47,663 nt of DNA. It comes from ANME-2 cluster archaeon (lineage in GTDB: Archaea; Halobacteriota; Methanosarcinia; Methanosarcinales; Methanocomedenaceae). Below are positions 1 through 47,663 of this stretch, one piece after another. The stretch is from assembly GCA_014237145.1 (NCBI GenBank), contig JAAXOC010000046.1, positions 1-47,663 on the forward strand, read 5' to 3'. Below the pieces are notes generated by a model. That model had not been told where the DNA came from. It was given only the letters and a program-made list of their open reading frames with translations, and did not search any database. A program made the translations under genes and the position numbers. Numbering within the stretch: position 1 is the stretch's first letter; the number at the start of each line of letters is the position of its first letter.

Positions 1-28
1 GTTACATTAAATGTTGGTATTATCAAAC

Positions 29-113
29 TAACCGCAAATGAACGCGGATAAACGCGGATAAGCTACCTGAAAATCTGTGTTCATCTGTGTTCATCTGTGT
101 TCATCTGTGGTTT
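29..113. repeat. Imperfect inverted repeat with 10-bp tandem units
   Basis: The left arm (from 29, AACCGCAAATGAACGC) is an imperfect reverse complement of the right end (TGTTCATCTGTGGTT, near 99-113). The left side holds AACGCGGATA twice in tandem (41-60). The right side holds TCTGTGTTCA three times (74-103). This resembles the short palindromic interspersed repeats common in archaeal intergenic DNA. No coding function is seen. Confidence 0.6.
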
Positions 114-223
114 AATTAGATTAACCAACACAAATTGTAACGGTCTCAACAAACCGAAAGGTATAATAGTACGTTTATCTGTGGTTTAATTAAATTCACC
201 AACACGAATTGTAACGGTCTCAA
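104..223. repeat. Direct repeat pair of about 46 bp
   Basis: The segment at about 104-149 (TCTGTGGTTTAATT through GTAACGGTCTCAA) recurs at about 178-222 with a few substitutions. The copies are about 74 bp apart in the same orientation. With the inverted repeat just upstream this looks like a partly duplicated intergenic repeat. The rest of 1-400 contains no gene I can support. Confidence 0.6.
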
Positions 224-409
224 AAAATAGATGCAGTTTAGTATATCGTAAAATCGTATGAAAATGCGAAGAGTAATAATTTTTAAAATCGTTACGCGTA
301 AGGTCTGGAGGGTCATATGAACCTATGTCAAGTTTGAGTAAGACTATTGAATCATAGAATAAAGTGTTTGCTCATGAGGTTTATATATAATAAAAAAGGA
401 TGCACCATC

Positions 410-1480
410 ATGCTTTTTGAGCCGATAGAGATAGCAGGATCGCATATCCAAAACAGGTTCGTGCGCTCGGCCACCCATGAATGGCTGGCAGGGGAAGACG
501 GCACACCTACACCAGCCATAGGTGATATGTACGAGGAACTGGCAAAGTACGAAGTCGGGCTCATTATTTCAGGCTATTCTTACGTGAACCCGGCAGGCAA
601 AAGCAGCCAGTGCCAGCAGGGTATCTACGACAACAGGTTCATCGAACCCTACAGGCAGATAACTGAGCGGGTGCATAAATACGGCAGCAAGATAGCACTC
701 CAGATCGTACACGGCGGCAGGCAGGCGCTGGTCACACCCGAATACACACACACACTGGCACCATCGGCAGTTAAGGATTCATCTTCAGGCATAACACCGC
801 AGGCCATGACCGAAGAGCAGATACAGCAGACCATCGAGGATTTTGCCCAAGCTGTGCGCCGGGCACAGGCGGCAGGTTTTGATGCGGTACAGCTTCACGT
901 TGCCCATGGTTTTCTGCTCAGCAGTTTCATCTCACCATACACCAACCAGCGCACTGATAAATGGGGCGGGTCAGTGGATAACCGCGCGCGCATCATTGCA
1001 GATATTATCAGGCGAGCCCGGGATATGGTGGGTGAGGACTTCCCTATCATGGCGAAGATGAACGCCACCGATGGCTTTGGGGACAGGGGACTGGATGCAC
1101 CCGAATGTGTGGATGTGGCCGTAGCACTGGAATCGGCTGGTGTATGTGCAATAGAGGTCAGCGGCGGGATATTTGAGGCAGGGGAAGTGATGTCCGGACC
1201 GGGTATCAATTCGCCAGAGGTGGAGGCGTATTTTAAGGAGTATGCAAGGATGATAAAGCAGAGTGTGGGTATCCCGGTGATGCTGGTAGGGGGACTGCGG
1301 TCGAGAGCGGTGATGGAGGAGATGCTTGCCAGTGGCTGTGCCGATATGGTGTCGCTTTGCAGGCCGCTTATCAGGGAGCCGGACCTGGTGGTGAAGTTCA
1401 GGGAGGGGGCGCAGGAGGCGGAGTGTACTTCGTGTAACAGGTGTTTTGATGAGAGTGGGATCAGGTGTAATTCCAGGTAG
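410..1480 (+). CDS. NADH:flavin oxidoreductase, Old Yellow Enzyme family
   Basis: A 356-residue protein with the FMN-binding TIM-barrel of the Old Yellow Enzyme family. Recognisable parts are LFEPIEIAG and NRFVRSATHE at the N-terminus, QIVHGGRQ, QLHVAHGFLLSSFISPYTNQRTD in mid-protein (HVAHG...NxRxD, the flavin/substrate region) and GGLRS near the C-terminus. It ends in ECTSCNRCFDESGIRC, a cysteine cluster like that binding the 4Fe-4S centre in 2,4-dienoyl-CoA reductase type enzymes. The C-terminal FAD/NADH domain of those long enzymes is absent, so this is the short form and needs an external electron donor. ATG at 410 is chosen because AAGGA lies 9 nt upstream and the family N-terminus starts there; an upstream in-frame start at 347 lacks both. 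The substrate cannot be read from the sequence. Confidence 0.88.
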   Translation: MLFEPIEIAGSHIQNRFVRSATHEWLAGEDGTPTPAIGDMYEELAKYEVGLIISGYSYVNPAGKSSQCQQGIYDNRFIEPYRQITERVHKYGSKIALQIVHGGRQALVTPEYTHTLAPSAVKDSSSGITPQAMTEEQIQQTIEDFAQAVRRAQAAGFDAVQLHVAHGFLLSSFISPYTNQRTDKWGGSVDNRARIIADIIRRARDMVGEDFPIMAKMNATDGFGDRGLDAPECVDVAVALESAGVCAIEVSGGIFEAGEVMSGPGINSPEVEAYFKEYARMIKQSVGIPVMLVGGLRSRAVMEEMLASGCADMVSLCRPLIREPDLVVKFREGAQEAECTSCNRCFDESGIRCNSR

Positions 1481-1764
1481 ATGGGCACCTGAATTCTTAA
1501 GACAGTAATCTATATGCCAGATGAGTATAGTGGTCTTGTCTGACCGCCTGATTCCGGTCAAGCATATGATCCATTTCAAGGGTCATATTTTCCTGACCTC
1601 ATCAAAATAATCGGGTCTTGGAATTACTTTATCAGCAGGGTTGATGCTGCTTGTCTGCCACCAGTAGGTCCTTTTTTTTTAGTAAGTTATTATAAATTAT
1701 TTATCCATATACAAATATAGTACGCAATATATATGTAAATGTTGCGGTGTGTATTTGCATTAAG

Positions 1765-1798
1765 TGGTGCAATAGGGAATTAATTGGATATTGCACCA
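1765..1798. other. Perfect 10-bp inverted repeat between convergent genes; rest of 1481-1936 empty
   Basis: TGGTGCAATA (1765-1774) and TATTGCACCA (1789-1798) are perfect reverse complements with a 14-nt loop. It lies between two convergent genes ending at 1480 and 1937. There is no T-run directly after it, so it is not an obvious terminator. I see no gene in 1481-1936, only AT-rich sequence around 1675-1740. Confidence 0.5.
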
Positions 1799-1936
1799 GT
1801 TATTAGGATATGGTGATACTGTTCCATGATCCAGTTATGTGCCATCAGTCTTCATGACCCTCGATGACCAGCCATGACTATGAAAATGTTATTTCCTGAA
1901 AAAATTCCAGCATTATGTAATTCCATCACTTCGACA

Positions 1937-2383
1937 TCAGTCGTACGACAAACGGGTCTCTTCATCCGCAAGTGTCGGTTGAATGATCTCCTTCCATCGA
2001 GGAGAGTTCCATGTCCCGAGTTTCGTATGCATTTCAAAGTAGTTCTGGGGGATAGGATGCGTCCCGATCACAACGTCAAGTCCATACTTTGCCTGGATAA
2101 AGTCACGAAAGTTGGTCACACGAGGGCATGGAGGATATCCGACGATCAGTCCTGTGGCGAGGTGTATCACTTCTGCTCCGTTCTTCTTCATCTCCTCCGG
2201 AGCGTATTCGATATTTCCACCAGGACAGCCACCACACGCAGTATATCCGACCAGTTTCACTTCTTTATCGTTATAAATGCTGAATGCACCTTCCCGGTTA
2301 TGGAGCGCCCTCAGACATTTACCTCCGGCACACACATGGTAGCGGTCACATATAATTATCCCAATCCGGATTTCATCACTCAT
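1937..2383 (-). CDS. CGGC domain-containing protein, probably metal-binding
   Basis: A 148-residue protein of the CGGC family. Two cysteine-rich motifs are visible: CDRYHVCAGGKC near the N-terminus and YTACGGCPGGN in the middle, with a further cysteine in GYPPCPR. Known family members are small archaeal and anaerobe proteins presumed to bind metal or an Fe-S cluster; no reaction is established. The start at 2383 is chosen because GGAG sits about 8 nt upstream and the conserved N-terminus MSDEIRIGIIICDRY begins there. The reading frame is open for another 28 codons upstream but that part has no ribosome binding site or family similarity. It is convergent with the flavin reductase. Confidence 0.75.
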   Translation of the reverse strand: MSDEIRIGIIICDRYHVCAGGKCLRALHNREGAFSIYNDKEVKLVGYTACGGCPGGNIEYAPEEMKKNGAEVIHLATGLIVGYPPCPRVTNFRDFIQAKYGLDVVIGTHPIPQNYFEMHTKLGTWNSPRWKEIIQPTLADEETRLSYD

Positions 2384-2793
2384 TTTACGTTCTCCGTATC
2401 TTTTAATTTTTGATACGGGTTCATATGGATTGTGGTTAATAAATGCTTTTTGGACATAATCTTTCACCCCGGACCCTCTTCCCTCCTAAACCCAAAAATT
2501 CGGCTTCAAGAGATATGTTTCAAATTATTTTGAGAAGGGGGATGCCCCTGTAGGTGGGTGCACTCCAAACTGTCCCTACACTATTAGTCCTTGGAGAAAA
2601 GGATAATTTAGTAGGCCATCCAGAAAAATCCAGATAACTTGACCGGAACATCCCCTATATCCAAATCAACGTGCTCAATACCGGGCATGCAATAGGTGTT
2701 GAATAGCCTTCAAGTCAATGTTCTTATCTACGAATTCTTCGAGGAGCTTTACATGAAATAATTAAATATGAACCGGGATATTTCTATTATACC

Positions 2794-3564
2794 ATGTTTC
2801 AAGTGATAATTACACCAGCAGCAGGAAAAAGGCTTATTGCCAAGGCAATTACTCAACATGCAGATGTGAAGAAAGCTCTTTCTTCGGGTACGGTGGTGAT
2901 TATTGCCGGTACAACAAACGGCTATGTTGCTGAGGAAATATTGAAACTTACTGATGAAAATGATGGCTTTATACGAAGACGGTTTTTCCGAGGAATTACA
3001 TTACCTCCCAATATTCTAACAACTGACAGCGGAAGGCTTTCAGATGAATCAGAGTTTCCAGGTGATGTAGTTCTCGTTAATGGAAAATGGCAGAAGGGTA
3101 AGACCGTCTTTGATGTTATCGACGATTTGAAAGAAGGAGATGTTATTTTAAAAGGCGCTAATTCTGTTGACCTGAAGGAAAAGAAAGCCGCCATTCTTAT
3201 TGGTCACCCGAAAGGTGGTACTATCGCTATATCGATGCAGGCTGTTATTGGAAGGCGTGTACGCCTTATTGTTCCTGTTGGTCTTGAAAAGCGTGTCACT
3301 GGAAATCTTGATGAATTAGCAAAAAGGTTGAATGCTCCTGGTTCTACCGGACCAAGACTGTATCCGGTACTTGGTGAAATATTTACAGAACTTGAGGCAG
3401 TCTCCCTTCTCTATGGAGCAAATGCGGAACTTATTGCAGGAGGAGGTGTTTGCGGAGCAGAGGGGGCTGTCTGGCTCGCTATTGACGGGCAACCTGATAA
3501 ACTTAAATCGATCAAAGGCATAATCGATTCGATTCAAAATGAGCCTGCTTTTACACTTCAGTAG
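2794..3564 (+). CDS. Conserved hypothetical protein, 256 aa
   Basis: I do not recognise this family. It has no signal peptide, membrane segment or cysteine cluster. Visible features are an N-terminal alpha/beta stretch ([19 protein letters not shown], then [19 protein letters not shown]), a central glycine-rich segment ([14 protein letters not shown]), a strand [10 protein letters not shown], and a well-kept C-terminal motif [19 protein letters not shown] followed by an AGGGVCG turn. The pattern looks like a cytosolic alpha/beta enzyme, possibly binding a phosphate-containing ligand, but that is only an impression. No Shine-Dalgarno is obvious before the ATG, so the message may be leaderless. 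It stands alone between the CGGC gene and a mobile-element region. Confidence 0.75.
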
Positions 3565-3740
3565 GTAATAGATAATGTCCAGCTTAATTATATCAAAACT
3601 GAGTAATTCAAAGGATAGTGGGGAACTTGATATTCATAATTATACCCCGCAGCTCTGCTGTGGTTGGGTGTGACGTCTGCGTGCCTTGAAGCATAAAAGA
3701 GAAAGATAAATAAACAGGACATTGGAGGTTAAAAAAAATC

Positions 3741-4445
3741 ATGTCCCATTGCGGGTTAAAATCCCCCCACCTGGGTCTGCTCCCGGATGAAGAGAACCGG
3801 AAGTGCGGTATTGTGAGGTGCTGTGCGGCGTTCCCTAGTATCGGCAACCAAAGCCCGAAGCGCAAGCGAACGCAAGGTGGCCTTAGCGATTGGCGACATT
3901 CCCGCCGCAAATGGAAGCCTGAGCAGAAAATAATCGCTGGGGTGGTTATCGTTGGGATGGTTGTGAATGCTCTTTTGTGTGACCGAGGGAGGTCTCATGC
4001 TGTCCTGCCCGAAATTGAATTTACATCCTACACGTTTCAGGATAAATGAACTCAAAGGAAGGAGAACAGGTAGGCGAGGTATAACCGAATGGGAAAGCCA
4101 GACCAATGCAGTATGAGAAGTCGGACGAACTCATAGTAGCCATGATGGTCAAGCTGATGATATACCGAACCTGTGCCGCAGGGTGCAGGGGGCGACGGTA
4201 TGAGGAGAAAACTTGACTTAACGAAAATCCTTCCTACGGTCGGATTTTCTATGCCTTCATTCCTATGGAATGCTGGTAGCGAAGGGGTTCTGAAGAAGCG
4301 GTTTGAGGAACTGGACGGATATGTCAGAGCACGATTACGAAGTTTTCGGGTGAAGAAACGCACCTGGAAGGTCATTCTGTACACGCTCCCGAAACCCGAA
4401 CTTGAGAGAATGGATCTGGTTTCACTTAGTTCATTACTTAAATAG
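3741..4445 (+). pseudogene. Group II intron remnant with truncated reverse transcriptase/maturase
   Basis: The segment ending at 4445 encodes about 80 residues (4200-4445) whose core, ELDGYVRARLRSFRVKKR followed by YTLPKPELERMDLVSL, reads like the X/maturase (GIIM) end of a group II intron-encoded protein. The reverse transcriptase domains with YADD are missing. The structured, stop-rich DNA upstream (3741-4200) resembles an intron ribozyme body. I could not identify domain V or the 5' GUGYG end with confidence, so boundaries are approximate. It is directly followed by the IS110 element, which probably inserted in or next to it. The 102-residue open frame inside (3741-4049) is probably not a gene. 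Confidence 0.5.
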
Positions 4446-4514
4446 TCCATCTCCTGCAACGGGATAGTCCAAACGAAAGCCGCTTACGGGAAATCTCGTA
4501 TATAGGATAAGTGC

Positions 4515-4755
4515 ACCCACTGCTTATATTGGGTGTTTCAACATATTTGTTGAACGTAGGCTGAGAGCGGTAGGCTACAAATCTTACGGCATTGTCCGGC
4601 AAACACAGACTACCACCCTCGCTCCTACGACCCTCCGGCAATTTAACATGTTACAGCCCTGATTTAACAGGTGTCTGGCTATTGGCCACGAGATTACGGT
4701 TCGTAGAGAGTAAAGGGATATTTGGTCCTCAGCCTATTAAACAATTTCGGGCTGA
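4515..4755 (+). ncRNA. Candidate IS110 bridge RNA
   Basis: The non-coding left end of this IS110 element contains stable hairpins: CACCCA...TGGGTG (about 4513-4534), CAACA...TGTTG just after it, and further complementary G-rich and C-rich stretches around 4560-4640. In the IS110 group the 5' non-coding end is known to specify a structured bridge RNA of roughly 180 nt whose loops pair with target and donor DNA. The position and folding here fit that role. The identity of the target- and donor-binding loops is not resolved by eye. Confidence 0.45.
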
Positions 4756-4759
4756 AAAT

Positions 4760-5956
4760 ATGTATTTGAACATTGGAATAGACATCGCCAAAAATGTGCA
4801 TGAAGTATGCTTTGTAGATGAGAACGGTAAACAGATCGGGAATTTCATGAAGCTTAAAAATTCCAGGAAAAGCCTAGATAAATTCAGGAATAAGATCGAA
4901 TCCATCTCAAAAGAGCTAAATGCAAAACCAAGAATCGGGATTGAAGCCACAGGAATATACTGGTATTCACTATACAGTGAACTGTCCAAGTATTACGAAA
5001 TACAAGTCTACAATCCATCTCAAATCAGTGGATTTAGATCTGTGAATATCAGAGTTTCCCACAACGACAAGATTGATTCGAGGACTATTGCAAATATGCT
5101 CCGATTTGGAGAAGCTCCAAAAACCGATTATAGCGATAAGCAAATACTCGAGATGCGTGAATACTGCAGGTTCCATTTTAAATTGATAACTATAAAAACA
5201 AACTTAAAGAAACGGTTTAGACGGAATCTGCATTTGATATTTCCAGGCTATGATATGGTTTTTAAAAATGTGTTCACAAAAACATCGAGAGGAATACTTG
5301 TTCAATCTCCTACACCTGATGACATACTTGACATGGGTACGGAAAAACTTCGTGATTTGATGAAGGATCTAAGCAGAAACCACATTAATCCAGACAAAGC
5401 AAATGAACTGATGGAAAAAGCAAGAGACACAATCCCCTCCGAGATAATAAAAGAATCTGCACTTTTCGAACTTCAGATGTTACTTTATCTAATAGAAACT
5501 CTGGAAAAACAGATTGAAGAGGTGGAATCTAAAATATTAATTATTTGGGACTCTGTGAAAGACCGGTATTACACACAAACAATTACTGGGATTGGAGATA
5601 TCAGAGTTGCAACAATCTGTGCTGAGATTGGAAACTTTGATCATTTCAGTCATCCGGACAAGATTCTCGCATTCGCTGGTCTGGATCCTAAAGTGACACA
5701 ATCTGGAAACAAGGAAATTGTTCGTGGACCAAATAAGAGAGGTTCAAAGATGTTGAGATGGGCATTGGGCTGGGCCGCAGAGGAAGCTAAAAGGAATAAT
5801 CCTGTTATAGGTTCATTTTTTCAGAAAAAGCTGGATGAAGGAAAGCACTACAATACTGCAAGATGTGCTACAGCTAAGAAACTTGTTAGAATTATCTGGT
5901 CGGTTGAGAATAATAAAAAACCATTCCAGATTCCACCCAACTATCTATCTTCTTAA
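4760..5956 (+). CDS. IS110-family transposase (DEDD recombinase)
   Basis: A 398-residue IS110 transposase. The N-terminal RuvC-like DEDD domain shows NIGIDIAKNVHEVCFVD (first Asp), GIEATGIYWYSLY (Glu), and HNDKIDSRTIANML (D...DxR, last acidic pair). A coiled region follows, then the C-terminal Transposase_20 domain with TITGIGDIRVATICAEIG, FAGLDPKVTQSG and RGPNKRGSKMLRWAL, which carries the serine nucleophile region. It is full length for the family with no internal stop, so the element may be active. ATG at 4760 is chosen because the family begins MYLNIGID; an open frame extends 56 codons upstream through the structured leader and is unlikely to be translated. Confidence 0.92.
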   Translation: MYLNIGIDIAKNVHEVCFVDENGKQIGNFMKLKNSRKSLDKFRNKIESISKELNAKPRIGIEATGIYWYSLYSELSKYYEIQVYNPSQISGFRSVNIRVSHNDKIDSRTIANMLRFGEAPKTDYSDKQILEMREYCRFHFKLITIKTNLKKRFRRNLHLIFPGYDMVFKNVFTKTSRGILVQSPTPDDILDMGTEKLRDLMKDLSRNHINPDKANELMEKARDTIPSEIIKESALFELQMLLYLIETLEKQIEEVESKILIIWDSVKDRYYTQTITGIGDIRVATICAEIGNFDHFSHPDKILAFAGLDPKVTQSGNKEIVRGPNKRGSKMLRWALGWAAEEAKRNNPVIGSFFQKKLDEGKHYNTARCATAKKLVRIIWSVENNKKPFQIPPNYLSS

Positions 5957-6168
5957 GTGAAAATACAAGCCAAAAATGATACCACCATAGTGGATTGTCA
6001 CTCGTAGATATGTAAGTAGACTGAGCATTAAAGGAGGGGCAGTGAAATGTCCCACGGTATAATAGGAGTTGACCCATAATAACGGTTGAAATCTATTATT
6101 TATATAGCAGTAGCTATATATAAATGGAATACGCGCAACATCCTTTTCATCGTATATCTCGCCTATCG

Positions 6169-6280
6169 CCGCCCTGCCTTACGATATATTTGCAGACAGG
6201 CAACAAAATGCTTGCGGCGTAGCGTACCCGAAGGGCGCAAGCTTTTTGATTGCCTGACTGCCTCAAATGAGGCAGGGCGG
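6169..6280. repeat. Nested three-level palindrome
   Basis: Three concentric inverted repeats: outer CCGCCCTGCCT (6169-6179) with AGGCAGGGCGG (6270-6280), middle CAGACAGGCAA (6193-6203) with its partner at 6250-6260 (one mismatch), inner GCTTGCG (6210-6216) with CGCAAGC (6236-6242). It is GC-rich in AT-rich surroundings and is not part of a gene. Confidence 0.65.
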
Positions 6281-6283
6281 AGG

Positions 6284-6985
6284 TAGATAACGAAAATTGA
6301 GTGACAATACAACAATTCCCTTTTCATCGGAATTGAGCCAGGAGCTGTCCTGCCTTCATCTGAGATTTAGTTAATCTGTACAGTATTTTGAAGATGTTGG
6401 GGTTAAATATCATATATTGGTGAGAAATAGTTATACTGTGCGGGAGATAATCTTATATAACATGTCTGTTCGCTGGTGTGGGACAATTCAGCATTCTGAT
6501 CGAGTAACAGGGCTCCACCAAGCAGAGTAAAACCCATCACCAACAGAGAAGAAGTAAATTTTTGGTTTCAGTCTATTTGCAGGCTTGTCGATCTTGTTGA
6601 TAGCAGTGCAGTTATTGCGTAAAAAGGAATAGATTGGGCTAGAACCCAATGGTGGAGATGGATAAGATCCAAAGTCCTGTTGTCTGGTCAGGGACGGGTG
6701 CTGGTGGATAAGAAGGGGATTGGAGTGCACTCCTTCCAGCGGAGAAGGTAGTCTGGAATTGTGAGGGAGATCGCGAAGAAGATAGGGGAGAAGCGCGGGT
6801 GATTGGAATTGTTATCCTGCCTTGTGCAGTGATCTATAGCCCAGGACCTGGAGAAAATTCTATACATTCGAATACATATAATTAATTTCTTAATATTTTT
6901 TCCCATATTTTTAACACAATATTTTAAATTGGTAATTTTTATATATTTCCATTGAAAAAACAGAAAAATTCATGCATGATCAATT
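6284..6985. other. Non-coding stretch with a relic of a surface-protein gene
   Basis: Apart from the PGF-CTERM remnant at about 6535-6632, no reading frame here has recognisable protein similarity. The part at 6640-6850 is less AT-rich and could be more decayed coding sequence, but I cannot assign it. The final 120 bases are very AT-rich and lead into the promoter of the next gene. Confidence 0.5.
6535..6632 (+). pseudogene. Relic of a PGF-CTERM sorting tail
   Basis: Codons 6564-6629 followed by TAG read GFSLFAGLSILLIAVQLLRKKE, almost identical at DNA level to the C-terminus of the large protease gene at about 12110-12169. Upstream, 6535-6563 still resembles the protease PTEKKG linker but has an in-frame TAA at 6555 and small indels. 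It is a fragment of a duplicated or recombined surface-protein gene: a membrane-anchor tail without a protein in front. Confidence 0.7.
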
Positions 6986-6998
6986 AATAATATATAAA
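6986..6998 (+). promoter_or_regulatory. TATA box of the lipoprotein-protease operon
   Basis: AATAATATATAAAT is a good archaeal TATA box. Transcription would start about 25 bp downstream, near 7018, leaving a short leader with GGAGGGAG before the ATG at 7037. This supports 7037 rather than 6998 as the start codon. Confidence 0.5.
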
Positions 6999-7036
6999 TG
7001 GCATTTTCAACTGGAGGGAGGGAGATTATAAGAGCT

Positions 7037-7510
7037 ATGTCTAAAATCATATGTTTAAGTCTTATTACATGCTTAATTACGATGATAATCAGCGGATGCA
7101 TCGATGAGGGAGAAAATGCCAATGGCATAGATCAAAATATCACACCATTTTTCACTCCAGAACAACCAGACTCCTATGCTCCACCAGCCCCAAAACAATT
7201 GTTTATTTACCCAAATTCCAGCGAGACCTTTCAATTCTGGGGTTATAACATGACGGTCTCTTATTTATCTGCATTCCCTCATGTGGTTGAAGTTACAATA
7301 GGCGGGGTCACAGAGACCATTGAGATCAACCGCAGCACCCCGTGTCTGGGAAGTCACTGCGGCTATTATGCCGTAAAAGATGACATCGATTATTCTCTAA
7401 AACCTGTGGTCTGGAGATATAATGAGGTGGATGAGAAGATCTGGTCCTTTGAGACCTGGAATGCCAGTGAATTGTATTTTGAAGCTCATATTAAAAGTAT
7501 AAAAAGATAG
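7037..7510 (+). CDS. Secreted lipoprotein of unknown function
   Basis: A 157-residue protein with a lipoprotein signal: basic MSKII, a hydrophobic stretch, and lipobox-like IISGC at residues 16-20, after which a mature Cys would be lipidated and tethered to the outer face of the membrane. The mature part is acidic then proline-rich (FTPEQPDSYAPPAPKQ) and ends in a beta-rich domain with two cysteines in CLGSHCGYYAVKDD. I recognise no family. It sits 18 bp upstream of the large metalloprotease and probably shares its transcript, so it may be an accessory surface protein. ATG at 7037 is preferred because the TATA box would place the start of transcription downstream of the alternative ATG at 6998. 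Confidence 0.75.
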   Translation: MSKIICLSLITCLITMIISGCIDEGENANGIDQNITPFFTPEQPDSYAPPAPKQLFIYPNSSETFQFWGYNMTVSYLSAFPHVVEVTIGGVTETIEINRSTPCLGSHCGYYAVKDDIDYSLKPVVWRYNEVDEKIWSFETWNASELYFEAHIKSIKR

Positions 7511-7528
7511 GTTAGGGAGTAAGAGGTT

Positions 7529-10500
7529 ATGAGAAAAATAACTGTTAGTTTGTTTGTGTTCTGTTTGATATTGATCATTGAAAATGCGGCTGCAGTTACT
7601 GCAAGTCCGTATCCTTTCACACTTGAGCAGCCGGATGGGTATAGTTTCCAGGCTAGGCAGTATGGGGATGAACGTCTTCACTGGATTGAGACTTTGGATG
7701 GGTATACTATTGTCAAAGAAGAAAAAGGTTGGTGGACGTATGCGGCAAAAAACAATGAAGGGAAATTGATTCCTACAAATAACCGTGTGGGAATGGTTAA
7801 ACCGCTAAGTATAGATATTGAAAAACATGTTACACCGATTTGGAAGCCAGATGACATTATGATTAGAAAATCCTCTCCCAGACCTGTTAAGATCAAGACA
7901 CTTGATCTAAAAGCAAATGGGGTGTCTGGAATCGCATCTGTAACCACAGAAAAAGTTGTAGTAATTTTAATCAATTTCACAGATGTTTCTCAGGAATCTA
8001 CACATGACAAAACCTATTATGATAATCTCATCTTCAACGATTCAACTGACGCCAATAGTATGTTTAACTATTATAGGGAAGTCTCATATGATCAGTTAAA
8101 TATTACAGGTACAACTGGAAGTAAATGGTACCAAAGTTCGCATAAGATGGCGTATTATGGGGAAGACGCTACCGATATTGATGAAAATACAACCCGCAGT
8201 GATCCAAATACATGTTATATTGAAAATCTGGCAAGAGAAACTGTTCAATTGGCAGACGATGATTTTAATTTTTCTGAATACGATACCGACTCCGATGGAG
8301 TTGTCGATCATGTCATAATAGTACATGCAGGCAATGCCCAAGAATCAAGTGGGGTTTATGATGATATCTGGTCACATCAAGGGAGCATCTGGAATTATTA
8401 CAGCGGGAGTTGGCATGAAGATGGTGAAATGACTGATGATGGAGTAAAGGTGATCGGTTATACAATGGTGGCCGAGAGCTCTCCCCTTGGTACTTTTGCA
8501 CATGAATTCTTCCATGATCTGGGAGCGCCGGATTTATATGATTACGACACGGGAGTTGATGAAGGTTTTCCGGTGCAGGATTGGGATCTTATGGCTGGTG
8601 GCAGTTGGGCTAACTCGGGTAATACACCAACACATATGGGAGGCTATCTGAAATGGGATATCGATGCTGACCCGACTAATGGAATTAACGGCTGGTTAAC
8701 GCCTACAACAGTTTCAACTCCGCAAACTGTTGCAATAGACCGACTGGAATCAAGTACAGGAAACAGGCTTTTCAAGGTAGATATTCCAGAAACCAACCAA
8801 TATTTCTTAATCGAAAATCGACAACAAACTGGTTACGACGCTTATCTACCAGAAGCAGGAATTCTCATATGGCACATCGATGAAGACATGATATCATATC
8901 ATAATGACATTAAAGACGGTTGGGTAGATTTAAATGATGGACCGCCATGGAATCCTTACTACCGTGCATGGGTAGAAGACCCTGTAAACACTAGTTTAAA
9001 AGATGGCGCTGCTTATTCGTATGACGACGGTCAGACCTCATTCAACCAGACCACAATACCAAACAGCAGCCAGAACAATGGTGACCCTACTGGGATCAGG
9101 ATATACAATATCGGAGCTAAAGGTTCTTCAATGAACGTCACATTCTTCAATACCGCACCTACGGTCAATGTCATATCTCCCAATGGCGGAGAAACGATAT
9201 CAGGCAATATAAACATCATATGGACGCATAGCGATATCGATCCGACAGATACCCATACCTTTACCATTAAACTATCTTCTGACGGTGGCACTACATATCC
9301 CACAATAATAGTATCGGGATTGGGCGAATCGCTTTCGTCGTATGTCTACAACACCACGGACATGCCCGATGGTTCAAACTACAAGGTTCAGGTGATAGCC
9401 ACAGATAATTATACCCTGCCATTGAGTGGAAATGACTCATCTGACGGCGTATTTACCATCGATAACCACCCACCCGTATTGATTGGGAATCCTACCGGAT
9501 ATCCCGCAGGTCAGACCGCAGCTAAAAACGGCAGTCAAATAACGTTAAATGTCAGCATAATCGAATCTGGAGCAGGAATAAAGAATGCCACAGTTAATGC
9601 ATCCCAGATTAATGCAAGCTTGATCATACCCCTGATATTTGAAAAAGTGAACGATTACTGGATCAATCAGAGCATCATTGTCAATGCTGTAGATGGAGTT
9701 TATTACCTTCCGGTGACGGTTTACGATAATGCTTCAAGTACTAATACCAGTTCAGTCGTTCAGGTTATAGTCGATAACACTCCACCTGTTGTAATTGCAA
9801 ATCCAATCGGTTATCCTGATGGTTTAAGTGCTGCAAATAATGGTACAAGAATAATCCTTAATGCATCCATATCAGATACATTAGCAGGCGTTAAGAATTC
9901 TACAGTGAACGTCTCACAGATTAACAGCAGTTTCGGTGATATCCAATTGACCAATATTAACGGCTTCTGGATAAACGACCGTGTCATTGTAATGGCTCCG
10001 GATGGCACTTACTTTTTGAATTTCACAGCATATGATAATGCGTACAATTGCAACGATAGCGCTCAGGTTACAGTAGTGATAGATAGTACTATGCCTATCA
10101 TACTCAGTGCTGATGCTAATCCATCCGTTATTGAGTCAAACGGAACTGATAATACATTGCTAAATGTCACAGCGATTGATAATGGCAGCGAAATTGCATC
10201 GGTGACAATTAATCTTTCTGCGATCGGCGGATTGTCGGCTCAGGTAATGACCAATTACAGTGGAGTATGGCAGTTCATCACAAATACAACCAGTTTCGGC
10301 ACATTTGAACTACCGGTCAATGTCATAGATAATGCAGGCAATTCCAATACGTCTATTACGATCTTGCTGATCGCAAATGATACTACACTTCCGGTTGTGA
10401 TTGATACATTACCTAAAAACCTGGCAACTGATGTAACGATTGGTTCCAGCATTACAGCCACATTCAGCGAACCCATGAACAGTTCAACACTGAACGATGC

Positions 10501-12172
10501 AGCAATAAAAGTGTACAGTCTTTCAAGTGGCAAGATTACAGGTGATATCTTTGAAAATACCAATGGCACATGGAACTCCAGTAATTTCCAGGATTTAAGA
10601 TATGATGAGGAACTCACAGTTTTTCAAACTCCGATAGATGATGCACACAGAATCATTTTAAAGAATAATCTTGTATATTCAGCCAGCCCCCTAACGAGAT
10701 ACTATCAACTCTATATCTATCAAGGTGAAAAAGTAGCTGGATCTGAAAATTACAGTATTATCGGTTGGCTGGGAGATGAGTATGTTGCAGTAAATGGCAC
10801 ACCAAACAAATTGACAAAGCTAGTTTTAGAGCAAAAGTCCTATGAAACCAAAACATTGCGGATAAATGAGATTTGGGATATGGGAGATGGATATTCATTA
10901 GAGGTTGCTGAAATTGATTATTATGACGGTGAAGCATGGCTAGACTTGTATAAGAATGGTGGGCCTTTTAATAGTAAGGTAGTTGATAATCAGTCCTACT
11001 GGTGCGTGAAGGATGATATTGCAGGCGAGTCTAAGGTCCCAATTTTTGTAACCTATCTTGACAAGGTCACCAATAATACGATCCAGATAAAGTACACATG
11101 GTTAATATCTCAAGATGCCACTGTTATTAATTTGGGCGAATACTTCGGTGTGTTCGAAGTAAAATCTATTTCCAGTGATGCAATTCGATTGGCCAATGAT
11201 GAAAATGTCTCGCTGAGAAGAGGCAGCGCAATACCTCTGGCAAATGATCTGAAGTTTGAGGTTGAGGATACCCCAACTGTACGATATTGTCTTGTAGGCA
11301 CAGGTGAAAAAAAGACGGGATTGGTAGGGGATATTTCTTATGACAGCGCCATCAGAACAGTGACTTTTGATCCCGTTTCCAATCTTATGTATGATACAAA
11401 TTATATTTCATACATTACAACCGTTGCAGAAGATCCGGCTGGTAATGGTTTAATAGAAGATTATGAATGGGAATTCAAGACAATGTATTATACTCCGAGT
11501 AGAAATGGCGGGGGAGGAGGAGGAGGTGGCACCTCTGGAGAAGACTACTATAATATTGTCCTTTCAGAAACCGACAGGCAGAGCGTATTCAAGAACTCGC
11601 GTATCTCATATAGGTTCGATCTGGAGGGCAACATAGTCAAGCATATCAATTTCACAGCCCTGAATAGCGCCGGTACAATAGCCGCCAAAGTTGAGATATT
11701 GAATAATACCTCTACGATGGTGAGCACACCGCCACCAAATGAAATATATAAAAACCTGAACCTATGGGTCGGAAACGCTGGATGGGCTACAAAGAGGAAT
11801 ATTGCCGATGTCACTGTTGTTTTCACTGTAGATAAATCATGGATCACTGAAAACAATATCGATGAATCATCAATAGCCCTCTATCGTTACAGTGATGATA
11901 CATGGCATGAACTGATAACCAGAAAAATCGCCGAGGATGCCAATAGTTTACAATTTGAAGCTGAAACGCCAGGATTTTCACCATTTGCTGTAACAGGTAA
12001 AGGGGGAGAGGGAGAAACAGGAGGAGAAGATATTATTGCAGAGCCTACAGTAACAGTAGATAAAACCCCTGTCCCGACACCAACTGAGAAGAAAGGGATA
12101 CCTGGATTTAGTCTATTTGCAGGCTTGTCGATCTTGTTGATAGCAGTGCAGTTATTGCGTAAAAAGAACTAA
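7529..12172 (+). CDS. Giant M6-type surface metalloprotease with S-layer and PGF-CTERM domains
   Basis: A 1547-residue cell-surface protein. Order: signal peptide (1-22); M6/immune-inhibitor-A-like protease with zinc motif HEFFHDLGAPD at 325-335 (His325, Glu326, His329), preceded by a DTDSDGVVDH calcium-type loop; several Ig-like repeats (about 540-950), including two close copies carrying the VDNTPPV type spacer; an SbsA-type Ig (Big_5) domain beginning near 953 and interrupted by a Methanosarcina-type S-layer domain (about 1021-1262, with SYWCVKDDIAGESKVPIFVTYLD split over that region) before finishing at 1266-1319; a polyglycine linker (1327-1336); a PGF-pre-PGF domain (1338-1490); and a PGF-CTERM tail GIPGFSLFAGLSILLIAVQ plus RKKN for archaeosortase processing. 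Many NxS/T sequons fit heavy glycosylation. It probably cleaves extracellular protein while held in the S-layer. Start: AGAGG precedes ATG 7529. Confidence 0.9.
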   Translation: MRKITVSLFVFCLILIIENAAAVTASPYPFTLEQPDGYSFQARQYGDERLHWIETLDGYTIVKEEKGWWTYAAKNNEGKLIPTNNRVGMVKPLSIDIEKHVTPIWKPDDIMIRKSSPRPVKIKTLDLKANGVSGIASVTTEKVVVILINFTDVSQESTHDKTYYDNLIFNDSTDANSMFNYYREVSYDQLNITGTTGSKWYQSSHKMAYYGEDATDIDENTTRSDPNTCYIENLARETVQLADDDFNFSEYDTDSDGVVDHVIIVHAGNAQESSGVYDDIWSHQGSIWNYYSGSWHEDGEMTDDGVKVIGYTMVAESSPLGTFAHEFFHDLGAPDLYDYDTGVDEGFPVQDWDLMAGGSWANSGNTPTHMGGYLKWDIDADPTNGINGWLTPTTVSTPQTVAIDRLESSTGNRLFKVDIPETNQYFLIENRQQTGYDAYLPEAGILIWHIDEDMISYHNDIKDGWVDLNDGPPWNPYYRAWVEDPVNTSLKDGAAYSYDDGQTSFNQTTIPNSSQNNGDPTGIRIYNIGAKGSSMNVTFFNTAPTVNVISPNGGETISGNINIIWTHSDIDPTDTHTFTIKLSSDGGTTYPTIIVSGLGESLSSYVYNTTDMPDGSNYKVQVIATDNYTLPLSGNDSSDGVFTIDNHPPVLIGNPTGYPAGQTAAKNGSQITLNVSIIESGAGIKNATVNASQINASLIIPLIFEKVNDYWINQSIIVNAVDGVYYLPVTVYDNASSTNTSSVVQVIVDNTPPVVIANPIGYPDGLSAANNGTRIILNASISDTLAGVKNSTVNVSQINSSFGDIQLTNINGFWINDRVIVMAPDGTYFLNFTAYDNAYNCNDSAQVTVVIDSTMPIILSADANPSVIESNGTDNTLLNVTAIDNGSEIASVTINLSAIGGLSAQVMTNYSGVWQFITNTTSFGTFELPVNVIDNAGNSNTSITILLIANDTTLPVVIDTLPKNLATDVTIGSSITATFSEPMNSSTLNDAAIKVYSLSSGKITGDIFENTNGTWNSSNFQDLRYDEELTVFQTPIDDAHRIILKNNLVYSASPLTRYYQLYIYQGEKVAGSENYSIIGWLGDEYVAVNGTPNKLTKLVLEQKSYETKTLRINEIWDMGDGYSLEVAEIDYYDGEAWLDLYKNGGPFNSKVVDNQSYWCVKDDIAGESKVPIFVTYLDKVTNNTIQIKYTWLISQDATVINLGEYFGVFEVKSISSDAIRLANDENVSLRRGSAIPLANDLKFEVEDTPTVRYCLVGTGEKKTGLVGDISYDSAIRTVTFDPVSNLMYDTNYISYITTVAEDPAGNGLIEDYEWEFKTMYYTPSRNGGGGGGGGTSGEDYYNIVLSETDRQSVFKNSRISYRFDLEGNIVKHINFTALNSAGTIAAKVEILNNTSTMVSTPPPNEIYKNLNLWVGNAGWATKRNIADVTVVFTVDKSWITENNIDESSIALYRYSDDTWHELITRKIAEDANSLQFEAETPGFSPFAVTGKGGEGETGGEDIIAEPTVTVDKTPVPTPTEKKGIPGFSLFAGLSILLIAVQLLRKKN

Positions 12173-12174
12173 AT

Positions 12175-12199
12175 AGGGCTGTATCAGCCCTTTTTTTTT
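12175..12199 (+). terminator. Hairpin plus T-run terminator of the protease operon
   Basis: AGGGCTG (12175-12181), loop TAT, CAGCCCT (12185-12191), followed by nine T residues to 12199. It lies 3 bp after the protease stop codon. The T-run doubles as the A-rich end of the convergent minus-strand gene. Confidence 0.85.
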
Positions 12200-12956
12200 A
12201 TTTTATTGGATGTATACCATCTAGATCTATTGTAACCCACTCTTCATCTATAGTAGGATTTGAATTTTGCCAGATTATGACGTTATTTCGATTAATATCA
12301 GCGTAATTGATCTGGTCATTAAAATAATATCTTACCACCCAATGCAGTCTTTCGTTTATTAAAGTCACCCCAACGACTTCAGCAGAAATTCCTTTTGCCT
12401 CCAGTATTGAAGCAAATGCCACTGAAAAATCCTCACAATCGCCTATAACACCATTTGCTAAATAATAATCGGGGTTTTGCCACATATCACCATCAGGAGG
12501 ATAATTAAACAAATTATCATCTGTTTGATAATTAAAAACTACTGCACTTCCATTATGTTTCCACAATAAAGCATCATCTGTTAAAACAGTATTTTCTGCA
12601 TACCATGTTACCACTTCGTTTTCAGGTATAATATACAACGATGCATCTTTTGGATATAAAATATGGTTATTCCAGTTCAACTTTCCCATTAGCCTTAATT
12701 CAGTTTCGAATTCAGGCATCTCTATAAGTATGTCCATATTTTCCGGATAATCATCCATACTTAAGGAATTATTAACTATTCCCAGAATTGTTGGGTATCC
12801 AATTACTTCACCAGAACCTCCTTTTAAATCAAATAAATGAAATTGAGGAAGATATAGTTGAGTAATGATCACTATCATGATAATTTCAATTAAATTGATG
12901 TGATTTATCAAAACCCGTTTTTCAAAGCATACTGTTTTTAAATAATCCAATTCCAT
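12198..12956 (-). CDS. Membrane-anchored transglutaminase-like protein
   Basis: A 252-residue protein with one N-terminal membrane segment (about residues 20-36, NLIEIIMIVIITQLYLP) and an outer domain. The C-terminal part matches the transglutaminase-like cysteine peptidase fold: GDCEDFSVAFASILEAKG with the catalytic Cys, then RLHWVVRYYF with the His and YADINR with the Asp, in the expected order. In Methanosarcinales such proteins are extracytoplasmic and of unknown substrate. It converges on the giant protease gene and ends in its terminator T-run; both being surface proteins, a shared role in envelope protein processing is possible but not shown. No strong ribosome binding site is visible. 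Confidence 0.8.
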   Translation of the reverse strand: MELDYLKTVCFEKRVLINHINLIEIIMIVIITQLYLPQFHLFDLKGGSGEVIGYPTILGIVNNSLSMDDYPENMDILIEMPEFETELRLMGKLNWNNHILYPKDASLYIIPENEVVTWYAENTVLTDDALLWKHNGSAVVFNYQTDDNLFNYPPDGDMWQNPDYYLANGVIGDCEDFSVAFASILEAKGISAEVVGVTLINERLHWVVRYYFNDQINYADINRNNVIIWQNSNPTIDEEWVTIDLDGIHPIK

Positions 12957-13496
12957 TTTGCACCAATCATCATTATTATCATTATGATGATGATTAGTAT
13001 ATTGACGCCAATGTATATAATTATATCTTCTCTATTATGCTAATAATGATGAGGTAAATTGTTTTGAAGACAGTTGTGCGAAATTAGTAAAATTGCAACT
13101 ATACAAGCAAAATAAGTTTATAAGTTCATCATTGGCCCATAACCAACAGCTACAGCTAACTTTTCAGCATATATAGTGTAAAAAATGTTTGATATCAGAT
13201 GAACACTAAGAATAAAAGAAGAGCCAGATATAAGTATTCTATTTTGCTCTGAAAATAGCATTTTCATGCTCATGGGTGTCCCGACGGGTCATGAATGCTT
13301 ATTCACTGTTTCATATTCCCCACACCAGCGCTACCAGGTAAAACATCCCACACAGGACATCAGAAGGTTATACCACCTCATGCATAGCAAAACTTGAGAC
13401 ACACCAATTATTATGGTGCCAGGAGCTCATCCTCATTGGATTCAAAAATGCTGCCTAAAATTCATAACCCGGTAAAATTATATTTTCCAAATCGGG
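12957..13496. other. AT-rich intergenic region with a small inverted repeat
   Basis: No convincing gene. ATCATCAT...ATGATGAT (about 12967-12995) forms an inverted repeat just upstream of the transglutaminase-like gene and could be a regulatory site. TATA-like sequences occur near 13013-13025. The remainder holds nothing I can name. Confidence 0.5.
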
Positions 13497-14483
13497 TTAT
13501 CGATCCAATTCACTTAGTGCCACAGCCGGACATCCAACCTTGTTTAAATGTTCGGCCATCTTTGATGGCCTATCCCCTCCAGGGTGATATACCAGTGTAG
13601 CCTCTGGCTTGAGTCCTGTTACCATATCCACAAGCCCGGTCACATCCATATGGTCGCTAATATGTATAGCAGGGTAGTAGTAGTCCCGTCTGCCTGTAAG
13701 TACATATTTTTTCATGCTTCCAGGCAGTTTTCCCAGGTCCCATGGCGGTACGATAACCATCCCCTCATGCCTGCCATTGTACTCCAGTATCTCATTAAGG
13801 GGTCCGCAGTCACGCATAAGGCCTTTGGTCAGGTTATACCCCTTGCTGTCCATGGATATTGCATCCTGCCAGCCCGCATTGCGTACCAGGCTTACCGCCC
13901 GCTGTGCCTTGCCGAAGGCGTAGGCCCCAATAGCTACATTATCACCTATCACCTGCTCAAGCCCACTCACATCGTCTTCGAAATAACAGGCAGGATCAGC
14001 CGGGTCTCCGTAATTAGCCTCTGTTACAAGAAAATCACAATCAGGCAGGTGCGACGAATCCTTTACATCCCCTGTGACCAGTATCCTGGTGCCCTGTTCG
14101 TTCTCCCATGAAAAGGCAGTTGACCCGATGGTATGGTGGGTGTGGTGAGTGGATACTTCAATTCCGTTAATATCAATGGTATCGCCCAGCCCGAACGTCC
14201 TGCCTTTGTATTCCTTGCCAAAGCGGATCTCAAGCGCCAGGGCGGTCTCTTTTGAGCAAACTGCATTTGGGGATAGCATGGCAGATTTGCCATTGTGGTC
14301 GGAATGGGCATGGGTAATAAGATATGCATCAGGCTGTACAGGGTCTTTCTTGAATGTCCGGCTGGTGTCAATGGCAAAAACATGCTCATCAAATGACAGG
14401 AATACATGGGGCCTGTAGTTACCACGGGTATTGGTTAGCCTTACGGGGGATACACCCATACTTTCTATTATTGATCGAACCAT
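13497..14483 (-). CDS. Metallo-beta-lactamase-fold hydrolase, exonuclease-like
   Basis: A 328-residue protein with the metallo-beta-lactamase metal site HAHSDHNGKS (about residues 58-67), a further Asp in LVTGDVKDS, and a late VYHPGGD. Length and order of motifs fit the archaeal proteins annotated as mRNA 3'-end processing factor-like or ligase-associated exonuclease-like enzymes of the SNM1/beta-CASP neighbourhood, which act on nucleic acid in the cytoplasm. The substrate is not determined here. ATG at 14483 is supported by AGGAT about 7 nt upstream. The thioredoxin gene lies just upstream on the same strand, so the two may be cotranscribed. Confidence 0.8.
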   Translation of the reverse strand: MVRSIIESMGVSPVRLTNTRGNYRPHVFLSFDEHVFAIDTSRTFKKDPVQPDAYLITHAHSDHNGKSAMLSPNAVCSKETALALEIRFGKEYKGRTFGLGDTIDINGIEVSTHHTHHTIGSTAFSWENEQGTRILVTGDVKDSSHLPDCDFLVTEANYGDPADPACYFEDDVSGLEQVIGDNVAIGAYAFGKAQRAVSLVRNAGWQDAISMDSKGYNLTKGLMRDCGPLNEILEYNGRHEGMVIVPPWDLGKLPGSMKKYVLTGRRDYYYPAIHISDHMDVTGLVDMVTGLKPEATLVYHPGGDRPSKMAEHLNKVGCPAVALSELDR

Positions 14484-14541
14484 TCTTTTATCCTGCTTTG
14501 ATAGATCCTAAAACTTATTTCAATGCCTCATTCAGGTCCTT

Positions 14542-14787
14542 TTACAGCACATCAGGCCTGGTAACGCCCACATATTTCTTGAAGATCGCCCCATTTTTCC
14601 CTATCGCAAGAGTAGGAACGGCATGAATACCATATTTGCTTGATACATCCATATTTGAATCCACATCGACTTTCCTGAACTTTACTGAGTTTGCGAACTT
14701 TCCCTTTAATTTATCTATGATCGGATCCTGCATCTTACAGGGTCCGCACCAATCAGCATAAAAATCAATCAAGACCACTTTACTCAT
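14542..14787 (-). CDS. Thioredoxin with premature stop
   Basis: An 81-residue thioredoxin: LIDFYADWCGPCKM carries the CGPC redox centre, and IHAVPTL has the cis-proline. It would reduce disulfides in the cytoplasm. The gene stops at TAA (14544-14542) right after TRPDVL, but the same frame continues past that codon with KDLNEALK and a second TAA at 14517-14515, which is the usual end of a thioredoxin's last helix. The present stop is therefore probably a recent nonsense mutation that removes the final nine residues, part of the last helix; the active site is intact and the protein may still fold. AGGTGG lies about 7 nt before the ATG at 14787. Confidence 0.85.
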   Translation of the reverse strand: MSKVVLIDFYADWCGPCKMQDPIIDKLKGKFANSVKFRKVDVDSNMDVSSKYGIHAVPTLAIGKNGAIFKKYVGVTRPDVL

Positions 14788-15031
14788 TGTTTTCCACCTT
14801 TTTTTGAGTTTAGGAAAATATAACAGGCACGTCAGGCATTTTTATTTCAAGCGTTAGTAGATCCCATTGTTGGCGTTTTTGCCTTTGTGTCCATTCTACT
14901 ACCAGTCATAGTATCCAACATTTAAATAGATTATCAACTTTTCACGGCAGGGGAGCGGTCTAATATTTCAAAATCCGTAGAAAATGGAATGGAAATTAAA
15001 ATCTGGTTCTTGAAGATCAAAAAAACTCAAT

Positions 15032-16519
15032 TCACAGTGTTTTTTGTGATTTATCCGTACATACAAGGAAAACAGAAATTGGTATAAACAATAGGTCTTT
15101 ATGAATTTCAAACTGGTTTTTTGTTAGCACAATTGTCATCTTGACTTCAGGTGTCCATGTAATTTCCTGCGTATTAACCTCTTCTTTATATTTCACCTCG
15201 ATTCCAAGATACCCATCACCCTTGTAAATGAAATCTATTTCTTTGCCGGTACGAGTAGTATAATAGAACCACAAATAAGTATTCCATTCCCTAAGATATG
15301 GAATTTCCTTTGTCTGGGCAAGATGGTTTTCAACTATACCTTCAATTAGTACATCCTTATTTCTTGATACAATTTCCTTGCTGGCAGTAAAACCGTCCTC
15401 ACCAGATAATAGCGAATTGATGCTGTAAAAAATGAATGGATTTGAAAAATATATTTTCTTATCACCTTTAAATCTGGGAGTTTTTTTAGTGAAATCGTAG
15501 GAACTCAGCACATCTACCAAAAGGGAGTTCTGGAATAGTTCGAGATACTCGATAATAGTCTGGTGTACAATGCCGCCTGTACTTTTCCCTAAAGTTGTAT
15601 AACTATATCTTGTACAGTATTTTGTTGCAATATTTTTCAGGATATCTTTTGCTGTGGTTTCACTTCTTCGCAGCTTAGAAATGTCTCCGAGTATAAGCCT
15701 GATGAATGTTTCATATATTTTACCATCAATATTCCCGGATTCATGAATATATTTTTGAGCCAGGTAATCATTCACAACCAGGGGAATACCCCCGGTCAGG
15801 ATGTATATTTCGAACAGCCAATCAAGTTCCTCTTTATATGGTAAGGCCTTCTTGATTGTGGAAACGTTAAAATTATCCATATCGATTTTGCTATATAAAA
15901 TGGCATCCTTCGATTTTTTCAAGGCATTTGCCAGTTCTTTGGATGTGGTGAACTCTGCTATTCTTTCGATGGATTGCAGGGCAAAATCCCTGAAACTCAA
16001 GGGTTTGAAGTAGTATTCATTACCTTCCACTCTTCTTCCGGGAAGCCGTTCGGTTTTTTCCTTCAACTTGATAGGATTTGACCCTGTTGCGACTACTATC
16101 AACTTATCAATATAATTCCCATCGGCAATGGTTTTTAATTCCAGCACCCAATCCTTTAGATATGTTATTTCATCCAGAAAAATGTATAATGCTGATGATT
16201 CCATATTTTGCTGTAGAAAATTTGATACCAGATTATGAAGTTCTTTTCTTGATGAGAGCCTGTCACATGAGATAAATAATATTGTTTGCGGGTCGGTGCC
16301 TTCATTAAGCAGCCTAAGGATTGTCTGCTTTATATAAGTGGTCTTACCTATCTGCCGCATACCTCTTATTATGTAAATGTTGCCGCTTTGCAGGTCGATG
16401 GGCTTTCTTTTAAATTCTATAAAGGCCTCACTTAGTTCCCTCAAGTGACGGTCATATCTATGGAAGTCATTGCCAAACTTCCACCATATATTTTCCTTTG
16501 ATAGCTCTTCAAATCTCAC
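15032..16519 (-). CDS. AAA_14/DUF4143 ATPase
   Basis: A 495-residue ATPase. N-terminal AAA_14 domain: Walker A GMRQIGKTT at 53-61, Walker B ALYIFLDEIT with Asp116-Glu117, sensor-1 type VVATGSNP. The C-terminal DUF4143 part ends in a PD-(D/E)XK-like pattern, GKEIDFIY (Asp429) then GIEVKYK (Glu441, Lys443). This large archaeal and bacterial family has no firmly assigned function; it often sits in accessory or mobile DNA. Immediately upstream is an array of six 22-bp palindromes at 32-bp spacing, ending 1 bp before the ATG, so no normal Shine-Dalgarno is present and the array probably overlaps the promoter. It follows tyrA on the same strand but is probably an independent unit. Confidence 0.88.
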   Translation of the reverse strand: MRFEELSKENIWWKFGNDFHRYDRHLRELSEAFIEFKRKPIDLQSGNIYIIRGMRQIGKTTYIKQTILRLLNEGTDPQTILFISCDRLSSRKELHNLVSNFLQQNMESSALYIFLDEITYLKDWVLELKTIADGNYIDKLIVVATGSNPIKLKEKTERLPGRRVEGNEYYFKPLSFRDFALQSIERIAEFTTSKELANALKKSKDAILYSKIDMDNFNVSTIKKALPYKEELDWLFEIYILTGGIPLVVNDYLAQKYIHESGNIDGKIYETFIRLILGDISKLRRSETTAKDILKNIATKYCTRYSYTTLGKSTGGIVHQTIIEYLELFQNSLLVDVLSSYDFTKKTPRFKGDKKIYFSNPFIFYSINSLLSGEDGFTASKEIVSRNKDVLIEGIVENHLAQTKEIPYLREWNTYLWFYYTTRTGKEIDFIYKGDGYLGIEVKYKEEVNTQEITWTPEVKMTIVLTKNQFEIHKDLLFIPISVFLVCTDKSQKTL

Positions 16520-16520
16520 A

Positions 16521-16702
16521 TTTGGTTATTACAATTACCAAATGATAAACATTTTGGTAATCGTAGTTACCAAAATAACCGATATTTGGTAATCGTAATT
16601 ACCAAAATAACCGATATTTGGTAATAGTAATTACCAAAATGACAAATATTTGGTAATTGTAATTACTAAAATAACCGATATTTGGTAATCATAGTTACCA
16701 AA
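16521..16702. repeat. Six 22-bp palindromes with exact 32-bp period
   Basis: Palindromes of the form TTTGGTAAT-N4-ATTACCAAA start at 16521, 16553, 16585, 16617, 16649 and 16681, each 22 bp long with 10-bp spacers. Three of the five spacers are identical (ATAACCGATA). The 32-bp period is close to three turns of B-DNA, so a dimeric protein binding each site would line up on one face. The array fills the gap between tyrA and the AAA_14 ATPase start. It looks like an operator or iteron cluster. It is not CRISPR: the period equals one repeat plus a conserved short spacer. Confidence 0.9.
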
Positions 16703-16744
16703 TTGCAGCATTTTTAGATTTACAGATTCCACATCGAACCTGCA

Positions 16745-18052
16745 TTACCTTAACGTACACCCTATACCCGACAGCAGGTCATTTACCTTCCTGTGGACAT
16801 CACCTGCATCCAGGTCACCTCTGATGGTAATCCTGATAGTCACACTGGTACTGTCACTGTTAGGGTGAATATAAACATCAATTACCCTGACTGAAACCAC
16901 ACCGTCCACCTGGGAAATGATATCTTTGATGATCTCTGGTCTGGCACCATGTGGGATGAATGCGGATACATCCCGACTTGAGTGGTCAAGGTTGTTCTTC
17001 TTCCATTCAAGCAGTTCATCCATATGCAGCAGGCAGGTATTCTCAATCTTGAGTTCGACCTCCCTGCCTCCCCGCTCAATAGTCACCATAAGGGGTGTAA
17101 CCTTCCTGACCGTGCCAATATGGGTCACTCCCGAATACTGGTGACGCAGTCCCCGTTCTTCACCAATGGAACGGATCAGTTCCTGGAATTCCGATATCTT
17201 GGTATTGATCAATTTGTCAGAGCGTCCAAGTGCAGCCTGGGTATCACCGAAATGAACCGCCGATCGCTTTATAATATCCACAAAACCCTGGACATCGTTA
17301 CTGTTGACCTTATCTGACATGTCCTCGCACACTTTCATGAATGCCTGGTGGACAGCCTTCACTTCCGGGTTCATCTGGATCATGGCATAGAGGTACGGGT
17401 TCTGGGCCAGTATCCTGCCTACAAAATCCAGCATAATCTCATAGACCGGGCTCATGAACCTGCGGGAAGCGGGAACGTCAAAGTCAAGTTCTGCCGTGGC
17501 AGCACCGATGGAGATGTATGCAAAATGGGTCAAACCCTGCACCACAGCCATCATCCGGTCATGTTCCTGTGGGGTTGCCAATTCGATATGGGCACCTTGC
17601 TCCTCATACAATGAACGGATCACAGGCAGCCAGTGTTCACTACGTCTTTCAACAGGTACCAGTATAATGATCTGGCCGTGCAGGTCAGGAATGGTGGGAC
17701 CGAACATGGGGTGAGTGCCAAGTATCTCAACACCAACAGGTGCATATTGCTGCATAGCATGCACGGGCATGGTCTTGACCGAAGTAATATCCATTAGCAA
17801 ACTGCCCGGTTTCATTTTGGGTGCAATATCTGCTATCACCTGTTCGGTGAGATCAATTGGGACAGATACCATTACCGCATCAGACAGTGCCAACTCTTTA
17901 TCCAGGTCATCGGCAAAGGGCACGCCAAGTCTTTCAGCGATATCCTTCCTCTTATTTGCACCCCATACCGTTACATCCCATCCATGTTTTTTGTAGAACC
18001 GGGTGAACCACTCCCCAGTTTCGCCTGTGCCGCCAATGATCAGGATCTTCAT
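16745..18052 (-). CDS. tyrA: Prephenate dehydrogenase with C-terminal FDX-ACB-like domain
   Basis: A 435-residue enzyme that oxidises and decarboxylates prephenate to 4-hydroxyphenylpyruvate for tyrosine. N-terminal Rossmann motif IIGGTGETGEW (residues 5-15), then the prephenate dehydrogenase core with GTHPMFGPT and an all-alpha dimer part with HDRMMAVVQGLTHF. The last 80 or so residues (RDVSAFIPHG..., VRVIDVYIHP, SVTIRITIRGD, ending GCTLR) read like a ferredoxin-fold anticodon-binding (FDX-ACB) domain, known best from phenylalanyl-tRNA synthetase. It is last in the aro operon, 26 bp after aroE. ATG at 18052 (GGA about 6 nt upstream) is preferred over GTG at 18061. Confidence 0.9.
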   Translation of the reverse strand: MKILIIGGTGETGEWFTRFYKKHGWDVTVWGANKRKDIAERLGVPFADDLDKELALSDAVMVSVPIDLTEQVIADIAPKMKPGSLLMDITSVKTMPVHAMQQYAPVGVEILGTHPMFGPTIPDLHGQIIILVPVERRSEHWLPVIRSLYEEQGAHIELATPQEHDRMMAVVQGLTHFAYISIGAATAELDFDVPASRRFMSPVYEIMLDFVGRILAQNPYLYAMIQMNPEVKAVHQAFMKVCEDMSDKVNSNDVQGFVDIIKRSAVHFGDTQAALGRSDKLINTKISEFQELIRSIGEERGLRHQYSGVTHIGTVRKVTPLMVTIERGGREVELKIENTCLLHMDELLEWKKNNLDHSSRDVSAFIPHGARPEIIKDIISQVDGVVSVRVIDVYIHPNSDSTSVTIRITIRGDLDAGDVHRKVNDLLSGIGCTLR

Positions 18053-18078
18053 AGTATCCACTGTAATTTCATCAACTG

Positions 18079-18924
18079 TTATTTACTCCCAAGTACGTCC
18101 CGTACTGCCTGCTCCATCACGCCGACAGGTGGTTCGATGCCGGTCCATATCCTGAAACTTTCGGCACCCTGTAGTACAAGCATTTTGATACCGTCTATGG
18201 TAACAGCCCCTACTTTTTTCGCTTCCCTGAGCAGGCGGGTCTCAAGCGGGCTGTACACGATATCGAATATCACCTGTCCAGTATGCATCATATCTGCAGT
18301 GATAAGGGTCTGCTCAATGTCAGGATGCATTCCCACTGATGTGGTATTTATTATAATATCAGCATCTGCTGTTAGTTCGGGCAGTTCTTCCAGGCTCGTA
18401 CCATTTGCATCTCCCACTGACCTGACATTTCCAGCCAGCTCCTGTGATTTTCCAAGTGTCCTGTTTGCTATTATTACCCGGGCACCATCCTTTGCCAGCT
18501 GGTAGGCCACGGCCCTTGCCGCACCTCCGGCACCAAGTATCAATACCATGCTACCAGGGATATCCACACCAGATGCTGCTAAAGCTTTCACTGCCCCTAT
18601 GCCGTCAGTATTATAGCCGACAATGCCGGTAATGCCAGCAATGGTATCATCTGAAAACTCTATAGTATTCACTGCCCCAATAGCTTGTGCCATAGTATCC
18701 GGCTCCACGATCCCCAGTGCTTTCTCTTTAAGTGGAATGGTAAGATTGAGCCCACCAAAACCCATGGCTCTGGCACCTTTAATAGCACCTTCAAGGTCAT
18801 CCGGGGTGACCCTGAACTTGTGGTATTCACAATCCATACCCAGGGCTTTATAGGCAGCATTGTGCATAACAGGTGACAGGCTGTGCTCTACAGGGTCGCC
18901 TAACACCGCAAATATGGTTTTCAG
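18079..18924 (-). CDS. aroE: Shikimate dehydrogenase (probable CTG start)
   Basis: A 281-residue enzyme reducing 3-dehydroshikimate to shikimate with NADPH. Motifs: VLGDPVEHSLSPVMHN (substrate-binding Ser pair), NLTIPLKEKAL with the catalytic Lys, NTDGIGA with the catalytic Asp, ILGAGGAARAVAYQL nucleotide loop, ANRT (NADP 2'-phosphate). The family needs a beta strand before LGDP. The first ATG-like start in frame is GTG at 18906, which would remove that strand. CTG at 18924 gives LKTIFAVLGDP, overlaps the aroD stop as CTGA, and has GGAGG exactly 7 nt upstream. I therefore call CTG as the start. Located between aroD and tyrA in one operon. Confidence 0.88.
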   Translation of the reverse strand: MKTIFAVLGDPVEHSLSPVMHNAAYKALGMDCEYHKFRVTPDDLEGAIKGARAMGFGGLNLTIPLKEKALGIVEPDTMAQAIGAVNTIEFSDDTIAGITGIVGYNTDGIGAVKALAASGVDIPGSMVLILGAGGAARAVAYQLAKDGARVIIANRTLGKSQELAGNVRSVGDANGTSLEELPELTADADIIINTTSVGMHPDIEQTLITADMMHTGQVIFDIVYSPLETRLLREAKKVGAVTIDGIKMLVLQGAESFRIWTGIEPPVGVMEQAVRDVLGSK

Positions 18925-19619
18925 ATCAGCACCTCCATGAAGTGTTTCAATTCATCTATTCTTAACTGGCCCGGTGCCACCGCATCCTCCACTGCGCCGT
19001 AAGTAAGCACAGAACCATAGATGGGGGCCACCACCCTGGTATGGCTTCCCAGTTTACCCATGGCAATGGTACTCACAGGAAAGTCCGCGTCCTGTGTGAC
19101 CATAAGGAGGGACAGAGTATCAGCAGTGCTGTTGGGGGTCACTGCAAGTTTGGCAATGTCTGCCCCAGCAGCCATGGCCTGCTGCAATGTAGCCGTCATA
19201 ACACTGGCAGGTGGCGTGACCTTAAAATCATGGGATGAGATTATCAATACCCTGTTCAATGATCTTGCCGCATCCACCACCCTGCTGCGTAGAGGAGCGG
19301 ATAGTTCCACGTCCACAGCATCCACCCTGGTCAGTGCAGATATAAGCAGTTCCACCCTGGCCCCCTCACTACCGTCCCAACGTCCGCCTTCCTTTAGGCA
19401 GCGGTTGGTGGCTATGATGGGCAGGCCAACCCGTTCATGTAATTTATCCAGCAGCAGGGCCAGTTCATTTTTATCCTTTATCCCCAGCAGGTCTATCCTT
19501 ACTTCAAGGATGTGGGCACCCATTGACCTGGCCTTACTGGCAGTCTGGATGGGGTCAGCGCCAATGGCAGCCACTATGCCCGGGCCCTGCCCAAGGTCAA
19601 CATGTCCTATATGTACCAT
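18921..19619 (-). CDS. aroD: 3-Dehydroquinate dehydratase, type I
   Basis: A 232-residue type I dehydroquinase that removes water from 3-dehydroquinate through a Schiff base. The catalytic His is in LIISSHDFKVTP and the Schiff-base Lys in DIAKLAVTP. N-terminal strands IVAAIG and ILEVRIDLLG fit the TIM barrel. ATG at 19619 gives the family's usual length. AAAGGA lies directly against it, which is too close to be ideal; the in-frame ATG at 19661 has AGGGT 7 nt upstream and would add 14 hydrophilic residues unlike the family. The start is thus uncertain. The gene overlaps the aroE start by 4 nt, suggesting translational coupling. A 160-bp gap separates it from aroB'. Confidence 0.88.
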   Translation of the reverse strand: MVHIGHVDLGQGPGIVAAIGADPIQTASKARSMGAHILEVRIDLLGIKDKNELALLLDKLHERVGLPIIATNRCLKEGGRWDGSEGARVELLISALTRVDAVDVELSAPLRSRVVDAARSLNRVLIISSHDFKVTPPASVMTATLQQAMAAGADIAKLAVTPNSTADTLSLLMVTQDADFPVSTIAMGKLGSHTRVVAPIYGSVLTYGAVEDAVAPGQLRIDELKHFMEVLI

Positions 19620-19740
19620 TCCTTTGTACCGTGCTATTTGAGACTTTTTATTATTTAGCATGAAAGTACCCTTGGGTTCTTTCATTTTTTGAGCATGTCA
19701 TTCGAAGAATTTCATGTACGTTTCCTGGAATGGTCTATAA

Positions 19741-19797
19741 CCACAGAGTGCACAGAGAGCACAGAGAAACAATAACGCTCTGTGTGCCTCTGTGTTT
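19741..19797. repeat. Interspersed hairpin repeat of CACAGAG units
   Basis: ACCACAGAG/GCACAGAG units on the left pair with CTCTGTG/CTCTGTG on the right to form an imperfect hairpin. It sits in the gap between aroB' and aroD and would be part of the operon transcript. Similar motifs recur widely in archaeal intergenic DNA. Confidence 0.55.
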
Positions 19798-19848
19798 GAT
19801 CTTCTTTGCCATGATCTATTTCATCCAGAATAAATTAAAAAGTCTCTG

Positions 19849-20994
19849 TTATTTCTCGATAATGGTTTCCTCGATCTTCATACCGAAATGCCGGGCAGTA
19901 TCCTCATAATTGACCATCACTTCATCTCCTTCCTTCAGGACAGCTACTGAAATGGGTTTTCCGTCCCTGCCGACAAGTTTGATTGTCTCGGCATTCTGGA
20001 GTATGGTCTTGACAATATAATCATCTACCATTGCTTCGACAAGCAGCATGGGTCTTCTCTCGATCTTGACCCTTCCAACAATGGCAGGCCTCTGGCATCC
20101 TTTGGAATCCACTACCAGCACTTCATCCCCTGCACTAAGTTCTGAGAGGTACTGGGTTCGCTCACCCACCTTGACATAGGCATGGACTGCACCCGCATTC
20201 ACCCTGAATGGCCTGGCTGCGACATAGGGGCTGTCCTCTGATTCGGAATGTACCAGGAACAGACCGTTGGACTGGCTGCCAACCAGCATACCTTCACCCA
20301 GCGTCATTAAGGAACATGTGTCCACACAGACACGGTCCCCCATTCCAACAGGCTTGACCTTGGTGATTGTGGCAACACTAATGGGTATTTCCTCAGACCC
20401 GGTCTGCTCTACAGCCTTAACCGTTCTCTTGATCTCAGATAGGTCATCGGTATCCAGGAGCACCCCGTCTGAACCGTGTTCCATTGTCTCGTATGCGACT
20501 ATGGTCTCTTCTGCATCCCTAACACCTGATATGATCTTAACGTCCAGTTCCTGCAGGGCTGCGATGAGATTCTCCAGCGGGATGACTTTCCAGTCCGTTC
20601 CCACCACTATGATATAATCACAGACCTTGCCTAGTTCGGCAGCAAATTCTTCGTACTCTTTATCCTGGATTACTACATATCCGGCTGTGGTCAATCCCCT
20701 GTCCTTTAACTGGATGGCCAGGTTGATATCCCTGCTTCCTGACAGGTCATTTGGCAATGGATGTGTGCCGTCGCCTTCGCTGTTCTTACCCACAACAAAG
20801 ACATCTGCATCCCCTTCCCCATCCCTGACAAAGGCAGCCACTTTTATGCTGCCCAGTTCCCGTACCAGGGCAATATCGTCTTCATTGACCAGAATGAAAT
20901 CTACTCCGGATTCAAGTCCGGTAGTTATCCTCTGTTTCCGGTCATCCCAGTCCCCGGTATCTGCTTTTATCCATAATGTCTTATCAACGTTCAC
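19849..20994 (-). CDS. aroB': 3-Dehydroquinate synthase II
   Basis: A 381-residue archaeal 3-dehydroquinate synthase II, which oxidatively deaminates and cyclises 2-amino-3,7-dideoxy-D-threo-hept-6-ulosonate (ADTH) to 3-dehydroquinate with NAD. It replaces bacterial AroB. Family hallmarks seen: [16 protein letters not shown] at the N-terminus, [31 protein letters not shown] in mid-protein, and [13 protein letters not shown]. The start is GTG at 20994, overlapping the TGA of aroA' as GTGA, so the two are translationally coupled. It works directly after ADTH synthase. Confidence 0.95.
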
Positions 20995-21788
20995 TTCAGT
21001 TCCTCCAGGGCTTCCTCCACACTTGTATTGTTATGCACTATCCTGGTGATTGCCCTGGTCATCTTTGTTGGATTGGGATGTTGAAATACATTTCTACCTA
21101 TGGCGACGCCCCTGCCACCTGCATCAAGGCAGCCCTTGATCATCTCCAAAAACTCAGCATCGGTCTCGGTCTTGGGACCGCCTGCCATGACCACAGGGAC
21201 CGGGCATCCGGCAACAACGTCCTTGAATGTGTCAGGGTCACCGGTATAGTTGGTCTTGATCACATCGGCTCCCAGTTCAGCCCCTGCACGTGCGGCATGT
21301 GCTACCAGTTTAGGGTCATTGGGGTCAGTAATGTTCTTTCCCCTGGGATACATCATGGCCAGCAGGGGCATACCCCAAATATCACAACTTTCAGCAACAT
21401 TACCTAGTTTTTTCAACTGGTCTGATTCGGTTTCGCTACCTATATTGACATGAACGCTTACAGCATCTGCTCCCAGTTTGATGGCCTCTTCTACTGTACA
21501 TACAAGCACTTTATCATTAGGATCGGGTCCAAGGGCAGTGGATGCACTCATGTGGATGATAAGCCCCACATCGGACCCATAACCCCTGTGTCCGTGCTTT
21601 GCCATCCCCTTCTGGAGTAGTACCGCATTGGCACCACCATCGGCAACCTTATCTACCATCTTTGGCAAATCTACCAGCCCGGTCACAGGGCCTACTGATA
21701 TGCCGTGGTCCATTGGTATTATTACCATATTCCTGCTCTGCCGGTCCAATATTCGTTCTAATCTAATGCTTTTTCCGATTTCTGACAT
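20991..21788 (-). CDS. aroA': ADTH synthase (class I aldolase-like, first step of archaeal shikimate route)
   Basis: A 265-residue 2-amino-3,7-dideoxy-D-threo-hept-6-ulosonate synthase. It condenses aspartate semialdehyde with a 6-deoxy-5-ketofructose phosphate-derived unit, the entry to aromatic amino acids in methanogens. Seen: [18 protein letters not shown], the Schiff-base Lys in VIKTNYTGD, and GRNVFQHP. It resembles archaeal fructose-bisphosphate aldolase, but its adjacency to dehydroquinate synthase II makes ADTH synthase the better call. ATG at 21788 is preceded by AGGTGG. It is the first gene of the operon; a TATA box lies at 21832-21846. Confidence 0.93.
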
Positions 21789-21831
21789 AAGTCCACCTCA
21801 CTGTGCTAGTGTGTAACATAGTAGCACGATT

Positions 21832-21846
21832 CAATATATAAGGATA
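21832..21846 (-). promoter_or_regulatory. Probable promoter of the aro operon
   Basis: On the minus strand CCTTATATATTG is a good TATA box. Transcription would start near 21810, giving a short leader that contains AGGTGG before the aroA' ATG. A second TATA-like sequence (TTATATAATT) lies near 21890. Confidence 0.55.
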
Positions 21847-21923
21847 TCGCTTTAAGTAATCGCTCATCCCATTAGCAACCTGCGAAATAATTATATAAAA
21901 GTTAGGCTTTATGAAGATGTGAA

Positions 21924-22009
21924 TCAGGAAAATATTTTCCTGAAAAAAAGAATGTCCTGTAAATTTCACATCATTCGATCTGGACAGATAATATGTGTGA
22001 TTTACAGGA
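21924..22009. promoter_or_regulatory. Perfect 20-bp palindrome and adjoining inverted repeat upstream of the aro operon
   Basis: 21924-21943 is a perfect palindrome with half-site TCAGGAAAAT. Next to it TCCTGTAAAT...CACA (21955-21970) pairs with its near reverse complement at 21993-22009. They lie between the aro operon promoter and the small 31-residue gene. No T-run follows on either strand, so operator sites are more likely than a terminator. Confidence 0.5.
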
Positions 22010-22074
22010 TTTCCACATTTAAAATTTTCTACAAAACTCAAATCGACTTTTAAAACACTTTCAAGCTTGATTTT

Positions 22075-22170
22075 TTAAGCCTTGGGTTTCGGAGCTTTTC
22101 TGTCTCTCACTTGTGCATCATACTTCTTGAGTCTATCTTGTTCTTCCTTAGAAACTTTGGATTCAGCCAT
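22075..22170 (-). CDS. Small basic protein, 31 aa
   Basis: A short gene with ATG at 22170 preceded by GAGGTG at 8-nt spacing, encoding MAESKVSKEEQDRLKKYDAQ and a further 11 residues ending RKAPKPKA, then TAA. The composition (Lys/Arg/Glu-rich helix then a Pro-Lys tail) suggests a helical nucleic-acid- or ribosome-associated peptide, but no family is recognised. The strong ribosome binding site and clean ending support it as real. It is transcribed in the same direction as the aro operon, about 290 bp upstream. Confidence 0.65.
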   Translation of the reverse strand: MAESKVSKEEQDRLKKYDAQVRDRKAPKPKA

Positions 22171-22368
22171 TTTATATTCACCTCTTGTTCAATGTGTTTT
22201 GCCTGCCAGTCCTTATTGCTAGCATATAAGCACATTTAAGTTCCGCACCCAGTTCTCCACTAATCCTGGAAGCAAACCTATTATTAAGTTTTATCTAATT
22301 GTACATAAATATATGTGATAAATGCCAGGATGATTTCGGTTACCCTAATAAAATCGGTAATTTCACAA

Positions 22369-23568
22369 TTATTCGCCCAGCATCTCACTGAGGTTCAACT
22401 GCCTGGTATCCTTTTTAACCTGGAAGAAATCACTGGCACTAGTGGTGACCTGTTCCCTGTATTCGGGCAGTGTATATACACCCAGTCTCCAGTTATCCAT
22501 ATGCGCCTGCTCCAGGTTGCGCACTATGGGTGATGCCTCGTCCAGCCGGACCATCCTGCCGTTGAACACAATATTGGCCTTCATTTCACTCATGTCTGGC
22601 ATCCCTGGTATATCCACAATCACATACTCGGCAGGTACGCCTGCTTCCCCGGCCAGTTCCTGCTCAAGTCGTTTTGGGCTGTTGCGGTAACGCTCCACCA
22701 CTTCCCTGTTTACCGATGCCAGGCTGGCATACAGTGAACGTTTGAAGAGTTTACGTTCCCGTATCCTGGTCATCAGTTCGGTAGCATAACCGCCGGCATC
22801 CATCAAACGTGCTTCCAGCATGCCGTCATCCATGGATTGCAGCCCGGCAGTTTCCAGTGCCCCTTCGGAAATGGCAGCCTGACAGGCTCGCAGCAACATG
22901 GTCTCTGCAATCCTGCTTACATGATGGTAATATACTGTAGGGTGCATGAAAAACCTGGACACCAATAAGCTTTCACAAGCTTGCAGGCCCCCTGGTTCTA
23001 TCACGAATTTTCCCTCATAGAATTTAAGGGAATGAATGAGTCTTTCCAGGTCGATGACGCCGTAGGCCACACCAGTATAATGGGCGTCCCGTACCAGATA
23101 GTCCATACGGTCCATGTCTATCTCGCTGTTTAGCACACTACCTATTTGGGTCTCACCCCTGATGTGGGCGGTGATGCTGGATGGCTTGATCGAGAACTCA
23201 TCCAGGATGACTGCAAGTTCAGGCTGCCTGAGTATGTGGGACATCTCCTCATGCCCGCGTCTTGTATATTGCCTGAGCAGGTCTTCGGTGACATGTGAGA
23301 ACGGACCGTGCCCAACATCGTGCAACAGTGCGGCAAGCCTGACCTCATCGGGTGTGTTATGGTCAATGTGCTCAAGCAACTGGCATGTCAGGTGATACGT
23401 ACCCAGGGAGTGCTCAAACCTGGTATGGTTAGCTCCAGGATAGACCAGGTGTGACAGGCCGAGCTGCCGAATCCTGCGCAGCCGCTGCATCTGGGGTGTA
23501 TCGATAATTGCTAGTGCCAGTTCATCCAGTTCGATATAACCGTGAATGGGGTCCCGCACTACCTTCAT
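22369..23568 (-). CDS. HD-domain phosphohydrolase (dGTPase/SAMHD1-like)
   Basis: A 399-residue HD hydrolase. It begins MKVVRDPIHGYIELDELALAI split by no gap, the usual start of this family, and holds the metal ligands: His in HTRFEHSLGTYH, the HD pair in AALLHDVGHGPFSH, and the last Asp in DMDRMDYLVRDAHYTG. Relatives hydrolyse dNTPs or other nucleotides in the cytoplasm; the substrate here is unknown. ATG at 23568 matches the family; the frame stays open 19 codons upstream without similarity. TATA-like TTAAATATAA lies close upstream, so the message may be nearly leaderless. It is divergent from the UPF0280 gene, sharing a 73-bp promoter region. Confidence 0.9.
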   Translation of the reverse strand: MKVVRDPIHGYIELDELALAIIDTPQMQRLRRIRQLGLSHLVYPGANHTRFEHSLGTYHLTCQLLEHIDHNTPDEVRLAALLHDVGHGPFSHVTEDLLRQYTRRGHEEMSHILRQPELAVILDEFSIKPSSITAHIRGETQIGSVLNSEIDMDRMDYLVRDAHYTGVAYGVIDLERLIHSLKFYEGKFVIEPGGLQACESLLVSRFFMHPTVYYHHVSRIAETMLLRACQAAISEGALETAGLQSMDDGMLEARLMDAGGYATELMTRIRERKLFKRSLYASLASVNREVVERYRNSPKRLEQELAGEAGVPAEYVIVDIPGMPDMSEMKANIVFNGRMVRLDEASPIVRNLEQAHMDNWRLGVYTLPEYREQVTTSASDFFQVKKDTRQLNLSEMLGE

Positions 23569-23641
23569 GGTTAAGGAATTATATTTAAGATAGATAAACA
23601 TATGGCAGTTCATATGCATAAACAAGGAAAGTGATGCTTAT

Positions 23642-24352
23642 TTGCGGGTTCACTACAGGTTGAAAGAAACTATTGTAACACTGGGCGCTGATAAGGAAGA
23701 GTATATCGAGATAGCCAGGGCAGCCATTAGGAAACAGCGAAGCCTCCTGGAGGGTTATATCAGCTCTGACCCTTTTTTCAGGATCACACTTGAACCATAT
23801 AATGTACCGGACTCAGCCCCTGATATTGTCCGCAGGATGGCAGGGGCATGCAGTACAGTAGGCATCGGGCCCATGGGTGCTGTGGCCGGGACCATTGCAT
23901 GGATGGCAGTGGAGGCCATGGTGGAGGCAGGAGCTACTTATGCATTTGTGGACAATGGAGGGGATATTGCGCTTTTTACTGACCGGCCCCTGTTAATTGG
24001 TATATTTGCCGGCAATTCTTCCATAAAAGACCTGGGGCTTGAAATACAGCCAGGTGACACTGTCCAGGGCATCTGCACTTCATCGGGTACTGTAGGGCCG
24101 TCTATCAGTTTTGGGACTGCCGATGCAGCCCTGGTGGTGTCCGGGAATGTGTCGCTGGCAGATGCGGCTGCTACGGCACTGGGTAATGCTGTGCCGGATG
24201 AGGGCGAACTTGAGGAAGCCTTTGATGTGATCAGGGGAGTGCAGGCCATCCAGGGTGCAATTGTGATCAGGAATGACGGGTTTGCTATATGGGGAGAACT
24301 GCCGAGGCTGGCCAGGGCCAGGATGAAGCAGGATTTTATTACACGTGGTTAG
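23642..24352 (+). CDS. UPF0280 family protein (COG2122, ApbE-like)
   Basis: A 236-residue member of the archaeal UPF0280/COG2122 family, related to the ApbE fold. Seen: MRVHYRLKETIVTLGAD start, GPMGAVAGTIAW, AFVDNGGDIAL, CTSSGTVGPSISFGTADAA. In Methanosarcina acetivorans a COG2122 protein (MA1715) has been linked to sulfide assimilation; whether this one does the same is inference. The start is taken as TTG at 23642 because the family N-terminus begins there and no in-frame ATG fits; AAGGA lies about 14 nt upstream, rather far, so the start is moderately certain. Confidence 0.85.
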   Translation: MRVHYRLKETIVTLGADKEEYIEIARAAIRKQRSLLEGYISSDPFFRITLEPYNVPDSAPDIVRRMAGACSTVGIGPMGAVAGTIAWMAVEAMVEAGATYAFVDNGGDIALFTDRPLLIGIFAGNSSIKDLGLEIQPGDTVQGICTSSGTVGPSISFGTADAALVVSGNVSLADAAATALGNAVPDEGELEEAFDVIRGVQAIQGAIVIRNDGFAIWGELPRLARARMKQDFITRG

Positions 24353-24450
24353 GTAGTTTTTCTCCAGGTGATTGTACGTTATCAAAACCGTTTAAAAAAT
24401 ATTATATATTATGAAGTTAAGTAATTGAAGGTATAAAAAAAATGTATGGC

Positions 24451-24462
24451 ACTATATAAATG
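24451..24462 (+). promoter_or_regulatory. TATA box of the MNT-like gene
   Basis: ACTATATAAATG is a typical archaeal TATA box about 45 bp before the ATG at 24500, with GGGAG between them as ribosome binding site. Confidence 0.5.
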
Positions 24463-24499
24463 TAAGTTTTAAAACCACAATGTTATAGGGAGTGAGTTG

Positions 24500-24802
24500 A
24501 TGTACAATAAATTTACCACTGAAATCCCCAGAATAGAGCTTTCAGAGTTCTGCAGGAAAAATTATATTCGTATCCTGTCAATTATTGGTTCCCCCAGTCA
24601 ATGGAATGGTATATCGGCTGATCATGTCAATATGCTTGTTGAATTCGAATCGAACCGTATACCCGGGCTGATCAAATTAGGTAAGATCAAGATTGAGTTG
24701 TCAGTACTTCTCGGGTGCATTGTGGATATTTGGACATCACCGGATATCAGTCATTACTCCAGGCAGGAAGTAATAAGCTCTGCAGAACCGCTGTATGCTT
24801 AG
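24500..24802 (+). CDS. Degenerate MNT-type nucleotidyltransferase
   Basis: A 100-residue protein whose second half matches small MNT-family (MntA-like) nucleotidyltransferases: MLVEFESNRIPGLIKLGKIK, ELSVLLGCIVDIWTSPDIS, EVISSAEPLYA. Normal members carry GSRARGE...SDIDLLVEFE, with two Asp holding the metal. Here the loop is GSPSQWNG and the DxD becomes HxN (DHVNMLVEFE), so catalysis is very probably lost. GGGAG at 7-nt spacing supports ATG 24500. The usual partner, a HEPN (HepT) toxin, is not found next to it. It may be a retired antitoxin or a binding-only protein. Confidence 0.75.
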   Translation: MYNKFTTEIPRIELSEFCRKNYIRILSIIGSPSQWNGISADHVNMLVEFESNRIPGLIKLGKIKIELSVLLGCIVDIWTSPDISHYSRQEVISSAEPLYA

Positions 24803-25151
24803 GGTTGATTTTTGGCAGGACCAGTCTACTGTGTTGTGGAGTAAGTAGTAGTTGGCAGTCATTAATTGGGGCTTATGTTCGGGCAAGTGAGTTTTTCTGT
24901 TCTGTTGATACATGATTATACTAATCGTGTTTCAACTATTTTTGCTTCAAGATATTATTAAATTGAGGAACATGGGGGGGGTTTGTCTGCTGTGTTTGGA
25001 ATGGGTGCAGAAGTTTCCCCTCCGCCATGGCCGCCATGCTCACATGAATGTGCATTGTGAAAAAAAGCAATAAAATAATTAGAAGGAATTACCGTAACTA
25101 TTTATCTAATAAATATAAATCATGTGAATAAAGTTTTTTGAGGGTAACAAA
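24803..25151. other. Intergenic region with a promoter for the ATPase-TPR pair
   Basis: No gene seen. AATAAATATAAATC (about 25110-25122) is a plausible TATA element and GAGGGT lies 6 nt before the ATG at 25152. A G-run occurs at about 24974-24981. Confidence 0.45.
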
Positions 25152-26375
25152 ATGCCGCTTTACATTATGTGTATGAGGCCAAATAGTTTTGATACAAAAT
25201 TATTCGCAAATCGTGACGAAGAGTATTCGAAAATTAAAGGAAAAATTGGAATGTTCCTTGATAATCGGGATGAAGAAAGAAGAAAATTAATGATATATGG
25301 AGAAAGGGGTGTGGGAAAATCGATATTAATTCGAAAAATTATTAAGGATATTTCCGAAGAACGAGACCTTATAAGTATTATGATTGACGGCGATGAAGCA
25401 AGAAATCCAGAAGATCTCCTAAGAGATATTTGCAAGAATTTAGCTGGTGAATTACATGATTTTTATACCAAAAATCAAAATAAAAATGATGTAATTGATA
25501 AAGAGATTGCATTTTTAGATTATATCTCTTATGCAAAAACATTAAAAGATACTGATGTTATAACAATTGTTGAACGTTTAGAGGGAAACATAGAGAGCAG
25601 TATCGGTATTTTAAACATTTTAACATTACGCTCAAAGATTGGCGCAGTTGATGGAAAAGACCACACAACATCACATGAAATTGAGCAATCCATTGATTCA
25701 AAATTCATAATAAAATTATTGGAAAATGTTACTAAAAAAATCCATGATTTTGCTGATATTTTGATATACATCGACAATTTAGATCAACTGGAAGATAAAG
25801 ACTCAATTGATGGTTTTGTTACAGAGATCATAAAACTAAAAAAACCAATAATTGTTACATCTATGCGAAGAGAGGTTGCAGATAGGAATATAGGTAGAGA
25901 TTTTAAGGAGGTTCAATACATTGAACCAATGACTTCTGATGGATTAATGCTTGTACTTAAAAAGCGATTGGAAATTGGATGTCCTAAGAAAGATGAATTA
26001 TTAAGAACGCAGTTGTTGGATATTGCAGAAATACTAAAGGATTGCACAGGAAACCCACTTTCATTTCTGACCTGGTTACATTATTTGATTGTTGATGCCG
26101 ATTTGGATTCATCAGGAATCGTCAACAATTTAAGAGGATTTACTAAAGCCCATTACAGCACTTTTGATGAACCAACCATTGAAAGGATTGCTAAACATTT
26201 CATTTCAGCTGGCTCAGAATTTCTTCCGAAAGAAAAAATTATTAGTGAATTAGGAATTGAAAACGATTTATTAGATATGCTTGATGATTTTGGAGTCATC
26301 ATTCCTGAAAACAGGTATAATCCTCATTCATATAAGATTTCATCTGATTTCATGTTTTATCGGTTGGATTCCTGA
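25152..26375 (+). CDS. STAND/Orc1-like AAA ATPase
   Basis: A 407-residue P-loop ATPase. Walker A GERGVGKS at residues 50-57, Walker B ILIYIDNLDQ at about 200-209, sensor-1-like PIIVTSMRRE, a GNPLSFLTWLHYL helical part, and a C-terminal winged-helix-like segment (ISELGIENDLLDMLDDFGVI). N-terminal MPLYIMCMRPNSFDTKLFANR, with Arg near a zone meeting the nucleotide, is typical of Orc1/Cdc6-like and STAND ATPases. No effector domain is attached. Its stop overlaps the next gene's ATG (TGATG), so the two are translationally coupled and their products probably act together. GAGGGT gives a good ribosome binding site. AT-rich codon use differs from the aro operon, suggesting acquisition. Confidence 0.85.
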   Translation: MPLYIMCMRPNSFDTKLFANRDEEYSKIKGKIGMFLDNRDEERRKLMIYGERGVGKSILIRKIIKDISEERDLISIMIDGDEARNPEDLLRDICKNLAGELHDFYTKNQNKNDVIDKEIAFLDYISYAKTLKDTDVITIVERLEGNIESSIGILNILTLRSKIGAVDGKDHTTSHEIEQSIDSKFIIKLLENVTKKIHDFADILIYIDNLDQLEDKDSIDGFVTEIIKLKKPIIVTSMRREVADRNIGRDFKEVQYIEPMTSDGLMLVLKKRLEIGCPKKDELLRTQLLDIAEILKDCTGNPLSFLTWLHYLIVDADLDSSGIVNNLRGFTKAHYSTFDEPTIERIAKHFISAGSEFLPKEKIISELGIENDLLDMLDDFGVIIPENRYNPHSYKISSDFMFYRLDS

Positions 26376-29008
26376 TGCATTTCCTATTCCCGTCATCGGT
26401 GCCCAATTTCACTCTTGAACTGGGGCAGCTTGAAAGACCTTTGGTAATTCCATTTGATATTCCAATTCAAAAAAGAAACAAGTTGTTGGATTTAATCTTA
26501 TATGGATTAAGAAAAAAAGATCCCATTTTATTAGAGTTAAACTGGGAATCAATTGAAGAATCTTTTTCAAATCAACATCGTCCTGCTGAAATAAACGGAT
26601 TAAAATTAGATGAAAATATAATAATTGCCACTTATATTAATAATGAACAGCAATTAAATAATTATTATCAAAAATATAGGCGCCTCCCAGTATTATTAAC
26701 AATTGCGATCATAACCAAACCTCAAGTTAAAACCTATCGTAAATGGATATCGCAATTAAAAGTAACAGTTGTAGAAAGTGTTCAAAAAACGATTTTTGAT
26801 GATAAACTTTTAAACCCGGAATTATTTAGTGATTTTCCATTTAATTTTGCACTTCAAAATTTTGAAGATCCAATCGATTGCATGGATTTTCTCAATGATG
26901 CTATAGATATAAGAATGAAATGTGATGATGTTGATCATGCTATAAAAACAGCTTTTTGTGAATTAGTGGCAAATCAATTTGCTGAATTAAATTCAGATGA
27001 ATTTAAAATTATTTTTTCTCTTACTGTTACTCAAATCAATGATGAAATTTCGAATCTTACTTCATTTGATGAAACTAAAATATTAACAATTGCACAAACA
27101 TTAGCTTCTAAAGGATTTATACATCTTTATGGTGATTCATTAAATCCAACTGCTCCAATAAAAAAGTTATCTGATGCCGATTTTTTTGAGCAGATTGGTA
27201 GAATCCTCAGGAAATCGATGAATGAAAATTTTAAATCCTCTGAGAAATTGTACTCAAAAATCCTTATTTCATTAAGACCACGGTTAGAGGACATTTTAAT
27301 TAAAGAAGCTGACCTGATTGAAGTTTCCGCTTCAGATGCATTTTATTTGGATACTTCTTACATACAGGATTTAATAGAAAGCAAATTGATCAACGCAAAT
27401 TTAGGAGATATTATCTCTAAATTGGACGATGATAAAAAGATCATTGATTTATCTACTACCATTTTATGGGAAGAAACAGATGAGAATAAAAGAAAAGCAC
27501 TTTTAGCTGCCAGGTCTTTAGCATACTTAAAGGAAAATAATCCGGAAAAATCATTAAAAGACGCATCCAAAATCAAACTTGACAAGAATTATAATGATAT
27601 TGCCAGGATATTATTTCTTGAAAATTCCAGGTTGCTTGAACGACATGGAAAATGGGATTATGCACTGCAAATTTTGGAAGAGGCATTAGAGGTTTCGAAA
27701 AATAAAGACAAAATCTATGGAATATTGCTGGATTCAATTAGCTCTATTCTGATCAATAAAGGTGATTATAATCTTGCCTCAGAAAAATTAAACCAAGCTT
27801 TGGAAATTCAAAATGTGCTCGGTGACCGCAGCGGAATTGTCACCACGCTTATCAACAGGGGTAACATCCACCAGTTAAAGGGAGAGTACAAGGATGCATT
27901 GGATAAATATAATGAAGCATTAGAAATTATAAACGAGCTGGGCGACCGCAGCAGGATTGCGACCACGCTTCATAACATGGGTAACATCCACCAGTCAAAG
28001 GGCGAGTACGATGCGGCATTGGATAAATATAATGAAGCATTAGAAATTAAAAACGAATTGGGCGACCGCAGCGGAATTGCGGACACGATTAACAACATAG
28101 GTATCATCCACCAGTTAAAGGGCGAGTACGAGGATGCACTTGAAAAATACAACGAAGCGTTAGAAATTAAAAACAAGCTGGGCGACCGCAGCGGAATTGC
28201 GGACACGATTAACAACATAGGTATCATCCACCAGTTAAAGGGCGAGTACGAGGATGCACTGGAAAAATACAATGATGCGTTAGAAATTGAAAAAGAGCTG
28301 GGCGACCGTAGCGGTATTGCGAACACGCTTGGCAAGATGGGGAACATCCACTTCTCAAAGGGCGAGTATGAGGATGCACTGGAAAAATACAACGATGCGT
28401 TAGGAATTCAAATCGAATTGGGCGAACGAAGCGGCATTGCCACCTCACTTCTCAAGAGGGGTAACATCCACCAGTCAAAGGGCGAGTACGATGCGGCATT
28501 GGAAAAATATAATGAAGCATTAAAAATTCAAAACCAGTTGGGCGAACGAAGCGGCATTGCCACCACACTTGGCAACATGGGCATCGTCCACCGGTTAAAG
28601 GGCGAGTACGATGCTGCACTGGAAAAGTCTAATGCCGCATTAAAAATCAAAACCGAGCTGGGCGACCGCAGTAGTATTGCAATGACAAATGCACAACTTG
28701 GTGTTTTTTACAGAGAAAAAGGAGATTTGCTTACTTCTCTTGTTAATTTTTTAACTGCAAATAGGATATTCTTCGAAATCGGCGATATGCCTAATTATTT
28801 GAAATCACAAATGGAAATTGCAGCTACTATAGACCCAACAGACATTTCAACCATACCTGACATTAATGAGTATTTAATTTTTGCGTTACAAAAAGTCCGT
28901 GACCTTTTTTCTAAAGCAGAGGATGAAACAAGAATGGCCCAAATTGATGCCCTGATTTCTGAAGTAAGGACTTCAAAGTTAGATATTCAAAAACAAATTG
29001 AAAATTAA
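26375..29008 (+). CDS. Large TPR protein paired with the AAA ATPase
   Basis: An 877-residue protein. Residues 1 to about 400 are a soluble, helix-rich region of no family I recognise. From about 400 to 800 is a TPR array; the central seven units (residues about 483-762) are 40 residues each with the consensus GDRSGIATTL, GNIHQxKGEYDAALEKYNEALEI. A C-terminal helical cap ends SKLDIQKQIEN. TPR arrays of this kind bind proteins or act as sensors in STAND-type signalling. In single-chain STAND proteins the ATPase and TPR are fused; here they are separate, 1-nt-overlapping genes. The novel N-terminal half could be the effector or adaptor. No catalytic motif stands out, so its job is unknown. Confidence 0.85.
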   Translation: MHFLFPSSVPNFTLELGQLERPLVIPFDIPIQKRNKLLDLILYGLRKKDPILLELNWESIEESFSNQHRPAEINGLKLDENIIIATYINNEQQLNNYYQKYRRLPVLLTIAIITKPQVKTYRKWISQLKVTVVESVQKTIFDDKLLNPELFSDFPFNFALQNFEDPIDCMDFLNDAIDIRMKCDDVDHAIKTAFCELVANQFAELNSDEFKIIFSLTVTQINDEISNLTSFDETKILTIAQTLASKGFIHLYGDSLNPTAPIKKLSDADFFEQIGRILRKSMNENFKSSEKLYSKILISLRPRLEDILIKEADLIEVSASDAFYLDTSYIQDLIESKLINANLGDIISKLDDDKKIIDLSTTILWEETDENKRKALLAARSLAYLKENNPEKSLKDASKIKLDKNYNDIARILFLENSRLLERHGKWDYALQILEEALEVSKNKDKIYGILLDSISSILINKGDYNLASEKLNQALEIQNVLGDRSGIVTTLINRGNIHQLKGEYKDALDKYNEALEIINELGDRSRIATTLHNMGNIHQSKGEYDAALDKYNEALEIKNELGDRSGIADTINNIGIIHQLKGEYEDALEKYNEALEIKNKLGDRSGIADTINNIGIIHQLKGEYEDALEKYNDALEIEKELGDRSGIANTLGKMGNIHFSKGEYEDALEKYNDALGIQIELGERSGIATSLLKRGNIHQSKGEYDAALEKYNEALKIQNQLGERSGIATTLGNMGIVHRLKGEYDAALEKSNAALKIKTELGDRSSIAMTNAQLGVFYREKGDLLTSLVNFLTANRIFFEIGDMPNYLKSQMEIAATIDPTDISTIPDINEYLIFALQKVRDLFSKAEDETRMAQIDALISEVRTSKLDIQKQIEN
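27821..28660 (+). repeat. Seven 120-bp coding tandem repeats (TPR units)
   Basis: Units start at 27821, 27941, 28061, 28181, 28301, 28421 and 28541, each exactly 120 bp, with a degenerate eighth at 28661. The units at 28061 and 28181 are nearly identical at DNA level over most of their length. The array is noticeably richer in GC than the rest of the gene. Copy number probably varies by recombination or slippage. Confidence 0.9.
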
Positions 29009-29031
29009 TCAATAAAATAATTATGAAATGA

Positions 29032-29412
29032 GTGAGGAGAGTAAGCCCCCTTCTGTTTTAGCGGCACTTCCCTTAAGGATGTGATCCGCCATATAACGGC
29101 ATTCGGCTAAGCGCCAACTCCGGACCGGCCCCGGACAGGCATATGGCCCCTGTTTGGCTTGCACCCACGAGGATTCACGCGTTCCATCCGCCTCCCGCGC
29201 GACCTCAGCTTTACAGCATCATAGCATTGACGCGGAGCGGTATCGTTTCTGTGCCATCATACAGCCTGCCATAAGGCAGACCGTGTGAGCCACCGGTTTT
29301 AGACGGCAACTGCCAGGACTCTCGTCCTACGCCCTCTACAGGCGTTCGTGTATCCGGGTGGTGGGGGGACTTTCCTCAGGTCAGGTGACCCGGTGGCCGT
29401 CCTTCCTCTCTC
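29032..29412 (-). ncRNA. rnpB: RNase P RNA (archaeal type A)
   Basis: On the minus strand the sequence opens with GAGAGAGGAAGGACGGCCACC, close to CR-I with GAGGAAAGTCC at about 29381-29371, and ends with ACAGAAGGGGGCTTAC (CR-V, about 29054-29039). The first and last bases pair to form P1. Between them are GAACGCGTGAATCC and other expected conserved pieces. It is the catalytic RNA that matures tRNA 5' ends. A TATA box lies at 29436-29445 on the minus strand, about 25 bp before the 5' end. It converges with the TPR gene. Ends are accurate to within about 10 bases. Confidence 0.92.
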
Positions 29413-29435
29413 AGAGTACAATAGTATGCAGGCTT

Positions 29436-29445
29436 GATATAATTT
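29436..29445 (-). promoter_or_regulatory. TATA box of RNase P RNA
   Basis: AAATTATATC on the minus strand, placed 25-30 bp ahead of the predicted RNA 5' end. Confidence 0.55.
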
Positions 29446-29477
29446 GGGTCGGCCAGAAGAAATAGCCTTAAGAAAGA

Positions 29478-29726
29478 TTATTGTCTCTTGATATAGAATT
29501 CCCTGACGACATACAGTATGGCCGCTATTATTGCCAAGTCAAAAATGGAACCTATAAGGTTTGTATATCTGTAGTCAAACAGGTCATAGATGGCGTCGTG
29601 CATGCCCTGGTAGAATCCAAAGGAGGCAACCAGCAATATAAGTAGCAGGATTAAAATCAGGCCAGTCTTGAATAACCTGACATTGTCTGTATGGCCTTTT
29701 TTCTTAACAGTTTCATTCTCTTCCAT
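29478..29726 (-). CDS. Small membrane protein, two TM segments
   Basis: An 82-residue protein with a basic, polar start (MEENETVKKKGHTDNVRLFK), a membrane segment TGLILILLLILLVASFGF, a short acidic loop, and a second segment NLIGSIFDLAIIAAILYVV ending with basic FYIKRQ. The layout resembles PsiE-type small membrane proteins but I cannot confirm it. It starts 5 nt after the upstream lipoprotein gene ends, with AGGTG overlapping that stop, so the two form an operon. GTG at 29735 is an alternative start. Confidence 0.7.
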   Translation of the reverse strand: MEENETVKKKGHTDNVRLFKTGLILILLLILLVASFGFYQGMHDAIYDLFDYRYTNLIGSIFDLAIIAAILYVVREFYIKRQ

Positions 29727-29731
29727 CCATC

Positions 29732-30724
29732 TCACCTGTCCTTATTTTTTCTTCTTCCCAGTATCACAGCCACTGCCATCAGACCCACAATTGCGACAAA
29801 TATGCCTGGTCCTTCCGCCATCGGGGCTCCGTAATCCCCTGTCCTGTACACATCATCGGGGGGCCTGGGGGCAGATTCTGGCACAACAAATTCAGTAGTA
29901 ATGGTCTCTGTTGTACTCACAGACCTGGTCTTCGTAACCACATCTTCATCACCTTGACTGTCGGGTGCCATGAATAATGATACGCCATATTCGGTAATGA
30001 TGCGGTCATTTTCGAATATCATTACCTCCACCCTGTAATCCCTGTCTTTTGGCACTTCAAGTTCGATATTCTTGACCACAGTGGTATCTGCCTTTACCAC
30101 GCCTACATTGATATTGCCGCTTTGGCCTATGAGGTTGGTCTTTGCATCCCGCAGTTTCACCAGTGATGTTAAGGGTGACGAATCCGACCTGCCGTAGTTA
30201 TCCAGGAAGGTGGTCACCTTCAGGATGGTGGTGGTATCACCTCTTGATAACATGGCCACGTCCACATCGCGGATATTGATATATGAATGCTTTGGGCTGG
30301 TGAGCAGGGATTCGAGGCCTGATATGGTAGCAGTGCCCGAAGTTATCTGCCCGCCGTCCTCATACAGTGTTACTTCAATGCGGTAGTTGCCTGTAATTGG
30401 AACCTTTAGCTCCACTGTACCGTTCCGGGTCCTGTCCTTACCGATGTTGCCCATGGATATTTTCTCATCTGCCATGAGCAGGTTGGTACCCAGGTTGTAA
30501 GCTTTTGCCTGTATCTCGACTTCACCGGAGGTCTTGCCGTTGTTGCTTACGTAGGTGATGATGTTGAGCCGGGCGGTGTCGTCATCTATGACCTCGGCCG
30601 AGATGTCTACCTCATTGATGGCAAGGCTGGTGGTTTCGTACTCCCGAAGGCATCCCCCTGCCAGGACCGATGCGAAAATGAGTGCTGTTACCAGAATGGT
30701 CTTTACTGCAGGCGTTAGGTTCAT
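29732..30724 (-). CDS. Lipoprotein with archaeosortase-type PGF-CTERM tail
   Basis: A 330-residue surface protein. MNLTPAVKTILVTALIFASV plus LAGGC is a lipoprotein signal with the lipobox Cys near residue 24. Two homologous beta-rich domains follow (AEVIDDDTARLNIITYVSNNG and AMLSRGDTTTILKVTTFLDNYG each begin a repeat), of the DUF7490 kind seen in Methanosarcinales. After a Thr-rich, acidic and Pro-rich spacer comes EGPGIFVAIVGLMAVAVILG and RRKNKDR, a PGF-CTERM sorting tail. Having both a lipobox and a sorting tail, it may be anchored twice or the tail may be exchanged for lipid. ATG at 30724 is chosen because the signal peptide starts there. Confidence 0.8.
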   Translation of the reverse strand: MNLTPAVKTILVTALIFASVLAGGCLREYETTSLAINEVDISAEVIDDDTARLNIITYVSNNGKTSGEVEIQAKAYNLGTNLLMADEKISMGNIGKDRTRNGTVELKVPITGNYRIEVTLYEDGGQITSGTATISGLESLLTSPKHSYINIRDVDVAMLSRGDTTTILKVTTFLDNYGRSDSSPLTSLVKLRDAKTNLIGQSGNINVGVVKADTTVVKNIELEVPKDRDYRVEVMIFENDRIITEYGVSLFMAPDSQGDEDVVTKTRSVSTTETITTEFVVPESAPRPPDDVYRTGDYGAPMAEGPGIFVAIVGLMAVAVILGRRKNKDR

Positions 30725-30924
30725 AGTATTAATTAAGGGGGTGCTATTAGTTGAAATACTTTCCCGTAATTTTTTTGATAAATTGCACGTGATTATATAC
30801 ATTAAATATAAAAATATTAGACAGCAAGCAGAGCTTGTTTGTGACAGTCACATCCAGCATAAAAACCCTAAATGCAAATCGTATAATGTGCACTGACATG
30901 ATCAGTGCTCTCGAAATCTATAAA

Positions 30925-30940
30925 AGCTTATATACTTTCC
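30925..30940 (+). promoter_or_regulatory. TATA box of cofH
   Basis: AAGCTTATATACTTTC contains a TATA element about 40 bp before the cofH ATG at 30976, and AAGGAAAGTG lies between them. Confidence 0.5.
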
Positions 30941-30975
30941 AGATTGACAACAGACCCAAGGAAAGTGTAATAGTC

Positions 30976-32115
30976 ATGAATCAGCAATATGCAGTCCTGT
31001 TAACTGATATTTTCAATGATATCCTGGCAGATATGCCTGATGACATGATCGATCGTTTAATTGCCGGGGAAGCGACAAAAAAAGACGCTCAGGTACTGCT
31101 GCGGTGTGACCCAATTCTTATATTTAAGCTGGCTGACAGGTTAAGGGCCATTCTGGTAGGCAATACTGCAACATATATAATTAACAGGAATATTAATTTC
31201 TCAGACCAGTGCATTGGTACCTGCAGGTTCTGTGCATTTAAAGGATATAAGGGGTTCAGGTTAACCACTGGGGAGATCATTGACAAGGCAGGGGAAGCTG
31301 TTCGATTGGGTGCTTCGGAGGTATGTATCCAGGGCGGCCTGATGGAAGATATGTACCTTGAAGATTATTGCGGCATTCTCAGTGGAATAAAATCCAGGTT
31401 CCCACACTTACACATTCATGCTTTCTCGCCCATGGAAGTATTTCACATGGCTAAAAATAGTAAAACAGCTATTAATGAAACCATCCAGGAATTAAAACGA
31501 GCAGGGCTAGATACAATGCCTGGTACTGCTGCCGAAATTCTTTCAGAACGGGTCCGCCGGGAGATATGCCCCAATAAGCTTACAGTGGACCAGTGGACTA
31601 AAGTGATAATGACGGCGCACCGTGAAGGCATACCCACTACAGCAACAATGATGTATGGTCATATCGAAACAGAAGAAGAGCGTATAGACCATATACTTAA
31701 GATAAGGGATATTCAGGCTGCGACCGGAGGTTTTACAGAGTTTGTACCCCTGCCTTTCATGCCCTACAATAATCCACTTGGCAAAGAACTGATGTCTCAA
31801 GGGGCATATGCCACAACAGGTGTCGAAGACCTCATAGTACATGCCATGGCGAGGATATTGCTGTTCCCGCAGGTGAAGAATATCCAGGGTAGCTGGGTCA
31901 AGCTGGGTAAAAAAATGTCACAATTTTCCCTGCTGTGTGGTGTAAACGACCTGGGCGGCACGCTGATGGAAGAGAAGATATCAAAGAGCGCGGGGGCAGC
32001 TAATGGGGAATACATGCCGCCGGAAGAATTTGAATGGATCATCAGGGGTGCGGGGCGTGACCCCGTCCGGAGAGATACACTATACCGGCATTTAAACAAT
32101 AAAAATCTTATATAG
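30976..32115 (+). CDS. cofH: FO synthase subunit 2 (radical SAM CofH)
   Basis: A 379-residue radical SAM enzyme. The cluster-binding motif CIGTCRFC (Cys79, Cys83, Cys86) is preceded by YIINRNINFSDQ, and CIQGGLMEDM, FSPMEV, GLDTMPGTAAEIL and the C-terminal CGVNDLGGTLMEEKIS are all CofH hallmarks. With CofG it joins tyrosine to 5-amino-6-ribitylaminouracil to make FO, the chromophore of coenzyme F420. cofG is not adjacent. ATG at 30976 is chosen for the TATA box and AAGGA upstream; the open frame reaches 47 codons further but with no similarity. Confidence 0.95.
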   Translation: MNQQYAVLLTDIFNDILADMPDDMIDRLIAGEATKKDAQVLLRCDPILIFKLADRLRAILVGNTATYIINRNINFSDQCIGTCRFCAFKGYKGFRLTTGEIIDKAGEAVRLGASEVCIQGGLMEDMYLEDYCGILSGIKSRFPHLHIHAFSPMEVFHMAKNSKTAINETIQELKRAGLDTMPGTAAEILSERVRREICPNKLTVDQWTKVIMTAHREGIPTTATMMYGHIETEEERIDHILKIRDIQAATGGFTEFVPLPFMPYNNPLGKELMSQGAYATTGVEDLIVHAMARILLFPQVKNIQGSWVKLGKKMSQFSLLCGVNDLGGTLMEEKISKSAGAANGEYMPPEEFEWIIRGAGRDPVRRDTLYRHLNNKNLI

Positions 32116-32160
32116 TAGTGTATCAAATAACTACTAATGATAATTTCCTGCTTGTTGCCT

Positions 32161-32964
32161 ATGAACTATAAGAATCTGCTTAAGGACCGCAGTGGAGTAT
32201 CTCCTGTTATCGGAATGATCCTTATATTAAGCATTGTTGTAGTTTCTATCGGGATAATCTATACTACGGGAATTCCTTTTATTGATTCGATAAAATATAC
32301 TACCCAGGTATCTAACGCCAAGAATTCTTTTTCTGTCCTGCAGAATGATGTCCTGGAGATCATAAACGGTCCGGTCACCGGAGCCGGTATGGGCCGGATA
32401 ACTAAAGTGAAAATGGGCGGTGGATCAATATTTGTTGAACCTCAAAATACTGAAATCAAGATAAGTTACTCTGGCAGCAGTAATCCTGTTACTGCGGTAC
32501 CGGGTACTATAAGTTATAAGTATAAATCGCGGAGCGTGGTCTTTGAAAACGGTGCGACTATCTCCAAGTATTCAACCGGTTCATATATGGAAATAGACCC
32601 GCTGATCTATGCAAGTGACCTTGGCTCAGGTAATATCGGCCTGATGATCCATATCATCAATGTCACAGGGGCAAATAGTTCCATTGGTGGTGAAGGGACT
32701 GGAAAGATCCGGACGTCATTTGAAGGGAGGGGTAATCTTTATTCAGGAGAAGTAAATAGTGTTAATATCAAAATCTCCAGCCAGAATGATGACTCGTGGG
32801 GTCGCTATTTCAATGATACTTTATTAAATGCCGGCCTTGCTCCAAGTGATTTTTCAGTTGATCAATCCGGCGGCAATGTGGAAATAGAAATTGGTGTTTC
32901 AGGCAGCGGTAATTATATTCAGCTTTCAATTTATGAGACTAAGATATTGGCAAGAGTGGAGTGA
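32161..32964 (+). CDS. Type IV pilin-like protein (DUF7289-like)
   Basis: A 267-residue protein, first of five tandem genes with pilin-like starts. MNYKNLLKDR followed by SGVSPVIGMILILSIVVVSIG matches an archaeal class III signal: basic leader, processing site after Arg10, then a hydrophobic helix of about 20 residues. The rest is beta-rich and secreted. Such proteins form or decorate archaeal pili or related surface fibres. ATG at 32161 is taken over one 8 codons upstream because the leader length is then typical. It follows cofH by 45 bp and is probably transcribed with the next four genes. Confidence 0.75.
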   Translation: MNYKNLLKDRSGVSPVIGMILILSIVVVSIGIIYTTGIPFIDSIKYTTQVSNAKNSFSVLQNDVLEIINGPVTGAGMGRITKVKMGGGSIFVEPQNTEIKISYSGSSNPVTAVPGTISYKYKSRSVVFENGATISKYSTGSYMEIDPLIYASDLGSGNIGLMIHIINVTGANSSIGGEGTGKIRTSFEGRGNLYSGEVNSVNIKISSQNDDSWGRYFNDTLLNAGLAPSDFSVDQSGGNVEIEIGVSGSGNYIQLSIYETKILARVE

Positions 32965-32971
32965 ATGAAAA

Positions 32972-33442
32972 ATGAGGGTGTTGCTTAACGATGAAGATGG
33001 GCAGGCAATACCTGTGGAATATATTTTAATATTTACGATTTCAATGATATTCCTTGGATTAATGACCATGACGTTCAATTCAGTAGTAGATAGTTCTTCA
33101 AGACAGGCGATCTATATTGAATTGACAGATACTGGCAACCTTATATCCTCTGCTATTACAAATACATATCTTACTACTCCTACCGATGGGGCAAATAGTA
33201 TTTCCCTGGATATACCTGCTGAAATCGCAGGCACGGGTTATTTTGTTGAAATATCAGATAATGATCCTTTTAAGATAGACAATAAAGTATTAAAATTGAC
33301 ATCTATGCGAAAAAGCGTCACTGCTTATGTTCCACTGAACTCTGTTGATGCCCTTATCGAAATTAATGGATCGGCTTTGAGTGATTCCGGAAAAATATTG
33401 ATAATAAGTAATACTTCTGAGATTACGATTTCCCAGGGATAA
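32972..33442 (+). CDS. Type IV pilin-like protein (DUF7266-like)
   Basis: A 156-residue protein with MRVLLNDEDGQAIPVEYILI and a hydrophobic helix to about residue 35 (FTISMIFLGLMTMTF). This is a class III signal-like start with the invariant acidic residue (Glu near position 5 of the hydrophobic part, PVEYILIF) that pilins use in assembly. The remaining 120 residues are a small beta domain, probably exposed. It begins 7 bp after the preceding gene and ends 4 bp before the next. Confidence 0.75.
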   Translation: MRVLLNDEDGQAIPVEYILIFTISMIFLGLMTMTFNSVVDSSSRQAIYIELTDTGNLISSAITNTYLTTPTDGANSISLDIPAEIAGTGYFVEISDNDPFKIDNKVLKLTSMRKSVTAYVPLNSVDALIEINGSALSDSGKILIISNTSEITISQG

Positions 33443-33446
33443 GACT

Positions 33447-34478
33447 ATGAGATCATTCCATTTAACAGAGGATGAAAAAGCAAATATAAGTATGGACTTT
33501 TTAACGGCTGTAGCTGTAATTGTCATTGCATTTATATTTGCAGTAAGTGTCCTTTCCAGTATTATTACACCTTATTCGGGATATTCGAAAGAACTGTATC
33601 CTACAGCCGACCGGGCAGTAACGTTATTGGTTGAGGATAAGGGGTACTGGGAATGTGATGATGGTGAAGGGACTGATTGGGAATTCAAATGGAATTATAG
33701 TGGGAATTATAATTATTCAAATGTCACTAAAATCGGTTTACTGGATAGTAATGAAAAAAATACGCTGGATCCGGGGAAGATCAACACTATTATGGAGAAT
33801 CAAGGTTCGTGGTGGGAATATCCTGTATCGTCATCATCAGGTCCAGAACTTGATAATGCATCAAGGGCCATGGGTCTTGGAAGATATAATTTCTATATAC
33901 AAATCAGACCACTTAATGAGAGTAAATATAATGTGAGTGCTGCTAACCAAAGAGCAACTGAAATGGTGGGAGATAAAGGAGATGTCGTATCTGTTGTTCG
34001 ATATTCAAGGATGAATCAACTTGATTATGGGACAATGAGTTTAGAAAAACCTTTATTCGGTCTTGATAATAATAATTTTTCATACATTCTTTCTAATGGA
34101 GGTATAGAATTTACTGTTGCTAATTTGAGCATAATACCTGACCATTCACAAACTATTTCAGATATTTCAATTGGAATTGGATTAAACCATGAATCTGAAA
34201 TTACTCATTCACATGATTTACAAAATGATGTGTTTGAAATTTATAAAAATGGTAATCTCACAACACTTCCAGTATCTGTATCTGAAGTAAGTGACATTAT
34301 TAAAATTAACATTCCAATCAATACTATAAATAATATAGACAACTGGGAATCTGCAGATCTTTTTTATGTTCAGTTAAATGGCGATAATTTGATGGCAAGT
34401 CAACCTGGAATTACTTTTTTTAGCTCAAATTCTACGATTGAAGAGTTTTCATTAAAAACTACTATCTGGGTGTGGTAA
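33447..34478 (+). CDS. Pilin-like secreted protein (DUF7287-like N-terminus)
   Basis: A 343-residue protein with MRSFHLTEDEKANISMDFLT and a hydrophobic helix AVAVIVIAFIFAVSVLSS at about 20-38, again a pilin-like N-terminus. The outer part is large, Asn/Tyr-rich and has several NxS/T sequons. The N-terminal 150 residues look like the short archaeal pilin-like family; the second half (SYILSNGGIEFTVANLSI onward) may be an added beta domain. The function of the outer domain is unknown. It ends 2 bp before the next gene. Confidence 0.72.
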   Translation: MRSFHLTEDEKANISMDFLTAVAVIVIAFIFAVSVLSSIITPYSGYSKELYPTADRAVTLLVEDKGYWECDDGEGTDWEFKWNYSGNYNYSNVTKIGLLDSNEKNTLDPGKINTIMENQGSWWEYPVSSSSGPELDNASRAMGLGRYNFYIQIRPLNESKYNVSAANQRATEMVGDKGDVVSVVRYSRMNQLDYGTMSLEKPLFGLDNNNFSYILSNGGIEFTVANLSIIPDHSQTISDISIGIGLNHESEITHSHDLQNDVFEIYKNGNLTTLPVSVSEVSDIIKINIPINTINNIDNWESADLFYVQLNGDNLMASQPGITFFSSNSTIEEFSLKTTIWVW

Positions 34479-34480
34479 GA

Positions 34481-36478
34481 ATGAAGAATACGAATAACAT
34501 AACCAACAATGAGACAGCCCAGATGATGACAGTCGAGGCTTTTATGGGGGCTTTGTTGATCATCACAGCTTTGTTATTTGTAGTATCCCAGGCCCCATCT
34601 GGTGTCCAGCAGGCGGATGCCCAATCAAAGACCCAACTCATGCATTACGGTGAAGATACAATTGACCTGCTGAAGAACAGTCCACCACCACCTGATAAAC
34701 CTGATTATGACAATAAATTGCAGTATTATTTGTCTGAAAATAAATTCGATGATTTGAACGAATTTCTTAATTATACTCTACCAGATAATGTTGCATATAA
34801 TGTCGAACTTTATGATGGAGGAAGGTATTTTACAATTATTCGAAATGGATATCCAAGTGGAAACGGGATATCCTTTAATGAGATTATAGTTACCAAGGGA
34901 GCACCTGCCGGCGGGGTTGGACGTCTCACTGGTATGTCTATAACCAATAAGAGCTTTGGTAATGGTTCTCTTATTATCCCAATGGATGAAAAGCAGAATA
35001 ATAACATAACAGCTTATAATCTTATTTTGAAAATCTCTGATCTTGGGATACCTGTATATCAATTATTGATGGATCCAAGGGGAAATAGCCTCAATGAATC
35101 AGCATACCCTATCAATACTTCACTTGATCCATGGAATGGAAGTGGCGAAACAAAAGAAAGGGATTATGCAGGTGGACCTTATGTGATTGATGTTGCTGAT
35201 TTAACACCAATTATTAAGAATCGAATAAGAGACTGGGCTGAAAATCCTATCGATGTACCATCTTGTAAAATTGACAAAATTGAATTCAATAATAATATGA
35301 CAGGCACAGAAATTAACATGATCTTTAATCTAAGCGATGGTTCTAAAAAAATCATTTACCTTACTACTAGTACTTCAAATATTAATCCAGGGAATGGTCC
35401 TGATTCCGGAAATGATTCGGAATATCTGTATATTGATACAACAAGTGTAGCATATGATGATCTTAATGAAAGTAAAATAATTGGAATTGTGATATTTAAT
35501 AAAGCGTCTTTCGATTTAACAATTTCCAATATTACTGTCGAATCAGTTGGCAAAGAACTATCAAGTATTACAATTAACGGCACGAATTGTCATGCAACGG
35601 ATAATAAAGTTGAAATTGATGGTGGTCTTACCCTTGCACATGATAGTCCATCTGAAAAAATCATAATCCACAATTCAAGTGAAGAAATTAAGTATTCCCA
35701 TACAACTTGGCTGACAGGCAGTCCCCGAATTGCAGTATATCCGGAAGCTGGGACCATGACCAACTATTTTTCTGATTCTGGAATATCTTATACCGTGCTT
35801 GATAGTTACAATATAATAAATGGAAACCTTGGAAATTATGACATTCTCATTGTACCCCACACAGAAATGATTGAAGATCGTTTGTCTGATTTTATGGTAG
35901 TAAGAAATATGATTGACTGGGTTTCTGATGGCGGCGTACTTCTTGCTGAATGTGCTTCAATTAAAGAAATCGATGATAGGGTAGAAGAGGTTGATCTGAA
36001 TAATCATACATGGCACGGGTTTATAGGTGTACAAGAATATTTCAATACCAATAATACAATTCAGCTTCTTGGACGTTCACCATATCGAGATACCCTTGGT
36101 AAGTATTTAACTGATAATTTGACTGGGAACGATGGAGCATGTTTTCATCCTCTTGCACAGTCTTACACTGAATATGGAACACTTCCTGGTACAAATGGAA
36201 CAGTTTCAGCATTTCGTTTAAATATTACTGGATTTAACCCAAAAAATAGTATAATGGCAGTACCCCAAAATGAATCTGGTGGTGTGGATCATCCAAAAAT
36301 AACCTTTATAGAAGCACCATTTGACAAAGGCACCGTAATATATCTCGCAGGACATGACCAATCAACTTTCAGCCAACAGCGAGAACGTTTAATCTTCAAC
36401 AGCATCCTGTATTCAACTACAGCAAAAGTATATTCATACGGCCTGTTAGAAATCCGGATAACGATGTGGTATAAATGA
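34481..36478 (+). CDS. Pilin-like N-terminus fused to large surface domain (DUF7288-like)
   Basis: A 665-residue protein. TAQMMTVEAFMGALLIITAL and the following LFVVSQ make the pilin-like hydrophobic start, with the acidic residue in TVEAF. After a beta-rich region (100-390), residues about 410-640 form a second domain: PRIAVYPEAGTMTNYFSDSG, NYDILIVPHTEMIEDR, DWVSDGGVLLAECASI, GTVIYLAGHDQS. This resembles the Rossmann-like class I glutamine amidotransferase-type fold found in DUF4159/BatE-like surface proteins, without a clear catalytic triad. It may serve as a binding module. GTG at 34472 is a possible alternative start. Confidence 0.7.
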   Translation: MKNTNNITNNETAQMMTVEAFMGALLIITALLFVVSQAPSGVQQADAQSKTQLMHYGEDTIDLLKNSPPPPDKPDYDNKLQYYLSENKFDDLNEFLNYTLPDNVAYNVELYDGGRYFTIIRNGYPSGNGISFNEIIVTKGAPAGGVGRLTGMSITNKSFGNGSLIIPMDEKQNNNITAYNLILKISDLGIPVYQLLMDPRGNSLNESAYPINTSLDPWNGSGETKERDYAGGPYVIDVADLTPIIKNRIRDWAENPIDVPSCKIDKIEFNNNMTGTEINMIFNLSDGSKKIIYLTTSTSNINPGNGPDSGNDSEYLYIDTTSVAYDDLNESKIIGIVIFNKASFDLTISNITVESVGKELSSITINGTNCHATDNKVEIDGGLTLAHDSPSEKIIIHNSSEEIKYSHTTWLTGSPRIAVYPEAGTMTNYFSDSGISYTVLDSYNIINGNLGNYDILIVPHTEMIEDRLSDFMVVRNMIDWVSDGGVLLAECASIKEIDDRVEEVDLNNHTWHGFIGVQEYFNTNNTIQLLGRSPYRDTLGKYLTDNLTGNDGACFHPLAQSYTEYGTLPGTNGTVSAFRLNITGFNPKNSIMAVPQNESGGVDHPKITFIEAPFDKGTVIYLAGHDQSTFSQQRERLIFNSILYSTTAKVYSYGLLEIRITMWYK

Positions 36479-37683
36479 AAGATAAAGTCTGTTTTAAATC
36501 CGACACATCGGCACAGATAATCATACTTTCAGGTTTTGTAATAGCCATTATTGTTCTCGGGATGGGGACAGTCCTTTATTCTGCAGCCAATTCCGGGCAG
36601 CAAACATCCATACTACAATCAGACAGGGCATATGATTATTTTGAAAATATCAGAGAAGAATATGGAATTGCATTAATGGTCTCATCTGAGAAAGGTGAAA
36701 TTGACCCTTTTAATGATTCCAATACAACAATAATTCTCGAATTCGAGGATAGAATGAAGACAATAGTGGAATCTCACGGCTTTGTCCTGAACTTCACAAG
36801 GTATGAGTACTTCTCAGATAGAAAGCGAGGCAGTGTCAATATTTTATTTACAGACGGGAAAAAAGTATTCAATGATACTGTTATCTATTGTCTGGTTACC
36901 GGTAGGATCATCTATGATACTATATCGCCGGGAAATATCACTGATCTGGGAGCAGGAACTTATCCTTGGTGTGAAGGAGATGGAGTAGTATTGTTTAACT
37001 GGACTGCTGTAGGCGACGATGACTATGATGATGACACTTCAGCTAATAAGTATGAAGTCCGTTATTCTAATTCTTCAATCAAAAATTTGGCTGACTTTGA
37101 GAATGCAATATTATGGGGATTTCTTTACGGTGCATTGAAAAATGGTAGTGAAGAAAATCGTTTTGTTTATGATATTGACCCTGGTAACTGGTACTTTGCA
37201 GTAAGAGTTTATGATGAAGCAGGTAATCCGTCTAATATTTCAAATACTGTTGCTGCAGAACCTTCTGGCTGGGCTCCGGAAATATATAATATTACTGCAA
37301 ATAACGAGACCAGTACTTTCACAAAAGATGACCCAAATCAACCCAATCTGTTTGCGAAAAAGGGTGATAATGTTACTATTAAGTTCCAAGTTAGTGATAG
37401 GGATAATGATAATGTGACTATCAGCTTAATGATAAGAAATCGAACTTTAAATTCCACCGGTTGGAATTATGGAGATTGGTTTGAAAGTGGTAATTGGTCA
37501 ATGGGCAATTATAGCTATCAGATATTATCTTATAATAATATCACAGAAATTAACGAGAGTTGGGAATATTATTTCAATATTTCAGATAATAGTACTTGTC
37601 TAACCGATCCGAAAATGAGGTCTGTTCCTTCAGGTGCTCCTTATAACTATTATTGGATTAAGAAGTCAATCAAAGGAATATGA
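36475..37683 (+). CDS. Pilin-like surface protein with Ig-like domains
   Basis: A 402-residue protein overlapping the previous gene as ATGA. MKDKVCFKSDTSAQIIILSG and FVIAIIVLGMGTVLY give the charged leader and hydrophobic helix. Residues about 150-260 look like a fibronectin type III-like domain (ITDLGAGTYPWCEGDGVVLF, RVYDEAGNPSNISN), and 270-380 an Ig-like domain. Many NxS/T sequons fit glycosylation. It is last intact member of the operon, and its stop overlaps the ATG of a broken DNRLRE segment (ATGA), which may once have been its C-terminus. Confidence 0.72.
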   Translation: MKDKVCFKSDTSAQIIILSGFVIAIIVLGMGTVLYSAANSGQQTSILQSDRAYDYFENIREEYGIALMVSSEKGEIDPFNDSNTTIILEFEDRMKTIVESHGFVLNFTRYEYFSDRKRGSVNILFTDGKKVFNDTVIYCLVTGRIIYDTISPGNITDLGAGTYPWCEGDGVVLFNWTAVGDDDYDDDTSANKYEVRYSNSSIKNLADFENAILWGFLYGALKNGSEENRFVYDIDPGNWYFAVRVYDEAGNPSNISNTVAAEPSGWAPEIYNITANNETSTFTKDDPNQPNLFAKKGDNVTIKFQVSDRDNDNVTISLMIRNRTLNSTGWNYGDWFESGNWSMGNYSYQILSYNNITEINESWEYYFNISDNSTCLTDPKMRSVPSGAPYNYYWIKKSIKGI

Positions 37684-38067
37684 GACCGTTGTCCTTGATT
37701 GAAGATTTGTCAATGAGACATATTATAGATAATAGTTCAGTAAATACAAACTATGGTAATAATTCTACAATAAATGTTAGAGACGTTCAAAATCTCTACG
37801 GTCTTATTAAGTTTGATTTATCTTCCATTCCAACCAGTGCAACTATTGAATCTGCAACTATTTCCTTATATCTTAATACAACTGTAAATACCAAAAAAGT
37901 CAGTTTCCATCGTGTACTACAAGATTGGAATGAGGATGATGTTATGGAACAATTGGTATTTACCAAGCAATTATAGTCTATCTGTAAATATTTCAGGTGA
38001 CATTAGTGTAGAACAGTATTATTTTGGGACCAGTTTTTACTCGGGCACAGTATCCATTCTCAAATAA
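37680..38067 (+). pseudogene. DNRLRE-domain fragment, frameshifted
   Basis: The first part reads HIIDNSSVNTNYGNNSTINV, LIKFDLSSIPTSATIESATI, FHRVLQDWNEDDV, a DNRLRE domain of the type found on archaeal surface proteins. At about 37942 the normal DVTWNN motif has lost two bases, so the frame jumps; after the jump it continues NWYLPSNYSLSVNISG, ISVEQYYFGTSFYSG and ends TAA at 38065-38067. The domain is also cut short, since a transposase remnant begins 43 bp later. The decay probably accompanied IS insertion. Confidence 0.7.
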
Positions 38068-38110
38068 TTCGTAAGATATTTTAATAAAAACGTCACTGAT
38101 TTAGTTGTAT

Positions 38111-39285
38111 ATGACTAAACGAAAAGTGATTGTTGAACTTGATATCAACGACGATAGAATCAACAGTATCGAAGATCTTGAGCAGTAGATCCTTGCCCAG
38201 GATATCTATGGGCAAATTGCCAGGAAGTATCTCGATAGTTTGCAGGATGATATGGCACAACACGTGAATGCAAGAAAAGGTAGCAAAAATGTGCATATAA
38301 AAACACACCATTTTGAATTTGATTTACAAGCAAAGAGAACACTCAACGATATGGGAAAAAAACGTTCATAGTGCCTTATTTGCATAACAGAGTTAAAAAC
38401 ATGCTTAATTACATGTACTATCCTTCATGGAAATATCTCTGCACAATCGTATCATTCTCAGAAGCATCTTTTCTAATTGGCATTCTGCAGGAAATCAAAG
38501 TAAGTCCTTTCAAATTAAAGAAGATATTCTATGAAAACGACTCGCTACCCGTTAAACATTCAATCTATTCACAATACGATGGCCAAACTATTGGCGCCAT
38601 AATCATCGATGATACTAAATCAAAAAGAAGATCGGGCGGTCGTCCCAGCATCAAGGGTGTTTTAGGGCTCAATTTGGAATTGGAGGAAGAATATCTACTA
38701 TACCTGGGTACGGCTAAGAGTTGGTCAGAAACATTAACCCACATTAAAAATAATTGTGGATAGTCTGATGACGTCTATGCCGTGTGCGATGGGGACGGTA
38801 AATTACAATTGAATCTGGAGACATATGGATATAGAATTCAACAATATACAAATCATTTTGTTAAAACTTCGATGTATTATTTGTGGAAGGAGCAATATCC
38901 AAAAGAGGATCGAATGAGAATCAAAAAAGATATCAGCAGAATCATTTTGACATTGAAAAATTCAGTGAAAAAGCACAGAAAAGATTCTGATTTTGCGAGA
39001 CTCAAATGGAGAATAGATAAAACTCAAGAAGAGTTGCTGGTAATTGCCAATGAGTTACTATCAAAAAATAAAGATAGTAATGCTGGCAAATTCATTCTCA
39101 AAACCGGGGGCAAAGTAACGCTATTTGCAGAATTAGCAACAAAGGGAATACAGATTCCAGATAACAATAATCATGTCGAAAACCTGATGGGAATCGTCGG
39201 GCAGAAGGTGAAAAATAATCGTCAGTCCTGGGTTGACGCAAATCTGAATATTATGCTGAACACTATCTGGCACATAATCTCATAG
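38111..39285 (+). pseudogene. Broken transposase, ISLre2/ISH6-like
   Basis: A transposase of about 390 codons read in two frames. Part one (38111-38362) starts MTKRKVIVELDINDDRINSI and has an in-frame TAG at 38186. At A7 (38356-38362) the frame must move by -1 to continue as KTFIVPYLHNRVKNML. Part two holds VYAVCDGDG (catalytic Asp region), then PDNNNHVENLMG with the catalytic Glu and RQSWVDANLNIM; it has a second in-frame TAG at 38761. The element lies right after the broken DNRLRE gene, so it probably inserted there. The -1 shift could be programmed or a base missing from the A-run. Element ends are not determined. Confidence 0.72.
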
Positions 39286-39363
39286 ATCTGATCTGGAAGT
39301 GTACTGAGAACTTCACCAGTGTTACTGGATATTTTTGATCGATTTTTTGTGCCCCAAATCTAT

Positions 39364-39643
39364 ACTAGTGTCGAGTCAACCATACAATATCGCTAGATAT
39401 ATTATCTGACACTGTTCCATTTCCCAGTTATTTTTAAGACGCAGATTTACACTGATTTACGCAGATTTAAGGTTGTATCTGCGTAACCTGCACGCCCTTA
39501 AGGCGTAGCAGGCATTCACTTCCCGCGGAAGTGAATGTATCAGTGTAAATCTGCGTCTAATATAATTATTGAAATAATTTGATTTTAGAATTGTGCCCTA
39601 TGCCCTTCATAATCTTACACTTGAAGGTTGACTCGACACTAGT
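39364..39643. mobile_element. 280-bp MITE related to the IS630 element at 46733
   Basis: The ends are perfect 18-bp inverted repeats (39364-39381 and 39626-39643, ACTAGTGTCGAGTCAACC and its reverse complement). The IS630-type element at 46733-46750 has the same end with one change. The first 40 bp of both elements are also alike. No transposase is inside, so it is a nonautonomous derivative mobilised in trans. TA flanks the left end, as expected for IS630/Tc1-type insertion. The centre is a large palindrome (39437-39558). Confidence 0.75.
39437..39558. repeat. Palindromic core of the MITE
   Basis: Twenty-base arms at 39437-39456 (AGACGCAGATTTACACTGAT) and 39539-39558 are perfect reverse complements. 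Inside are two more hairpins: CCTGC...GCAGG around ACGCC...GGCGT (about 39487-39512) and TTCACTTCC-N3-GGAAGTGAA (39515-39535). Similar GCAGATTTACACTG repeats are spread through many archaeal and bacterial genomes. Confidence 0.7.
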
Positions 39644-40340
39644 CCCAAAAAATTCATAGATTTTGTGCGTGAAACCCTGTTGAAATCAATTTAACTGACA
39701 CTACGGCGCATTTTAAAGATATTTGCATTACACGCGTTCGCAGCTACAGCTTTTGTACCTGCCTGTTTTCCATTATCCGAACTCTGCCCAGGGCGCCCTG
39801 CAGTAGCCACTATTCCAGACGTCGCTACATTCCCTGTCGTCTATGCAATCCAACTGGTGCCGTTTGCTCTGGGGAACGTGTCCCCATCGGCGGTGCGGCT
39901 CCATCAACACGTACATGCCGCGCGCAAGTTGTCTTGACACAGACGGCAGGCCCGGTGTAGGGTGTAAACTGGATGTAAGTATGAAAATCGCAGTCAATCA
40001 ACCTGTTTTAGCCCCACCAGATCACGCCACAGGTAGGGCGAATTCACAATCGCAGGAGTGCGGGCACAAAACAAGAGTGTATCCTGAAATACAGCGGCGT
40101 ACTTGCAAGCACTTATGGCTGTCGTACGACTCAATCTGTAAATCTAGACTATTAATAAATAACCTGTGTCAACCGGATGGACCACTATACTTTTCACAAA
40201 GGTGGTTCAATTTGTTGAAATTATATATGGATATCTCAAGAAAATGCCATTCATTTCGCATTTTCTAAGCATGCATGAATGTATATACTTTCATATATGC
40301 TAAAAAGAGCTAATGTTTTTATTGTAAAAACGATAATAAC
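39644..40340. other. Unassigned region with a GC-rich block
   Basis: 39720-40140 is richer in GC than its surroundings and contains short open frames on both strands, but none has residues I recognise and none has a good ribosome binding site. It could be the decayed 3' end of a mobile-element gene. The part after 40160 is AT-rich, leading to the rRNA promoters. Confidence 0.35.
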
Positions 40341-40346
40341 CGCAAT

Positions 40347-40502
40347 GGTTATATACTAATGTCACTTTGTAGGGGTTCGCTCAATTGGGTTGGCTACCAT
40401 ACCATCCTGCTGAGAGATTATCTATATCAGGTATTATTTGACTTGCGCAAACATCGCATTTAACAGGCAAGAAAAGCCTTATATACCATTGAATATATAT
40501 AG
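40347..40502 (+). promoter_or_regulatory. Tandem TATA boxes upstream of the rRNA operon
   Basis: Good TATA elements are seen at about 40347-40358 (GGTTATATACTA), 40477-40487 (CCTTATATACC) and 40491-40502 (GAATATATATAG). Multiple stacked promoters are usual for archaeal rRNA operons. Confidence 0.5.
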
Positions 40503-40682
40503 AAAAGCCCAGTGTGTGATTAAAAATCGCATGCAGGGGACAGATGCAAAATATTAATATAATTTTTGCATTCATTTATCACCACCTTATTTGCCGAGGT
40601 CATTTCCCGGCGTCGACCCGGATTTTGGGAATTGTCCCGAAAGTGAAGGGTTGCTCTCCGACCTTGGCACAATCATAAATGG

Positions 40683-40760
40683 AGACGAGATGGAACATTC
40701 TCGTCCGACGTTAGTATTGGCAGTTCGGTTAATTCTGATCGGTAGTGTATATATATATAC
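40683..40760 (+). promoter_or_regulatory. rRNA leader hairpin and proximal TATA element
   Basis: GACGAGA...TCTCGTC (40683-40705) forms a strong hairpin in the leader, and TGTATATATATATAC (40746-40760) is a further TATA-like element about 80 bp before the 16S 5' end. The hairpin could be part of pre-rRNA processing. Confidence 0.4.
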
Positions 40761-40838
40761 ATTATCGGGAATTAATTGGACAATACACCAAAACCCAAAA
40801 ATTCCGATAAAAATCATTTCCTTTGTGTGTGATCAACA

Positions 40839-42310
<1,472 letters not shown>

Positions 42311-42463
42311 AACGCAACGCCCAGACATTTAATCTGGACGCACTGCCGATCAGAAGCCGAAAAACTGCCAGTACAATGAATGATTCGATGGCCACGAAGC
42401 CAACTGATGTATCCCGTTGGGTCGCCAACGTTTAATTAATGTTGGCAGGCCAGACACATCAGA

Positions 42464-42567
42464 GGGCTCGTAGATCAGTTGGAAGATCGCTGCCTTTGCA
42501 ACTATGGGTGCGAAAGTACCCTACGCAAAACAGGCAGAGGCCCTGGGTTCGAGTCCCAGCGGGTCCA
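42464..42567 (+). tRNA. tRNA-Ala(TGC) with a 31-nt intron
   Basis: The acceptor GGGCTCG pairs with CGGGTCC before discriminator A at 42567. The anticodon arm is CTGCC (42490-42494), loop TTTGCA with anticodon TGC at 42497-42499, then an intron 42501-42531, then A and GGCAG (42533-42537). The T arm GGGTTCGAGTCCC is normal. Without the intron the tRNA is 73 nt. Inside the intron GGGT...ACCC forms a hairpin and GCAA can pair with the anticodon side, as in a bulge-helix-bulge splice site at position 37/38. It lies in the 16S-23S spacer, a common place for tRNA-Ala in Euryarchaeota. No CCA is encoded. Confidence 0.9.
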
Positions 42568-42808
42568 TTGCAGTCACTCTGACCAGTAGCGGGTCGTACA
42601 TGTATGAAATTTTGCAGGTTCCATACGTGGACAATGCTCGTGATATGGAAAGAATGGCTGAATAAATAATATTCATAAACCGATGCACTTAGGATCGTAA
42701 TGGCCTTAAGGAAGGGTTGAGAGCGGATCACAAGACCTGTGATCAAGTTGTATGATACCGTGTATAAGCGAAGTGCAAACTGGACGCTTACTGAAATATA
42801 GTAAAGCG

Positions 42809-45745
<2,937 letters not shown>

Positions 45746-45832
45746 CTATAAAGTAGGATTGTTCAGAATGTGAGTCCTTCGGGGCTCATTTCAGGCGATA
45801 TTCAGTTTGTACTTCGCTATACACAATCATGT

Positions 45833-45963
45833 GTGAGTGTAGCGGCCATAGCGGAGGGGAAACTCCTGTACCCATCCCGAACACAGCAGATTAGCCTTCC
45901 TACGTTCCTTACTGTACTGAGGTGCGAGAGCCCTCGGGAACTCTGGATCGCTGCTATGCTCAC
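45833..45963 (+). rRNA. rrf: 5S ribosomal RNA
   Basis: GTGAGTGTAGC (45833-45843) pairs with GCTGCTATGCTCAC (to 45963) to form an 11-bp stem I. GCGGCCATAGCGG, CCCATCCCGAACAC and GTACTGAGGTGCGAGAGCC are typical 5S segments. The mature RNA is probably a few bases shorter at each end. It lies about 90 bp after 23S in the same operon. Confidence 0.92.
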
Positions 45964-46024
45964 TTACTTCTTATTTTAATAAATATCAATTTAAGTATTT
46001 CGCTAAAAAACCTAACAGATTCAT

Positions 46025-46700
46025 TTATCTAATACACCTCACTGAAGATATTACTCCTAATTTATTTCTCACCCATTCTTCAATAAGAAGAATAAATACA
46101 TCAAACCTAAACAAGTCATATTTTATAGTCATCGGACCTGTTTTAACAATCGAAAAATACCTTCTTTGAAGACAAAGCCATACATTTTTAAGAAGAAATG
46201 AGATCAATGCATAAAAATATCTAATTGTTGCATTTTTAGATGATCTTCTCGGTCGAACTATATTTCTTATTCTGTATGATGCCTCAATAGCGAACCTTTT
46301 TCTATAAATTGTACTAACTTTTCTCGGGGACCAGTTAACACCAAAAACAACAAAACCACTGCAATGTCCAGCAGAATTTTTTTCTGAGAGTTTTTCATGG
46401 TATAAGTATCACATCTGCTCTTAGTTTCATTGAGAATCTGCTTGATTTTTGCTACTTTTTTGACAACGGGGACTATATATGGAATCTAATCTGTCTTCAA
46501 AAATTTAAATACGTCAATTGAATAAAACTCTTTAACTAAACAAAGAATTTTGATCCTAAAATTTAACCTTTTGATTAAATCTATGAAATAGCCAAGATAT
46601 TCAACCTTTGATTTGCCTTTTTCCACAGGCAGAACCGATTGAAGATTCCCGTTGAAAATTGACCTTTTTTTCCCACCAATTTTGACCCACCCTTATATGA
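46025..46700 (-). pseudogene. Broken DDE transposase, IS4/ISH3-like
   Basis: Minus-strand remnant running from about 46700 to a TAA at 46025-46027. Readable parts: IFNGNLQSVLPVEKG, VEYLGYFIDLIKRLNF, FYSIDVFKFLKTD, then an in-frame TAG (46488-46486), IPYIVPVVKK, KSRCDTYTMKN, and after a -1 shift at A7 (46377-46383) GVNWSPRKVSTIYRKRF with AIEASYRIRN, the catalytic Glu region typical of IS4-superfamily DDE transposases. The N-terminus is missing. Family assignment within IS4/ISH3 is from memory of motifs. It is bounded on the upstream side by the IS630-type element. Confidence 0.65.
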
Positions 46701-46732
46701 CCATTAATACCTTTTAATAGTAACTATATTCC

Positions 46733-46750
46733 ACTAGTGTCAAGTCAACC
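46733..46750 (+). repeat. Left terminal inverted repeat of the IS630-type element
   Basis: ACTAGTGTCAAGTCAACC, differing by one base from the ends of the MITE at 39364-39643. The matching right end would lie outside the window or is lost. Confidence 0.65.
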
Positions 46751-46809
46751 CTATAATGTTGTAAAGTATATATCATATGTCCTCCATATTCAACTTGAGG
46801 GGATTGAAT

Positions 46810-47579
46810 ATGAAGAAATACATCGTGACGCTTACTAAAGATGAACGCGAAACTCTTAGGGCACTTACTTCAAAGGGAAAACATAAATCAAAGAAAATTC
46901 TCAACGCTCTGATTCTACTTGGATGCGATGAGGGTGAGTATCAGATAAAACATTCGACCAACGAAGAAATTGCCCACATCCTGAACATAAGTATGAGAAA
47001 GATTGACCGAGTGAAGGAACGTTTTGTCTCGGAAGGTATCGAGGTTGCCCTCAACGGAAGAAAGAGAAACCGCATCTACGATAAAAAAGCTGACGGTGAT
47101 TTTGAAGCTCATTTGGTTGCAGTGAGTTGCGGTGAGCCACCCGAAGGCTTTGCGAGATGGTCTCTGAGGTTGTTAGCCGACAAGGTTGTTGAACTCGAAT
47201 ATATTGATAGCATCTCCCATGAAACGGTACGCCGTATCCTAAAAAAAACGAAATCAAGCCTTGGAAGCAAAAAGGTTGGGTAATTCCTCCAAAGCAAAAC
47301 GGTAACTTTGTTGCAAATATGGAAATAGTGTTGGATGTTTACAAACGTCCGTTTGATCCACGATATCCTGTTGTATGCATGGACGAATCCCCTAAGCAGC
47401 TGATTGTAGAGACAAGAATTCCGATTCCGGGTTCGCCCGGGCATCCGACCATGCATGATTATGAATACAGGCGTTGCGGTATGTGCAATATTTTTATCGC
47501 CTGTGAACCATTGGCAGGAAAGCGCATGGTGAAAGTCACAGAAAGAAGAACTAAGCAGGATTGGGCTTATTTAGCATGA
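46810..47579 (+). pseudogene. Broken IS630-family transposase
   Basis: Starts MKKYIVTLTKDERETLRALT with GAGGGGATT upstream. The N-terminal helix-turn-helix and linker are intact to RRILKK. At A8 (47241-47248) the frame must move by -1 to continue NEIKPWKQKGWVIPPKQNG, then YPVVCMDESPKQL with the first catalytic Asp, and AGKRMVKVTERRTKQDWAYL. It then ends at TGA (47577-47579), where the family normally continues with the second Asp and the Glu, so the catalytic domain is truncated. The 3' sequence after about 47566 belongs to something else. Confidence 0.75.
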
Positions 47580-47591
47580 AAGTACCCTCAG

Positions 47592-47649
47592 TCTTAACAT
47601 CCCGTGACTATCGTTGTAAAGAAAACAACAATTTTCTGGGATGTTAAGA
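47592..47649. repeat. 12-bp inverted repeat after the IS630 truncation
   Basis: TCTTAACATCCC (47592-47603) and GGGATGTTAAGA (47638-47649) are perfect reverse complements with a 34-nt loop. They follow directly on the point where the IS630 transposase is cut. This could be the end of another mobile element that continues beyond the window. Confidence 0.45.
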
Positions 47650-47663
47650 TCAAAGATATTTAT

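What the first reader, a model, noticed from the sequence alone, without database searches (positions are those of the whole stretch)
16521..16702. Six phased palindromes, 32-bp period, ahead of an AAA_14/DUF4143 ATPase
TTTGGTAAT-N4-ATTACCAAA recurs at exactly 32-bp steps, about three helical turns, with three identical spacers. The last base of the array is 1 bp from the ATPase ATG. Such phasing suggests cooperative binding of a dimer along one DNA face, as in iterons or autoregulatory operators. I know of no description of such an array for this ATPase family.
Basis: partly seen in the sequence, partly recalled or inferred. Interest (0 to 1): 0.68.

Follow-up and report, generated by a model that had tools for sequence, protein, structure and literature searches.

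The report
Self-matched operator arrays of nuclease-ATPase genes
A very common but uncharacterised family of suspected anti-virus ATPase-nuclease genes carries, right in front of each gene, a ladder of DNA palindromes whose letters are particular to that gene, which suggests that each protein recognises and switches off its own gene and gives a direct way to test what these proteins bind.

Summary
In detail: six 22-bp palindromes at exactly 32-bp steps (window 16521-16702) end one base before an AAA_14/DUF4143 ATPase gene (15032-16519, minus strand; its start codon is GTG, not ATG). The array moves with the gene. Orthologues with 69-97% identity in seven other genomes, some at unrelated chromosomal sites, have the same palindrome in the same register to the start codon, in 2-8 copies. 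It is also a family-wide feature. Of 79 archaeal family members, 42 have a significant tandem period upstream, 34 of them at 31-35 bp, against 0.4% of shuffles and 5% of other ORF starts. Families have their own palindromes: orthologues in different genomes share one, paralogues in one genome do not. The palindromes interleave with TATA boxes in archaea, and with -35/-10 boxes in at least one bacterium. In the same genome the sister ATPase_2 genes (1/19) and ABC genes (0/30) lack such arrays. The protein has AAA+, wHTH-like and PD-(D/E)XK-like parts and matches PADLOC PDC-S01, an abundant, unvalidated phage-defence candidate. Best reading: autoregulatory operators, each read by the ATPase downstream of it. 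Binding and cooperativity are inferred, not shown. I found no published description of such arrays.

The parts
16521..16702 (.). array of six 22-bp palindromes, period 32 bp, 10-bp spacers
   Evidence: score 94 vs <=13 in shuffles
16521..16542 (.). palindrome 1, adjacent to the start codon (1 base between)
   Evidence: the same position in 8 of 8 orthologues
16553..16574 (.). palindrome 2
16585..16606 (.). palindrome 3 (perfect to consensus)
16617..16638 (.). palindrome 4 (perfect to consensus)
16649..16670 (.). palindrome 5
16681..16702 (.). palindrome 6
16542..16549 (-). candidate TATA box (TTTATCAT on the coding strand) in the last spacer, 23-30 bp before the start codon
   Evidence: sequence; orthologues have CTATATTT/TTTATTAT there; TATA-like 8-mers of archaeal family members peak at -30..-26
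15032..16519 (-). ATPase P0001, 495 aa, GTG start
15983..16381 (-). AAA_14 domain (residues 47-179)
   Evidence: Pfam E 7e-26
15188..15685 (-). DUF4143 region (residues 279-444)
   Evidence: Pfam E 1e-13
15500..15652 (-). probable winged helix-turn-helix (about residues 290-340)
   Evidence: alignment A1; weak HTH_36/HTH_11/HTH_Tnp_ISL3/HrcA matches at the equivalent place in other members
15191..15241 (-). PD-(D/E)XK-like motif EID...GIEVK (E427, D429, E441, K443)
   Evidence: E393, E427 and D429 invariant in 26 members; weak Mrr_cat/NERD matches in members
16745..18061 (-). neighbour: prephenate dehydrogenase gene (upstream, same strand); not part of the unit, since other orthologues lie in other contexts

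Best explanation
The array is a multi-copy autoregulatory operator. A dimeric winged-helix part of the AAA+ ATPase downstream binds each palindrome. Copies set about three helical turns apart let several dimers (or an ATP-dependent oligomer) pack side by side over the core promoter, block TBP/TFB (sigma factor/RNA polymerase in bacteria) and hold this potentially harmful ATPase-nuclease at a low level until something, such as an invader or a change in nucleotide state, releases it. Shown here: the array, its fixed register to the start codon, its family-wide occurrence, gene-specific palindromes that follow the protein and not the host genome, and overlap with promoter elements. Inferred: that the ATPase itself is the binder, repression, cooperativity, and release on infection.
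For: Fixed register of the array to the start codon in all 8 orthologues, with 2-8 copies, including genomes where the gene lies elsewhere and DNA beyond the array is not conserved. Survey: archaea 42/79 with period score >=14 (34 at 31-35 bp, 5 at 23 bp) vs 0.44% of dinucleotide shuffles and 13/250 other ORF starts without a common period (Fisher p 5e-20); bacteria 6/24, all at 32-33 bp. Gene-internal and downstream segments reach the threshold in 2/76 each. Array-bearing proteins form 23 clusters at 45% identity. Motif follows protein: similarity 0.75 between orthologues >=60% identical in different genomes, 0.56 between paralogues of one genome, background 0.55. Symmetric compensation TGGTCA/TGACCA to TGGTTA/TAACCA inside one orthologous group. 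Promoter overlap: TATATAAA in spacers, TATA-like boxes at -30..-26, a sigma70 promoter (11/12) interleaved with palindromes in L166. HTH-like segment. In the own genome two tested motifs occur at 0-1 mismatch only at their own ATPase. Specificity within one genome: DUF4143 11/23, ATPase_2 1/19, ABC 0/30.
Against: No binding or expression data. Sliding-window covariation did not single out the HTH as the part that tracks the motif. About half of the family members have no detectable array; they may use one palindrome or other control. Orthologues could share a motif partly by descent. Two relics (L027, L030) keep two palindromes without a detectable ATPase beside them, so the array can outlive the gene. 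Full-length and HTH-fragment models were too poor to confirm a wHTH.
Confidence: 0.72

Rival explanations
1. A separate transcription factor, not the ATPase, binds the arrays and regulates these genes.
For: The ATPase's DNA-binding part is only weakly recognised by profiles and covariation did not point to it.
Against: Each paralogue in one genome has a different palindrome and orthologues in different genomes share theirs, so dozens of dedicated regulators would have to travel with single genes. Neighbours differ between orthologues and homologues, and tested motifs are unique in the genome.
Confidence: 0.12
2. The array is the ATPase's working target rather than, or as well as, an operator: an AAA+ loading platform (iteron- or parS-like) or a docking site that keeps the ATPase-nuclease inactive until invading DNA or a signal displaces it.
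For: AAA+ fold, phased multi-copy sites, variable copy number 2-8, nuclease-like domain, candidate-defence annotation.
Against: Arrays sit at the start codon and overlap promoters, which replication or partition sites need not do. Most examples are chromosomal single genes. Downstream segments almost never carry an array.
Confidence: 0.12
3. Mobile-element remnant: the palindromes are ends or attachment sites of a selfish element that carries the ATPase.
For: Patchy distribution, different genomic sites, relics without the gene.
Against: The array is on one side only, in exact register with the start codon, and its motif diverges with the protein; internal and downstream controls are clean.
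Confidence: 0.03
4. Chance or composition artefact of A+T-rich intergenic DNA.
For: Upstream regions are A+T-rich.
Against: Dinucleotide shuffles reach the threshold in 0.44%, other ORF starts in 5% without a shared period.
Confidence: 0.01

Closest known systems
PADLOC phage-defence candidate PDC-S01 (AAA_14/DUF4143, AAA+ ATPase fused to PD-(D/E)XK)
   Same: P0001 matches PDC-S01 models (E 2e-24) and all 26 family members aligned match them. Described as the fourth most common defence across prokaryotes, ATPase plus PD-(D/E)XK, with experimental validation pending for most such candidates (PMC12988326).
   Different: That paper, searched for palindromes and repeats, does not describe cis-arrays. 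Defence activity was not tested here.
arCOG03166: AAA+ ATPase fused to HTH and RecB-type nuclease
   Same: Same domain order as proposed here; listed as likely defence or plasmid gene (PMC4158269).
   Different: No upstream palindromes mentioned there; P0001 was not assigned to this arCOG by a test.
Ss-LrpB and other archaeal Lrp-type autoregulators
   Same: Several sites in the gene's own control region, bound cooperatively by dimers, two or three helical turns apart on one DNA face; autoregulation (PMC2995911).
   Different: Small Lrp regulators, not AAA+ nucleases; no gene-specific array family of this size known to me.
BrxR/CapW WYL repressors of defence islands
   Same: Palindromic operators upstream of the regulator's own gene restrain defence genes; inverted repeats upstream of 193 of 347 BrxR homologues (PMC9122601).
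   Different: Dedicated regulators of operons; here the putative effector ATPase itself would be the regulator, and the sites form a phased ladder.

Membership tests
AAA_14/DUF4143 ATPases | AAA_14 and DUF4143 above Pfam cut-offs | tested here: met
   (91.2 and 51.4 bits; cut-offs 27 and 28.1)
AAA_14/DUF4143 ATPases | intact Walker A and B, complete frame | tested here: met
   G-x-R-x-x-GKT and FLDE conserved; no stops inside
PDC-S01 (candidate defence) | match to PADLOC PDC-S01 models | tested here: met
PDC-S01 (candidate defence) | protects against viruses | not testable with these tools
   no experiment; some homologues sit in cas or restriction-modification loci
PD-(D/E)XK nuclease | catalytic E/D...ExK motif | tested here: inconclusive
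   EID...IEVK present in P0001; E427 and D429 invariant but ExK reads IQV in several members; weak Mrr_cat/NERD hits
winged-helix DNA-binding protein | HTH domain detected | tested here: inconclusive
   weak HTH profile hits at one place in several members, none in P0001 itself; structure models too poor
autoregulatory operator | sites overlap the core promoter of the gene | tested here: met
   sequence-level only:
autoregulatory operator | the gene product binds the sites and alters transcription | not testable with these tools
   needs EMSA and reporter assays
iteron/replication origin | array beside a replication gene, in a replicon origin context | tested here: not met
   arrays lie before single ATPase genes in many chromosomal contexts, e.g. 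next to tyrA
CRISPR array | unique spacers of about 30-40 bp between repeats | tested here: not met
   spacers are 10 bp and three of five are identical

The most novel reading that the evidence does not exclude
PDC-S01-type ATPase-nucleases are self-addressing: each protein carries, in cis, a private phased DNA array that both represses its gene and serves as an assembly or docking platform holding the AAA+ nuclease inactive; invading DNA or a signal triggers release, coupling derepression to activation. This would be a new regulatory and sensing principle for one of the commonest suspected defence families, with orthogonal addresses among the array-bearing members of about 30 family genes in one archaeal genome.
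Probability: 0.15. Interest if true: 0.92.

Novelty: new variant of a known kind. Interest (0 to 1): 0.74.

Why it matters
PDC-S01 ATPases are counted among the most abundant suspected defence proteins in prokaryotes, yet I found nothing on their DNA target, regulation or mode of action. A family-wide, gene-specific operator array supplies a concrete DNA ligand for each array-bearing protein, predicts that the enzyme is its own repressor, yields many orthogonal protein-operator pairs (useful for genetic tools in archaea), and makes the activation question directly testable by EMSA, reporters and footprinting.

Tried and rejected
Iteron, CRISPR and transposon-end readings: rejected by context, spacer length and one-sidedness. 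Solved-structure search with P0001 alone: no relative; with the family profile: 2fna among the hits. AlphaFold on P0001 with 5 sequences: pLDDT 36, unusable; HTH fragment: pLDDT 66 and no meaningful fold match. Sliding-window covariation of protein segments with motif: inconclusive for the HTH. A first uniqueness search for the L017 motif had a wrong spacer length and is void; repeated correctly. Literature: DUF4143 appears in one open-access paper, unrelated to arrays; other searches found nothing on such arrays. Subscription journals and preprints were not searchable.

Full report
WHAT IS THERE. The window comes from an archaeal assembly (118 contigs, 2.97 Mb) whose close relatives are named Methanosarcinales archaeon and ANME-2 cluster archaeon. 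Between the 3' end of a prephenate dehydrogenase gene (16745-18061, minus) and an AAA_14/DUF4143 ATPase gene (15032-16519, minus) lie six copies of TTTGGTAAT-N4-ATTACCAAA at exactly 32-bp steps, 16521-16702. The period-32 score is 94, against at most 13 in shuffles. No other place in the genome comes within two mismatches of the palindrome, and 3-mismatch hits about equal the reversed-pattern control.

THE ARRAY FOLLOWS THE GENE. A scan of 186 genomes of the order with a 1.5-unit pattern found arrays in nine other genomes. In seven the array stands directly before an orthologue (69-97% identity) with the last palindrome ending at the start codon in the same register; copy number is 8, 3, 3, 2, 3, 3 and 3 against 6 here. 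Three of these lie beside tyrA as here; L031-L034 lie in unrelated DNA, where nothing upstream of the array is conserved. The two remaining cases look like relics: in L027 two palindromes are followed by a transposase-like ORF and no ATPase; in L030 two good copies stand beside tyrA with no ATPase remnant detectable.

IT IS A FAMILY-WIDE FEATURE. The genome has about 31 DUF4143 matches. Many of their upstream regions carry different palindromes, again as tandem units of 32-34 bp: for example TGGTCA-N6-TGACCA (L006, 34 bp), AAATTGTC/GACAATTT (L009, 33), TACC-N7-GGTA (L010, 34), TTATCG-N7-CGATAA (L014, 32), ATGGGTA-N6-TACCCAT (L017, 33), TATCAC-N4-GTGATA (L021, 33). In a second orthologous group (31-35% identical to P0001, spread over Methanosarcinales genera) spacers carry a TATATAAA-type box and the half-site changes symmetrically, TGGTCA/TGACCA to TGGTTA/TAACCA, as expected for a site read by a symmetric dimer. 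I scored all members found by Pfam search in 60 genomes of the phylum, 60 of a bacterial (WOR-3) phylum and some plasmids. Archaea: 42 of 79 reach score 14 in the 150 bp before the start codon, 34 of them at 31-35 bp and 5 at 23 bp (a separate clade). Dinucleotide shuffles do so in 0.44% and other ORF starts in the same loci in 13 of 250, without a common period (Fisher p 5e-20). Gene-internal and downstream segments of the same genes reach the threshold in 2 of 76 each. Bacteria: 6 of 24, all at 32-33 bp. Among 18 plasmid homologues the best period is exactly 40 bp in five, two of them strong (L173, L175), so spacing appears clade-specific and roughly 2, 3 or 4 helical turns; the 40-bp class rests on few cases. 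At 45% identity the array-bearing proteins form 23 clusters, 19 with a score of at least 14.

SPECIFICITY. In the own genome 11 of 23 scorable DUF4143 genes have a 31-35-bp array (score >=11), against 1 of 19 ATPase_2 (PF01637) genes, the sister family, and 0 of 30 ABC genes (p 4e-6). Palindrome similarity is 0.754 on average between orthologues at least 60% identical in different genomes, 0.634 at 40-60%, 0.558 between paralogues within one genome (none of 130 ordered pairs reaches 0.75) and 0.548 for unrelated members. So the motif tracks the protein, not the host. This is the main argument that the protein itself, not a host regulator, reads it. The two motifs checked genome-wide, those of P0001 and L017, occur at 0-1 mismatch only before their own ATPase.

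PROMOTER OVERLAP. TATA-like 8-mers of archaeal members peak 26-30 bp before the start codon, which for leaderless archaeal mRNAs puts the last palindrome between TATA box and transcription start (the leaderless reading is inference). In bacterial L166 a sigma70 promoter matching 11 of 12 bases has its -35 box inside one palindrome and its -10 box just before the next. These positions fit repression by steric block.

THE PROTEIN. AAA_14 (residues 47-179), DUF4143 (279-444). The segment around 290-340 aligns with sequences such as SFRKISSALGIDVDTVIRYVRYLEETYLV that get weak HTH matches in several members at the same place; P0001 itself gets none. E427/D429 and, in P0001, E441/K443 form a PD-(D/E)XK-like motif; E427 and D429 are invariant in 26 members but the ExK part is lost in some. 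The family profile picks up 2fna, annotated only as a conserved hypothetical protein, in the PDB; from memory this is the archaeal ATPase SSO1545. All 26 members match PADLOC PDC-S01. The literature calls PDC-S01 the fourth most common defence in prokaryotes, an ATPase fused to PD-(D/E)XK, with validation pending for most such candidates (PMC12988326); a related arCOG is annotated AAA+ fused to HTH and RecB nuclease, likely defence (PMC4158269). Some homologues lie in defence loci: between cas3 and cas4, between hsdR and a DNA methyltransferase gene, next to cas3.

MECHANISM. Best supported: a self-reading operator array. Shown: anatomy, register, family-wide presence, motif-protein coupling, promoter overlap. 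Inferred: binding by the ATPase's wHTH as dimers, cooperativity along one DNA face (unit lengths near integral helical turns), repression, and a reason to repress (a nuclease-bearing, possibly defence-related ATPase). Not localised: which residues read the motif. In one orthologous group the putative recognition helix SHNT goes with TGGTCA-type half-sites and AHVT with TGGTTA, but that may be one evolutionary event, and a sliding-window test did not single out the HTH.

KNOWN OR NEW. Phased cooperative autoregulatory sites are known, for example Lrp-type regulators with sites two or three turns apart (PMC2995911), and palindromic operators control defence regulators such as BrxR (PMC9122601). 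What I did not find described is an enzyme family, here AAA+ ATPase-nucleases, in which many members carry private phased arrays. The open-access library holds one paper that mentions DUF4143, unrelated to this. I therefore call it a new variant of a known kind, with the caveat that subscription papers and preprints could not be searched.

LIMITS. Start codons were chosen by rule; members without a score may have single palindromes; samples of bacteria are small; orthologues share history; structure predictions failed.

Noticed in passing
own genome, contigs C7 to C117: About 31 DUF4143 matches and some 20 ATPase_2 genes in one 3-Mb archaeal genome, an unusually large set of AAA+ ATPase-nuclease genes.
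   Followed up: partly
L027 1487-1546 and 1743-2606: In relative G010 the array is cut to two palindromes and followed by a transposase-like ORF; the ATPase is missing.
   Followed up: yes
L030 1456-1545: In relative G015 two good palindromes stand beside tyrA with no ATPase or detectable remnant: a solo array.
   Followed up: partly
L068, after the ATPase gene: A second TGGTCA-type array with TATA-like boxes lies downstream of an array-bearing ATPase gene, perhaps before another family member or a relic.
   Followed up: no
L093, L094, L096, L128, L131, 10-100 bp before the start codon: A separate clade of DUF4143 ATPases has 23-bp upstream periods instead of 32-34; five bacterial or archaeal plasmid homologues (L173, L175, L181, L185, L187) have 40 bp.
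   Followed up: partly
L211 and L210, upstream of the start codon: Two ATPase_2 (PF01637) genes also show upstream repeats (periods 32 and 30), and L207 has a palindrome over its start, so the sister family may use a related design.
   Followed up: no
window 42464-42567: Rfam finds a 104-nt tRNA in the 16S-23S spacer that ARAGORN misses, probably an intron-containing or unusual tRNA.
   Followed up: no
window 7529-12172: 1547-aa protein with M6 peptidase, Big domains and an S-layer domain.
   Followed up: no
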